In this document: piece after piece, positions 1 to 64,000 of the stretch
Numbering within the stretch: the first letter of the stretch is position 1
Layout: every line of letters begins with the position of its first letter
Origin: Plumapathes pennacea
Lineage: Eukaryota > Cnidaria > Anthozoa > Antipatharia > Myriopathidae
NCBI GenBank assembly: GCA_964036295.1
Contig: OZ038471.1
Span: 7,562,001-7,626,000, forward strand
Direction: 5' to 3'
Length of the DNA stretch: 64,000 nt
Notes under the pieces: generated by a model
The model's database searches: none
The model's input: only the letters and a program-made list of their open reading frames with translations
What the model was told of the DNA's origin: nothing
Position numbers and translations under genes: made by a program

Positions 1-751
1 TCAAATTTGATAACATATCTTTATTATATGACTGTGACGTAGTTTTACCATATAAGGTCGCAAAAGAGTGCCGGTACGGGAGCGTATTACACACTTCAAA
101 TCCGTATTACACTGTAGAAAACCGGTTTGACCGGTTTAGACGCGCGCGTATCACAAATGAATCAAAGATTTTTCTGAGTGCAAGGTAAAACGGTGCAACG
201 AAAGTTTATGACTTTTCAGATACGAGACCCTTCAGAGGGCAGCATAAAAATTGCCTTAAATTTTCCTTCGATACCGGGAAGGTCTAGTTTCTTTACACAG
301 AGGCTGACGCAATGTGTTTCAGACTGTAGCAAAGAAGTTTTTTCACCCTTCAAAGAGTAATCAATGATGTATATGTCTTTGAGCTTAGTATGGTCAGATG
401 ATCTCAAACAAATGGGTCGAGCTATCGATTTGTTGAATAATTCCCTGGGTATTTGGGGATTATGCCTAGTGGCAATTATGTAAACCTCTAACGTTGACCA
501 CATGTATGTATATCACTAGACATCTATTTTAAGTTAGACCATTATTCTAACAAGCCGTTTTGGGCATTAATCTGATGCGGACGTTTTTAAATAGTTAAGG
601 ATATATACGATAGCTGCGGCAGAATGTGACCATGACATTTACCCACTGTAAAAAGTGTTTAACGTGTAGAGTTATTGGTTCAATGTGTCAGTAAAAGTAC
701 ACTCGATTGAGTTCAACTTGTTGTCTCACAGTTTTGCTGTTTTTCTTGAAG
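1..751. other. No gene recognised at left edge
   Basis: No exon with convincing splice sites or family similarity was seen here on either strand. The RASSF-type gene that begins at 752 lacks its first coding exon, which should encode the N-terminal segment before the conserved WGLR motif; it must lie in this stretch unrecognised or, more likely, left of the window. Confidence 0.4.
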
Positions 752-973
752 GTCGGTGGAAAGCTGTTGCTGGAGGGCGTGTTAAAGTCTACTGGGGACT
801 ACGGAAACCAGTTACGCTGGCCGGGCAACGACTGGGAGACTGGCGGAAGAGGTTACACAAGGAACACACAGTTAAAAACGGAAAGGGAACAACAGAAAGC
901 AGAGAAAAATCTTCTTTTGTGAGTGTCGCTGCATGTACTATTATAGAATATGCAAACGAAGTCTTGTTTTGTT

Positions 974-1005
<32 letters not shown>

Positions 1006-4000
1006 TGTTTTTGTTTTTGTTTTTGTTTTGTTTTTTTGCGTTGGCTTTTATACATGTATGAGGGGCGAGAATTCCGGGTATGCATAAAGACAATATTTGA
1101 AAGATAGCGAGTGTGAACATATTGCACTAAGAATTACAAACAAACATCAAAAGCAGTAGTTCACATTTATCGAAAATTAGTTGCTGTTTAAAGACCACCG
1201 CACAGAAAGATTCTCCGACGATTTTTTCCAACCAACTAGATAGTTTCGTTACTGACCTGCCTACCTACCGATGTGTGCACCGTGTTCACAGTTACCGGAA
1301 AGAGATGACCGAGCACAAGAATATCATCACCACGTTACCATTATCTGTCCACCTTACATACCATGAACCAGTCAGTACATTGTGTTCACGATCGTCAGCA
1401 GAGAATAGGTTGTTGTTCAAGACTGATCACATTTTTCAAGACTCACCATATTTTTGTTCTTTTTTCATATTCATTTTCCCTTCGTTATGTGTTCATTCAT
1501 TTGTTCATTCTATAACTCCCTGACATGGATACTCTTGTACAAACATAATTAACCACTCGTATAATGACTCATAGTTCACTCACACACAGACAGTTTCATA
1601 TTTAACTCGGATCCCGGACAGAATTTTGTATGAGCTTTATGAATGTTCTATTTTCCAGTAAAACACCCGTGTCTATATGATAAAGTCTCATATTCAACTA
1701 GTTTACCCGTTCCCTTTCACCATTCACGTAATTGTGTATCTTCGTTTTACTGTCAAGCCTGTGCAACTTCTGCTTACTTTATTGTTAATCCGTTCTCCTC
1801 GTGTAGTCTTACCAGTCCAAGACAACCTTCATCCCTCCGTATGGCACCTCAACAAACTTGCGTGTGACAAGCAGAACACGAACACAGGATGTCATCAAAA
1901 TGCTGCTCTCAAAATTTCAGGTAACTTAAGAAGATATAAATCAGACACCGAACCGCGCTGTTGTAGTACTTGCCTAAACCTTTCGCTGCTGATAGTGATC
2001 AGCTTGATTTTTCTCTTCTTAGTCTCTCCCCTATATACATACGTTACAGAAAGAAGAACTTGATATTTGGTAACTTGCTCAATTGATTGCTGATTGAACT
2101 ACGAAATTCTCAGTCTGGTTAGTTCTAGAAGAGGAAAAAAAAGAGAACTTTTTTAGGCAGGATTAGCCCAGTCATCCCAAGGGCTTGTGTTCAAATGGGG
2201 CTCGTTTTCAAAGAGGCTCTATACGTCATAATTCTAAGATACGAAAGCTACTTGCTAAAAATGTGGAAATGGTTGATCTTGGACATGTTTATTTTTAATC
2301 TGTAATTACTGTTCTTCATCGGTGAACATTAAATGTGGTCTTGACTTTTAACCCTTTCACTCCCAAGAGTCTGAAAGGCATCGCGTGGTCGCGAGATTTG
2401 ACATAGTAACCTGGCACCGCTAAACTTTGCCCCCCCCCCCGGGAGGGTAACCCTACCCCTGAAGCGTTTACATGGCCAAAAGTTGTCCCTACTGGGAGGG
2501 TAACCCTAGCAAGGAGATAGGGTAACCCTCCTTCTAGGGTGACCCTACCTATCATGTAAACAGAGCAAGGAATTTCAATAGAGAAGGGTAACCCTTCCAT
2601 GTAAACAGGGCCGAAGTAACGACAGCTAAACAAAATACTACGACGCAATTGTTTTAAATCTGACCATCTCATCTCTGGCAGTTTAGATCGCTGGTCATGC
2701 TTGCATTGCCAGACAATAGTGGCTGTTGTGAGGGAGACTATCCAGAAGCTACTTAAGATAGATTTTGGCATAGCGATATTACTAAAATCTTTTAGTCAAC
2801 AACGAGAATTTTTTGTACCGGTGTGATTTATATTCTGCGTCTTTTGTCGCATTCACAGATCGTGGACAGACCTCAGAAGTTCTATCTTTATGTTGTTTAC
2901 GACCACGGACGTAAGTACATTATATTATATAGCGTTTGATTGATTGTTTGTTTGTGCATTTGTTTTGTTTTGTTGAGTTTATGAGAAACTCATGCAGTTA
3001 GAAACTGATACATTGTACATTGGAGAGTTTATAACAAGCAGTTGGTAGTCTACAGGAAGGGAGGAGGGTACAGTTATTCATTGAAGGGAGTGTAGTCTTG
3101 CTTGACCTCATCAAATCTCTTTTATTGGCAAAGTATGTAAGTGTCTGTAGTCTTGATTTTATTATTTATCCCTTAGTAAACAACTGTTTATCTTGCAGCT
3201 GTTCGAAAGTTGGTACACAACGAGTTTCCGCTTCACTGTAGGCTTCTGCTTGGACCAGACGAGGTAAGAATTTTTAGCTCTGCGTTCTGCTGTAGGTGGG
3301 TTGTCTCAACCAAAATCATTTGCTCTCCCGAAAGTTTGAGAAATGCGAAAGCAAGAGGCAATCCTTTGTCATCTGACTCATTTTACCCTATCACCCCCAA
3401 GTTCAAACATGCAGATTCTCTAAACGTTTTATGAAGAAAATGTGTGAACGATGTAGTAAATATAGATGGCTTAATCAGCTTTTACATAAACGAGGCGAAT
3501 GCTAGGAGAAAATTAAAGTAAATCACTGTTGGGAGTGAAAGGGCTAGACTGATTCTTTCTGTCTGTTGTTGTAAAATGCTAAAAGGAGACGCAGGAACAA
3601 TTTTTGTGAGAATGTTTGGGAGAATAAAAAGTTACAAAATGTGATGGAGGTCGAAAACACATTATGACACGCAAGTCCGTACTTACTAAAGAAAAAGTTG
3701 GTAAATTTTGTTTGTATCTTTGCGAATTAAAAGTTCTTGACTAACAGTTTCGCACGACTATTTTCACGTTCCTTTTGAAAGGTTTAGAGTTTGATAGAGC
3801 AAAATGTTGGTGGCTTTGTACGAAAGTTCGGTGAATGCAAACCCAGATACATATTTATGAACTCCATTGGAATAGTTTGCTAAACGAAATGTAAACAGTT
3901 TATCCTGTGGAGCCTCTTCTATGCATAGGTCCACTACTTGTATCTACAGCAATGGACAGACCACGATCATTGTAATATTCTCCTTCACAGGGTCTTGCCA

Positions 4001-5816
4001 GAATCTTTGTCATGGAAATAGATGAAGGAAACACCATTTCAGCAGAGGCAAGTCTAATGGGCTGGTGTTTTGTTGTGTTGTAATATCTCTAACATCCGAC
4101 ATCTGGCGTTCTGAATTTTGGAACCTTTAGAAGTAGAATCAGGGGATTTTATAGTCTGACCAGCTTGAACCAAAGAAAGAGATTGCTTGCCATGTTTTGC
4201 AAGCTGAATGAAATAGCAAGAAATGTCTAATAAAAGGAAGCGTCAGTTTGTCAAACTTATGCACGTTCCATCTACCATAGAGTTCTTTACTTACACTGAC
4301 AGGAAATGTCATATTTGCGTTTGGTAATCGTAGCCTTTTAGGACTTTGTAGCCATATCTAACTTGTGTTCATATTTGTCGCTTTCTTCAGGTCGCTCAGT
4401 ATATTCACTTCGCTACACCAATTCTAGAGGCTTTCCTGCAAAAGTTCAAAGAAGAGGAAGAGAAAGCTGTGGATAGAATAAAAGAAAAGTGAGTTGATCA
4501 TTTAAATTTCTCACAACTAAGGGTGACATAGCAAGCAGATAACTGACCTAGACACAAAGATATTTATTACTCTTTCCCTCCCAATAGTGATCAAGTTCAA
4601 TTCTATTTTTCAGTATTTCACCAGAGATATCTTAATTGCATTAAGGAGAATTTGGTTTTTGAAAGCTTGCTCTGATGAAAGTTGATCGAACTACCAATTC
4701 TCACTACACCACTCGTACATTTTCCTCTTCAATGGTTGGGAGAATTTGCATTATGAACTTGGGAGTAAAATGGTTCTTAACCATACATAGTCCTTTGCTC
4801 GCCGAAATTCTTGATTTGCTCAGAGCCCTTGAAAGGCCAAAGTGACTGGAATTTTATTTTCATCCCACTTGTTTGAGGTGGTTTCGTTTGGTCGAAAAGT
4901 GCTGCTTATATATTTCACCATAGAGTTAATGCCTTATTTTGGGAAGCGAAAGCAGCCTTCGTTTTTTACACATTTTAGGACCTAAACAAAACCATTGTAT
5001 TGGCTGGGGGAACCCTTCTAGTCCAACCATTTGATAAAACAGCCCCAGTCCTTAGAATCCTGAATTTTTTACGTACAACTATAATAGTAAATGACTGAAA
5101 GGGAAATCCAAGGGAAATGGGTTTGAGTTCGAGATAGCGGGGAGTTTGAGTTAGCGGGGAGTTCGAGTTAGCCGATAGTAAATGACTGAAAGGGAAAGCC
5201 AAGGGAAATGGGTTTGAGTTCGAGTTAGCCGATAGTAAATAACCGAAAGGGAAATCCAAGGGAAATGGGTTTGAGTTCGAGATAGCGGGGAGTTCGAGTT
5301 AGCCGATAGTAAATGACTGTAAGGGAAATCCAAAGGAAATGGGTTTGAGTTCGAGATAGCGGGGAGTTCGAGTTAGCCGATAGTAAATGACTGAAAGGGA
5401 AAGCCAAGGGAAATGGGTTTGAGTTCGAGATAGCGGGGTTCTACTGTATTTTGTGTGTTTGTGTTTTTGGAAAGAGATGTCACTGAATTTGATCGAAAAG
5501 AAAGGCAAACAGGTTAATTGCAGGAGAAAGCGAACACCCCTTGCCGTCTTCGGGTTCACAGGTTTCTCGTGGCTTCGGTTTCAACAAATACCCCATTCTT
5601 CAGCGAAATGAGGATGTCAAATAACCCCCCCCCCCCCCCCCCCCAGTTAGGGGAGAGGAAGAGTACTAATTTTGTTGTTACAATTCGCTCGATGATCGAC
5701 TCCACCCACTTGGCCAGCGGGCGCCGATTGATATTCTGTTATCATTTGTTTACAGGTACGCCGCATACAAGAGTGCACTACAGGAAAGATTAGGGAATAT
5801 TTCAACAGAAGTGTGA
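752..5816 (+). CDS. Ras-association domain protein, RASSF2/4/6 type (5' incomplete)
   Basis: Seven + strand exons join in one frame: 752-918, 1807-1920, 2859-2910, 3199-3263, 3991-4047, 4391-4488 and 5756-5816 (stop TGA), about 204 residues. Exon 1 carries WGLRKPVTL, matching the conserved WGLRRPI segment of vertebrate RASSF2/4. Exons 2 to 4 encode the RA domain (KTTFIPPYGTSTNLRV, VIKMLLSKFQ, FYLYVVYDHG, FPLHCRLLLGP). Exons 5 and 6 run through IFVMEID and EVAQYI into the C-terminal SARAH helix (FLQKFKEEEEKAVDRIKEKY), which in the family binds MST/Hippo kinases. RASSF proteins are non-catalytic Ras-effector adaptors. Exon 3991-4047 ends in a GC donor (GCAAGT) instead of GT. The first coding exon is missing from the window, and an extra small exon between 918 and 1807 cannot be excluded. 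The RASSF2/4/6 assignment rests on remembered family sequence; the exact paralogue is not resolved. Confidence 0.9.
966..1038. repeat. (GTTTT)n simple repeat
   Basis: Runs of GTTTT and GTTTTTT units lie in the RASSF intron between exons 752-918 and 1807-1920. The long ORFs read through it on both strands are low-complexity artefacts. Confidence 0.85.
3384..3543. mobile_element. Short palindromic repeat, CTTTCACTCCCAA family, copy 1
   Basis: The element opens with a degraded CCTATCACCCCCAAG and closes with TTGGGAGTGAAAGGG, the inverted end sequence shared by at least eight elements here. Internal landmarks are GCAGATTCTC and AATCAGC. It has no coding capacity and lies in a RASSF intron. A lone end of the same family (AACCCTTTCACTCCCAAGAG) is at 2347-2366. 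A non-autonomous MITE is the likely class; no target-site duplication was established. Confidence 0.7.
4569..4773. mobile_element. Short palindromic repeat, CTTTCACTCCCAA family, copy 2
   Basis: The copy runs from CTCTTTCCCTCCCAATAGTG to AACTTGGGAGTAAAATGG with the family internals (CACCAGAGATAT, CAATTCTCACTACACCACTC, GGTTGGGAGAATTTGCA). It lies in the last RASSF intron and has no ORF. Confidence 0.7.
5085..5445. repeat. ~74 bp tandem repeat built on TTCGAGATAGCGGGG
   Basis: About four to five imperfect units contain GTAAATGACTGAAAGGGAAA, GGAAATGGGTTTGAG and TTCGAGATAGCGGGGAGTTC. It sits in the last RASSF intron and ends in GCGGGGTTCTACTGTA. The same motifs recur at 48666-48850 in an adhesion-GPCR intron. 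Four overlapping reverse ORFs here are products of the repetition. Confidence 0.85.
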
Positions 5817-6119
5817 TGATGGATGCTCTGGCAAAGAGGGGTCACGAAGGTTTTCCAATTATATATATTGAATATGTATATGTATATATATATATATATA
5901 AAGATATAGAGTGGTCAATTTAATAATAATATTATACTATAATTAATTTAATTATTAGTTTAGTTTACTGCAATATCTCGCAAGATACTTGGACACTGAA
6001 ATTGTTTCTATTCTTTATCATTTTGAGGAACAACTGGAACAGAATAAGTGCGATGCAAACTTTTCTTGTCAATTTCCATAAATCAAAACTGTATTTAAAG
6101 ATTATATAGCCATCTCTTT

Positions 6120-7283
6120 TCACCAATTTCGCCTCATACTGTAGATTCTCCCAACCATTCAAAAAGAAAATATATGAGTGATTTAGTGAGAACTGGTAGT
6201 TCAATCAGCTTTTGTTCGACCACCACGCTGAACAGCAAAATTCTGGTGTAAAAATAAGAGCGAAGGGCACGTTGAGTACTCTGGGAAGGAGAGGATCAAC
6301 TTCAATTTTCTCATTTAGTTTTTCAGGACAGTTTTATTATACAGTATGGAGAATTTGCTACTTGATATTAACGTGCTCCGACGAAGGGCTAACGATCTAA
6401 ACGTCGGTTAAAATTAGGTCTATACGTCACATGTTACTTTCTCTCAGCACGAGATGAGGACGGCGAACCATTCTCCTAGCCAATCAAGAAGAAAATGTAA
6501 ACTCGGGTTGTAGCACTGAGAAATTCGTAATTTGACCTGAGAGTAATCGAATTAAATCATTACATGTTCAGCGGTATGATTGAGTAAGGAAAAAATGTGA
6601 TCTGTGGCGTTCAGATAGTCAGTTCTTCTAACACTGCTTTATAAAATTTTGTTTAATTATCGTGGGGTCGAAAGGGTCAATAAGATTTATATTGAGATTC
6701 TTTGTTAATGCGAAGCTGATTTTCGACCAGCATATTTATTATCAAATCCGTGTTCCTGGTAAAGCGTTTTGATCAACCCAGGGCCCGGTCACACCGTTGT
6801 ACTTCATGTAACTCGGCACAGAGAGAGCAATACGACGGCTTGTTCGTAATGTGGTAGCAAATGTGACGGGAGGCCTCAGTCTATAGGAGGCTTGTGCAAA
6901 CGAACGCAGCATGTTGGTACAACATCGCCCAACAGTGTTACCTAAAAACACTTTGCAAAACCGTACAGTGTTGTTGGAGTCCGCAATTATAAGAATAGAC
7001 GGTGGAAAACGCGAGAATACGTCGCAATTGCTGCTCTAACGGTCGCATGAAGCATTCAGTACACACTGTTGGGCGATGTTGTGTCAACATTCTGCGTTTG
7101 CTTAAGAGGATCAACTTCAATTTTCTCATTTAGTTTTTCAGAACAGTTTTATTATACAGTATGGAGAATTTGCTACTTGATATTTTGCTTAGATTGGCCT
7201 ATAAATTCTCACTACATCGCTCATACATTTTCTTCTTGATTGGTTGGGAGAATTTGTATCATGAGCGCAGGAGTGAAAGGGTT
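6120..7283. mobile_element. Rearranged CTTTCACTCCCAA-family copy with internal insertions
   Basis: A segment of about 85 bp (GAGGATCAACTTCAATTTTC to TTTGCTACTTGATATT) occurs twice, near 6291-6375 and 7106-7190. A reversed half copy lies at 6120-6212 and a right end at 7195-7283 (GGTTGGGAGAATTTGTATCA to GGAGTGAAAGGGTT). Other repeat DNA separates the pieces, including the inverted-repeat element at 6895-7103. This reads as one element broken or duplicated by later insertions. Confidence 0.6.
6895..7103. mobile_element. Inverted-repeat element (ACAACATCGCCCAACAGTGT ends)
   Basis: The left arm near 6895-6942 contains CAACATCGCCCAACAGTGTT and the right arm near 7062-7103 its complement ACTGTTGGGCGATGTTG; flanking CAAACG...GCA and TGCGTTTG also match. 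The interior is about 120 bp and non-coding. This is consistent with a MITE inserted next to another repeat. Confidence 0.6.
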
Positions 7284-7690
7284 AAGTGTCCAAACTTTGC
7301 CCTGGATGGGTTTTTCTGACACAGAGTTGATTCGAGAATACTTTAAACTTTCCCGGCGTATCTGGAAGAGAAATTGCAAATATTGCCAAAACAGATTGGC
7401 GAGATCAGAGTTTGATAAAATGTTTACTGTCTAAGGTTTGTGGTGGGAATAATTTCCACTGCTCTTGCTTAATATTTGATAGTACTGGGTAAGAATGGGT
7501 TAGAGTATTTTGTGCCATTCTCGCAAATGTCTTTTGGGCCCTGTTCATGTGGAAAAAATCCCAGAGACCCGAGAAACCCTTTATTTGAGTCAGCCTGGGC
7601 GCGCCAACTATTTATACATTTCTACATTAAATCAAATCGAGTCGTTCACGTGAGAAACTAAAACTTGTCTCGTTGGAAAGGGTAAGGGGT

Positions 7691-7692
<2 letters not shown>

Positions 7693-7722
<30 letters not shown>
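7693..7722. repeat. Poly(G) tract of exactly 30
   Basis: Thirty consecutive G, preceded by GGTGA and followed by TGGAGAG. See the finding on homopolymer lengths. Confidence 0.95.
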
Positions 7723-7723
<1 letters not shown>

Positions 7724-8045
7724 GGAGAGCGTGCACCTCATGTAAACGTTTCGCCGTAATTATAAAGAAAAGTTCGAATAGTTAACGTGCCCAAGGCGAC
7801 TCGGTTGGGCGGCACGGGGCAAATTTTGTCCTTAGATTGAGTTTAAGGTAATTTTTGCGCCCATACAAAATGTGCAGGCGGAAAGATGAGTGTTACTTCT
7901 TCAGCCTGAGAACTTTGTAAAGAAACAATCACATTCTTGTGTGTTTTGGCCTGGCGTGACGAATAAATGACAAACAGAATTTGTTTTCATTTTTTGTGAT
8001 CGTTGTTTTACTAAAGGGTTATTTCAACTTGGTTTTCACCAAAGG

Positions 8046-8198
8046 CGCGAGCCGCCCAGAAACTTTTACCTGCGTTTTCAAGAGGTGAAAAGATACTTGG
8101 AAAAGCAGACAAAGAAGACTGACGAGGAAAGACAAGAACCTCGAGATTCAAAACAAAGAAGACTCACAGAAACTGCTGAAATTACAATCTGGACTTGA
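8046..8198 (+). pseudogene. Charged helical ORF fragment
   Basis: A 50-codon open stretch follows a possible splice acceptor (CACCAAAG at 8037-8044) and encodes NFYLRFQEVKRYLEKQTKK followed by Glu/Arg/Lys-rich sequence, ending in TGA. The composition suggests coiled coil. No family is recognised. With 8655-8890 and 12984-13283 it may be a remnant of one coiled-coil gene or of a transposon-borne ORF; no continuous model could be built. Confidence 0.3.
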
Positions 8199-8240
8199 CA
8201 CTATTATCAGCGAACACGAGGATTCAAAACCTGAATTAAC

Positions 8241-8588
8241 CATTCCGAAGTTCCAGGAGATTAATCAAATTGAAAAAAATAAGAAATAGCACATCCAAAT
8301 TAGTAAGTATGCCAAGTTTCAGCAAGATTGGTCCATCAGAAACTGAATGGCAAGCTTTTAAAAATCAAGAAATAAGAGACTTTAGTATGGAGTGGGGGAC
8401 GCGCCTTCCCTCACTAAATACTAAACTCTCTTATTTTAACGATTTTTAACACCTTGTCATTCGGTTTGTCATAGACCAATCTTGCTGAAACTTAGAATAC
8501 TTACTAATTTGGATGTGCTCTTTCTTGTGATGAGGTTTTTTTTTTCAATTTGATTAAGTTTGGTTAATCTCCTGGAACTTCGGAATGG
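8241..8588. mobile_element. ~350 bp fold-back element (palindromic MITE)
   Basis: The left arm (CATTCCGAAGTTCCAGGAGA, then CACATCCAAATTAGTAAGTA and TTTCAGCAAGATTGGTC) is matched in reverse complement by the right arm (GACCAATCTTGCTGAAAC, TACTAATTTGGATGTGCTC, CTCCTGGAACTTCGGAATGG). The centre contains GAGACTTTAGTATGGAG. The arms are about 160 bp each with almost no unique interior. A diverged relative lies at 50672-50960. Confidence 0.85.
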
Positions 8589-8654
8589 CTAATCAGCCCG
8601 TCGTGTCTCATTTCAAAAACCGCGGGCAACATTGAATATCCTGCGAACTTGTCC

Positions 8655-8890
8655 ATGATGGCAGATAAATTCACTGTTCCTATTCGTGAACGAAAGGACG
8701 AAATCTTGGATGAAGCCCCGGCGAAGGATTGCAGTCGTGAAAGTGAAAGCGAGCTCCTTTTGAAGAAGCGAGATTCTGGGTAAACACGTCACAGATCTCC
8801 AAAGAGAAGCATTGCAGGTTCTAGACGAACGGAAAGAGCTAATGTACAGCGGGAAGACACTTCATAAAGAGCATGCCTGTCTCAAAGAAG
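8655..8890 (+). pseudogene. Frameshifted coiled-coil-like ORF remnant
   Basis: An ATG ORF (8655-8783) encodes MMADKFTVPIRERKDE and a Glu/Ser/Lys-rich stretch ending ELLLKK, then stops. Reading continues in the +1 frame from about 8770 with VTDLQREALQVLDERKEL and HACLKEELQFR, a convincing amphipathic helix. One base change would join the halves, so this looks like a broken gene or exon. No family recognised. Confidence 0.35.
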
Positions 8891-8910
8891 AGCTTCAATT
8901 TCGTATATTT

Positions 8911-9062
8911 TTTTCGTCAACAGTGGCTGTTTTGACAAAAAGCATGGGCTATAGCCTTACCTTTTTTTCAAAAAAATGTCCATTTTAGGCTTAATCTGGA
9001 AGCCGGAAGATAAAAGAAATGGTCCGGTTTTCAGATTGGGCCAAAAATGGTCTTTAAAAAAA

Positions 9063-9094
<32 letters not shown>

Positions 9095-9179
9095 AAAAAA
9101 GAGAGAAAAGAAAAAAAGAAAATGGTAAGGCTATAGCCCAAGCTTTTTATTAAAAATGAACGATTTTGACGAAAAAATT
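8911..9179. mobile_element. Fold-back element with GGGCTATAGCCTTACC arms
   Basis: The left arm TTTTCGTCAA...GGGCTATAGCCTTACC is mirrored by GGTAAGGCTATAGCCC...TTTTGACGAAAAAA on the right. The A-rich (GAAAAA)n centre separates arms of about 80 bp. No coding capacity. Confidence 0.75.
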
Positions 9180-9702
9180 AAAACTCTCAAAACTTTCAGG
9201 AAACCTTTCTGGGACTATAACGAGACTTTTCGCAATACATTTGTCATATTTCCTTCATCCGTTGGCGAGGTACAGTATAGCAAGAAAGCTACGCATTATT
9301 TTATGCTCTTTTGTTTGAAAAGGGTGAAGTATTAGGCGATAAAATTTGCTCTTATTACTTGCAACCCGCTCTATATTTTACCCTAGATTGCATACCGAGT
9401 AAGCTTCATTTCAGACAAAAACAACAGCAAACAAAAAGAGATTTCGATAAGGATACGGTAAGCTAGAAAATTGGAAGACTTAGGCGGTGGCTATTTACTT
9501 ATAACCCCCACCCCACCCCACCCCAGGCGCTGTTTTGTTCATGCGTCCCATGTGTATAAAAGGAGATGCCAAATAATAAGCGTGCCAAAACCGGCTTGAC
9601 AACATTTTTTACACGTTTCATTCCATCGTGCACAGCAGCCATTTGTGAGAAGACTCCGACGAAGAAGGACGTGTTTCGCGAGAAGAACTTAGAAGGCCTA
9701 AA
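9180..9702. other. Non-coding stretch before small gene candidate
   Basis: No supported gene. A C-rich CCCCACCCC block lies near 9507-9524. The 130 bases before 9703 are locally more CG-rich than their surroundings, which would suit a 5' leader or promoter of the candidate at 9703, but no core promoter element is clear. Confidence 0.3.
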
Positions 9703-9970
9703 ATGGCGGAGCAAGCGAAAGTCAGACTTTCTGGTAAGTATCACTCAATTGAAACTTGCGACGTGCAAACGGACGAAACGAAACGAACGTACGTTTAGCT
9801 TCTGCATGTCTTGTTAGAAATATTCCAGGTTATTCAATACATTGCTCTCTTTTCTTGCAGTGCGTTCACGCCACGTAGCTTTAGGCGTAGGACATGTGGA
9901 AAAAGACGCATGGCACATGGACTTGACTCAAGTTTACAAGGAATATTTGGCTGGTGGTTTATGGCTTTAA
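9703..9970 (+). CDS. Candidate two-exon small protein (46 residues)
   Basis: Exon 9703-9733 encodes MAEQAKVRLS in a good Kozak setting (AAAATGGCG) and ends at a strong donor (GTAAGT). Exon 9861-9970 follows TTTTCTTGCAG and continues in phase with RSRHVALGVGHVEKDAWHMD, ending LAGGLWL and TAA. The amino-acid composition is protein-like, and start, donor, tract and acceptor are all good. No family recognised, and a further donor at 10009 (GTAAGC) leaves room for other isoforms. It could be a real microprotein, a 5' fragment, or a non-coding transcript. Confidence 0.4.
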
Positions 9971-12900
9971 AATGGAAGACCACTGAAGAAATGTATGAAC
10001 AGCAAACCGTAAGCTCGAACGTTAATGATATTCTACAGTCGCATGACATTTATGATGCATGATGTCATTTATTTGTCTTTGAAAGAGGTGTTCCAAACGT
10101 TTTTGGACAGTTAAATTCGTTCTAAGACTTTTCTTTACTTAAATTCACGCACAAGAACGATTTTAAACGCGAGGGCACTTTTTGAATTTGTTTTACTATT
10201 ACTGCTGTACTTCGGGCAAAACCCTGATTTGCTATCTGTCACATACGTGTGAACAGCATTTTATTGCAAGAAAAGGTGCTTATTTCACTGGATGGCTATA
10301 TTTGATTTAAGAAAAAAATACCAAAATCTTCGGGTCCAGTATCAATATTTATATGCAGGAAAATCTAAAATGATAAATTATGCAAACAACAGAGATCTGG
10401 AACAGCCAATTGGCTGCTAAAAACAATGAGGTCCAATTAATTTGATTTACAAAGAATGCTTCTTTTGCCTGTGCTTTTTTCTTGTCAACTGACTGTTTTT
10501 TTGTTTTTTTATTTTGTTTTTTCTTTCTTAAAACGTGAACGATTGGCGCTTGTTTTTGCGCGTAACTTTTTTGTTCTCTTTCGAAGTTGTGATTACGCAG
10601 ATACTGATGATACGTTATTTTTGTTTCTGCTTGCAAATTTATCGTTTTCTGTTTCGACGGTATAAACCGCTCAACTTCCCTTGTAATACGGCTTTTGTTG
10701 TCGCATTTTTTTTTTCGTGTTTTCTGTGAAGTGCATAAGCATCATTTTTGTTTTCGAAACTGCTGTTTATTAGTCGCCCTCGCGTTCATATTTGCAAAGT
10801 TTTGTACAATATTTCTCTTGTCGCTTTTAAATTCGTGTACACCAGTTTCTCCCAACTTGACGAGTAAAGCGTGACTATCTAATAGGTTTCTTTGGAACAC
10901 CTCAAGTCATTATTATTCTTTTTTGCTGATGCTGTTGTTAGATATACCCTTCAGAAATCGAAAGTCCACACAAATTATTTTTTACGACAATTTTGATCTG
11001 AATATTTCTTAGCTTTTCCGGCGAGTAGAGTATTTCGCGGCAGAAATATTGTAGTTGTGGAATTCTGTTTGGGCAAGTTTTACACCCAATTATTTTGTGC
11101 TTTTTATTATATTTTCTGAAGGGTGTATCTTTATCTGGTACGACCTGAAAATTAACTCGCAAAATTCAAATGGGACTTTGCGTATTCAAACAGGAACAAT
11201 ATTATAAGCCAAATTTAGCCAGTAATTTTATCAGTAGGGAATGCATGGTACCGATCAGCTTCGTAAACCTGAATCAAACTAATAACAATAGTAAGCCCTA
11301 CTTTGCAGTAGTCTAGCGCTTGTGTCCTTGTAGAAACCATTGCTTGTTACTTGTACATTCAAGTCCATTTCTCAATTCCAACAGTCCATTTGTTCATAAC
11401 ATCCAGGTTGATCCGTTACTCAATTCCACCAGTCCATTTGTCCATTCCACCTATCGTCGCTTGAGTTCTGTGTGCAAAGAAACGCATTCTGTAAGCTAAC
11501 AAAGTCTTTTGGCTGGGTTAAATGTACATGTACTGAATAAGATGAAACCGTAAACGAAATGCAAAGGCAGTGAACTCAAAACTCGCCAGGCAAACAACTC
11601 GTCTCCACGTGCATCGATGCTCGACAGCGTAGTTTTGCTCTGTTGCCGTCGCCCTGCACTTTATCTTTGTCCTGAAGTCCAAGAACACGTTCGGTCAGCT
11701 AACTCGTCTTCTTGGCAAAACAAATAGCAGGAATGAACACGAAACGTATCGAATACTTCGACATTAAAAAATATTCGACAGCAACAACGTCGAAATAATG
11801 ATATACAGTACAGAAAGGTGTGGTTTGAGTCTCTCCTCGGGCCAGGAAGAATGTGACGTAATTAAAACATGCAAGAGTAAAGTAAAACTAGAGCAAAAAA
11901 TTACTCGCGTATGTGAAGTCTTCGGTAGCTTTCGGGGACGCGAAAATTTGACATACTGCTCTGTCGGAGGGGTGGAGAATTTGAGTTGGAGTGTATATTT
12001 CTGATAGACAAGTTTACTTCCTGTGGGAAAGCTACTTACTCTAGAACAGATATTCAAACCTGGCATTGTCTAAGGTATAAATTGCATGACTTTTTTTTTT
12101 CCCGCGCTAATAAGAAACTAAATTCCAGGTTAGGTTTTAATGGACAGGATTTTGGGCCGCTCTGGCGCAGTGTAAACACTAATAAACCACCGGTCTGGAG
12201 CGGCTTTGGCCAGAAAACCGGCTTATCACGTGTAGTGCAAACACTGACTAAAGACTTATATTGCTTAAAGAGCGCAGCGTCTATAAAACTGAAACTCAGA
12301 TTATCCCTTTGCGCAAAGGAGGTACATGTAAATCTGAGCATAATTTCATCTGTACATATAAAAATACAAAATCGAAAATGTACTGTTAGTGAAACTCAAA
12401 CGTTTCATTGAAGTCCTGCAAGTCGAGACTACCTTCGTGTGACACGAGTCGCTTGTTTACTATTCGAATCTACACGTGAGGAAATTTGGCTTGCAAACTG
12501 TTGTATTAGCAATGGACCTTCTATCTTTACATGACAGAGGTTGTTGACTGACTGACTGACGAACACTAAAATGCGAGATTGCGAGCCTATTGGTCGAAAA
12601 AACGAAATGTTCCCATTTTACGTCTTGAGCATTACCTTCGCAGAGATTGGGAGAATAAATGGTTTTAAATAGAGGACGGAGTCACCGATGAGAGTTGCAC
12701 TCAAAGGTATTAGGCAAATCGTTTTGTTCTCGTTAGAAAAAAATAAAATAAAATAAAATAAAAAACAGGAGAAAAGGAAATTGCGTGATGCTGATACTTA
12801 TTTGAGATCTGAATGAGGAACGTTCAGATAATTCGTACATTCTAGGTTATATCTGTTTGGTACACACTCCCCTGTATTTCCTAAAAGGGGCGTTCTGCTG

Positions 12901-12983
12901 AACAAGTTTTGTGTTCAGGGTTCTCTGTCTAAACAGGGCATACATTTTAAGTTTTCAAGTCTTGTAAAGCGCAAAATTGTATC
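9971..12983. other. AT-rich non-coding DNA
   Basis: No gene supported on either strand. ORFs up to 141 codons lack splice context and recognisable motifs. Repeat-like sequence is seen near 11390-11460 (two TCAATTCCA...CAGTCCATTTGT units) and 12130-12250 (GGACAGGATTTTGGGCCGCT), and an (AAAAT)n repeat at 12738-12765. Confidence 0.4.
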
Positions 12984-13283
12984 ATGGTTCGAAAGTTAGA
13001 AAAAGAATTCAAACACTTTGTGTGTAATTCTTACTACATGTGGCACAAAGAGTTGAGCTGAGAAGCACTGGCCGACAAACAAGAAATAATTCGCAATCTA
13101 GAAAACAAACGAAACTCATACCAGTTGGCCCTGAAGCTTGTCACGAAAGAATTTGCTGAAGTGAAGTCACCCATCAAAACTCCAACTTCTAACTCAGAAG
13201 TGAATGAGGTCAATAAGGGTTTCGAAAGAGTTCCAGCACAGAGAGGTAGGAGAAACCGAGGCCCAAAAACCACAAAGAGTTAA
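12984..13283 (+). pseudogene. 100-codon ORF with one in-frame TGA
   Basis: From ATG 12984 one frame reads MVRKLEKEFKHFVCNSYYMW to HKELS, meets TGA at 13059-13061, and stays open for 73 more codons (EALADKQEIIRNLENKRNSY, LVTKEFAEVKSPIK, RVPAQRGRRNRGPK) to TAA at 13281. The sequence is a charged helix followed by a basic tail. A single nonsense change is the simplest reading. Family unknown; similar in style to the remnants at 8046 and 8655. Confidence 0.4.
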
Positions 13284-14788
13284 GCTGTCATTGCCATGCC
13301 GGTATGCCTATGCCATAGTGCCTAGCACTAGCCAACTGAAATATTTTTGAGTCCGGCCTTAAACAAGATCGCAAAACAAAACGCGAATGAAAATGACCGA
13401 ATTAGTGTCTTGAACAAGGCCTACAGTAGGTTTCATCAGAACCTTTTCCTAAACTTTATGTGTCGATAGTGATTACAGTGAGAACCGGTGGCAAGCCTTT
13501 TAAAGTATGACTGTATTTGATTGCCCCAGAAGTAGTAGTGATCATGCAGGCAAGGTGTTCAAGTACTTTGAAATAAACCCCTTAATTTTTTCTTTTTGCT
13601 TTTGGGAAAAAATTAGGTTGTTTTGATGTTCAGACAAAATAATTTTAGCTCATTAAATATGCACATGTGATATGTAAATATATGTAATTATATGTGCATC
13701 ACTGAGTCAATGAAAATGAATTTAAAACATGCAACAATTAATCTAAACAAACTTACACTAACGAGGCAGGCGCCCAAAAGTGCCACCACGAAATGAGTAT
13801 CACTAACAAGAAACAACTCAAATACGCCATTTTGCAAGATGCCTCTGCTTCAAAGCTACTGTAAGCCTAATGCGAAACCTTTCTCGTGAAAATGAGTTTG
13901 ATTTGCATGAAAATAAAAACTAATGATTGAAAGCCTCTACATATTGGTCTCTTATTTCCACTCTTATTTCCAAGTTTTCTGACCAAAGCTACTGTACCCC
14001 AGACCTGTGGTCTATTATTGTTTACACTGCACCAAAAATGCCCAAATTTCTATCTGATATTGTTTTTGTTTTGTTTTTGTTTTTGTTTTTGTTAGCCAGA
14101 GAACATGCAACATCTTTCAGAGAATAAACAAACCACACAATCACCTTAAACTGTCAATATTTCCAATACCTGCTCTAGAGTAAAGACATTTCCCACAGAA
14201 CTGAAATTGCTGCATCAGGGTCAGGGAATATCTAGATTTCTAGTAGAATATTAATTAACTAGTACAAATCAACTCACCCGGGGCATGCCATGGTGGATTG
14301 GCTGTTGGATGAACCAGATGTATAAGCAACGCATTGAGCTACAACTCTGAGGAGTAGCGAGAGGCTTCACTGATGGATAAGGTCTGATATGAAGATCGGA
14401 AAAAAGCCCTTAGTACATTATGTCTTACTAGTGGTTTCATAATAAGCATACTCTTTTACAAAACAGATTGTTATGGACAATTAATTATATGTCCTGTGAA
14501 CAAACACTGTTCAACAGGAAAAATATCTTTATAGAACACATGTCAATCTTAACATGGAGAGGTCAATTTTAACATGGAGGGAAAGAAATCACTTGAAAGG
14601 GGAATTATTTCCCGGTTTTAACCAATCAGAGACCATAAATTTCATGCCGGGCTGACCGAGTAATCATATCCCGATAATAGTCAATCAGGGATAAGCTGTG
14701 AGTAATCATACCACGCGCGAGGTATCATTACTTAGTCATGACGCCATATGTTTGCGAGATATAATCCATATCTTGCTTTGTAACATAG
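13284..14788. other. Non-coding stretch
   Basis: No supported gene. It includes a (GTTTTT)n repeat near 14064-14092. An exon-like piece on the - strand at about 14276-14334, with a GTTGTAG acceptor and GTGAGT donor, could belong to the SANT gene upstream, but its peptide gave no family signal. Confidence 0.3.
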
Positions 14789-15450
14789 AGAATGCCGTGA
14801 TGTTTCAAATCACCAAACTGGAAAACGATTGTAACCAATTTCCCGTGAAGAAAGAAATCTCCCTCTCATTAGGTAAATATGTATCCGACCTACCCGAGGC
14901 AAGGAAGGGGTATACTAACAACAGACCTGTTGATAGATGGCCGTGGGTTTTCAAAGAATTTAAAGCCAATGGTTATGCCACCTTTTTTCAGTGAAGACGA
15001 TAATTTTGCGGCGTTCAATTACCGTCTACATGGCTTTACTGGGCCTCCCACTCACCATTACAGCCACTACTTTTGGCACGCTGCTAGAAAGAAAAGGTTT
15101 TGCACAGAGAATAAACCCCAGCATCTCGTTCACTTTGATTACATTGAGTCATTCTTCCAAGCTTATTCTTCAAAACTCAAGTTTGGCTTTGCATTATTAT
15201 TGGAAATTAGTCACAATGCTTTGAATTCGGTCTTCATGGTAGGGAGCGACTTCCACAGACTTATAGAAAGACTGCACTCATATTTTTTTCCAGTGCGCGA
15301 CTTGCAGAACGTAGGGGCTGATGTTTTGAAACATGACGCAAACATTACTCGTGAACAGTCATCCAGAACATACGCTAAACCCAAGATATTTGCGGTGCGC
15401 ATTTTTCAATCTGCTTCACGAAAATTTGAGAATGTTCCGCGTTGGTCTAC
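14789..15450 (+). pseudogene. DUF229-family protein, frameshifted
   Basis: After an acceptor-like TTTGTAACATAG, the frame encodes VSDLPEARKGYTNN and RWPWVFKEFKANGYATFF, the DUF229 (PF02995) pattern of LPEARR, then W-WIFKEF, then GYAT. At the T6 run at 14983-14988 the frame breaks. One T fewer continues directly into SEDDNFAAFNYRLHGFTGPP, THHY, HFDYIESFFQAY and KFGFALLLEISHN, all in family order. Similarity fades after about 15270 (LIERLHSYFF), with a weaker match near KIFAVRIFQSASRKF. DUF229 proteins belong to the alkaline-phosphatase superfamily, and members are usually about 500 or more residues. Both ends are missing. This may be a decayed paralogue or a live exon with a base-call error in the T run. 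Confidence 0.78.
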
Positions 15451-15672
15451 GCAAACCTACAGTAAGGAGTGTGGTGTCTGTACAGTCATATCGAAAAAAG
15501 AAGTTTTCACACAACTGTGTTTGTTTATATAATTCATTTGCAGAAAGCCAAAACGTTTTAGGGGCGAAACCAGTCTGAACCTTTCGTGAAATGCAATTTG
15601 TTTTAATGTCATGATGTACTTGTTTCGTCCTTGCTACTTCGATAATGTTTACTGAAGTCTCTGTTATCCTAC

Positions 15673-17333
15673 CTTTCTGAACCACTTGTTGTACTTTGAG
15701 AAGTAAAAGTAACGGACACATGCGAGGACGTCCTGTAGAGAAACACAAATATTAAAACAATATTAAGTTAATAGTTCAATTTCTACAAATTCTACTAACA
15801 GCTCGTGCTTTCGGGATCAAACAACATCGCATCAGTTTGTTACCTTTCCTTCCCAGGCGATCTTAGTAAAATCTCTGCCATACTTCATTAAGCTGAAACA
15901 AAACATAAATAAACATAGAATATATATATAGAATCCCTTGCTTGGTACCTTTTTAGTATACCGCCGCGATTAGCAGAGCGTACAACGAAGTCGGATTTTA
16001 AAACATGTATTAGATTACTCACTACCTTACGAAATGGGATAATGTACTGACTTAGTCATTGGTACGGATAATTTGGTCATAATCGAGTTACCTCAGACAG
16101 CAACATTGCAACTACAGTGTATGACAGTGAATACAGTAGCAACAACAACAACGACGACAGTGGTGACTTACCGGAGGGCAAAGATCCTCTCCTGTCGCTC
16201 TGTCCATTGCCGACGTTCAAAATCAGAGATGTGACCGTACTTTATCATCTGTTCCTCAAAGATCTTAGGGTCGACCCATTCTGTTGATGAAAAATGGCTC
16301 TGATTATTTTTAAAACACATCTTCTTTTTGTACTTTGTGATTTGCTGTATCGATTTGCGTTGTCAAGCGTTGCGCTTTGCTGTGCTGTGATGTTGTGTTG
16401 TGCTATGCTATGCTATAGTCGAACTTCCACTAACGGTAACGTGGATTCTTCGCCCCGATGTCTTACCTTCCCTGGGTGGTTCGGTGCAAGGTTCTCTTGA
16501 GCAACCGGCTTCAATGTCGGCAAGGTTATTTTCTTCATACACCTGAAAGTTTGAGAAAAATTGTCGTAATGAGGTGGTCATCTCCAGTGATAAACTGTTT
16601 TAGGCGTAGTTCCTGCCAAATCAGACACCTGGTGCTAACATAAATTTTACTCTCCTGATAAAACTACCATGATCGGAATTTTCCTAATCTAAGAGTCGGC
16701 TTTATTTCAGTCTAGAGTTAGCTTATTTTGTGAAACCGCAAACAAGAATACAACGTCGTAGAGCATGCCTGTCGTACCCTGACTTTCACCACAACATTTC
16801 AGAACAAACTGCTATTTAAAATACCTTGAAACAAGCTTGTTTGAAAGACTTGAGATGTTTTGTGGACTTGTGAGATCGCGAAATATCCAACTCCAAAACG
16901 TTAGCAATACTCGTGCATTAGAAAGGATTCGTTGGGGGCGTAACCTATCACAAAACAATACCTTGGTATGTCGGGTTTGTGTCTTACCTTTTGGTAATTT
17001 TGCCTGGTATCGTACCGGGGCGCTTTGGTAGCATTTCGCTGACTGAAAAAAGCAACAAACATTGCTCAAAACAGGACTGTAAGTTCTACGAAAATAACGA
17101 TGCCGAATGATTGTTTTACGTACCTTTTTTGCTCTTTTCAGGCAGATTCCATTGCTATGCAACGTTTGAATACAGAGTGGATGGCTAACAGATCGTTTAA
17201 AAGGCAAAACTTTGCTTGTTTCTTCAGAGACTTTGTCGTAAAGCAACGCCCGTGAAAACTTTTCACTGGAGTGAGAGTCCTGACTTTTTGTGATGTCACA
17301 ATCGATACTGGTAGACCAATGAAAACGCTCCAT
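15673..17333 (-). CDS. SANT/Myb-like domain protein (3' incomplete)
   Basis: Six - strand coding exons share one frame: 17333-17124 (ATG), 17038-16988, 16542-16467, 16280-16172, 15892-15844 and 15732-15673, giving 188 residues; the last ends at a donor (GTAGGA), so the gene continues leftward. Exon 1 encodes MERFHWSTSIDCDITK and a Ser/Lys-rich start. Exons 4 to 6 encode a SANT helix trio: RRQWTERQERIFALR, LMKYGRDFTKIAWEG and DVLACVRYFYFSKYNKWFRK. The three bulky aromatic positions and the CVxYFY ending resemble the SANT domains of HDAC-corepressor proteins (MTA, MIER, RCOR). In those proteins SANT binds deacetylase or histone tails in the nucleus. No ELM2 domain is seen before it. An upstream in-frame TTG was not used as a start. 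The DUF229 remnant on + lies in the next intron or beyond the gene. Precise orthology unknown. Confidence 0.8.
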
Positions 17334-18404
17334 TGTGGAAGACGGAGAAATGGCCAATTTTAGTGGTTTTGTTGAACGAAAGTATAATAAATAATCGTTC
17401 TAAATTCTATGGTACAAAAACGAGCCTGATTTTGCTAACGTCAGCTCTGTATTCGTACGTTAAATCCGTTGAAAAGTTATTTTTTCTTGCTGCGCGCGCT
17501 GCTTTCGACAGCATGATCCCAACGTGCATTGCTCGCGTCAGCTTTGGTGCCGGAGCCAAGTTGTCATCTCCCCTCCCCTCCCCCAAGGAGAAGAAAGTGT
17601 TTCTTGATCATAGTCAGTCAAGGATATTATATACCCGCGTGCGCTCTACACTCCTTTGTAACAAACTGTTTTAATAACCTATACTGTCTTCCTTGTGCAA
17701 AATAAGAGAATTCATTTCAAGTCAATTTTCTTTGTACAGGACTTCAGAGAAGGAAATAATGGACAAGGCAACTGGGACTGGATATAAATGATCGGCCGCC
17801 TTCATGAGGAACGCTGTTTTTCCTTGAAGAACCGTTTCTTAACACAACTAAAGTATAAAGGTAAGAAAGGAAGAAGTGTATTGTCTGCTTGAACAGAGAC
17901 ACACGATAGAAAAAACGTTTAACACGAGAAAGCGAGATCAGAAATACTGCAATTAATCGCTATTCGTGAGCTTTTACTGTTTCGATGAAGACTTCTGTCG
18001 AGTGTGGAATATTAGGGAGCTAAGCAAAGCAGGACGGCGACGGCAGCGCGTGGAACCAGAAAAAGAGTATTTCCGTTTTCCTTATGTCTTTGTAACTTTG
18101 CCTATTCTTAATTTGTTCAAATTTGTTCCGTTTTTTCCGTAGTTCTATTGCTCTCATCGTCTCTGACTAAGACGAACGACTGTCGTAATTTCTCAAAATG
18201 ACGTCCACGTCCTGACAACAACTTAAAAAAGAAGCATTTGAAGTCGCACGCGAGAGCACGACGACCCCGAGATAATGCCAATTTCAGATATTCACGTGCT
18301 TCTTTTGTCTTCTGTGAGCAGTTCTATTGTTTCACCCGCGTTGCCGTCGTCCGCTCCCGTCCTGGTGCTTTGTAAGCTCCCTATTTTTAAGTAGCTACTC
18401 GCGA
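17334..18404. other. Upstream region of SANT gene; part of a dispersed repeat
   Basis: No gene supported. The block 18180-18375 (GTCGCACGCGAGAGCACGAC, then CCGTCGTCCGCTCCCGTCCT) is repeated in inverse orientation at 41300-41440, so it is an interspersed element. The promoter of the - strand gene must lie in the first few hundred bases, but no core element was identified. Confidence 0.4.
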
Positions 18405-19510
18405 ATTTATAGTTTTTATGAAGACTTCGTGGATTATTCATACGTCACATTGTCTGTGTACACTATAAGATTTTACTGTGAGACTTGGTATCTTGAGCGC
18501 AGAATAGGCTTTAACGAGGACATGTATCTTGAGCGCCGAATGTTTATACGCCGCTACTCGTGAATATCTAGTTTTCATTAAGACTTATATCGTGAAAGCG
18601 CGAGTATTCATACATCGCTACTTGTGAATCTCTAGTTGTTATGATGACTTGTACCATGCGCTCGGATTATTTATAGGTCGCGACCTGTATACATTGAAGG
18701 CTTTTACGAGGACTTGTATCTTGAGCGCAGACTATTTATACGTCGCTGCTCGTGAACCTTGTACTTTTTATGAAGACTTGTATCCATAGCGCGGATTTTA
18801 CTGTAAGACTTGTATGTTGAGCGCAGAATAATTATACATCGCTACTCGTGAACTTCGTACTTCTTATGAAGACTTATATCCGAAGCGCCGATTTACTGCA
18901 AGACTTGTATGTTGAGCGCAGAATATTTATACATCGCTGCTCGTGTACATTGTAGGCTTTTACGAGGACGTGCATCTTGAGCGCAGAATATTTGTACTTT
19001 GTACTTTTTCGAAGACTTGTATCCATAGCTCGGATTATTTATACGTCGCTACTTGTGTTATACACTGTAGACTTTTACGAAGACTTTAATCTTGAGTGCA
19101 CAATATACATCGCTACTCGTGCACATTGTAGGTTTCTACGAAGACTTGTATCCTGAGTGCAGAGTATTTATACGTCGCTACTCGTAAATCTCTGGTTCTT
19201 ATGATGACTTGTATCGAAAGCGAAAATATGTATGCGTCGGTCTCGTGATTTACTGGTGCTTATGAAGGCTTGCATCGAAAGTGCAATATATTTAGACATC
19301 GCTACTTGTGATTTTTTAGTTCTTATGAAGACTTGTATCGTGAGCGCGGAATTTTTATAACGTCACTATTCACGATCTTTTTAGTTTTGACGAAGACTAC
19401 GTCGCATGTGAATGCGGAAAATCGTGTGTCGCTGCTCGTGAACATTGTAGGTCCGATGAAGACTTGTTCGCGAGCGCAGAATACTCATCTTTATAGTTTT
19501 TCTTTGAAGA
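18405..19510 (+). repeat. Minisatellite array A (~65 bp unit)
   Basis: More than ten degenerate head-to-tail units carry GAAGACTTGTATCTTGAGCG, CAGAATATTTATAC and CGCTACTCGTGAAC. Units vary in length and are diverged. The same unit in reverse complement forms array B at 22195-22840. Short ORFs in the array are incidental. Confidence 0.85.
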
Positions 19511-19599
19511 CTTATTAAAAATGTTGGCAGCGCAATACATTTGTGCGTCGCGTCTCGTGAACGTTATGGGAGCAGGAGTAGGGTACTGAGATAACATGC

Positions 19600-20041
19600 C
19601 GTTTGTGAAGTAATTGACAACAGCGTCGGCAAGCAATTTAAAAATGTTTGTTCCTAATATTTGTGCTTCTGTGAGTGCATACTTAGTTTCTTTGTGTATG
19701 TCTTGCCCCCATTACTTCTGGAGTTTGATTTCTTATCTAATGTCAAAAACACTGACATTATTGTGTCAACAAGTAATAAGCACGTTGTTCAAAATTGAAA
19801 GAGAAGCATTCGCTTTTTCTTGTGAAATTAGTCGCATTGTTTATTCTACCGCTTTCATCGCTGCCTTCCCTTCGCTGCACAGACAGACAGGTGTTTATTT
19901 CAGTACTTTGACATCTAAACTTTGTCAATTAACTAGTGTTCTATATTTTCAATTCGTTTTCAGTGAAGGCATCTTCTGTTCCTGACTGCTGCGAAGTGTT
20001 CAATCGTCAAGCGAAGAAGACTGTCCGCGGCGACCTAAGCT
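19600..20041 (+). repeat. Exon-cassette duplicate, copy A
   Basis: This segment matches 20515-21040 at about 0.93 kb spacing. It holds an exon end (GTCGGCAAGCAATTTAAAAATG to GTGCTTCT, donor GTGAGT at about 19671) and a second exon 19962-20041 between TTCGTTTTCAG and GTAAGT that encodes KASSVPDCCEVFNRQAKK. It looks like an older copy of the two-exon unit at 20324-21182, with the first exon truncated. Confidence 0.55.
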
Positions 20042-20323
20042 GTAAGTAGATAGTTGGAAGTTAGCCCTTCATGTGTAGACGCCTTCTAGATTCTGCAAGG
20101 TTACTCATGTACAGGGTACAACACCAGCACTAACTACTTGCAAGTTAGCTGATTGATATATCTATTCTCACTAGAACATGTGTACATTTTCTTTTTGGAT
20201 CTTTGGGAGAATTTTAATTCCGTTGTTTGGAAGTGAAAGGGTTCTACAGCGACCTTAAGATCGAGTTTAGTTTGTCCCTCTCAATGTTGCTACTTTTTTA
20301 CAACAGGATCCATATCTTTGCAG

Positions 20324-21182
20324 TGAATATAAGCTACAAGAAATCCTGTGTTGCATGATTGAACAACTGGCTGAAAAGTTTAATGGTCAATTACCAGCTG
20401 AGGTACATGTACTAGGCTTCCTACTTACCAATTGTGCCATGCAAGATCTTCTCTTTGACTTTGAAATGGCACACGACAGGATCACGAGCGCTGCAAGTAA
20501 AATATTTTCCACATTTAGAACTCCATATATAAAGCGAGTGACAACATCGTCGGCAAGCAATTTACAAATGTTTGAACATTTGTTCCTTTTGTGCTTCTGT
20601 GAGTACATACTTAATTTTATTTTTGTGCGTGTTGTTGTTTCTCTTCTTTCGAAAGTTCGATTGCTAATTCCATCCCGGTATTGTACATTGTGTCTTCAAA
20701 TTATCAGCACTTCGTTTGAAACTTGAAAGAGAAGCGAAGCAGTCGTCCAACGGCATAAATTTATCAGTCCCAACAGTGCACGTGCGCTTTTCCTTGTGTA
20801 ATTAGTCTCATTGTTTTATTTTTTGGCTGTTCGTGAAAATATTCAAATTCGCCTTGTTTCTCTTCGCTCACAGACACAGCCGGTTTCATACTTCAGTATT
20901 TTGGCATGTACATGTAAACTTTATCGATTAAACAGTGTTCCATACCTGTATTCCTTTTCAGTGAAGACATCTTGTGTTCCTGACTGCTGCGAAGTGCACA
21001 TTCGTCAAGCGAAGAAGGCAATCCGCTGCGAAGGCATCTTCTGTTCCTGCTATTGTGAAGTACACGTTCGTCAAGCGAAGAAGGCAATCCGCGGCGAAGG
21101 CATCTTCTGTTTCTGCTACTGTGAAGTACACATTCGTCAAGCGAAGAACGAAGTCCGCGGCGAAGGCATCTTCTGTTCCTGA
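20324..21182 (+). CDS. Two-exon candidate gene with 63 bp Cys-containing repeats
   Basis: Exon 20324-20598 begins after TATCTTTGCAG and is open throughout: EYKLQEILCCMIEQLAEKFN, QLPAEVHVLGFLLTNCAMQD and FEMAHDRITSAASKIF, a helical protein-like segment, with donor GTGAGT. Exon 20962-21182 follows TTCCTTTTCAG and continues in phase with KTSCVPDCCEVHIRQAKK and then tandem 21-residue units of the form CEVHIRQAKKAIRGEGIFC, ending in TGA. The first ATG is at 20355, but the exon is open before it, so an upstream exon is possible. No family recognised. Alternatives are a decayed gene whose last exon was expanded by unequal crossing-over, or a non-coding transcript. Confidence 0.4.
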
Positions 21183-21380
21183 CTGCTGTGAAGTGTACAT
21201 TCGTCAAGCGAAGACGGCAATCCGCGGCGAAGGCATCTTCTGTTCCAGCTACTGTGAATTACACATTAGTCAAGCGAAGAACAAAGTCCGCGGTGAAGAC
21301 ATCTTCTCTTTCTGGCTGCTGTGAAGTGCACATTCGTGAAGCGAAGAAGGAAGTCCGCAGCGACCAAAGCTGTAAAGAAG
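20962..21380 (+). repeat. 63 bp tandem repeat (six to seven units)
   Basis: Units of GAAGTGCACATTCGTCAAGC, GAAGAAGGCAATCCGCGGCG and AAGGCATCTTCTGTTCCTG repeat, with period close to 63, so all three forward frames and two reverse frames stay open over several units. The last unit ends in GACCAAAGCTGTAAAG, the counterpart of the donor GACCTAAGCT|GTAAGT in copy A. The array therefore derives from one exon. Confidence 0.85.
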
Positions 21381-21519
21381 GTAGTTAAAAGTTAGTCCTC
21401 CAGAGTAGTTGTAAACGTGTACATTAGTAAAGAACTGACCACAACAGTTCTTCTTAGAGTTTAGCAGTTTAGTAGCAGTAATACTTTGTATAGCACAGGT
21501 AGTGTACAATCTTGTAAAG

Positions 21520-21662
21520 ATTCTTGAACAAACTAATAAAGAGTTCAAAATAATCTTCTTGAAAAAAAAAAATCTTGAAAGAATGTTGTAAAAGTTTCTT
21601 GAACAAACTAATAAAGAGTTCAAAATAATCTTCTTGAAAAAAAAAAACCTTGAAAGAAAAGT
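21520..21662. repeat. Two-copy direct repeat with AATAAA and A-runs
   Basis: TTCTTGAACAAACTAATAAA, GAGTTCAAAATAATCTTC, TTG, an A-run and CTTGAAAG occur twice about 75 bp apart. Each copy carries AATAAA, so either could act as a poly(A) signal for the + strand cassette gene. Confidence 0.7.
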
Positions 21663-21826
21663 TTTTAAAATCTTTATATACAAATCCTCCCCAAGCCCCC
21701 TAACCCCCCTATTCGCTCAGCTAGTTGAATGTCGCTCACCCATCGACTACCGCCCATCCAACCACCCTGTAGCGACCTCAAATTTAAAGAGTCGGAATTG
21801 TGACGTCAGCAAAGTTTGCAGTGTAC

Positions 21827-22049
21827 CATGGGCTGACATCATATTAAAATTACCATGTAAGGTGACCATGACCATAAAAAAGTGTTCATTAAATATCATA
21901 TTTATTCATGCAGTGCAAATATCAAGCAGGGATTGGCTCTTGTAATGGATTTTACGCGTGCAAGAATAAACATGATGTAATGATACGCTTTGATAGTCAC
22001 AGTTGCCTTACATGGAAAATTTAATATGATGTCAGCCCATGGTTACATG
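21827..22049. mobile_element. MITE with ~45 bp terminal inverted repeats
   Basis: The left end CCATGGGCTGACATCATATT, AAAATTACCATGTAAGG is mirrored by CCTTACATGGAAAATT, AATATGATGTCAGCCCATGG on the right. The interior of about 130 bp is non-coding. Confidence 0.85.
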
Positions 22050-22194
22050 GACAATAAATTAAAGACAAGACGAGACAATCTTTATTCGCACTCGCATATT
22101 ACAATTAATTTTACAAGTACCGTCAAATATTCCTACAGAGAAGAGCGCAACTGCTTAGAAATAGCTTAGAAGAGCTAATACATTGCTGAACGTT

Positions 22195-22840
22195 AGAGTA
22201 TTCTGCGTTTAAAACACAAGTTTTCGTAAAATCTTGCAATGTACACAAGTAGCGATTTATAAATATTCTGCACTCAAGATACAAGTCTTCTTAAAAATAC
22301 AATGCACATGAGTTGCGACGTATAAAGGTTTTGCGATCGAGATACAAATCTTCGTGAAATCCTACAATGTACACGGTCAGCGACGTTTAAATTTTCTGCG
22401 CTCAAAATACGACACGTAGCGTTCAAAATGCAAGTCTTCGGAAAATCCTACAACGTACCCGATTAGCGACGAAAAAATATTCTGCGCTCAGAATACGATA
22501 CGTAAAATCCTACAAAGCACGCGACTAGCGACGTACGAGTATTCTGCGTTGAAAATGTAAGTCTGTAAAGTCCTACAATGCACACGATAAGCAATGTATA
22601 AATAGACTTCGCTCGAGATAGAAGTCCTACACGGCTAGCGACGTACGAGTATTCTGCGTTTAAATCGTAAATTCCTACATGACTAGCGACGTACGAGTCT
22701 GCAGCGCTCAAGATACAAATAATCGTAAAAACCTGCAATGTACACAAGTAGCGATGTATAAATATTTTGCGATTAAGATACAAGTCTTCTGCGTACAAGA
22801 TACAAGTCTTCGTAAAGTCTTACAATGCACACGAACATAA
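22195..22840 (-). repeat. Minisatellite array B, inverse of array A
   Basis: Units such as TTCTGCACTCAAGATACAAG, GTCTTC and ACAATGTACACAAGTAGCGA are the reverse complement of the 18405-19510 unit. About eight degenerate units are present. With array A it forms a long, imperfect inverted repeat around 2.7 kb of cassette DNA. Confidence 0.8.
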
Positions 22841-23592
22841 AGCTTTCACTGGTACAAACCAAAACTCCAAAGGAATTCAAAAAGACGGGTTTGAAGAGAA
22901 CCTATCCGTTTTAATTCAAGCACAAATTTTATCAATGAAAAAGTCGGGTTTTACCAGGTTGAAAATATGCGCGCAAAAATATCGAACATGTCACTATTTC
23001 TGGAAAGCTCATTCTAATAAAAACAAAAACAAAATTAGCTAACCTGTCTCCATACAGTTCCAATGACCAAGAATACAACGACTTGAATTATTCTTCAACG
23101 TTCATGTCTGAGGTCACAGAAAGACGACTTTCCAGCAACAAAAGTCCTTGTGAAATTGCCAACCGAGTCCAAATAGGGAAGCGTGAAGTCTAAGAGTTCC
23201 ACAAAGATACCACCAGTGTTTTTGGGACTTCTAACTTGATCTCTGGAGAAAAAAAAATATCGTCACTAAAATGCAATCCAGTTGAAACAAACAGACGAAG
23301 AAAATATGCAAGGGACACCAACGCTTTTCATAAAAACCACCCGAGTCCAACCACGAATCTCACTGTTGTTTGTAGACGTCGAACTCTATTCTTGTCGAAC
23401 CAATAGAAGCTTTAACCTAAAGTTACACTATTTCATTGGTAATAAAAATAACACACGAACGAAAACAGGACCGAGCTCTTCTGAATTTAGTTCGATCGAA
23501 GAAGACTACATTCAAACGCGAATTTCTCGCAAAGTGTTCATTGACACGTATTTCGTTTGTGTACTGCACAAGTTGAAGCAATTACCACTCAC

Positions 23593-23836
23593 CAAAAAGG
23601 CAGACCTTCCATGAACTCCTCTGGTTTGAACTGTTCGTCAATAAAGCTCTGCGGAAACGAAGAACACGTGTTGTTACTAACGGTCTTCAGGCGATGATAA
23701 ATACAAGACCCAGGAGGCTGTTTGGCAAGAAATACTTTCACGAGGCATAGAGCAGTTTGACTTTAGCTTAGGAACAGCAACATTTATCCATAAACCAAGC
23801 AATACTCACCGAAAAACCTAAACTTTCGTTCGACAT
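23593..23836 (-). CDS. Candidate 5' exons of a small or split gene
   Basis: Exon 23836-23810 encodes MSNESLGFS (ATG, donor GTGAGT). Exon 23648-23593 follows TTTCCGCAG in phase 0 with SFIDEQFKPEEFMEGLPF and ends in donor GTGAGT. The next open stretch downstream (23242-23095), after a TTTTCTCCAG acceptor, encodes DQVRSPKNTGGIFVELLDF but joins out of phase, giving TGA at the junction. The true third exon is thus unknown, or the product is only 27 residues. No family assigned. Confidence 0.35.
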
Positions 23837-24139
23837 GTCCGCTCAGCTCAGATTCAAATTGATGAATAAAAATGCAAATTCGTGAGTTGGCGCGCGTGCA
23901 CATGGAATGTAAAATCCTTACATTCGAGTGGCATAGATTAGCATAGCACTGCCAGGCAGTTCTTTGGCATAACATTATTTTGCATTACACAACGACACTG
24001 CACGCGACAGACCAAAAGGAGAGCATATCCGCCTCGGAAGGGTTCGCCGCTTCTCTTTCTCAGCCGTACTACACGTGCCAGTCGCACCCATACCCTGCTC
24101 CTACTCAAATAGTGCCACACCCTGAGTTTTACGATTCTC

Positions 24140-26480
24140 TGACTATCTTTTTGCAGTGCCTTACAGGAAGGTTGCACCTGTTTCTGATACAAACTAGGAA
24201 AGACTTCACGTTTAAAATGGTCGCATTTTGGTCAGGATATGGCCAGATTTTCGCAGCTTCATACGAAGTCCTTGTAACTCAGACTATGCACAAACATATT
24301 GAAGTCATCACTATGGATCGCTGTCGAACGCAGACTTTCACGGAAGAGCAACACTAAGATGCTCAATGAATGAAAAGAACTGCATGTACCAATATAACAA
24401 TTGTTCGGGACTGTCAGATAAATGTATGGTGACTACTTATTGTTGTGATACCTTGGCCAAAATTCATCCATTTTGTACGCCGATTCCTATGTGTAGGCTG
24501 GCAAAAAATCCCCCCCCCCCCCCCGAAAAAGTGGTCAGGCGGCACATCAGGGTGACAGACGGTCACATCAGGTTGAGTAATCCTGGTCTTAGTCTTTACT
24601 TGCCGAAGGCGGACCAAGTATTAAAATGAAAAGATTTTTTTTATTGGGATCGAGAATTGGCTAACGCTGATTGGTTGGGCCGCTGGTCAGTGATGTCATT
24701 TTTTTCCATGAATACTGTCATGAGTTAGAAATATTAATGATGTATTGAAATCAGTGAAACAATATGAAATAGAATTGCACAACTTCGCAATGTAGAGAAA
24801 TGTACGATGAAACAAATGCTCAGAACTTTGAGAACGTGAAGATACAATCTGAATGAAGGAGCTGGAGAATCCCAGTGAGTGACGACACGCGGTAAGCAAC
24901 TTTGCCGCTCGGTCGGATAGACTTCACAGATTTTGTCCAACCGTTTAACTTGGAAGTACTTTGTCTTCTTTTACTCTGCATTGTTTGCATATCATGCACA
25001 GCTTAACTTTGACACCTACATATTTATCAGAGGCCATGATACTCCAGCCTGGGCTGCATCCAAACTAAATACGTGCGTAAAGAGAACTGTGCCGTTCTTC
25101 TTTTGGCTGAGTTTCAAGTTGAATAAATTTAATATCTACAAGGTCTACAAGAAACATCAAGAAGTAACGCAGACTTTCAGGGAAAACCAACACTGAGATG
25201 CGCAATAAATGAAAAACGTTTTGCCCTTGATACTATCGTACAAATTAAAGGAAAAACGCATATACCAATGTATCATTAGTACGCAGTATCGGGACTGTTA
25301 GGAAAATGTATGGGGCTACTTACTGCTACGTTATCTTGGGTAACACTCAACCATTTTATACCCCGACTAGTTCCTGGTGTCCCTACTTAGGCTTGCCAAA
25401 ATCCCTAAAAATATCCGGGTCAAGGGCCCTCCTAAACTCTAGAACAGTACAGAATTCCTGCTGAGGGATGATTTTTTGCTAAAGCAACGGGTGATTTTAG
25501 AGCCGTTTTGAAGTCATTTAAAACTGGCATTGTTCAACAAACTCACCTGATTTTTGCAGTTCTCTCACCACCTTTTCGGCATTGTCTCATACAGTGAAGA
25601 TGTGTCTGTTGCTGATACACACTAGGAAAGATTTCGCATTTAAAATGTTAAATTTCGGCCAAGATATAACCAGATTTTATCCACCCCAGAAAAGTCCTGA
25701 AAACCTAGATTAGAACCTAATATGTTATGATATGCCTGTATATGAATATGCGTACAATATGTATACACTTTTTTAAATTTGCACGGAAGCCATAAATGCA
25801 CCTAGACATAATAACTTCTCAATCTCTTCTTCACCATTGGTATGAGCAGTAAGTCTGTAAACGCCTCAATAGTCACTAATAACTTTTCAATCTATTCTCT
25901 TCATAAATGCTAAGGCTCACAAATTTAATGAGGCGTCTGAAATATGAGAAAATGTCAAATCAAGGGTGGAGTCCCCCGGGGGGGGGGGGGGGGGGGGAAC
26001 CACAGAAAAACCACATGCAGTAATTCCGCAACACCATTTTTGCGAATCCCTCAATTGAATTTACAGCTTACCCCTATCATACAATTTTCCCTTCACCAGC
26101 CACTCTTTCGACCAATAAAAATACCAAAAAGCATTGTTTGCTATACCCTTTCTATATAACTGAGGCTTGAAAAGGGACCTCTTTCAGGCCAAGCCTCCCA
26201 CAACTATAGTCAATAACAGGAAATTTTAGCCAAGATATAGCTCCAAGTTTTATCTGCCACAAAAAAAAACATCCTTATAACTCAGATTATGCCTTGAAAT
26301 GTCAAAGTCTGCAAGTTCACCAGTGTGTAGCACTGTCACAGAAAATCACAAGAATACAGGGAAAACCAGCACTGAGATACCCAATGAATGACAGAAGTTT
26401 TGCACTTAATACTATTGTACAAGAAAATGCATGTACCAATAAGCATCTGAGAGAAACATGGTATCTTAAGTTACATGAAA
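24140..26480 (+). repeat. Interspersed repeat family R1, forward copies
   Basis: Related stretches at about 24140-24490, 25130-25380, 25590-25720 and 26195-26470 share GATACAAACTAGGAAAGA (and GATACACACTAGGAAAGA), TTTAAAATG, ATATGGCCAGATTTT or ATATAACCAGATTTT, AACTCAGA, and AACACTGAGATGC...AATGAATGA. No intact coding sequence. Copies are diverged, so the element is old. Confidence 0.65.
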
Positions 26481-27139
26481 AAAATGTCACTTTTGAGTAC
26501 CTCTTATAAAATCACTAATATTAAAAAATCTATAAAAATGAGCAGAACCAGTTGTGGTATTTTATAAATCTATAAACTGTAAACCATTAAATACTTGAAG
26601 GATAAACGAGACAGTACAAACAGCGAAAATATTGACATCTCTATTCGATGGTAACGACTATGTTACAAAATTGTGAGACACGTATATATCAGTCCTGAAT
26701 GCTTCAGCAAATAGAATATTCAGCAGTGATTTTCAAGCTTGAAACAAACTATTGCCATACAAGCCCAGCAGGGAAAATACAAACTACCTCTTATCCACAG
26801 AATGAAAAAAGGAATTGATGATGTTTCCATGAAAATTTGTCGGTAAGACAGGGGTTTTTCGCCTACTCTTGGTGACTTGATGGTCCATAGTTCAAGATTA
26901 TTGGTGCTTTGCCTCCGGCAACTTTTACTAATTTACTCGCTATAGTGCAGAGCTTTCTTAAGAGAGTAGAAACCTAAAAAACATCAGAAAAAATTTCTTT
27001 CGGTACCAAAGTTGTGAGACAGTGATTGGCCACTTTAGCTGAGAATGAGCCTGGTGTGAAACCTCACACTAAATTTATGAGCCCTGGCATTTATTAAAAG
27101 AAAAGATTAAAAAGTCGTTATTGACTATAGTTAAAAGTA

Positions 27140-28150
27140 TTTAGTACAGTACTGCACTTGAAATCTTTCCTAGTGCGTGAAAGTACAATAATTATAACAG
27201 ATGCATCTTCACTAAGAGACACCGTGAATACCAACTGGTCAGACAACTGCAAAAATCAGGTGAGTTTGTTGAAACAATGTCATTTAGAGTGGACCTTCGG
27301 ACAGCTCTACAGTAAAATCACCCCTCAGCACAAATTTACTATTTTCTAGAGGTTTGGAGGGCAATTGACCCATACAGTATATTTTGGGGGATTTTGGCTA
27401 TCCTAAACAGGGTCAACAGGAACTAATCAGCATAAAAACTGAGCCACATCCCACAAGCCTTACGATTTTACAGCTTGTTACCTCAATGTGGGAACCCGAG
27501 CCCATGTATAGCTATACCATGCTGACGAGGCCTAATAAGGCCAAAACAGCTGTCCATGGCTGCTAATACTTGGGCTCAGAAAAAAAAAATTTTTTTGGTA
27601 GATCAAGGGGTAATGCTTGCTACCACTGTGGCCTTTGTGCCCTATTCTGTGGCTTCAGCTTACCAGCACATTGTGCAGTTCTGATTAGCATAAAAACTGG
27701 TTGAATTTCAGTAATGATATTGACAACAAATACTGTACGATAGTGTATCAAGCACAAAACTCCTGTCATTTCATTGAGCATTTCATTGTTGGTTTCCCTG
27801 AAAGTCTGCATTCTTGAAGTTTTATTTAGACAGTGCTGCACATGATCTGAGTTATAAAGACTTTGCTTGGGGCTGATAAAATCTGGCTATAATATATTGG
27901 CTGAAATGTAACATTAGTTGCGAAATCTTTTCTAGTATGTGTCAGCAACAGACGCATCTTCACTGTGCGACACTGTGTAATAGAGGGTGGGAGAACTGCA
28001 AAATACAGGTGAGTTTGTTGATGAAATAGTGTCATTTTCAAGGGCCCTGAAAATGGTTCTAAAATCACTGATTTTCTAAACAAAAAATCACTCCTCAGCA
28101 TGAATGTGTCAATTTCTAGAATTTAGGAGGGCGGTTGGCCTATATATGTT
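27140..28150 (-). repeat. Interspersed repeat family R1, reverse copies
   Basis: The same family in reverse orientation at about 27140-27440 and 27700-28150 (GAAATCTTTCCTAGTGCGTG; TGCGAAATCTTTTCTAGTAT; AACTGCAAAATACAGGTGAG). Forward and reverse copies make 24-28 kb a patchwork of inverted repeats. Confidence 0.6.
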
Positions 28151-28159
28151 TAGGGATTT

Positions 28160-29469
28160 GGCCAGTCTAAACAGGGCCACCAGGAAGTAATTGGCATAAA
28201 AATTTCAGCCATGATATCTGACAACTAATTGATTCCCCATAAATGTACATGCACATTTACCTTACAACTCAGATACTGCATACTGATGATATCTAATTAC
28301 AAATCAAAACAAATCATTACAAATTTCGAAAAATGGAAGTGATTTTGAGAACATAGAACCGCTTTCAATTAACGGTCAAAAATCGAAACCAGAATAAGTA
28401 CACCAAGTCTATTCTGTCCAAATCAGTTTTAAACAATCAAATACCAAAGGAAATCATGTTTGGTTTTCCTTTGAAAGAGAAACCATTACAAGACTTTTGA
28501 AATACATACATTAGTCTTATTTTTCTTCAGCCATTTACAAGAAAATATAGCAAGGATCTTGCAGGATAGAAAACATAACATAATCCTAGATACTGGTAGG
28601 ATCTGGTTAAGATCCTCTTAGATCTTCATAGGATAAATACAACAAGATCCTGGCAGGATCATCCTTGGATAAACATACTGTAGCTAGATCCTGTTAAGAT
28701 CCTTATGGGATCTTGTTGAATGCGAGTGCTCGCTATAACAGGACTGCTTCCTGCAGAAGATGTGGCTCATTAGGCTTGGCATGATATCAGCCTATATGAA
28801 AAAAGTAAGCCTTACTTTTATACCCAGCATTAATGCTAAATTCTGGTCGGGCAAGTAAATTTCCCGATGGTAAATTGCAATGGTTGCCTGACCGGGCAAC
28901 AAAGAAAGGATGAAACAATTACTGGACATTGCTTGAAATCAATCTGCAGTCCGTGAATGTCACATTCTGTATCTGAAAGACTCTCTCTCTCTCAGTTATT
29001 CCAGTAAATGTCAACGGTAGCAAAAATTAGTATAACTAAAACATGGTTTTATCCTTCCGCACACCAATCGCACCAGTTGTCGAAATCACATTAACGAAGC
29101 CCAACACTCTGTTAATGTTTTGACCAGTTCGTAAATCAGTACGAAGATGGTCGTCAAAATATCAGAAAAATGCCTGGGATTACCAGCAATTTTTCAGGCT
29201 ACTTTAAAGCGCACAACATATTTTCTCTGGGATTTGAAAATCTAAGCGGCAAGAATTGTAATACATGCTTCCCTTCCTGTGGACTTCAGAAGCAATATAA
29301 GGATTGTTCAGATACAAAACTGTTCAGACACAAAACTGTGCCTGATACACAGCCCGATATTACATATTTGTACCCAACATTGTGCACATAGCTGTCTGTT
29401 CTCAATTAGCTTATAGTGATAGGTGTCCCATACTGAATGACTATTGTAAATTATATTATTATATAATAG
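28160..29469. other. Non-coding; GATCCTG short repeats
   Basis: No gene. Between 28555 and 28720 the words GATCCTG, AGGATC and AAGATCCT recur about ten times on both strands in quasi-palindromic pairs (GATCCTGGCAGGATC). A (CT)n run lies at 28980-28994. Confidence 0.5.
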
Positions 29470-29592
29470 AGCACTTGCACGGTGGCCATGTTGGATGGCA
29501 GGAACAATAAAATATTTTTTCTCTATAACAATAGCATTTTTTTCCCAGAGGAATTGAATTCTATTGTTCCTGCCATTCAACATGGCCACAGT
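29470..29592. mobile_element. Short hairpin element, GGCCATGTTG ends
   Basis: GGCCATGTTGGATGGCAGGA, ACAATA at the left is mirrored by TATTGTTCCTGCCATTCAAC, ATGGCC on the right with about 65 bp between. It could form a cruciform or hairpin RNA and probably derives from a DNA transposon. Confidence 0.8.
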
Positions 29593-30315
29593 ACAAACTC
29601 TCTATGCATTATACTTTCTCACTTATTTATTTTAAATACATATTATTTATTATCTCCAATATTTTTAATTCTTGCATACTGTGATAAGAATTTTTTAATT
29701 CCTAAATACTGTATTTTGACTTTAAGTAACACTTGCTGCGACTTTTGTGACTGATATCTTCTGATTATTTTTATTAAATTCTATCAATTGGCATGAGGTC
29801 TTAATATTGTTTGTCATCCAGTAAATGGTTATACTTTATTTACTTTTTTCATTATTAGTATTATTTTATCATCTTCACTTTTTTGGAGATATTAGCTGCT
29901 TGCTACTCTGTAAATCCAAATTCATCAGGGGTAAGGAAATTTCGCAATGGAAATCTTCAGGGGTAGGGAATTTTGACTGAGATTTCTTCAGGGGTCAAGT
30001 GTAAAAAATGAAATTCTTCAGGAGTAAACACGAATTTCTGCAGGCGGTCTGGTTTAGGACAGGAATTCCTCAGGGGTATAGTAAAACCCTGGTCCTCGAT
30101 AAGGGGGGGTACGGATATTAAATGGAATAGCCCAATATGTGTGTGGCCCGTTTGGCCTGACTTATTTAAAACCCGACTTCACTCAAATAAACTATTACTA
30201 ACAACTGCAACTATGTGCATGTACTGTATGTAACTATACGTATAACATGCAGGATTTGCAATAGATTACATTCACCAAGAGTGATCAAAGAATACGTCAA
30301 ACAACGACAACTCAC

Positions 30316-30530
30316 CATTCATTTCCTGCAATGCTGTTGTGATGGATTTGCAACGATACTTTTTCGCTGTTAGTATGGTCGTCCTCTTTGTTTCAGCTAC
30401 TGCCGACAGCGTGACGCTTTCACCCAAGTATAATTCGACTCTCTGTTCATAGTTTTCGCGTAACAAAGCAGATTTTCGGCGAAATCTTGGCCTTCAATTC
30501 CATTCATAACAAACCGGCCGCCATTTTGTC
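30316..30530 (-). other. Candidate first exon or promoter region
   Basis: A CG-richer island on the - strand contains AAAATGGCGGCCGG (ATG followed by only six codons) and a second ATG opening 36 codons (MNGIEGQDFAENLLCYAKTM), and ends in a consensus donor (AATG|GTGAGT at 30316). It has first-exon character but no long ORF crosses the donor from an ATG. A non-coding exon or a uORF-bearing leader is possible. Confidence 0.3.
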
Positions 30531-30543
30531 AAGAGAGCCACAA

Positions 30544-30584
30544 TCTCGTCCCCAGGGCCATCCGCGTGATGGCCCTGGGACGAG
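30544..30584. repeat. Near-perfect hairpin CTCGTCCCAGGGCCATC
   Basis: CTCGTCCCCAGGGCCATC and GATGGCCCTGGGACGAG face each other across a 6-base loop (CGCGTG region). One unpaired C breaks a 17 bp GC-rich stem. Confidence 0.85.
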
Positions 30585-30836
30585 GTTGGGAAGTTTAAAA
30601 AAATCTCAATTATTCTCAAATTTCTTCCCAAATACGTGAAAGCACTTAGATCTGAAGAGATTTTAACTTTATCCGTAGTCAGTCACGGAACGGCAAGCAT
30701 AACGGAAGAAACTTGTTTTCTTTCGATGCTCAGTCTCGGGGTTTAGAAACTGCTAAACGAGGAGAAACGAACAAAGAATGAAAGCACCAGACTCAGACAT
30801 TGGACTTTTAGGAACGAAAGGAACAAAGTCATGTAG

Positions 30837-31181
30837 GAACTAAGAAGTGCCAAAAAGAAATACTTAGCAGACCAATCTGAGAAAGCACGAGACACCAAGA
30901 ACTTCTGTAAGCTATTAAAGAAAGCAGTATATTCCTGCAGTGATCCCCCGCCACTAACAATAAGAAGAGATGATGGGGATCTGGACACCAGTGACACGGA
31001 AAAGGCTGGTGATGATGATGAAAATGGTAATGATGATGATGATAGTGATGGTGATGACGATGATAATGAAAATGGTAATGATGATGATGATAGTAATGAT
31101 GTAGAATCTTTTCCACAAATTAATCATGAGCAAAGCCGCGATGTTAGAAATAATCTGGAGGACGGAGTGTTTTTGTCGTGA
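30837..31181 (+). mobile_element. LINE ORF scrap fused to a (GAT)n tract
   Basis: The frame encodes LRSAKKKYLADQSEKARDTK, FCKLLKKAVY and DDGDLDTSDTEKA, the linker found in CR1/RTE-like non-LTR elements between the endonuclease and reverse transcriptase (the pattern '...K..F...EKA..F'). At 31009 it passes in frame into GATGATGATAATGAAAATGG repeats (Asp/Asn/Glu-rich) and stops at TGA 31179. No reverse transcriptase follows. The repeat has replaced or expanded in the element. Confidence 0.55.
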
Positions 31182-31580
31182 GGTGCGTAATTGCTTGGGC
31201 ACTTTTTTGCCCAAGTTCCATTGATTTTTGAATCTTACAAATGGCGAGGACTCTCTTTCTGCGTTATAATGTGAGGTCTTCGGGTAAAATTCCATCCAAG
31301 GCTGGAATATATTTCCTTGTATGAAACTTGCGTGAAAGAGATGCCCTTTTTTGGCCATTTCACTATACATGAAGGGTGAAAGAGGTTCCTCTGCATGGGA
31401 CATACATGTTAGGTGCAGTGAGACGTCCTTCTTTGAGTTTCAGAAGAAGATCCGACTTGGATATTTCCATACACGAGACTTAGGTTAAGGGTCAGTTGAG
31501 ATGTCCCGTTCCCTGATCCACAGTATGTCCCTATATGAGACTTAAATGGAGGGATGATGCTTACAGCTGCCATAATGAAG

Positions 31581-31613
<33 letters not shown>

Positions 31614-33049
31614 GGGGGGTTATATAGAGCGGGCTTATTAGAGCCCGTACGGTATTTTACAAAGGTCCTATAAGGTGTCTTGTACTGAGTAATTAAGTGG
31701 CGGGCGTCATTGCACCGAGCTTTGCCTGACCCCTTACAGAATATAAATATATATCAATCTGAGTTATCAATTTTATTGAATAAACATCATATTCTCTGTG
31801 ACCAAATATAATGTAACGAAGTGTTTCCCTTTAGATTAAAGCATGATCTTTTAGATTTAGCTATATCAAATATTTCATTTTGGTTTTGATCTTGCAGAAA
31901 GTTCCTGTCAACTTTAGTGAGCCTCGGAAAGTCATTTCCAGCGGAATCGGATCCTGGTTCAGAATCCCCAAGGCAGTTTTTAAACAACAAGGTTACTAGG
32001 CTTTGTAGACTGAGGTCTATTTAACAGCTACACGGTTTTCTCTTCCCTGTTAAAAGTTCATAAGACATTACTAAGTCAAAAGGAATTGAGCTATTGTAAA
32101 ACTTCAGTTTAAGACAGGGTTTGGGATAAAAACGTCAAGACTAAAATGACAACGTTCCTGTGGTTCATAAGAAATGCAAATTAGCTCAAATGATCAGTTT
32201 TTCTCATTTGCACTGAGATCGACTCATTTGAAGAGCGACGTCTGACCAGGGCCCTACAGCGTCAATACCAACTTAGTATTTCTAAAGTTAACCTCTGACG
32301 TTCTCCAGAAATCTGAAACATTAAACTGAATGGTGAAATGGAAGCACTTGGATTTAATATGAAAAGCATATGATTTACTGGTCGATTCATAGCTCTCTTA
32401 TGAACCCGAAGCAACGCGGATTACACATAAGTTGCTAACTTCATAAGTCTACAGTATGCATTCTTCTTTTAGGTCAACTCTTTCCTGTGGTCTTGTTGTT
32501 GTTCGTCGATGGTTCCAGCAAACCAAGGGCCAGAAACCTCCCGGGTAAAACTGGAAACGACTCAACCTGCGTGATACAAAGTTAAAAGCACAATCAATCG
32601 ATACAGTCTGTGATAGAGTTAACGCAAAACTTAAAAAATATATATACACCTTTGCCTCCTTAGTGTCAATAATTATATACCTAAAACATTCTGCCGTTGC
32701 AGTATAAATGCATTAAAAATAATCGGCCATGGAGATCACAAAAAAAATCATCTGTTGTTAGTTCCTTTTAGAATTAAGCTCTTGTCAAACGGTCTCAACA
32801 CTGATTTGAATCCACATTCTCTCAGAGTCAAGTGAAGAGGCTTCGTCAGATGGTGGTACTTAAGTCTCTGGCCGTTGATGTCACTGGCCCGTTTTTAGTC
32901 TTATGGTTAATTGAGTGGGCTCGACCAACGACAAAACCTCTTCACTGGACTCTGAAGACTCTGAAGGGAGTCACAAAAGTCAGTCACTAAAAACAATATT
33001 GTAGTGACGTCACGTATACAGTAACGCAAATCACAGTGTCACGTACCTT
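31182..33049. other. Non-coding, includes poly(G)30
   Basis: No supported gene. A run of exactly 30 G lies at 31583-31612. Immediately left of the TPR-CHAT stop codon, the - strand reads TGA, AAG and then a consensus-like donor (GTACGTG at 33046-33040), so the 3' UTR may be spliced or an alternative last exon may exist between 32.4 and 33.0 kb. Confidence 0.4.
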
Positions 33050-36000
33050 TCATTCAACACTGAAAGGAGTCACATCATCTCCTATCAGAACAAACGGCGC
33101 CCAGTACCCGATTTTGTTGAACTTGTCACTGTCTCTCATGGCCTTCATGGCTCTGCTGAGTGCTACACATGCGCTTTTTCCACCAACAAGCTGCCCGTAG
33201 AACTTTTCCATGAAGAACAAAGTGGCCTCATCATCAATTGCCCAAAGCGTCACGAGAACTGCACGAGCTCCGGCTCCGAGAAATGCACGAGCAATACCAA
33301 CTACTCCTTCAGCTCTGACGTCACCAAGGCCGCTGTGACAACAGCTGAGAACAACCAGCTGGGCCGTCAGTCGTTTCTGTTCCAGATCGGAGAGTGTCAG
33401 CATGACGTCTTCCTTGGAAATTGACTTCTTTTTTATGTCAGGGCTCGGAGCAAGAAGGATCTCTCCTCTGTCAGCATCTCCGTGAGCTGCAACATGAATC
33501 AAATTGGCATCGTTGAGTTTTTGCAGGACGACCTCTTTGGTAGCCTTTTCTCCCGTCAACGGTTGAACATTCAGCATCTTAGCGATCATGTGGGCTTCTC
33601 TATTTGCGTACGGTAGTCTGCTTGGCACATCAGTAACACCTTTTAACTTGCACACTCCAGGATCTCCCACTATCAAAGGACACGCTTGGCTCTGGGGTTC
33701 GTGTGGGTACTCACTGATCATCTTTGCTATTGCTAGAGACGGCACCAGTCTAACCTGCAAGTTGTCTGCTACGAAGCATCCCTTTTCATCAACAAGACAG
33801 GAAAATGGAAGCAAAGAGAGGGAGCCATCAGGCACGACCACTACTTGTGATTTTTCCACAAACTGGAGTGCGGGCCCCAAAACAATTCTATACAGTTCCT
33901 GAAGACGGTCAATGGCGTTCGATTCTCCAGGCTCGCTCTGCTTCTTTGCGGCATCGTTCTCTCCCGAAATCTGTGATGACTTGTTGGTTGCTCCGTTTTG
34001 TTCAGTTGGGGGAAGGGAATGGTCATCCTCCGGGGAATCCGGTAGGGAAACAGACAAATCTGCTGTTATCTTAACCTGAGTCTTTTCAGGCTTCTTCCTT
34101 CCCGAAATCTGCGTTATTTCGATTGATGCTGCACTTTGATTGGTGGAGAATTGGGCATGCTCATCCTCCGGTAACTGTAGTGGTGAAATAGACAAATCTG
34201 CTAGCAACTTGGCTGATTGCATGACTGGATTCGTCTGGCTCGATGAGCGTTTAGACATTTCTTCTGGGTACAGAAATGACAGTGAACGGTTTTCGCACTG
34301 ACGCCTGCAACTTGATCTTATTAGCACACCTGTATTGTTAATCAGTGAGTCCAAGCCCTTGAGGTTAGATACGAAATTCTTCGTAAAATAATGCGTCGTA
34401 GATTGTAGTGAAACTTCACTGACACGATGTTTCCTGAACGTTACATCTCCATTCGACTTGATGATCCAAAGGCAAATATCAGAACCGAGCAACGCATAGT
34501 AAAGAACTGTACTGCAAAGCGCCTGGACTATTGTGAGCAGCGCGGGAAAATCCAAAACGTCGGCTTTGGGAATTTCAGTACATCGAGGGTTATGATGAGC
34601 AAGCAGACGATCAGCCAACGCTCTTGAGCGTTTGTTCTCAGCAGTTAAAAGCGCCTCATTCGTCTTGCCTTGAAAAATAAGGACTTCAATAAAAGCACTC
34701 AGGGTGCTAATGAAGGTTTCAAGAATGGATATTTTTGATTCATCCACCTTTGGTGCTTTATGAAACAATTCCTCGTGCACTGAAACACTGTTGCCTAGAC
34801 ATATTTCTGCCTTGTCGTACTGCCCCATTTCCGAATAACAGACACCAAGGTTGCCATTAGCAGTTCCTTCGCCTGCCTTATCTCCAATCTGTGTCGCGAT
34901 GTTCAGTCTTGTTTGATGATGCTGTATAGCCTTGTCGTACTGCCCCATCTCCCAATAACAGACACCAAGGTTGCCATTAGCAACTCCTTCACCTGCCTTG
35001 TCTCCAATCTGTGTCGCGATGTTCAGTCTTGTTTGATGATGCTGTATAGCCTTGTCGTACTGCCCCATCTTCTCATAACAGACACCAAGGTTGCCATTAG
35101 CAACTCCTTCGCCTGCCTTGTCTCTAATCTGTGTCGCGATCCTCAGTGTTCTTTGATGATGCTGTATAGCCTTGTCGTACTGCCCCATCTCCCAATAACA
35201 GACACCAAGGTTGCCATTAGCAACTCCTTCGCCTGCCTTGTCTCCAATCTGTGTCGCGATATTCAGTCTTGTTTGATGATGCTGTATAGCCTTGTCGTAC
35301 TGCCCCATATTCGAATAACAGACACCAAGGTTGCCATTAGCAACTCCTTCGCCTGCCTTGTTTCCAACCTGTGTCGCGATGTTCAGTGCTGTTTGATGAT
35401 GCTGTATAGCCTTGTCGTACTGCCCCATCTTCTCATAACAGACACCAAGGTTGTCATTAGCAACTCCTTCGCCTGCCTTGTCTCTAATCTGTGTCGCGAT
35501 GTTCAGTGTTGTTTGATGATGCTGTATAGCCTTGTCGTACTGCCCCATCTTCCAAAAACAGACACCAAGGTTGCCATTAGCAACTCCTTCGCCTTCCTTG
35601 TCTCCAATCTGTGTCGCGATGTTCAGTGTTGCTTGATGATGCTGTATAGCCTTGTCGTACTGCCCCATCCTCCAATAACAGACACCAAGGTTGCCATTAG
35701 CAACTCCTTCGCCTGCCTTGTCTCCAATCTGTGTCGCGATGTTCAGTGTTGTTTGATGATGCTGTATAGCCTTGTCGTACCGCCCCATCTTCTCAAAACA
35801 GACACCAAGGTTGCCATTAGCAACTCCTTCGCCTGCCTTGTCTTTAATCTGTGTCGCGATGTTCAGTCTTGTTTGATGATGCTGTATAGCCTTGTCGTAC
35901 TGCCCCATCTTCCAATAACAGACACCAAGGTTGCCATTAGCAACTCCTTCGCCTGCCTTGTTTCCAATCTGTGTCGCGATGTTCAGTGCTGTTTGATGAT

Positions 36001-36508
36001 GCTGTATAGCCTTGTCATACTGCCCCATCTTCTCATAACAGACACCAAGGTTGTCATTAGCAACTCCTTCGCCTGCCTTGTCTCTAATCTGTGTCGCGAT
36101 GTTCAGTCTTGTTTGATGATGCTGTATAGCCTTGTTGTACTGCCCCATCTTCCAATAACAGACACCAAGGTTGCCATTAGCAACTCCTTCGTCTGCCTTG
36201 TCTCCAATCTGTGTCGCGATGTTCAGTGCTGTTTGATGATGCTGTATAGCCTTGTCGTACTGCCCCATCTTCTCATAACAGACACCAAGGTTGTCATTAG
36301 CAACTCCTTCGCCTGCCTTGTCTCTAATCTGTGTCGCGATGTTCAGTCTTGTTTGATGATGCTGTATAGCCTTGTCGTACTGCCCCATCTTCCAATAACA
36401 GACACCAAGGTTTCCATTAGCAACTCCTTCGCCTGCCTTGTCTCCAATCTGTGTCGCGATGTTCAGTGCTGTTTGATGATGCTGTATAGCCTTGTCGTAC
36501 TGCCACAT
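33050..36508 (-). CDS. TPR-CHAT protein (TPR array plus caspase-like CHAT peptidase)
   Basis: An uninterrupted 1152-codon reading frame in one exon. Residues 1-560 are fourteen 40-residue tetratricopeptide units of the form GQYDKAIQHHQTRLNIATQI and AGEGVANGNLGVCYWKM. A fifteenth, diverged unit follows (GQYDKAEICLGNS). A helical linker and a Ser/Pro/Asp-rich segment with an internal duplication (ADLSISPLQLPEDEH and ADLSVSLPDSPEDDH) precede the CHAT domain, about residues 860-1150. Both catalytic motifs are present: IHVAAHGDADRGE (His about 1009) and VVLSCCHSGLGD (Cys about 1057), so the protease may be active. CHAT is a caspase-clan (C80/C50-like) fold. In bacteria TPR-CHAT enzymes cleave partner proteins in immunity; in cnidarians the role is unknown. 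The start is the first ATG after an in-frame TAA at 36548-36550. That stop lies inside a further TPR unit preceded by an acceptor at 36635, so the ancestral protein was longer. Adjacent units differ by a few bases only, implying homogenisation. Confidence 0.9.
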   Translation of the reverse strand: MWQYDKAIQHHQTALNIATQIGDKAGEGVANGNLGVCYWKMGQYDKAIQHHQTRLNIATQIRDKAGEGVANDNLGVCYEKMGQYDKAIQHHQTALNIATQIGDKADEGVANGNLGVCYWKMGQYNKAIQHHQTRLNIATQIRDKAGEGVANDNLGVCYEKMGQYDKAIQHHQTALNIATQIGNKAGEGVANGNLGVCYWKMGQYDKAIQHHQTRLNIATQIKDKAGEGVANGNLGVCFEKMGRYDKAIQHHQTTLNIATQIGDKAGEGVANGNLGVCYWRMGQYDKAIQHHQATLNIATQIGDKEGEGVANGNLGVCFWKMGQYDKAIQHHQTTLNIATQIRDKAGEGVANDNLGVCYEKMGQYDKAIQHHQTALNIATQVGNKAGEGVANGNLGVCYSNMGQYDKAIQHHQTRLNIATQIGDKAGEGVANGNLGVCYWEMGQYDKAIQHHQRTLRIATQIRDKAGEGVANGNLGVCYEKMGQYDKAIQHHQTRLNIATQIGDKAGEGVANGNLGVCYWEMGQYDKAIQHHQTRLNIATQIGDKAGEGTANGNLGVCYSEMGQYDKAEICLGNSVSVHEELFHKAPKVDESKISILETFISTLSAFIEVLIFQGKTNEALLTAENKRSRALADRLLAHHNPRCTEIPKADVLDFPALLTIVQALCSTVLYYALLGSDICLWIIKSNGDVTFRKHRVSEVSLQSTTHYFTKNFVSNLKGLDSLINNTGVLIRSSCRRQCENRSLSFLYPEEMSKRSSSQTNPVMQSAKLLADLSISPLQLPEDEHAQFSTNQSAASIEITQISGRKKPEKTQVKITADLSVSLPDSPEDDHSLPPTEQNGATNKSSQISGENDAAKKQSEPGESNAIDRLQELYRIVLGPALQFVEKSQVVVVPDGSLSLLPFSCLVDEKGCFVADNLQVRLVPSLAIAKMISEYPHEPQSQACPLIVGDPGVCKLKGVTDVPSRLPYANREAHMIAKMLNVQPLTGEKATKEVVLQKLNDANLIHVAAHGDADRGEILLAPSPDIKKKSISKEDVMLTLSDLEQKRLTAQLVVLSCCHSGLGDVRAEGVVGIARAFLGAGARAVLVTLWAIDDEATLFFMEKFYGQLVGGKSACVALSRAMKAMRDSDKFNKIGYWAPFVLIGDDVTPFSVE

Positions 36509-36625
36509 CTTCGAATAACAGACACCAAGGTTGCCATTAGCAACTCCTTAGCCTGCCTTGTCTCCAATCTGTGTCACAATGTTCAGTCTTGTTTGATGAT
36601 GCTGTATAGCCTTGTTGTACTGCCT
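34810..36625 (-). repeat. 120 bp tandem repeat encoding TPR units
   Basis: About fifteen near-identical 120 bp units run head to tail. Several differ only at the W/E position (CYWKM versus CYEKM) and at GNK/GDK/RDK. In the first five units the W and E types alternate, so the real recent unit was a 240 bp dimer. Because 120 is a multiple of three, antisense frames also stay open (a 588-codon + strand shadow). Confidence 0.92.
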
Positions 36626-36634
36626 TATAGAAAT
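36548..36634 (-). pseudogene. Truncated first TPR unit with nonsense codon
   Basis: After the acceptor TTTCTCTTAG at 36640-36635 the frame reads ISIRQYNKAIQHHQTRLNI, VTQIGDKAG and then TAA where every other unit has GAA (Glu). It is in frame with the downstream ORF. Either it is 5' UTR for an ATG at 36508 or it marks a gene that lost its N-terminus. Confidence 0.7.
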
Positions 36635-36783
36635 CTAAGAGAAATTACAGTTCAGTTCTGTTGCTTCTCTATTATTTAAAAGATGTTTAACTTTTCCATT
36701 TCTGAATAGTAAAGCCAAGTACCGTTTGGTATTTTAAAGGAGTTTAAACTAACACTATATTTGTATTTTGAAGTACTTATAAT

Positions 36784-36970
36784 AATTAAGAAATATATAA
36801 CGCGTCACCGTGTAATATAGCCTCATCTGAACACGCGGGAAGTTGGGAGAACACGAGAGTAGCGTAAGGAAATCACGAGGCCGCCGAGTGGTTTCCGGCG
36901 CTACTCGAGTGTTCTCCCAACTTCCCCAGTGTTTAGATGAGGCTATATTACACAGAAACACGTTATATAT
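36784..36970. mobile_element. Palindromic element with CACGAGGCCGCCGAG centre
   Basis: The left arm (GTGTAATATAGCCTCATCTG, GAAGTTGGGAGAACACGAG) is matched by the right arm (CTCGAGTGTTCTCCCAACTT, AGATGAGGCTATATTACAC). The loop has CACGAGGCCGCCGAG, as does the hairpin at 60974-61087. A solo end follows at 37015-37045 (GTCAGCGTGTAATATACTCT). Confidence 0.85.
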
Positions 36971-38277
36971 TTCTTTTATAAAATAATAGTCAAGTAAAAA
37001 AACATCGCGTATCGCGTCAGCGTGTAATATACTCTCATCTAACACGGTTATTTAGCCAATCAGGGCGCACGTAGTATCATAGTTATTTTGTTTTTTTCAT
37101 GTCAGTGTTCAACAGTATATCTCGTTTGCGTTGCATATATTTACCTTTCTCCTCCTGACATTTTTTTGCTTTATTCAGTGTGATTTTCAGGTGTCTTTCT
37201 GTTCCCTTTATGGCTGTTACACTGCTCGACAGAATTATAACAAAAATGCATAAAATTAATAATTTGGGTTTTCAAGTGTGTTTTATTATACTGTATGGTC
37301 AAGTTGACAGCTGTCAGTCAGCAAACTTGAATTACAGCGAAGTGTCGGATTCTAGACACCGATAAATTTTGATATTCTTAAAAAATCTCTTCTTCAAAAG
37401 GCTTTGCTAAAAGTCACAATACGCGAGGCTTTTTCCCTGCAAGTGAAAAGTGCATCATGAAACACCTTGAAACAAGACCATGCGGAAAGTAGACTGTTTG
37501 CCTTTTCTTGCAGCTTGTCTCGCAACGTTCGTAGCATTGCAAGTTGCAAAGAGGGGACATTACGTTGCAAGTTGCAAAAAAAAATAGGTGCCTGTGAGGT
37601 GCATGTGTCTACTGCATTTTTTCGTCTATTTTTTTGTATAAATAATTTGCCACAGGTCACCCATCTTGCACCACAAGATAATTTGTGACGTATTTCCGTT
37701 GGCTTGAATCAGCTGGCCCGCTGCCAAAATGTCACATCGCATCTGTGTTTGCGCTAAACTGTTGTATGAGAAACAATTTTTTTCTGGGGAAACTGGGGAA
37801 ATTTAAGAATAGGAAAAACGAACACACTTAATGCAGGAACAGAGGGAATTATGCCCAGAAATTGAAGGCATTTCACAGATCAAAACGCGGATCAGCACAA
37901 AGAAGCACTTGCGTTACCTCAATTCCGAGAGCGTCGCAAGGCGAGGCTGAACTACGGGAGAAATATAAGTTCCCAGAGATGAAGGTGCTTAGCCATTGAT
38001 AGGAAATATGACTATTCAGTTGCCATTGGTGGTTTTTGTAAACATTTCACCCCACAGCCGTCCAAATAAAATTAGTAACAACAAGCAGAACTAGGCTCAA
38101 GTATTAAAGTATACATTTATTTTAACTCGTATGTGAATGACGAAATGGAAGATGGATGTGGGCACTACACAGATAGCCGAACATGATACCGGGCATCATG
38201 TTCTAAAAGCATTCCAAGATGAGATAAGGCTATTAAACTGTCTTACAGATACTAGTCACTAGACTTAAGTCACTAGA
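36971..38277. other. Non-coding stretch
   Basis: No gene supported. GTTGCAAGTTGCAAA motifs repeat near 37535-37580. Small ORFs on either strand lack splice context. Confidence 0.4.
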
Positions 38278-39139
38278 GTTGACAGTAAATGCTGAATTAC
38301 AAAATTTATATAACTGGCTAACTTCAAACAAGCTAACTCTAAATATAAAGAAATCAAACTTTGTAATTTTCCATCCCTATCAAAAGAAACTTAACTATCA
38401 TCCCCGACTCAGTATATTTGATAACAAAAATAAAAGGTATGTCGATCTTGAACGTAAGGACTGTATCAAATATCTTGGAGTACTAATTGATGAAAACTTG
38501 TCTTGGAAAAACCATATTAACTCTGCCACTACTTTACAAAATTAGTAAAACAGTTGGTTTGATTGCTAAGTTGAGGCACCTTGTCCCTTGTCGCATACTT
38601 ATAAATATTTACCAATCATCAATTGTACCTTATCTAACCTATGGACTTGCTGTCTGGGGAAATGCTCCCAAGACCTATCTTGACAAAATCACTGTTCTTC
38701 AAAATCGTGAACTGCGCTTAATTTATTTTGTTTATAGAAAAGAACATGCAATACCTTTATTTGTCAATGCCAAAACTTTACCACTAAACTTTTTATATTA
38801 CGAATCTGTTTGCAACTTAATGCACGATGTTAGTAGTAATAATGCACCAACAAACATTTTAAATTTGTTTTCCAGAACATCAAGAATTCATTCTTATAAC
38901 ACACGATCATCAACATCTGAAAATTTTTATATAAAAAGATCGAGACTTGACGTTCAAAAAGCTTTTTTGTGAGTTCGCGCCAAGATTTGGAATGAGATAC
39001 CCAATTACCTAAAAGAACTATCAAAAGAGGCATTCAAATACAAACTAAAAGAAAAGCTGTTTGACATCTTTAAAAACGAAGACTCGTATATTGAAACACC
39101 CACAATAATGTCAAAAGTCAAAAAACACAAGAAATAGAT
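38278..39139 (+). mobile_element. Non-LTR retrotransposon 3' remnant (reverse transcriptase C-terminus)
   Basis: The sequence reads ELQNLYNWLTSNKLTLNIKK, NFVIFHPYQKK, KYLGVLIDENLSWKNHI, then a frameshift near 38535, KLRHLVPCRILINIYQSSIV, PYLTYGLAVWGNA, NRELRLIYF and SYNTRSS, an in-frame TGA at 38969, and KIWNEIPNYLKELS to TAG at 39137. These are the standard C-terminal blocks of CR1/Jockey-like reverse transcriptases (NKL-LN--K, YLG--ID, Y---LWG, YNTR, W N--P). The element is 5' truncated and dead. Confidence 0.87.
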
Positions 39140-39770
39140 ATTAGCCCCTCTCTGCTAGAATCTATTATATTGTTATTCTATTCATCTACTTATATTGTTT
39201 CTGGAGCATATGTGTTTGTCCAGTAAGCACATGCCCTCTCCTACAAAATTTGTATTTTTCTAAAACTAAATCCAACTTTGTAGCCACAATTTTTTCCATG
39301 CTCATGCATGTATACCTTTGCATTAAATTCTGAAATTATTCTTCTATACTCACTAAGAGTCAGAGAATGAAAGGAGAGACTCGTTTTAACAACTTCATTA
39401 TTTTATTATATAAGACCAAAATCCCCCTAGGGTAAAAAAAAGTATGTGGGTGGCAAGCAAAATACGAATGATCAATACTGAATGAGTGAAACTATGATTG
39501 AGCAACCTAAAATGAACTACATGGCTGATAATTAACTGAGTGGTAGATTGGGCCTGTGATTAAAGAAAAAATAAACTATTCTGATCTCAGATCATATCAC
39601 TACTGACTATAATTAAGCTTCATAAACATCTAACAGAGATCAACTCAAGAAAATAGAGTTGAAGAATAGAGAATGGCAGTTGCCTGCATATGCACCACTT
39701 CAGTAACAAACGGAAAATATTACAGTGTTAGTGTCGTGATTGACTCGGACCTTATTACTCAAAGTATACC

Positions 39771-39804
<34 letters not shown>

Positions 39805-40047
39805 CTCCCCGTGATTGGCCATTTGGGGAAGCTCTGCCCAAAAGGGGACCCCTTGGTACCCTCTAAGCAAGGTTAAGTTATAGAAAAACTATGCTTTCTT
39901 ACATTATTTGAAAGGGCCGGCAAATAGGGTTAGACTGAGGACAATTACCGTTGACTGAATCAAAACTGCAGCACGAATTAGGGTCAGATCAATGTGGACC
40001 GTCCTCAGCGTGAAGAAGAAAAACAGTGACTAGGGGTTTTTACTCAC
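39140..40047. other. Non-coding, includes poly(C)30
   Basis: No gene. The run of C at 39772-39801 is exactly 30 bases. The rest is AT-rich, possibly a LINE 3' tail at its left edge. Confidence 0.5.
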
Positions 40048-40260
40048 CTTATAAATATCAGTGAACTCCTGAGAATGAATCTCGTCGAGTCATCCAGTTC
40101 ATGCACAGCCAGTCATCTCTTAGTGAACGATAACTTGACCGCGAGGACGGACAGAACGTTTTATAAGTGAAAGCAAAACTTCCGTAGTGAACGCTTCCGG
40201 CTTTTGACACTCAGTCGAGGCTCGATAATTCGGCGCCCGCGATCCTCTCCGCACGGGAAC
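40048..40260 (-). promoter_or_regulatory. Candidate 5' leader exon and CG-rich promoter for TPR-CHAT
   Basis: On the - strand a CG-rich block (CGCGGGCGCCGAATTATCGA region) precedes sequence ending in a consensus donor (TTTATAAG|GTGAGT at 40048). Spliced to the acceptor at 36635, the reading ACTGATATTTATAAG continues in frame with the TPR unit (QEFTDIYK then ISIRQYNK) but meets the TAA at 36548. The phase match is suggestive. No start codon lies in that frame in this exon. Confidence 0.3.
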
Positions 40261-41940
40261 CTCTTTTTCAGACATTCTCTGTTGTATTCTTTACATTTTA
40301 TTTCGTGAGTTTTGTTGTTGTTCTTTTTTTTTTTTTTTTTTTTTTTTCCTTTTCTTTTCTTTCTTTTTCTTTAGCGGTCTCTTGCGTTATAGAGGATCTT
40401 CAAACACGCGTGAACAAAAGTATGCAATGCCGGTATTTGGCCAGCTTAATGCTGTTTAAAATGTTTTCAAGGGCCCGGTACAAAATCACGAGCGGGAAAA
40501 TTATTGCCGAATTAAACGGAAAACGAACTAAAATCGATGATGATATATAATTCGTTTAGCGCAAACAAAATAAACCTTTTGTTTTTGACGGACAGAGATT
40601 GGATGAATTGCCGATTACTACTTCGGGTCTATTTCAGGCAATAGGCAGGATTCTAGGTTGGACTTAAAAGAAGAATGCATACTGTAGACTTTTAAACTTA
40701 GCAACTTTATTGTGTAATCCGCGTGGCTGTTGCTTTACTACATTTTTTTGTTAATCAATATTGATGAATAAGTACCGTTTGAAGTAAAAATGGACAATAA
40801 TATAATTGTTGAACTATAAGCGATGTATATCGTCATTCGAAAGCTACAACTCACACGTACAATTTCAACTAACAGCTTGGTAAAGCTTGAGTTAAGTGAA
40901 TTGCAACTGGAGCTACTACCACTCAAATGAACCCGCTCTACAAAATCTAATGATATTTCTGACCAAATCAACAAGATCTTTCTGTCGTGTAAAGGTGGCC
41001 AGTTGTAGCAACCAGAAATACTTAACCTTCCAACGTCCGATTTGGATCAGCCCTACAAATCTAATGTACTTGACCAGGCAGCGCAGACCTACGACGTCAC
41101 TTACATTGGTCAGCGTTCGCCACCATTACTATGTAAAGTCAGGTGAAACCTGGAGTTATCAACTGGCAAGTTTATAGCAACTGTAGCCAATCAAGCGTCT
41201 GAAATCCCGATTTTAATCGGGATACAAAATCTAATGTATTTTCAACAGACTTTTTTTGCGTCTATAATAGCCTATACTTCCCTCTGATAGAAACTTCAAG
41301 CACCAGGACGGGAGAGGACGGCGGCAACGTCGGTGAAACAGTAAAACTAGTTGCAGAAGACAAAAAGCGCACGTAAATATCTGAAATCGACTTGGTCTTG
41401 GGATCGTCGTGCTCTCGCGTGCGACTCCAAATACTTCTTTTTTAGGTTGTTGTCAGAATGTGCACTGCATTTCGAGAAACTACAACAAACGTTCTTCTTA
41501 GTAAGAGACGATGAAAAGCAATACAACTTCGGCAAAAACGGAACAAATTGAGCAACCTAAGAATACAAGACAAAGTTACGAAACCAAAAAGAACATGGAG
41601 ACACTTTTTTTTTTCCTGTTCGCTCGCGTTGCCGTCGCCGTCCTAGCTGTCCTAGTTATCCCTCTTGCCTCTTCCATTACTGCAGGCATGACTGTAAAAG
41701 ATTAATAGACTAATCTAAGCAACAATTGCAGTTGTTATAAACCAAGAATTATAACAAAACCTGCATAACAAGTTTTTGTAAATAGATATATGACCAAAAT
41801 TACTCACGGATTAATGCTTGGCAAAGAAGGTTTGATGTTCGCTTTGCGCATGCACGTCTGTGCTACTCCAAGCCTATAAAACTCACATCAGAAACACGCA
41901 ATAAGTAAATAATAGGAAAGAGCCACGCGGAATTGGCTTT
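40261..41940. other. Intergenic, with one half of an inverted dispersed repeat
   Basis: A T23 run is at 40324-40346. The block 41300-41440 (GGACGGGAGAGGACGGCGGC, GTCGTGCTCTCGCGTGCGAC) is the inverted copy of 18180-18375. No coding exon recognised. Confidence 0.45.
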
Positions 41941-44900
41941 CTAAGGCTTTTTGGCCACCTCAGGACCGCGCCTCTTCTTTGGAGCCCTCCTCTTGGCCGT
42001 TGCGATGCGGAGCTCGTGAGCGAAGGCTTGGGCAGGAGTCTCTTGACGAGAAGCATCACCAGGTGACGTCACGGTAATCTCCTCGACGTCATCAGCAACG
42101 TCGATCGTGTGGCATTTTAGGGTTTGCAGCTCAATCCTTTCGTGGCGTTTTCCTGGTGGAGCAGCTGCAATGTTAATGGCGAAGGACTGTTTGGTCGTGG
42201 CACTAGTTCCTGCGTCTTCTGCAGCGGTATCTTCGGCACTTTTCATCGCGACTTTGTCGTCATGTGCGGTAGTCAAGTTCTTCCAGGGGACTGAAGTGTG
42301 GATCTCGATTTCCACAATGTGCTCTCTTGGCAACCCCGCCTCGTTGTCGGAGTCGCTGCTGGCTTCACTGGGGATGTCCTCTAATGATAAATCTTGAGGT
42401 CGCTCGAGATTCTCGTTCCCTGCAACTTTCTTCCTGTTCTCGACCTCGTTTCGTTTGTGCATGATCACCTGCTGCAGCCTCCTTACTCGTGTCAAGTTCT
42501 CAGTTACCTTTTTGAAATGAAAGTAAAATTGCAATCATTTCAGTTAGACAAGAACTCGAACGGTGCCGCGCGGCACAACTCGCTTACGTACAATCAAGTT
42601 GGGTGTGTAAATTTCTTGACAGCTTGACCAAATCAACTACCCTATTCCCAGACCAAAAAGACAAAATCTATACCCTACTTCAGACAAACATTTTGAAAAC
42701 GATACCTTTTGACGTAGCACATACCTATATGGCTTATATAAACGAGTACCCCCACCCACGGGAATCCACATTGCTTGCTTTTAATTCTGATATGTCCCCT
42801 TTAATTGCTTGTTTGATTACTTAATATATACTTAGTGGTGAAAGTACTAAATTATAACACTGTGTACATTAACAATCATGATTACTAACCTCGTCCCACC
42901 TCCAGGTGTTAAAGAAAAACACAAGGAATCCCTGAATGAACAAAAATAAATTAAAAACAAAAGACACTTTAACCATTTCACTATCAAGCTCAAAATGCAG
43001 ACTCTCCTAACTTTTTAAGAAACCATGTATGAGCGATGTAGTGAGATTTGATAGTTTTCATCTAAGCAAGCTATCGAAAACCAGGTTCCCCATATTGTGT
43101 GATATGATCTCTAGTGAGAAACTGAAGAAGGAAATTAAAGTTGATCACTCTTGGGAGTGAAAGGGTCAATCCGAAATATCCAGAACTTCTTCATTATTGT
43201 ATATTCCGTGCCCGGCAGTCTTTGTAAAATTTGTGTAACTTGAACCTGAATGAGTTGTAAGTAGTATTGTTGAGTTCACAACACTGGTAACTTTAGTTAC
43301 CTGCGCAGAATTGAGGATCACAAAGATGTATTTGGGTGCCACGTGGTCCAAGGGCAGAGTCACAAAACCGATGATCCAGGTCAGACCCAACAGGGGAAAC
43401 AAGATCAAGCAGGTGCGGGCGGTTTTCCTAAAAATCATCCAACAACAAAAAATGATGCACTTAAACTAAATTACTGTAATTAATTAATTAATTAATTAAT
43501 TAGGGCACTCATTATATCAGTGTGAACATTACCAGCTGAAACTGACTCGATAGAATAAACAGCTTGTCCGATTAAATGAAGCTACTGTTCTACAATTTTC
43601 CGACAATACTGCTTTTGATGCATGGGAGACCTCTCCCACTAGCATGCATAGACGGCGTTTCCGTTCGTTTTCAGGCCAAGTTCGATTAGAGAGTAAAGAC
43701 TGGGGCCTGTACAAAAGCTTCGCCCAAGGGGCCCCATCTTACTTTCGGATTTGGATCAAATTTGGTCTGACTGCCAGCTATGCAGCCAGGCTACTCTGCC
43801 ACTTACTTGAAGTTATCAAGGAATGGGGAGATGCTGTTGCTTCGCTTTCGCTGGATAACAACTCGCAGAGCTTGGCCAAAAATGAAGCAGTTTATCTGCA
43901 GATAAAACAACACCAAATACAAGAAATCAATACATATTTTTTGGGAAAAAATGATTAAAAGGAGAAATACTACAATGCGATACATTTACCAGGGTGACGA
44001 GAGAAATGAATGCAATGAAGGTCCAGTAAGCTTCGCCTCCAGGTCGCACCCAGCAGCTTTTTGGAGATAAACACATTAACGTTTAGTTAGAGATAATACA
44101 TGGCAGGAACTCGTTTAAAGTCTAATGCAATGAAAAATAGGAACACATCTTGGAAACTGACCCAATTGGCGAAACGTGATTAACTGACCGAGTAAGCCAA
44201 GTGGGTTAAGAAAGTCCTGCAGGGTCTAAACAAAATTCAAACAATAGCCATGCTTATCGGACAACGGCTAAACGTCGTCTTTATAAACCGACTCCAATCC
44301 ATGTTCTAAATTTGCAATTTAAGTTTGGCTAAGCCTGTTTTACGGCGTTCGCCTAAACTTCAATTTAGCGATAAACTAGGTCTAAGTTAGACTTGTTTAA
44401 AAAACCGACCCAGTGTGTTTATGAAGTAGCTTGACCTGAATTCAGAAGTCAGAAATTACAGCAAAAGAGCAAATGTAGATCAGTGACTCAACTTACATTT
44501 TGTCGCTCACATATTCGTCGATCCCACCATCCGAATACGCAGCGATGATGACTGGTACAGCGGTCAGGCAAAGAGGCACAACTTGGAGGTCAGGAACAAA
44601 GCATTATAACGGAAAAGGTTCAGGAACACGAGACAAGATCTATTGCTTACCTGATTTTGCCTTTGAGACTCGTCTCTCATCTAAGATTGTTTGTTGATTG
44701 TTCATCATCCAAGTTGATTTCTTTGCGTGACAAGCACGTAAAGGTGGTGTTACACTGGTCGATTTGCAACGATACGATGTTGTGCTAAAAATCGTTCAGG
44801 TGTAACATCCTATTGCGAACAATTTTTCGTGATGTTTGCAGTGCTGCAACGCGTTGATTAAAAAACTTGCAACACCGTTGCGTGAATTTGGAGCAAATCG

Positions 44901-45986
44901 GCGTTGCAAATCAACCAGTGTAACACGAGCTTTAAACTGATTTATCATGGGTTATGAAAATGTAATTTTGAGCTGGTTTTCAGTTTCAGTTTCTTTCTTT
45001 CTTTTTTTTTCTTTTCTTTTTTTTTTTTTACTGACACAGATACACAAAGCTGATAAATTTGAACGTGAGCCACAATGAGAAAGAGGAGAGAAAAGGAAAG
45101 ACACAACTTACGCCAACCAAAAGCGTGGTAAAGCAGCATTTTCTGTCTTTTTTTGAAAACGCTCGTAACACGTCGATACAGCTGAACTCCTTCAAGGAAC
45201 ATCCAGGCAAAGGTAGCTACCAAGAAATACTTAGTAACCACAGCAAATGAGATGCAGGCCGGCTGAAAGAAAATGACAGGGAAATTAAGATAGAGATAGA
45301 CTACAAAGCCGAGTTGCTATAATATAGACAAAAGTAAAGTAAAAATAAAAGTAAATAAATAAAAATTAAAATAAAAAAAAATTAAATAACAAGACGTAAC
45401 TGATCTTTTTACAATAATACTTACTATAAATTACAATATCATAGCCAACACAGGTATAGATAAAAAACAAGATGCAGAAAAGAGAGTACAGCAAAAACTT
45501 TCACAAGTATGAACATAAAATTAGAAGCTGTTGATTAGTATCAAGTCACAAACCAAACAAAAAATAAGTGTAGTAATACATATACGTTATAAAGTAATAC
45601 CTGGCTGTACCAAAATTTCTTTGAATAGTTTACATTAGTTTCTGGATCGCATCAAATCGATGCATGAATCTCACCCGGTAACGTTTAGCGTTGATTCCAA
45701 TCATGAAGAAAGTCTGACTAAAGTATAGACTCACTACCAGACCCAGCCTTATTTGCGCCTTCTCTTTTCTGAAATTACTGAAAGGAAACAAACATACATT
45801 ATATATCAAAGATCAATGTATATTGTCAAAAAGTCCTCTTTCGTTGCCTGATTCTGCATGAAAGGTGGGCCTCGCGGATTTGGTATAAAAAAATAACAGG
45901 AACATTTTCAGACCTGCTGATCAGTCACTGCCGTGAAGTCGGATTCTGGCCCCACACACCATTTCGCATGAATGTCACCTGTCACA

Positions 45987-46017
<31 letters not shown>

Positions 46018-49000
46018 CAAGAAATTGTTTTGTCCGAATGTTGGCCGTCAACTTCAGCGATCTTTCATCGTCAAAAAGAGCCCGTTTTCCCAGTAGCAAT
46101 TTAGGCTAGGTCACCCAAACTGGTTGAAAAATGATCTCATATGACCAAACATACATTTTAGTTTGTAACTAGTAAAAACGAAGAGGCCTCCAATTTGCAA
46201 CTCTTGTTCTCAAAACTAAATCAATCTTTCATTAGGCAGGCAGTAATTCGAGCCTTGGACACAAAACAGTCCGCCATTGACAGCAATTCAAAGAAGCTCT
46301 ATTTGAGCAGCACATTATAAAGTTCGTGAATTGTGTATGCTCATCAGCAAAATTAGGGGGATCAATTTGTACGTCATTTTCACCACGAGTTATTCGTCTT
46401 GAGTCAGAAACAAAACTGTTCGTTAAGTTTTGAAAAGAGGTCTAGATCGAGAATATGAATAATGTCGGTAGTTGCTATTTTGCCAGTTACTACCAATGTA
46501 ACGACTCACAGGAAATGACCAATGCCGCCGATTGACAAGACGTTCCCAAGCGAGGAGATTCCGAGGCCTCCGTACGTTAACGCCGTCAATACGCGCTCAT
46601 GGATTTCAGATGAAGACTGACAAAAAGTAAAACCAAACCCTTGACTACTCAAAATTCACGTTTGCTATGATAGAAGGTTTAGTTAACCCAAGCAGCGCTA
46701 TATATTAGTTGCAGTTCCACTAAACAGCATCTTAACCCTTTCACTCCAAAGCTCAAAATACGGATTCTCCCAACCTCTCAAAGGGAAAATGTATGAGTGA
46801 TGTGGCGAGAGTCGATAGTTCAATCAGCTGTTATCTGAGCAAGGAATCAAAAACCATTTTCTCTATACTGCATGGTATAATTCTGGTGAAAGACTGAGAA
46901 GAGAAAATGGAAGTTGATCACTCTTGGGAGTGAAAGGGTTCAAGGGGCCCTCTCAGCCAATTCAGTGTTTTTGTTTACATCTGGAATATCCAAGGCTGAA
47001 CTTGGTTCCCAAAAAAGGAAGTAATCATTCAAGAGAAAAATGGTTAGTAGCACTTTCAGATCAAAAGAAACTAATATTATTCCGAAACAAGTCGGATGGA
47101 AATGAATTGCTAATCATTGATCCGGCATTTTGGCAAATAGGGCCCCTTTTACCGGCTATTCTGTCCATTCCAAATAAACCGCTATGCCACCTATTCTGCT
47201 ATCTAGAGCAGAATGGATGGAGTAGTATTTCATTCATTCCGGAATCAGAATAGATCCAAAAGATCACGATTATCGTCTATTCCGGAATAGGAATAGACGG
47301 AATAGTCAAAAAATAACGCGCCCTAAAGTTCACCTTTAGTAGTGTGAACGTTTGACGCAAGTGAGCTAAAACTAACACACTGGATAGAACATTTTGAGCG
47401 TTTTACCGTATTCTCAGGTTCCTCTTCTAGTTGCATTAACACCGCGAAATGAGTCATGTGATCACATGAACACTCTGCGTGTCGTCCGGTCCTGGGCGAT
47501 AAGGAACATCCGTCGTCTACCCAGTCTCCTCCAGTGGATCCCCTGTTAACAAAAGCAAATTAAAGCGTTACAACACAAATAATGTGGGGTTAGTTTGTTC
47601 TGCATTACCAAGATTATCACAAGCTCTTTTTTTCTTCTGTTCTTCCCGCACACAAAAATGAAAATGAAGCTAACAATAAGCCACTTTCACAACCATGCAC
47701 AGTTGTAGCCTGTCAAGATACTGAAATCGACGCAAAAAAGAATGGCGCGCGAAAGACTGGGGCGAAGGCGGGAGAAGGTGAAGTTAGTTTGTTCTGTATT
47801 ACTAAGGACACGGCATGCTGTCATCTTGTTTTATTGTCACAGTAATTCTTTTTGCACAGCAATAAGTATCATGAGAGCCTGTAATAAGCAGCGCTATTCG
47901 CGAAGCGCACTTTTCTGGCGGGCCACCTGATGGCAGGCAGAGTAAAGAACTGCTTGATTGGTTAAAATGCAATTATGTAGAAACAAACCTAAGTTCAACA
48001 GAGAGATTTATTTGACAGACACTCATTTATGTGGGAGTAAAAAGTACTATTTGCTACTACGCATTATTGTAAAAGTAGCTTATTCAAGTTGGCACTGAAC
48101 CACCTTCGAAAGAAGTCTACTTTGCTTTTGCGCTATTTTCACAATAGTTCATATTATGCGCAATTTTGATCGATATCACATCAATGTACTAGTAACGCAT
48201 AGCGGCCCTTTGTCATACTATACACCATTCAAATTCCTTACCCTCTACGGGGCCTCCAGTACACACAGGTCAGATCCTTTAATTTCTTGTCCTGATGACA
48301 ATGATATAGACGATAAGACAATTTGACATAAGATGGCATGCTTTCATCCTGTTTTACTTCGGAAACACATCTGCAGATTTCTGTTTTATTTAGTTTTAAC
48401 TGAGTACATTTTAGTTGAGTTCTAAGTAAGAGATTGGTAAAGCCATGTAATAAGATGCAGAGAACAGAAAATCAAAAATGATGCTTGTCAGCAATACAAG
48501 GATGATAAAAATAAAAAGACAAAAATAATGACATGATCAACAAAGCAAGTACTAACCGGAAGATCCGTAAACTCTATCGCCACCTTCTTCTGGAGTTTGA
48601 TACTGTCGTCTACTGCCACCGCGATGATATTTGAGCCAAGGCTAAAATAATGTAACATTTTTAATAAATACAGTAGAACCACGCTATCTCGAGCTCTCAA
48701 GGAAAGCGAGAATTAGTTCGAGATAGTGGGTGATCGAGATAGCGGAGTTCTACCAAGAGAAATTTCTACCTAGTTCATTTCAGAGGGAAATCGAATTCTG
48801 TTCGAGATAGCGGGGAGTTCGAGATAACCGAGGTCGAGATAGCGGGGTCCTAATGCAAACGCAAGAAATGAGAATGAGAAATGATTTCCATGACACAAAA
48901 CTTAGATCTATTCGAAAAGAAGGAAATAGATGAGCGTGTCTTATGAAATAACCTCACTGTTTGATGATATCACGGACAGTTCTGAGTAAATGCATAGGCT

Positions 49001-52000
49001 GCAGGTGTATACAGATAATCACTCTGTTCAGTCGCTCTTTAGTGGATGTGAAAAACTTCATCAATCAAAATCGTAGCTATAAAAAGACAGAAAGTGTCAC
49101 CTCAGGCAGGCTCACACGAGTAAAGCAAGCGAAAGCGACCAGTTCACACGGTAAATTTTGCAAAGCCTTTAAGCCTGGCAAAACGGTGACACGTTTCGTG
49201 CAACATCGCGCAACATTGCCGTGTCTTTTTACAGCATATGTTGCGCTGTAGGCTCCGTTTATACTAGAGAGAATTTATCCGGATGCGTGAAAGCGTTTAC
49301 ACTAGTTTTTGTGAATCCGGGAAGAAAACGAATCCGGAATCGACAGTGGGAACTTTGTGTCCGAAATAGTTGTAAAGTGCAAACAGGGCCTTTGATTGAG
49401 TTTGTTAACAGATTGAGAATGTGTTTTTCTTCAATGTATATGATATTAAAGTCAACTCTCTCTAAGGCGGACACCTTCGAGATTCAGACTTAGTGTCCGC
49501 CTTAGAGAAAGTTCAAATACAGACAAACAAGTGAAAATCGGCAAGGGCCAAATCTGCATGCTGTCCGCCTTAGAGAGGTGTCCGCTTAGAAAGAGTTTAC
49601 TGTACTACAGAAAATACGAATCTTAAATATACAATTGAGTTACCACATAAATTTCTGAACACTCGTGAAGCCAGCGAAATAGAGTAATACTCACCTGTGT
49701 GAATTGTCCAATCCTTGACGAAACAGTCCGTTCACGTTTTTGTAAACAATGCTGACTACATTAACACCTGAAGATCCGTGGAAAAGGCGTGCTTAGTCGG
49801 TAAAGTTGGAGGGCATAGGAACCTTAAAATTAAGTTCTCTTGCGGCTTTGTTAACATATTAAGTAAACCTTGAACAAAGATTGATAAAAGGGTACAGTAT
49901 GCATATAATTATATTAAAAATGAACTAACTTTGATTTCCAAAGACACCGGGTGGCAGTTTCATGACAGCCCGCACGTTGTCTGTGTTATTCAACTTGGGT
50001 ACAGTGACTGGGCTGTTGTGATTCGGAGAGATGTTCTCGATCTGCAAGACTAATGAGTGAAGAATATTAAATTAACCCGCCGATGACCAACAAGAAAACA
50101 AAATCTCTCGCACGTCACCCCGGAAGTGTGCCCCGGGTAATAGATGAACCTCGGGGTGAGGAGGGGATGCTCATCGTACCTTTTAGGAGTCAAAAACATG
50201 AGTTCTGGTACCACTTAAAATGCTCAAGATCAAACGCTGACATTTTTTTGTGACGGAGTACCGTTTGGGGACCGGATATTTTTACTCCAGCAGACTGTTA
50301 TCAGTGTACTCAAACCAGGTCCATTTAATACTACTAGGAGTCAAAACGAAAATTCCCGAAGAGCAACCCCAGCCTTTTTTATGTTTTATTATATCATTAT
50401 TAATTTGAAAACTTACCTAATCTCTTCGAGCGAATTGTCATGATCTTGGCCGATTCATTCAGGTGATTCGCAGCGTATTCGAGGGCAAAATCTTCTACTT
50501 GTGAAGATGCGGACAGAGTAGATGCTCCATCTTGTTCTGCAGTCTCTGTGACCAGGTTATCTGTGACACCCATCACAAGCTGGGGGGGGGGGGGGGGGGG
50601 GAGGGGGGAGGGATAATACGTATTAGAGGGCTATTGATAACAGCCACAGCAACGATTTAACCCGAAGGACGTCAAATGTGATCTTTTCACAAAAGCAAAC
50701 ATTTTTCACCATATCGAAATTACTAAGTATTACGGGTTTCAGCACAATTGGTCTACAGAAACGAAATGGCGAGTTTAAAAACAGAAAAATAAGAGACTTT
50801 AGTATGAGGTGAGGGAGGCTCCGTCCTTCATTCCATATACTAAAATCTCCTGTCTCAAAGATTTTAAAAGCTCGCCATTCGATTTCTGATTGGTCAATCG
50901 TACTGAAACCTGGAATACGTATTGATTTGGATGTCCGGTTTCTTGTGACAGGATTATTTTTCAATCTAATTTATTTTGCACAACTCCGACATGGCTAATA
51001 AGCACGTTCTAAACAACAATTTTAATATCAAAAGATATTACCTTTAGGGAGGACTTGTTCTTGGGATCTGCAGTCTTCAATATCTCCTTGAATCTTGTGT
51101 GAACAAACTCCTTTGATTCAACGGTTGAATGAGTTGACTGCACGCTTGTCGGGTAAACCTGTTTGATGCTGGAAGCGACGAACGATGTAGGAAAGCTTTG
51201 AGCAGCTTCGGACTTCACAAGTAGTGGAGTTATAGACTCCAGGGGAGCAGTGGCTGTGTGGTGAACAAACTCCTTTAGTTTAGCGGCTGAATGAGCTGAC
51301 CGCACGCTTGTCGGCCCATAAGTCACGTGACTTGTGATTGTCGGTTGTGAAACAGAACTCGCACCCGGTCCAGCTTTGCTTGTCTTCGTTACGAGGGATT
51401 TTAAATTCTCCGCTGTTGAGGAATTCAGACCAGAAGACGATAACAAACGGCTCATGGTCTGGTTTGAAGACATTTTCAAGGTCGAGGTGTTGTTGAGCCC
51501 TCTGGATGAAGAAATATCTGACGAGAGAGAATGGGAAGACGTTGAATATGCGACATAAAGTTCTGTACAGATGTAATAGTCTTAAATATTAATTTTACAA
51601 TATAAGGTCACGAGGTAGATAAATAAGACAATTGGCTGCGTTCCATTACACTTCAGCCAGCGAAGTTTTAGCTTGTAACTTCCTGTGGTGTATATTCTAT
51701 TTTTTACAAATCTAGTGTGTTTCAATTAATGCTTTTTTTCCGAATTGTCCCCCCCCCCCCCCTCTTTTTTTTTTGTTCAAATTGGGAAAGAAGGGTAGCT
51801 ATGATTCCTCTTTTTATAGCGAAGGTCCTTGTATAATTGTACTCTATCATTATGCTTTAATAATGTTGCTCTCTCTCTTGTTCAACCATCGTGAAGATCG
51901 GCCTCGTACAAAGGGAAAAGTCACATGACTAAGTGTACACAAAACAACATAACGAGAAAAAGCAACATAATAAAAATAACTACAAATCACAACGTACATT

Positions 52001-55000
52001 TTCAAACAAACAATGCCCTTACTTGTTGGGAACGATGTTATTGTCTGCTCATGAACATATTTTCTTCCAAAAGAGTCAACTCCAGTAAACTGTCTCCGTA
52101 GCGCCTGCTGTACACCAGGGCAGCGTCCATCAGAGGCAAAGGTGTCGCTGTAAGTGAAACGCACGTGGACATCACAGAGATTGTACCGTACACTTGGGAG
52201 GCCGGTGCTGTTGGCTGAGATGGAATCTCGGCAGGTCTGATTTACGTCGTCAGGAAATTTCAATGAGGGTCGGCAAGTTTCAGAACTATTTCGGCCTTCA
52301 TACCAACTTCCTGGGAAACCAAATGATTCCAAGTGTGCGTGTCCACTGACAAGAGTAAGAAACCGAGCGTATTTTGATTGATGACTGATTTTGTAATTTG
52401 TCTTATTGGCAATCATGAATGTTCGAGAGAAGTCCGTTCCTCGTATTTCCTCCCATGTAAGGCCGTGCAGCTGATCGTCAACAAGAAGTCCTGACGTGTC
52501 TGAGGTGTTCATTACGATGCCGATAAACGTAGTACATTTCCTGCCAATTAGTTTCAGCGGTGTCGCTAAAACAGCAGCTGACGTATATTTACTTACTGGA
52601 GGAAGAACTGTCATAAATGGAACTGTAGCCCAGGAATCGGCATCTTGACCTTTGTTGTACTTGACAACAAGGCAGGGCTTGTCACACAGTATTTCACGAG
52701 AATCGTTCGAAGGAATGTCATATTCGGCAAAGTCTCCCTGATCAAGTGAAGAGCGACTGCCACCAACACTTATCGCGGTTTCATTAAAAGCGGCCAAAAC
52801 ACGGAATACGTCTCCCGCTCTTCGCATTGCTGTGGGACTTGTAACATGATGACTCCCCCAGTGATTCACAGGAGGGATCTGCTCCACCAAATGTTCACAA
52901 ACATTAGCTTGAACTTTGGCGCACTGGTTTCCAGAAAATACAGCCACTTTCTTGCTGGATTCTACTTTGGTTCCAGTCAAGTCAGCGCTGCTCCCAATTT
53001 GGAACACTTCCAACTGATTTAGTTGCTCGGTAATAGTCTCGAAGTTTCCGTATTGTTTTCCTTTGTACGTCACTGCTCCTGATGTTCTCAGGGTTACAGT
53101 TACATCAGTGTTGTCTTCTGAGGCAACGATACCAACTAACGAGTATCGATGAGTAGGTATGTAGGATGGCACCACATATTCCGTCCCAACCATGTGCAAA
53201 GGAAGCCCGAGAAACCCGTCACTTATAGAACTTACCATGTTTACTCCGTAAACTGCGATGTCATGATCAGACGTGATGCGGACACCTTTCCTCTCCATAC
53301 CTGTCACAGTGGTCATGCGCACTGTTCCATTGAGTTCTATGGTTGTCATATTGTCGATGGTCACGTGATAGGTCTGATTCATGGAAAGAAAGGGAACCTC
53401 TACACGAACAACAGTGTCGTGGCGGCTTGTGATGTACAAGTTGTTGCTTCCGCTCATTTCCTCTTCATATTGCGTAATAAATCCAACCACAAACTCTCTT
53501 CCAATGTTTCCACTGACCTCTGACGTATAGGAAATGAAGAAAGTAAATGCAAAGGGGATATTACACCGGAAGGAATGCAATACGGCGGAGTATTTTTACG
53601 AGTCGGTTCTATTTTTTCGAGCCTGCTTCAGGCGAGAAAAAATAAAACTGACGAGTAAAAATACAGCCTACTGCACGACTTTTCATATAATATAAAATTG
53701 TTTATTATACGACAAGCAAAGGAGGGCCAAACGTTTAGCCGTGTACAAAATGGATTAAACGTTTGTCACAAAAAATGACTACGCGTTCGTAAACTTTGCT
53801 TGCGAAAATTGATCGCGTAAGCTAATAATATAAATACAAAAATACTCAATTCTGATTGGCTGAGAACAGGGGTATTATATTTAAGGTGGCTCAATAGGGT
53901 ATTTCCCAGCACTTGCTCGTATTTAGTTTATGACACCAAAACCGTCATATTTTCATTTCATTATATTCTTTCTTGATCAAATTTGCAGGGTAGATGTTTC
54001 GAAAGGTCTGTTGCGTATACGTCTTACTTTTGTCACTCTAGTGTGGTTTCTATGGAAACAATACTTCCTTGAAATAAAGGTCTTCTACCCCGTTTTCAAA
54101 CTTTCTGCTCTATTTTCTCGAGTTTTCTTCGGTGAATTTTTCTGAAACTTTCAGTATGTTTAAAAATATGTATAAGGTAAACGTAACTGTGAAAAAAAGT
54201 TGGGGTTAGAGGAGCGGATTCCGAGCTAATTGGCAATTTATGTTTTTTGCAAATAAAAAAAATTCTGCTCCATAAATTTCCATTAAAATCAAATATTACA
54301 AAACCGGATATAATCTTCGTTTGATTGCAAAATTTAAGACAGATTCACCGAAGGAAACTCGAGAAAAATGCAAAGAAAAACTTGATATTTTACGTGCGTA
54401 TTGCGCCATCAAATGCAAAATAATGACTCGACAAGATCGACAAGTGCGCATGCGTTAGCCGTAATGTTGCATGTAAACACGAGGAGAAAGCGGCGATCGC
54501 ACGCCTGCAAGTACAGCAAGTTTTCTTGGTGCGAAGCTAAAAGGAAACACCATGCAATTCCTGAATTTCTGTCTTGAGAAGCTCGTACTGGATATGTCAG
54601 CCACGAATTATGCTGTGCGAACTACTGTTAGCGAAGTCTCGAACAATTTGAGGGCGATAGCTGTTCAACAACTCAATCCTTTTCAATACAAAGCCGTGAA
54701 GACAGTTCGAAAGTCGTCAGTTCAAGCCGTCGAATGCTAGTCCACTAGCTCCCAACAAGTTTGTTGGCAGTTGTGTCCCATCAAGTTCATTCATACTTAT
54801 TCAGTACAGTTCGTGAATATTTAGTTTTGCGACTGCTCACCTGAGATAATATGCCACAGACTGACACGGGATCGAACTCTGCAGGTTAGTAGGATTTGCA
54901 AAGCTTCCGTAACAACGCCAATAATTTCTGTCTAAGTTTGCTTACTTCCAAGAATTGCTGCCAGTGTTGTGACTAGGCCGAATGTACTGGTTTGTCCATT

Positions 55001-58000
55001 GCAACTGATGATTGCCGAAATGACCGAGCCGCGTTTGTGACGGCCGGTTCATTTCAAAGTCAAACAGAATAAAATCTGAATTGTAGAACTTCTTCATCGT
55101 TGTGTTGCTTGTTTAGTTATTGGCCTAACAGGATGTACAGAAACAATACTTTCAAACTAATTCAGTAGAATTATATACATTCGAAGGTAAAGTGATAAAG
55201 ATCGGCGATCAGACAAGTAAAGCCGGCGTGTACTTAGTTTGATTGAAAGGCTTTCAAGTTTGGTTTCTTCGTGACTCCAAGAACCGTGCACGCATCGTAA
55301 ACTGTTTTTACTCCGAGATTTTAGGATTTCCTGTTAAATTCAGATTTCCTCCAGAGAATTACGAAAGTCGGGTTTTTATTTCATTGTGATTTTGGTGCCC
55401 ACGCGTGCATCTGAAAACCCTATGGAGCCACCTTAAACTAGTGTGCAAGTGTGCAAGAAAGGTTAATCAGATGTGCAAATGTAATTAATCAGAGTTAATT
55501 GCACAGATTAATTGATTTTGCACACTTCGTTGCCATGACAATCACGCAAGCTCAACTTTTGCATCGAGAAAAAATGGTGGCCAAGAGCGAGAGATTCCCA
55601 AAACATAAACAAAGCAGCCATAAAAGTTAAAAACTGGGAAACTCAAACGCACGAAATCGACTCCAAAACATGGACGAAAATGCCTGTAAGGAATTCGCGG
55701 AGGAGCCGGCGAAATGAAATAAAAAGAAAGTGGAAATCTACGAGCCCGAAGTAAAGTTATGTTCGGAGATCAGCAATGTGCCAAGCCATCCGCAGCAGGA
55801 ATAGTCTGAAACTTCAAGAGATCATCGACAGGTCGTGATCAGTAAACTTCTTAAGTTGATTTCAGTTTCGATCCAGTTTCTTCTGCTGAAAAGCTTGTTT
55901 GTAAAAGTTTAGCCGCTCAATGTTCGCGAGTGTGTCGATCGGCTCTGCAGAACTTTATGACTGAAGCTTGAAGCCTTCACGATACGATTGCAATTTTTTC
56001 GCTGAACAGCAGCTTCAACGGTTTCTTAATCTTCGCTAAGTAAATATAACTATATAGACTTGCCGTAACTCAGGTTTCTCTTCCTTTCGGAGATTGTCGG
56101 CAGCCAGTTATGCCGTTTCAGCGGGTCTGCTGTTCGGTGACTTTCATCCATAACGTGTTCCATAACAGAGCTCAGGGTTAACTCAGTCTTTCATTCAAGG
56201 CTATTCAAGACAGTGATCCTCGTTGACTTGAGTTTTGCATTACGCAAATTTCTACAGCGTGAATTTTCAGCGTCCAATAAAAAGTCGCGCGTTTAACAGT
56301 TTTGCTTTGGAATGGCTTCCTTCATCTTGTTTATTTTTGCATCTACATTATTAACTAGTAATCATTGGTGTGCTCATTCAATTAACGATTAATTGTGCTC
56401 GTAATGTTTGAAAATTCCACAAGTAACACTCGTCCTGCGGACTCGTGTTATTTTGTTAGAATTTTCAAACATTACTCGCACTATTAATCGTTAATTGAAT
56501 GAGCACACCAATGATTACCACTACTAATAGAACAGTTGATCTGGTTCCTGACGAGTGCAATACGCTCCCATATTTGCACTTGTTTTGGCCTTTATTCAGT
56601 CATTCTTATAGGACGCGGAAAAAAATGAGAAATTATGCGGCATTTTAGGTCAATTATGCGATTTTTTTCCGAGCTAAATATATTATTTTTGACCAGGTCT
56701 CAGAGGAGAAAAACCATTTTTATGCTGTTTAACAGACAGTTAGAACATAAAGGAACATTAGAATGTGATGTATCTCAATCTAGAATGGCCATTTGAGCTT
56801 TACAGTATATAGAAAAAATAAACAAAACAAAAAAAAACAATAACAGTTGTATTCCAGTGCTAATGCTGTGTGGGGGTACATGTAAGTCTTTGGTAGAGCT
56901 ACTCATAATTAATTTAAAGGTGCCTATCTCAAGTTGCCAGGATTATTGACTGCATGATGGGGCTCAAAGGCTCAGCGCACTCCAAAATGGATCAATGTTC
57001 ATATAATCACTTCAAATCAACACTGCTCCCCAATTACAATCAATGTATATTTTTTATTGTCCTATTTTCATGGTATGATTGTTACCAGTTACCCATAATG
57101 TAAACGGATACACTGGCCAATGGTGAGAATCTATTTTATTAAGATGACTCACCTGGCTCAGGCAGAGCCCTAAAAATATCACTAATCGGCAGTAAGCCTT
57201 CGAGGTGCTTGTCCACCACGCACTTTCGAAAGTGATCAACAACATTGCATGAAGAGCAAAACAGCAAGCCACTGTCCGCATGGAAGGTTCCTTCAGGATA
57301 TTTCCTTGCTCTGTCGTCAGCGGTGGTTTTCACTGGAAGGTGCGATCGTCTCAGCTTCTCTGTAACGGCAGGCTTTTTGACTACAAACCTATCCATGGGG
57401 ACGTTTGTTTCGACGTTCAACGAAAGCAACTACATAATTATTGTAACTCGACGAGAGTGTAGCAAGGATCTAACGGTGTCTTTCATGAATATATATCAGC
57501 AACAGTGATTTGCCAGTTTACAGAAAAGGATTGTTTATTCTGAACCAATAGGCAATGTAGGAATCAAAACTAGTACCAGGCCCCAGACATGTAAATAACG
57601 CCATGTTGTTCGATTGACGACCATATTGAAGGTTGTAGAAGTTTCCTAAGGTTTCTCTACGGATTTTTGGCAGGTAAATCACCTTCAGACAAGGTTTAAG
57701 CTGCGGAAGCTTTAGTAAAAGAGAGGATTTATTGTGTACTTTGTTTGTATTGTGCAGCATTTTTTGAATTATACAATATTTCATGAATTATGCAATCGGA
57801 TGCGATTTGAGGCCGATTATGCGAAATCGCACCATCGCGTAATATCAGAAACCCTGTTTATTTCCACTCGAACATGTGAAGTCGTGTAATAAAAGTGAAC
57901 TATCTCTAAGACGGACACACTCGGGACCTAGTCTAGACAGACAAAACAGTGAAATTAGGCCGGCAGGAACCAACAACCCTTGTCCGCGTTATGGAGGTGC

Positions 58001-58167
58001 CATCTTATACTGATGCCCGTATTGACTGTATATAAAGTTAGTGCTAACCTTGCTTGACCATCATACCTTCCTCCCAGCTATAAACAAGCTAACACCTTAC
58101 CTGGAGAAGTCATCAATGTAATCCACACCAGCACCAGCAGAAATCGGAAAGTCTTGCAAACTGACAT
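41941..58167 (-). CDS. Adhesion GPCR with IgGFc-binding ectodomain
   Basis: Eighteen - strand exons join in one frame (1334 residues): 58167-58101, 53519-52023, 51517-51042, 50579-50417, 50049-49930, 49767-49695, 48641-48557, 48291-48242, 47542-47407, 46616-46510, 45777-45675, 45262-45112, 44581-44497, 44056-43990, 43895-43807, 43427-43301, 42931-42890, 42507-41941. Exon 1 is a signal peptide (MSVCKTFRFLLVLVWITLM). Exon 2 is an IgGFc-binding N-terminal domain (GREFVVGF, CEHLVEQIPPVNHWG). Exon 3 is a Ser/Thr stalk with a duplicated KEFVH segment. Exons 4-9 form the GAIN domain with GPS: W..GC, CSCDHM|THFAVLM, cleavage expected after residue 873, leaving a THFAVLM tethered agonist. Exons 10-17 hold seven helices (YFLVATFAWMFLEGVQLY in TM3, CWVRPGGEAYW in EC2, LLGLTWIIG in TM6). 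The 188-residue tail ends in basic clusters (KRRAPKKRR). It should be a self-cleaving surface receptor. An acceptor just before the ATG implies a 5' UTR exon upstream. Intron 1 is 4.6 kb. The ligand is unknown. Confidence 0.93.
42971..43168. mobile_element. CTTTCACTCCCAA-family MITE in receptor intron
   Basis: The element runs from TTAACCATTTCACTATCAAG to CACTCTTGGGAGTGAAAGGG between the TM6-7 and TM7 exons. It has full-length structure and no ORF. Confidence 0.8.
44746..44932. mobile_element. MITE, GTGTTACACTGGT ends
   Basis: GGTGTTACACTGGTCGATTT, GCAACG on the left is mirrored by GTTGCAAATCAACCAGTGTA, ACACG on the right. The 130 bp interior is rich in GCAAC words. It lies in the intron between the TM3 and TM4 exons. 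Confidence 0.8.
46732..46940. mobile_element. CTTTCACTCCCAA-family MITE in receptor intron
   Basis: AACCCTTTCACTCCAAAGCT through CACTCTTGGGAGTGAAAGGG, a full-length copy between the GPS exon and the TM1 exon. Confidence 0.85.
48666..48852. repeat. TTCGAGATAGCGGGG element in receptor intron
   Basis: Several copies of TTCGAGATAG and GATCGAGATAGCGGAGTTCT; it begins CAGTAGAACCACGCTATCTC and ends AGCGGGGTCC, so the ends are inverted (AGTAGAACC/GGTTCTACT type). Same family as 5085-5445. Confidence 0.75.
49445..49610. repeat. CTCTAAGGCGGACACC element in receptor intron
   Basis: CTCTCTCTAAGGCGGACACC opens the element, TGTCCGCCTTAGAGA recurs in reverse twice, and it ends near GAGTTTACTGTACTA. Related sequence lies at 57897-58010. 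Likely terminal or subterminal repeats of a DNA transposon. Confidence 0.65.
50582..50601. repeat. Poly(G)20, the polypyrimidine tract of a receptor acceptor
   Basis: On the - strand this is C20 immediately followed by AG (position 50580) and the GAIN exon at 50579. The tract that defines the splice acceptor is thus a pure C homopolymer. Confidence 0.85.
50672..50960. mobile_element. Fold-back element, relative of 8241-8588
   Basis: TACTAAGTATTACGGGTTTC and CACAATTGGTCTACAGAAAC on the left pair with GATTGGTCAATCGTACTGAA and CTGGAATACGTATTGATTTG on the right. The centre GAGACTTTAGTATGAGG matches the other copy. It lies in the intron between the stalk exon and the first GAIN exon. Confidence 0.75.
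56359..56519. mobile_element. ~160 bp near-perfect palindrome
   Basis: TAATCATTGGTGTGCTCATT, CAATTAACGATTAAT, GTAATGTTTGAAAATT on the left are mirrored by AATTTTCAAACATTAC, ATTAATCGTTAATTG and AATGAGCACACCAATGATTA on the right, with a loop around TCGTCCTGCGGACTCG. Arms of about 75 bp. Confidence 0.88.
57153..57396 (-). CDS. CGGBP1-like BED-type zinc-finger exon
   Basis: ATG 57396 opens MDRFVVKKPAVTEKLRRSHL, then GLLFCSSCNVVDHFRKCVV and DKHLEG, strongly like human CGGBP1 (MERFVV start; LFCTSCNVV; DHLKSKTH). After HLEG the similarity stops at LLPISDIFRALPEP and the exon ends in a donor (GTGAGT at 57152), so the second zinc-binding His of the usual H-x-K-x-H is absent unless supplied by the next exon. 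CGGBP1 derives from hAT transposase BED domains and binds DNA. This may be a nested gene in receptor intron 1 (same strand), an exonised transposon fragment, or a decayed copy. Confidence 0.65.
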
Positions 58168-58339
58168 ATTGTCCTGAAAGAAATACAGAGAAAATCTAAG
58201 CGGCTTCTTCTTCTTTTTTTTTTTTTTTTTTTTTTTTGTCATCACGTGAACGGGGTGTTTAGTGTTGATATTTTGTTCTAAAAGCATCTGTTCTCCACCA
58301 GCCCTGAAGTTGTTGGTTAAATTACAGGTCGTCCTTGGT

Positions 58340-60935
58340 CAGGAAGCGACGGATTAGCATAACATGTAGGCGCTCATGGGGGAGACAAAGCCTGTAACGG
58401 GCCATGTTAAAGTCTACCCGAAGGCTGTGCGGACTGCTACGGGCTGGCCGGGGTTTTCCTTACTGCCTTTTGGTTTAGAATTGCGTCCAGCACGTTAGCT
58501 CAAAGTAGAATCGTCACGTCTTGAATCGACCTCTGGTACATTAAGGCCGGTGAGGTGTGGCCACGACTCTATCATAGAGCGGATAACTCTCTTAGTTGGG
58601 GGGTTGGTTGGTTGACTGTCCAGGGCTGCTCAACAAGTATCCTTCGCGCATTCTTGTTCTTGGTAAATGACAACGGTATATTAAAATAAGACCTGCCTGG
58701 AAGGTTTGGCTTGATGGCTGCAGTTTATTGTACCGATGTTCATCACACTCGATCGCCCTTCCAGGCCAATCTTGTCAGCAAATTCTTCAAGGACAAGGGA
58801 TGCCTGACTATCAGAATCGAGGAGGGCGAAAGTGTCAATGCTGGAACCTCCGATTGTTTTCACAGTGATCGGTACAATCTGTAGTAGCACTGTTGCTTTT
58901 TCGTAGCCCAAGTGACGATGTTCCTACATGTACGAACACTTGCGCTGTTCCGTGGATTAGGTGGTGATAAGATTTGTTGCAGCTGCCTATACCGCATTAC
59001 CCTCGGCGTTCGCATTTCCGTGCAAAGTTTTCGCTATCGCTAAGGCAGCGAAAACACAGTTTGGTTTCTTTGGCTAGCAGGGCGCGCGGCCGTCAATGTC
59101 CAGCGCTTTAAATGTTTCGCAGTGCTCGATCTGATGTTCCTGGTTTCCTTATGTTGTGAGTTTTGCTATTCTTTCGTACGCCAGTTGCGAGAGTTGATAC
59201 GGCGGTCGACGGGTTGTTAGGCCTTCTCGTGGGGTGGCTTGTTCTTCTTCCGTCGCTGTCCGGTCTGAGGGGTGGTTTTGACGGCCCTGCCCGGTTTGCA
59301 GAGTGCTCGCTCACTGGCGCTTTGGTGCAAACTCTTACGCGCAGCCACAAGTCGAGATCTGATAATGATGGCACCTTTGAGCTCACTTAAATTTTCTTCT
59401 CTTCCCAACGACCCCCGAGTGTGTTCGTCAGCTTGTGGACGGCGCGCCTAACATTGTCGGTAGCATCCAAGTCGCTCTTGAACCCGAGGCTTTTGAGCTT
59501 CTCGACCGCAATGTGGAGGCTGTTGCATAGCGACTGCAATTGGCCAAAGTCTTCTTCTGGAACTTTGGGGTGATCGAATATTATTTTAGGTACGCCCTTG
59601 CCAATAATTCTTCGTTGTCAAATTGCTCTATCAACTCGAGAAGGGCAGTTCGGTACAAGTGGCCGTGGTTAAGCATTCCGCCGATTGCTTTCTTCGCCTC
59701 TCCAACAAGCGCACTCTGCAGGTGTGTCATTCGTTGAGTATTGGTCAACGGCTGATCGTGGACGAAGTACTTGAACATGAAGATGAAGTAGGGCCACTCG
59801 AGGGGATTGCCGGAGAAACGTGGAAGTTCCAGGCGAGGAAGGGACTTCATGAAGGCTGAGGGTCCACTGGCGTGCTTCAGTTGAACTTCTTTCTGTCAGG
59901 ACTATCGCAGAATTTATGGACCCAGGATTCGTTAAGCGCTTTGTGCGTAGTGGGGTCATCTTGGTCTTGTCCAGAAGATGGAAATATCTGGCGGGTTGTT
60001 GAAGAGTGCGCCGGGGGTGAAGAGTAGGTGCCTGCTGCGGAGCGCTGACAGCGCCTCGGCTTTACCCGTCGGTGGGAGCACTTCACGTGAAGGAGACACT
60101 TGCGGTTCCCTGTCGTCGTCAAAATCACGAAGGCGGTTGACCAAGTTGTTCACTGGATCTTGTTTTTCGTCGTCAAGCTCCAGTTCTAGACGAAGTCTTT
60201 CCACCTCATATTCCAGTTCTCGGGTTTGACGACGCTCTTCCATCCTCTGATTTTCACCCCTCAGTCTCATTTCGTTTGCATCTCGCTTTCGTTGTTCATC
60301 CCTCAGTCGCGTTTATTCAGCATCTCCCTTCCATTCCTCTTCGGCGCGCCGATTTGACTCTTTGCTGGCTTGAGCGATCTTTAGTTCGGCCAGACGTTCC
60401 CTTTTGATTAGATCGCTAGCCTTTGAGCACCATGTGAATTTCGATTTGGATCGCGCTTTCCTGGACGACGACGACGTTCGAGACGGGGTTCTGCTTTCTC
60501 TCTGACTGATCAAGCTTTCCTTCTCGCGCGTCTCTTCGGGATGTTCGTGATTTGCGTGACTCGGTTCGGTTGCGTGCTCGTGATCATGAATAGCACTGCT
60601 GTCTGAGGGCGTGTGTTCCTCACTTGCGTGCCTCGGTGCGGTTGCGTGCTCGTACTCGTGAATATAACAGAAAGTTTACTTTTTCGTTTTGGCTGCGTTT
60701 TCGTCCTGTCCGGAACAGGTACATCTGACCATGTATTCTGCGCGCATTGTGAGACATTTGACCAAACATTTTCGAAAACGTCAAATGCTCGGGGTTTTGC
60801 CTGGGGAGGGGATAATCGCAGTAGAATTGACTCATACATTATAATTGAATATCGAGTCCCAGTATTTACAGAGAGAGAGCTTCGCTCTCGGGCAACTGTT
60901 CGCTTCTCGGAACAGATAATATCCTCGGACAATTA
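58340..60935 (-). mobile_element. BEL/Pao LTR retrotransposon, decayed (gag to protease linker)
   Basis: Reading leftward: a tandem Thr/Gln/Arg-rich start (60932-60510), gag N-terminus (SKASDLIKRERLAELKIAQA, coiled-coil RQTRELEYEVERLRLELELD) with TAA at 60315, then LPRLELPRFSGNPLEWPYFI, HDQPLTNTQRMTHLQSALVG and GGMLNHGHLYRTALLELIEQ (DUF1759 gag core). A frameshift near 59580 leads to PEEDFGQLQSLCNSLHIAVE and AVHKLTNTLGGRWEEKK. Next come protease-like LLQIVPITV and FALLDSDSQASLVLEEFADK (58911-58681; the usual DSGSQ is DSDSQ) and the linker PVAVRTAFG near 58425. Reverse transcriptase, integrase and clear LTRs are absent. It lies about 170 bp upstream of the receptor start codon, in the same orientation. 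Confidence 0.85.
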
Positions 60936-60973
60936 TCTGTGCATATTTCCTCGCCAAAAGTAGTTTATTGTTT

Positions 60974-61087
60974 ATATAGATGCACGCGGGAATTTGAACG
61001 AACATGGGAGAAGTTTGGAGAAGCACGAGGCCGCCGAGCTTCTCCAAACTTCACGAGTGTTCGTTCAAATTCCCAAGTGCATCTATA
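60974..61087. mobile_element. Hairpin element sharing the CACGAGGCCGCCGAG loop
   Basis: TATAGATGCACGCGGGAATT, TGAACGAACA, GAAGTTTGGAGAAG and the mirrored CTTCTCCAAACTTC, TGTTCGTTCAAATTC, AAGTGCATCTATA surround CACGAGGCCGCCGAG. Same loop as 36784-36970 with different arms. Confidence 0.85.
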
Positions 61088-61410
61088 ACTCAATATACGT
61101 ACGCTGACAAATGCTTTACTTCTTTTATAAGATAAGGCAAACGAATTTTGTGAAAAAACAACAAAGGAAAAAACGAATTTGACGCAAGCTGACGTCTAAT
61201 TGACGCGCGCATGCGTATGTTGAGTTATAATGCACGCGCGTTTGCCAATCAGATTGCGCGTACTATCCACCTTATCTTATAATCTCTTTTCTTACGAGCG
61301 TTAAGCTAAACTAAAACTTTTGCACTTGAATGTACAGTTTTGTGCATTGATCGCTGACTCAAAAATAAAGTGACCGCATGGCCAACAAACGTATTTCCGC
61401 GGTGTTCTAT

Positions 61411-61605
61411 TAACTCTTTCAATCCCAAGTTCAAAATGCAGATTCTCCCACCCTTTTAAGATAAAATTGTATGAGTGACGTGGTGAGAATTGATAGTTTA
61501 ATCAGCTGTTATCTCAGCAAAGTATCAGAACCAAGTTTTCTTTACTGTCTGCCGAAACTGAAGGAGAAAATTGAACTTGATCACTCTTGGGAGTGAAAGG
61601 GTTAA
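61411..61605. mobile_element. CTTTCACTCCCAA-family MITE
   Basis: TTAACTCTTTCAATCCCAAG through CACTCTTGGGAGTGAAAGGG, full length, non-coding. Confidence 0.85.
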
Positions 61606-61800
61606 ACGGAGCTCACGGTGAATGTTCTTGTCTTCAAGTTTACAAACCGTTCCGTATTTAGATTTAGATACTCCACCCTCAATATGAGTGAGAATCGTCT
61701 CAAGTAAAAATTTCTTAGTCCAAGAACATGATAGAAAATTGAACTGATCTAGGATTGACACTGGTATTGTGAATCCAGCACTGTGAAACAGTGTTACCAA
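61606..61800 (-). other. Possible exon, duplicated at 62925-63040
   Basis: The - strand reads FHSAGFTIPVSILDQFNFLS, CSWTKKFLLETILTHIEGG, SKYGTVCKLEDKNI without stops. The related block at 62925-63040 (GTCTTCAAGTTCCCAAACCT) carries stops in the same frame. No family recognised; either a real exon with a dead duplicate or simply a repeat. Confidence 0.3.
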
Positions 61801-62118
61801 TCAACCAACCTTACGGGGATTTTGTTACATCCCCCTACCTATCCTCTCTCACAGAAAAAAAAACCCTTAAAGACCATAGTATGTAGTCCGGGCTAAGATC
61901 GCTTCAAGAATCTAGACAAATTAGGACCGGTCGTAAACAATGTAGAAGGTGCGGCAATGGCAACTACACAAAAACAGCAAGTAGCATAAAAAAATCCACT
62001 ACATCTTTAAAACCACTAAATGCTTTATATATTTACTGCTATGAAAACGAGTGGTACTATACCGAAACAAGTTGAGCACTAGGGAAAGAAGGTCTAAAAA
62101 ATGGCGAAAAAAACTTAC

Positions 62119-62177
62119 GGATAGCAGGAACCAAGACAGGTGCCTTGGTCAGCTGCCGCTCTTCCGCACTTGCAATG
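62119..62177 (-). CDS. Small Cys-rich exon candidate
   Basis: Between acceptor TTCCTCATCAG and donor GTAAGT the exon reads HCKCGRAAADQGTCLGSCYP (four Cys in 20 residues), the density of a disulfide-rich extracellular module. A similar sequence at 63211-63262 (CGKAPDERGTCLPSCYP) has the same donor. The rest of the gene was not found; it would lie upstream of the receptor on the same strand. Confidence 0.35.
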
Positions 62178-63210
62178 CTGATGAGGAATCATAATTAAAG
62201 TTATAATTTGAATTTGAAGCAAGCCGGGTGAAAACAAACAGTAGGACTCCCTAGCAAAAATTCACTTCGTTAGAAGTACGACTATTCAAGGCGCAGGCAA
62301 GCCTGCAGCGGACGAAAACTTCTAACTGTTCGTACGAACGGTCATCGAATTAAAAGAGAACAGACCAGGCGCACAAGAGAATGGCGGCAATTAAACACTA
62401 GAGCTCCCTACCCTCGTGCCCTACATTCAATGTTTTTCCACCGGATGCACGTCCTGCGCTAGCAAGATCATTATATTTTAATCATTGAGCAAAACTAATG
62501 CGATGGAGCGCTGCGCCAAACACAGTGAAACATCGAACGGTTCACGCGGCAATACCTTTACAAATTTTCTTCGGTTACACTAATTTCATGAACCAAGCCT
62601 TTCAAAAGACATAAATTCTCAGCGATGCCGCATTCTCAGTGATGTCAGACGTGAAAGTACAAACTGTATCTGAAACTATACAAAACATGGTCAGTCAAAA
62701 CCTGGCGTTTAACTTTTCAAACCTTTCGTGACGAAAATCACATTTATGAAACCAAGCAATTGATTTTTAACAAGCGGGAATTGTTTTAATTTTTACAGGA
62801 AAGCCGTCTGTGACAAATGTTTGAAGTATTATTTTTTAGAGCGGTCACCGTGCGTAATGTAAGTACACTGGGTCGATTGTTGTGTCTCAACCGCGAGCAG
62901 CAACTGAACTCGCCCGACTTGTCACAGTAAATGCTTTTGTCTTCAAGTTCCCAAACCTTTCCGTATTTCGTTTTTTAAGATTGTTTCAAGCAAAAACTTA
63001 TCAGTCCGAGAACTCATAATAGAAAATCATTTAACGACACCATGATATTCGGCACTAACAAAGATTTCATGCAGTACGAAGAAAATAACTGTGTAGTTCA
63101 TAAGTACGAGTAGCGATTGCAGAAACAATACGTAGAACAATGGAAAATGAGTGCAATTGAAAGAATAACACAGACGATAAAGGCTGAAAAAAAAAGGGAA
63201 AAAACTTACG

Positions 63211-63262
63211 GATAGCAAGAAGGAAGACAGGTGCCGCGTTCATCTGGGGCTTTTCCGCATTG
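63211..63262 (-). pseudogene. Duplicate of the small Cys-rich exon
   Basis: QCGKAPDERGTCLPSCYP ends in the same donor context (CTATCC|GTAAGTTTTTTC) as 62119-62177, but no AG acceptor precedes it at the matching position. Probably a duplicated, non-functional or differently spliced exon. Confidence 0.35.
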
Positions 63263-63283
63263 ATTAAAGTCAAACCACCTATT

Positions 63284-63733
63284 AACCCTTTCACTCCCAA
63301 GAGTGATCAACTTCAATTTTCTCCTTCAGCTTCTCACCAGAGATATATCATACAGTAAGGAGAACTTGGCTTTTGATACCAAATGTCCAGATTAAAGCTA
63401 ATTGATCCTTTTAGTTAGTGTGTCACATGACCTGAAATGGGAGAACACGCCAAAATAACATCTCAAAATAACAATGAAATGTTATTTGCCAGACGTTCGT
63501 TCACTCATTTGGGTATTTCTGGGCAAACTCTGATTGAGAGTTAAAATCTGGTAACACCGTGATATTTTACTGTTACTTAGAGACGCATGTTGGTGTGCCG
63601 TCTCATTTCAGGTCACGTGACACACTAGCTGAAAGGGTCGATTAGACTATCAGTTCTCGCTACACCACTCATACGTTTTCTTCTTAAGAGGTTAGGAGAA
63701 TCTACATTTTGGGCTTGGGAGTGAAAGGGTTAA
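63284..63733. mobile_element. CTTTCACTCCCAA-family MITE interrupted by another element
   Basis: AACCCTTTCACTCCCAAGAG at the left and GCTTGGGAGTGAAAGGGTTA at the right bracket family internals (CACCAGAGATATATCATACA; TCTCGCTACACCACTCATAC). The two halves are separated by a foreign 220 bp segment at 63412-63630. Confidence 0.85.
63412..63630. mobile_element. MITE with GTGTGTCACATGACCTGAAATG ends, nested
   Basis: TAGTTAGTGTGTCACATGAC, CTGAAATG on the left is mirrored by CATTTCAGGTCACGTGACAC, ACTAGCT on the right. The interior is non-coding. It sits inside the element at 63284-63733. Confidence 0.85.
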
Positions 63734-63739
63734 GCGGTC

Positions 63740-63972
63740 ACTCTCGAGGAACTGACCACTTAACACAGGTTGACAGCCAGGTTTCTCGAATTACTCAAAA
63801 TACAATAATTAGCATACATAATAATTGAGCACCTACAATGTTAAATGGTTAATAAGCTTCATGTTTACAAAGTGACCGTTTAATACAGGTTAAAGTCAAT
63901 AAAAAACCCATTAGGCCTTAAAAAGAGTGACCGCGTCCGCTTTAATGGAGGAGGACCGCTTAATACACCACG
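63740..63972. repeat. GTGACCG...CTTAATACA repeat region
   Basis: GACCACTTAACACAGGTTGA, GACCGTTTAATACAGGTTAA and GACCGCTTAATACACC recur at about 100 bp intervals, degenerate copies of one motif. Probably transposon subterminal repeats; no gene to the right edge. Confidence 0.55.
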
Positions 63973-64000
63973 TTTATAGTAATTAAAAGTGGAGAAATTT

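Follow-up and report, generated by a model that had tools for sequence, protein, structure and literature searches.

The locus analysed here raises the question of whether the exons for an IgGFc-binding head and those for an adhesion GPCR, which lie on the same strand in Plumapathes pennacea, form one gene, and how a receptor of this class may have come by such a head. The window, meaning the whole stretch of 64,000 nucleotides under analysis, corresponds to C10:7562001-7626000 of the 290-Mb genome. A GFP search bearing on the cnidarian origin gave no match, and no positive control gave one either. In our reading, to which we assign a probability of about 0.8, a single gene encodes an adhesion GPCR with an outermost IgGFc head, the head being a module, made up of a signal-peptide exon and a phase 1-1 exon, that also occurs in ZP-type genes; the receptor unit would have been duplicated in tandem, its heads then being kept, swapped for VWA or lost.

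A receptor model was rebuilt from the minus strand, with the exon edges picked by eye according to frame and splice consensus (Table 1). The model comprised 18 exons (58167-41941) in a single frame, with a coding length of 4050 nt including the stop codon, no internal stops and a protein of 1349 aa; all of the introns (17/17) displayed a GT donor and an AG acceptor, with fitting phases. An earlier note, made from the letters alone, had described eighteen exons closing in one frame, and the rebuilt model agrees with it, including both ends and the edges at 53519, 52023 and 50579. By eye, an additional in-phase acceptor was seen for exon 13, ten codons downstream; the upstream acceptor is the one kept in c7757, a paralogue described below. 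An AG with a pyrimidine tract was observed six bases 5' of the receptor's ATG, so that a 5' untranslated exon is likely. Two imperfect repeats were noticed by eye in the exon 3 stalk.

Table 1. Exons of the receptor model, in window positions.
Feature	Position	Strand	Remarks
Exon 1: start codon and signal peptide (aa 1-22)	58101..58167	(-)	ends in phase 1
Exon 2: IgGFc-binding head (aa 23-521)	52023..53519	(-)	phase 1-1 symmetric; Pfam PF17517, E 1e-60
Exon 3: Ser/Thr-rich stalk	51042..51562	(-)	34% Ser+Thr over 174 aa
Exons 4-8: GAIN and first half of GPS	48242..50579	(-)	matches to solved ADGRG6 and ADGRG3 GAIN chains
Exons 4-8, edges	50579-50417, 50049-49930, 49767-49695, 48641-48557, 48291-48242	(-)	
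Exon 9: second half of GPS, HM|T cleavage site, tethered agonist THFAVLM	47407..47542	(-)	Pfam GPS, E 2e-13
Exons 10-17: seven helices	42890..46616	(-)	Pfam 7tm_2, E 1.3e-38
Exons 10-17, edges	46616-46510, 45777-45675, 45262-45112, 44581-44497, 44056-43990, 43895-43807, 43427-43301, 42931-42890	(-)	
Exon 18: cytoplasmic tail (aa 1162-1349) and stop codon	41941..42507	(-)	

The order of domains in the protein was signal peptide, IgGFc_binding, Ser/Thr stalk, GAIN, GPS and 7tm_2, and the architecture that had been read from the sequence is borne out by Pfam matches together with solved GAIN and 7TM relatives. In the Pfam search of the spliced protein, PF17517 matched aa 123-401 in two stretches (E 1e-60; 206 bits against a curated cut-off of 25.6), giving exon 2 the IgGFc-binding match that the note had proposed to look for; PF01825 (GPS) matched aa 850-894 (E 2e-13), and PF00002 (7tm_2) matched aa 913-1151, covering positions 3-250 of the 250 in the profile (E 1.3e-38). 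The domain search suggested by the note thus recovered PF17517 and PF00002, but the Pfam GAIN model had no match in the spliced protein at E <= 1, and homology was established through solved chains, ADGRG6 (6v55, E 1.7e-11) and ADGRG3 (7qu8, E 1.1e-9), by which the protein has a GAIN domain N-terminal to the GPS. For the GPS and helices the best solved relative was ADGRL3 (8jmt, E 6e-40). The GPS retained four Cys, HM|T and FAVLM, and the cleavage region CSCDHM|THFAVLM was identical in all the copies having both GPS exons, 8 and 9 (6/6), in keeping with the earlier statement that the Cys pair, HM|T and THFAVLM are intact. The paired Cys and H-X-S/T site outlined for the GPS motif of adhesion GPCRs (PMC13062082) are both found in the window receptor, the site as DHM|T. 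The predicted fold of the IgGFc head was mostly beta, with residues 1-400 mostly well modelled, and the head may consist of sandwich-like units in a row, a shape fit for surface binding.

Eight related receptor units were found on C10, namely the window gene, c7757, c7641, c7541, c7470, c7440, c7373 and part of c7720. Two of them carried intact IgGFc heads (window and c7757), one a VWA domain beside an IgGFc remnant, and the rest were truncated, had no head in the stretch read, or were masked by N, as in c7720, where the expected head stretch reads N. Both c7470 and c7373 lacked the initial 107 codons of exon 2 and carried a frameshift near its end, and c7541 held fragments of exon 2 only; three of the five IgGFc exons in the cluster were truncated or fragmentary, two of those being frameshifted as well, so that some copies can dispense with the head. 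No match was detected to exons 4-6 in c7373, nor to exons 3-10 in c7541, which is thus without both GPS exons. In c7440 the signal peptide survives along with the intron edge and some 35 nt of IgGFc exon sequence (window 53825-53485, 91% identity); a VWA domain (E 2.6e-25) follows this remnant, and we read the unit as a head swap with a visible scar. The c7641 unit showed the GPCR chassis, but neither a head nor a signal-peptide exon in the 6 kb upstream; a class A GPCR frame sits in that same interval. Homologues of exon 1 were present in c7757, c7440 and all nine of the loci read on another contig, C8 (9/9), and homologues of the exon 18 tail in c7641, c7541, c7470, c7440 and c7373 (partial in three of them), the tail exons of c7541 and c7470 differing from that of the window by 26 nt, which is not a multiple of 3.

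A profile search in which all 20 candidates were scored gave 17 PF17517 matches in the genome (C10, n = 5; C8, n = 11; C5, n = 1). In all nine C8 loci read of the 11 matches, the signal-peptide and IgGFc exons with short intron edges showed about 80% DNA identity to the window, and the C8 heads were in open frame. The one C8 gene followed downstream (L031) displayed ZP-N (E 1.1e-12) and ZP-C (E 1.3e-21) frames about 1 kb away on the same strand, with a phase-1 acceptor compatible with exon 2. Symmetric (phase 1-1) exons can move between genes without breaking the frame. Given the homologous C8 exons and the ZP-compatible phase, the IgGFc head looks like a phase 1-1 exon module common to matrix-type proteins and the receptor chassis. 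The C5 copy had 34% identity and different surrounding sequence, with no more than a sub-threshold MopE-like match. One scan of genome contigs yielded 23 bacterial PF17517 loci, with 26-33% identity to the window head among the 21 aligned; four of the five bacterial proteins scanned carry other domains, e.g. PKD, a T9SS-type tail or MucBP, and one of the five joins PF17517 to MucBP_2 and Muc_B2. The label "mucin-type", given to the domain in the earlier note, therefore proved too narrow, since PF17517 is also bacterial and its nearest relatives in this genome lie on C8, where the one followed leads to ZP.

Over chassis exons 5-17, comparison of the window with the four of six copies having all of these exons gave dS of 0.042-0.064 and dN/dS of 0.24-0.38, and pairs among the other copies gave dN/dS of 0.06-0.58, highest with c7440; over TM2-TM7, dN/dS between the window and all six copies was 0.14-0.33, with no stops. 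The chassis is under purifying selection. For the head, constraint between the window and c7757 was weak (dS 0.108, dN/dS 0.68), dN/dS was about 0.60 for the window against the degenerate c7470 and c7373 and about 0.96 for c7757 against the same two, and comparison of the window with four C8 heads gave dS of 0.50-0.56 and dN/dS of 0.28-0.35. These values indicate that both halves have been constrained in the long term, the head more loosely among recent receptor copies. The dS of the head was 2.6 times that of the chassis in the same gene pair, a gap that gene conversion acting on the chassis might account for.

A tree built from 19 heads set the C8 group on one side of a branch (100/97) and the C10 heads only with 74/15; as C10 does not fall within C8, the tree favours neither family as the donor. 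Its rows took in 8 of the 21 aligned bacterial heads, as well as the heads of c7470 and c7373, both degenerate and read as far as the first stop. Of the seven C8 loci from the genome search, three were left out for being near-identical and two more were brought in. The tree carries a long-branch warning for C5 and the bacteria. Between the window and c7757 heads, 36 of the 55 changed positions lay in predicted loops (residues 1-403, two gaps; Fisher p 2e-5). Loops vary in most proteins and the enrichment was weak or absent against the C8 heads (p 0.03 and 0.11), for which reasons positive selection on the head loops is not claimed.

Whether the head and receptor exons could belong to separate mRNAs was a worry raised in the earlier note, and c7757 answers it as far as DNA can. 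This tandem paralogue, about 140 kb from the window gene (C10:7759142-7746517), showed the same order from signal peptide through IgGFc, stalk, GAIN and GPS to 7TM, with the same phases and in one frame of 1038 codons, with no stop, through TM7 (exons 1-17 read). Its head is shorter than that of the window by 2 codons and its stalk by 121 codons, in frame and with the same acceptor context. All the coding indels between the two genes were multiples of 3 (4/4), as against 11 of the 49 intron indels, counted in 13 of 16 introns, the other three having been set aside because of their length or a difference in length. The alternative is a pair of neighbouring genes duplicated as a unit, one for a secreted SP-IgGFc protein and the other for an adhesion GPCR with no head or a different one, as might be suggested by the C8 SP-IgGFc exons, which have no GPCR beside the one gene followed, and by c7641, a chassis with no head or signal-peptide exon in its 6 kb upstream. 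We consider this very unlikely, because the exon 2 frame runs free of stops to a conserved donor at which the phases join, c7757 stays in frame despite two large stalk indels, and in c7440 a homologous signal-peptide exon is followed on one strand by the VWA head, the same stalk end and GAIN, with an acceptor before the VWA frame whose phase fits that exon (checked at this first junction only). The in-frame order of c7757 and the contrast between coding and intron indels make the case for a single gene strong, though not final.

A single gene might still be a recent, silent or decaying duplicate, its architecture a by-product of tandem duplication, and the weakly constrained head (dN/dS 0.68) and the several degenerate units in the neighbourhood would suit such a history; it is nevertheless improbable, given 18 exons free of stops and frameshifts, the chassis dN/dS of 0.24-0.38 and the existence of a second intact copy, c7757. 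It could also be that the main product is a soluble head, formed by retention of intron 2 with a stop at 51850 or by shedding after GPS cleavage, the GPCR part being minor. The frame does stay open for about 57 codons beyond the exon 2 donor, and N-terminal fragments of adhesion GPCRs can be shed, but the purifying selection on the GPCR exons makes a mostly soluble product unlikely.

For the preferred reading, a membrane receptor with an IgGFc head, a mechanism can be proposed by analogy with adhesion GPCRs, in which GAIN self-cleavage and the tethered agonist are established. On its way through the secretory pathway the receptor would be cut at HM|T by its own GAIN domain, and the head-bearing fragment would stay non-covalently attached; binding of an extracellular partner by the head, or a pulling force on it, would then make THFAVLM accessible to the seven-helix domain, and the exposed agonist would trigger G-protein signalling. 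The ligand class may be surface mucus, matrix or a microbial coat, and since the module also occurs in a ZP gene, extracellular matrix or surface coat would be the most economical choice, with microbes second. The earlier proposal of a sensor of mucus, microbes or symbionts is a possible one; IgG binding by the head is not implied by the name of the domain. A bolder version, which we hold to be unlikely, is that the receptor and a ZP-type matrix family arose from one head module so as to let the receptor sense the coat that the animal itself secretes. IgGFc heads borne by ZP filaments would then bind the IgGFc or VWA heads of the tandem receptors, and the C10 cluster would be a head-swapping array that follows changes in the surface matrix or in microbes mimicking it.

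The receptor class and the IgGFc domain are both known, and the interest lies in their combination, the visible head swap and the sharing of the module. The window receptor resembles adhesion GPCRs (class B2; best solved relatives ADGRL3, ADGRD1 and ADGRG6) in its GAIN, GPS Cys pattern, H-X-T site, tethered agonist and 7tm_2 helices, whereas the heads of vertebrate adhesion GPCRs are lectin, olfactomedin, EGF, LRR, PTX or CUB domains, in place of which IgGFc_binding is found here. FCGBP is described as having an N-terminal IgG Fc-binding region of 450 aa (PMC9354016). The window head is comparable with that region, although FCGBP is a secreted gel component and the window protein a predicted membrane receptor; unlike FCGBP-like mucus proteins, it had no VWD, C8 or TIL domains, and, unlike the C8-contig gene L031, no ZP-N or ZP-C (Pfam, E <= 1). 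The SP-IgGFc genes on contig C8 share homologous signal-peptide and IgGFc exons, and the one followed leads to ZP rather than to GAIN-7TM or FCGBP-like VWD/TIL, whereas the bacterial IgGFc_binding proteins have PKD, T9SS-type tail or mucin-binding partners (4/5 scanned), with no receptor domains reported there. A search confined to published papers found no adhesion GPCR described with an IgGFc head. An earlier sighting is possible, as one figure legend of a sponge study groups IgGFc-binding, GPS and GAIN, the legend giving no model-by-model assignment (PMC8242945).

How adhesion GPCRs gain new extracellular domains, and what their ligands are, has been little studied. One array here shows the intact state, a scarred swap and losses, together with a relative of the module elsewhere in the genome. 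Head exchange and the matching of heads to ligands can therefore be tested directly, and the window gene and its neighbours offer a favourable case for studying how new sensing parts are acquired by receptors.

Synonymous divergence between the focal receptor gene and its tandem paralogue with an intact IgGFc head (c7757) was 0.108 in the head and 0.042 in the chassis (receptor exons 5-17), a 2.6-fold higher value for the head within the same gene pair. On contig C8, three pairs of IgGFc heads were found at 13248448-13371062, the two members of each lying about 83.2 kb from one another and being identical or one base different, which indicates that the segment either was duplicated very recently or is an artefact of the assembly. 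Among viral folds, the predicted head structure (model m1f488d02f9db) best matched FirrV-1-C4 from Feldmannia irregularis virus a, with an E of 6e-10, a TM of 0.47 and 10% identity. In a Propionibacteriaceae locus (L046), IgGFc_binding was joined to MucBP_2 and Muc_B2 domains in one protein.

The class A GPCRs lying near two of the related receptor units were near-identical to each other, and the L033 copy, the only one submitted to the domain scan, matched 7tm_1 with an E of 4e-45. The ~200-bp repeat of the focal gene recurred several times in the adjacent c7641 stretch (71-78% identity) and looks like a dispersed short element.

Features near or within the receptor units
Feature	Location	Strand	Context
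Class A GPCR, single frame	L033:1936-2940	-	upstream of unit c7641
Class A GPCR, single frame	L020:988-1983	-	upstream of unit c7470
~200-bp repeat	window 43169-42969 and 46943-46731		introns of focal receptor gene

One long open frame (window 33056-36547, minus strand) encodes tandem TPR repeats followed by a terminal CHAT domain. Frames resembling putative retroelement pieces were observed at window 58949-60000 (minus strand), and sequence related to them also lies upstream of unit c7720.
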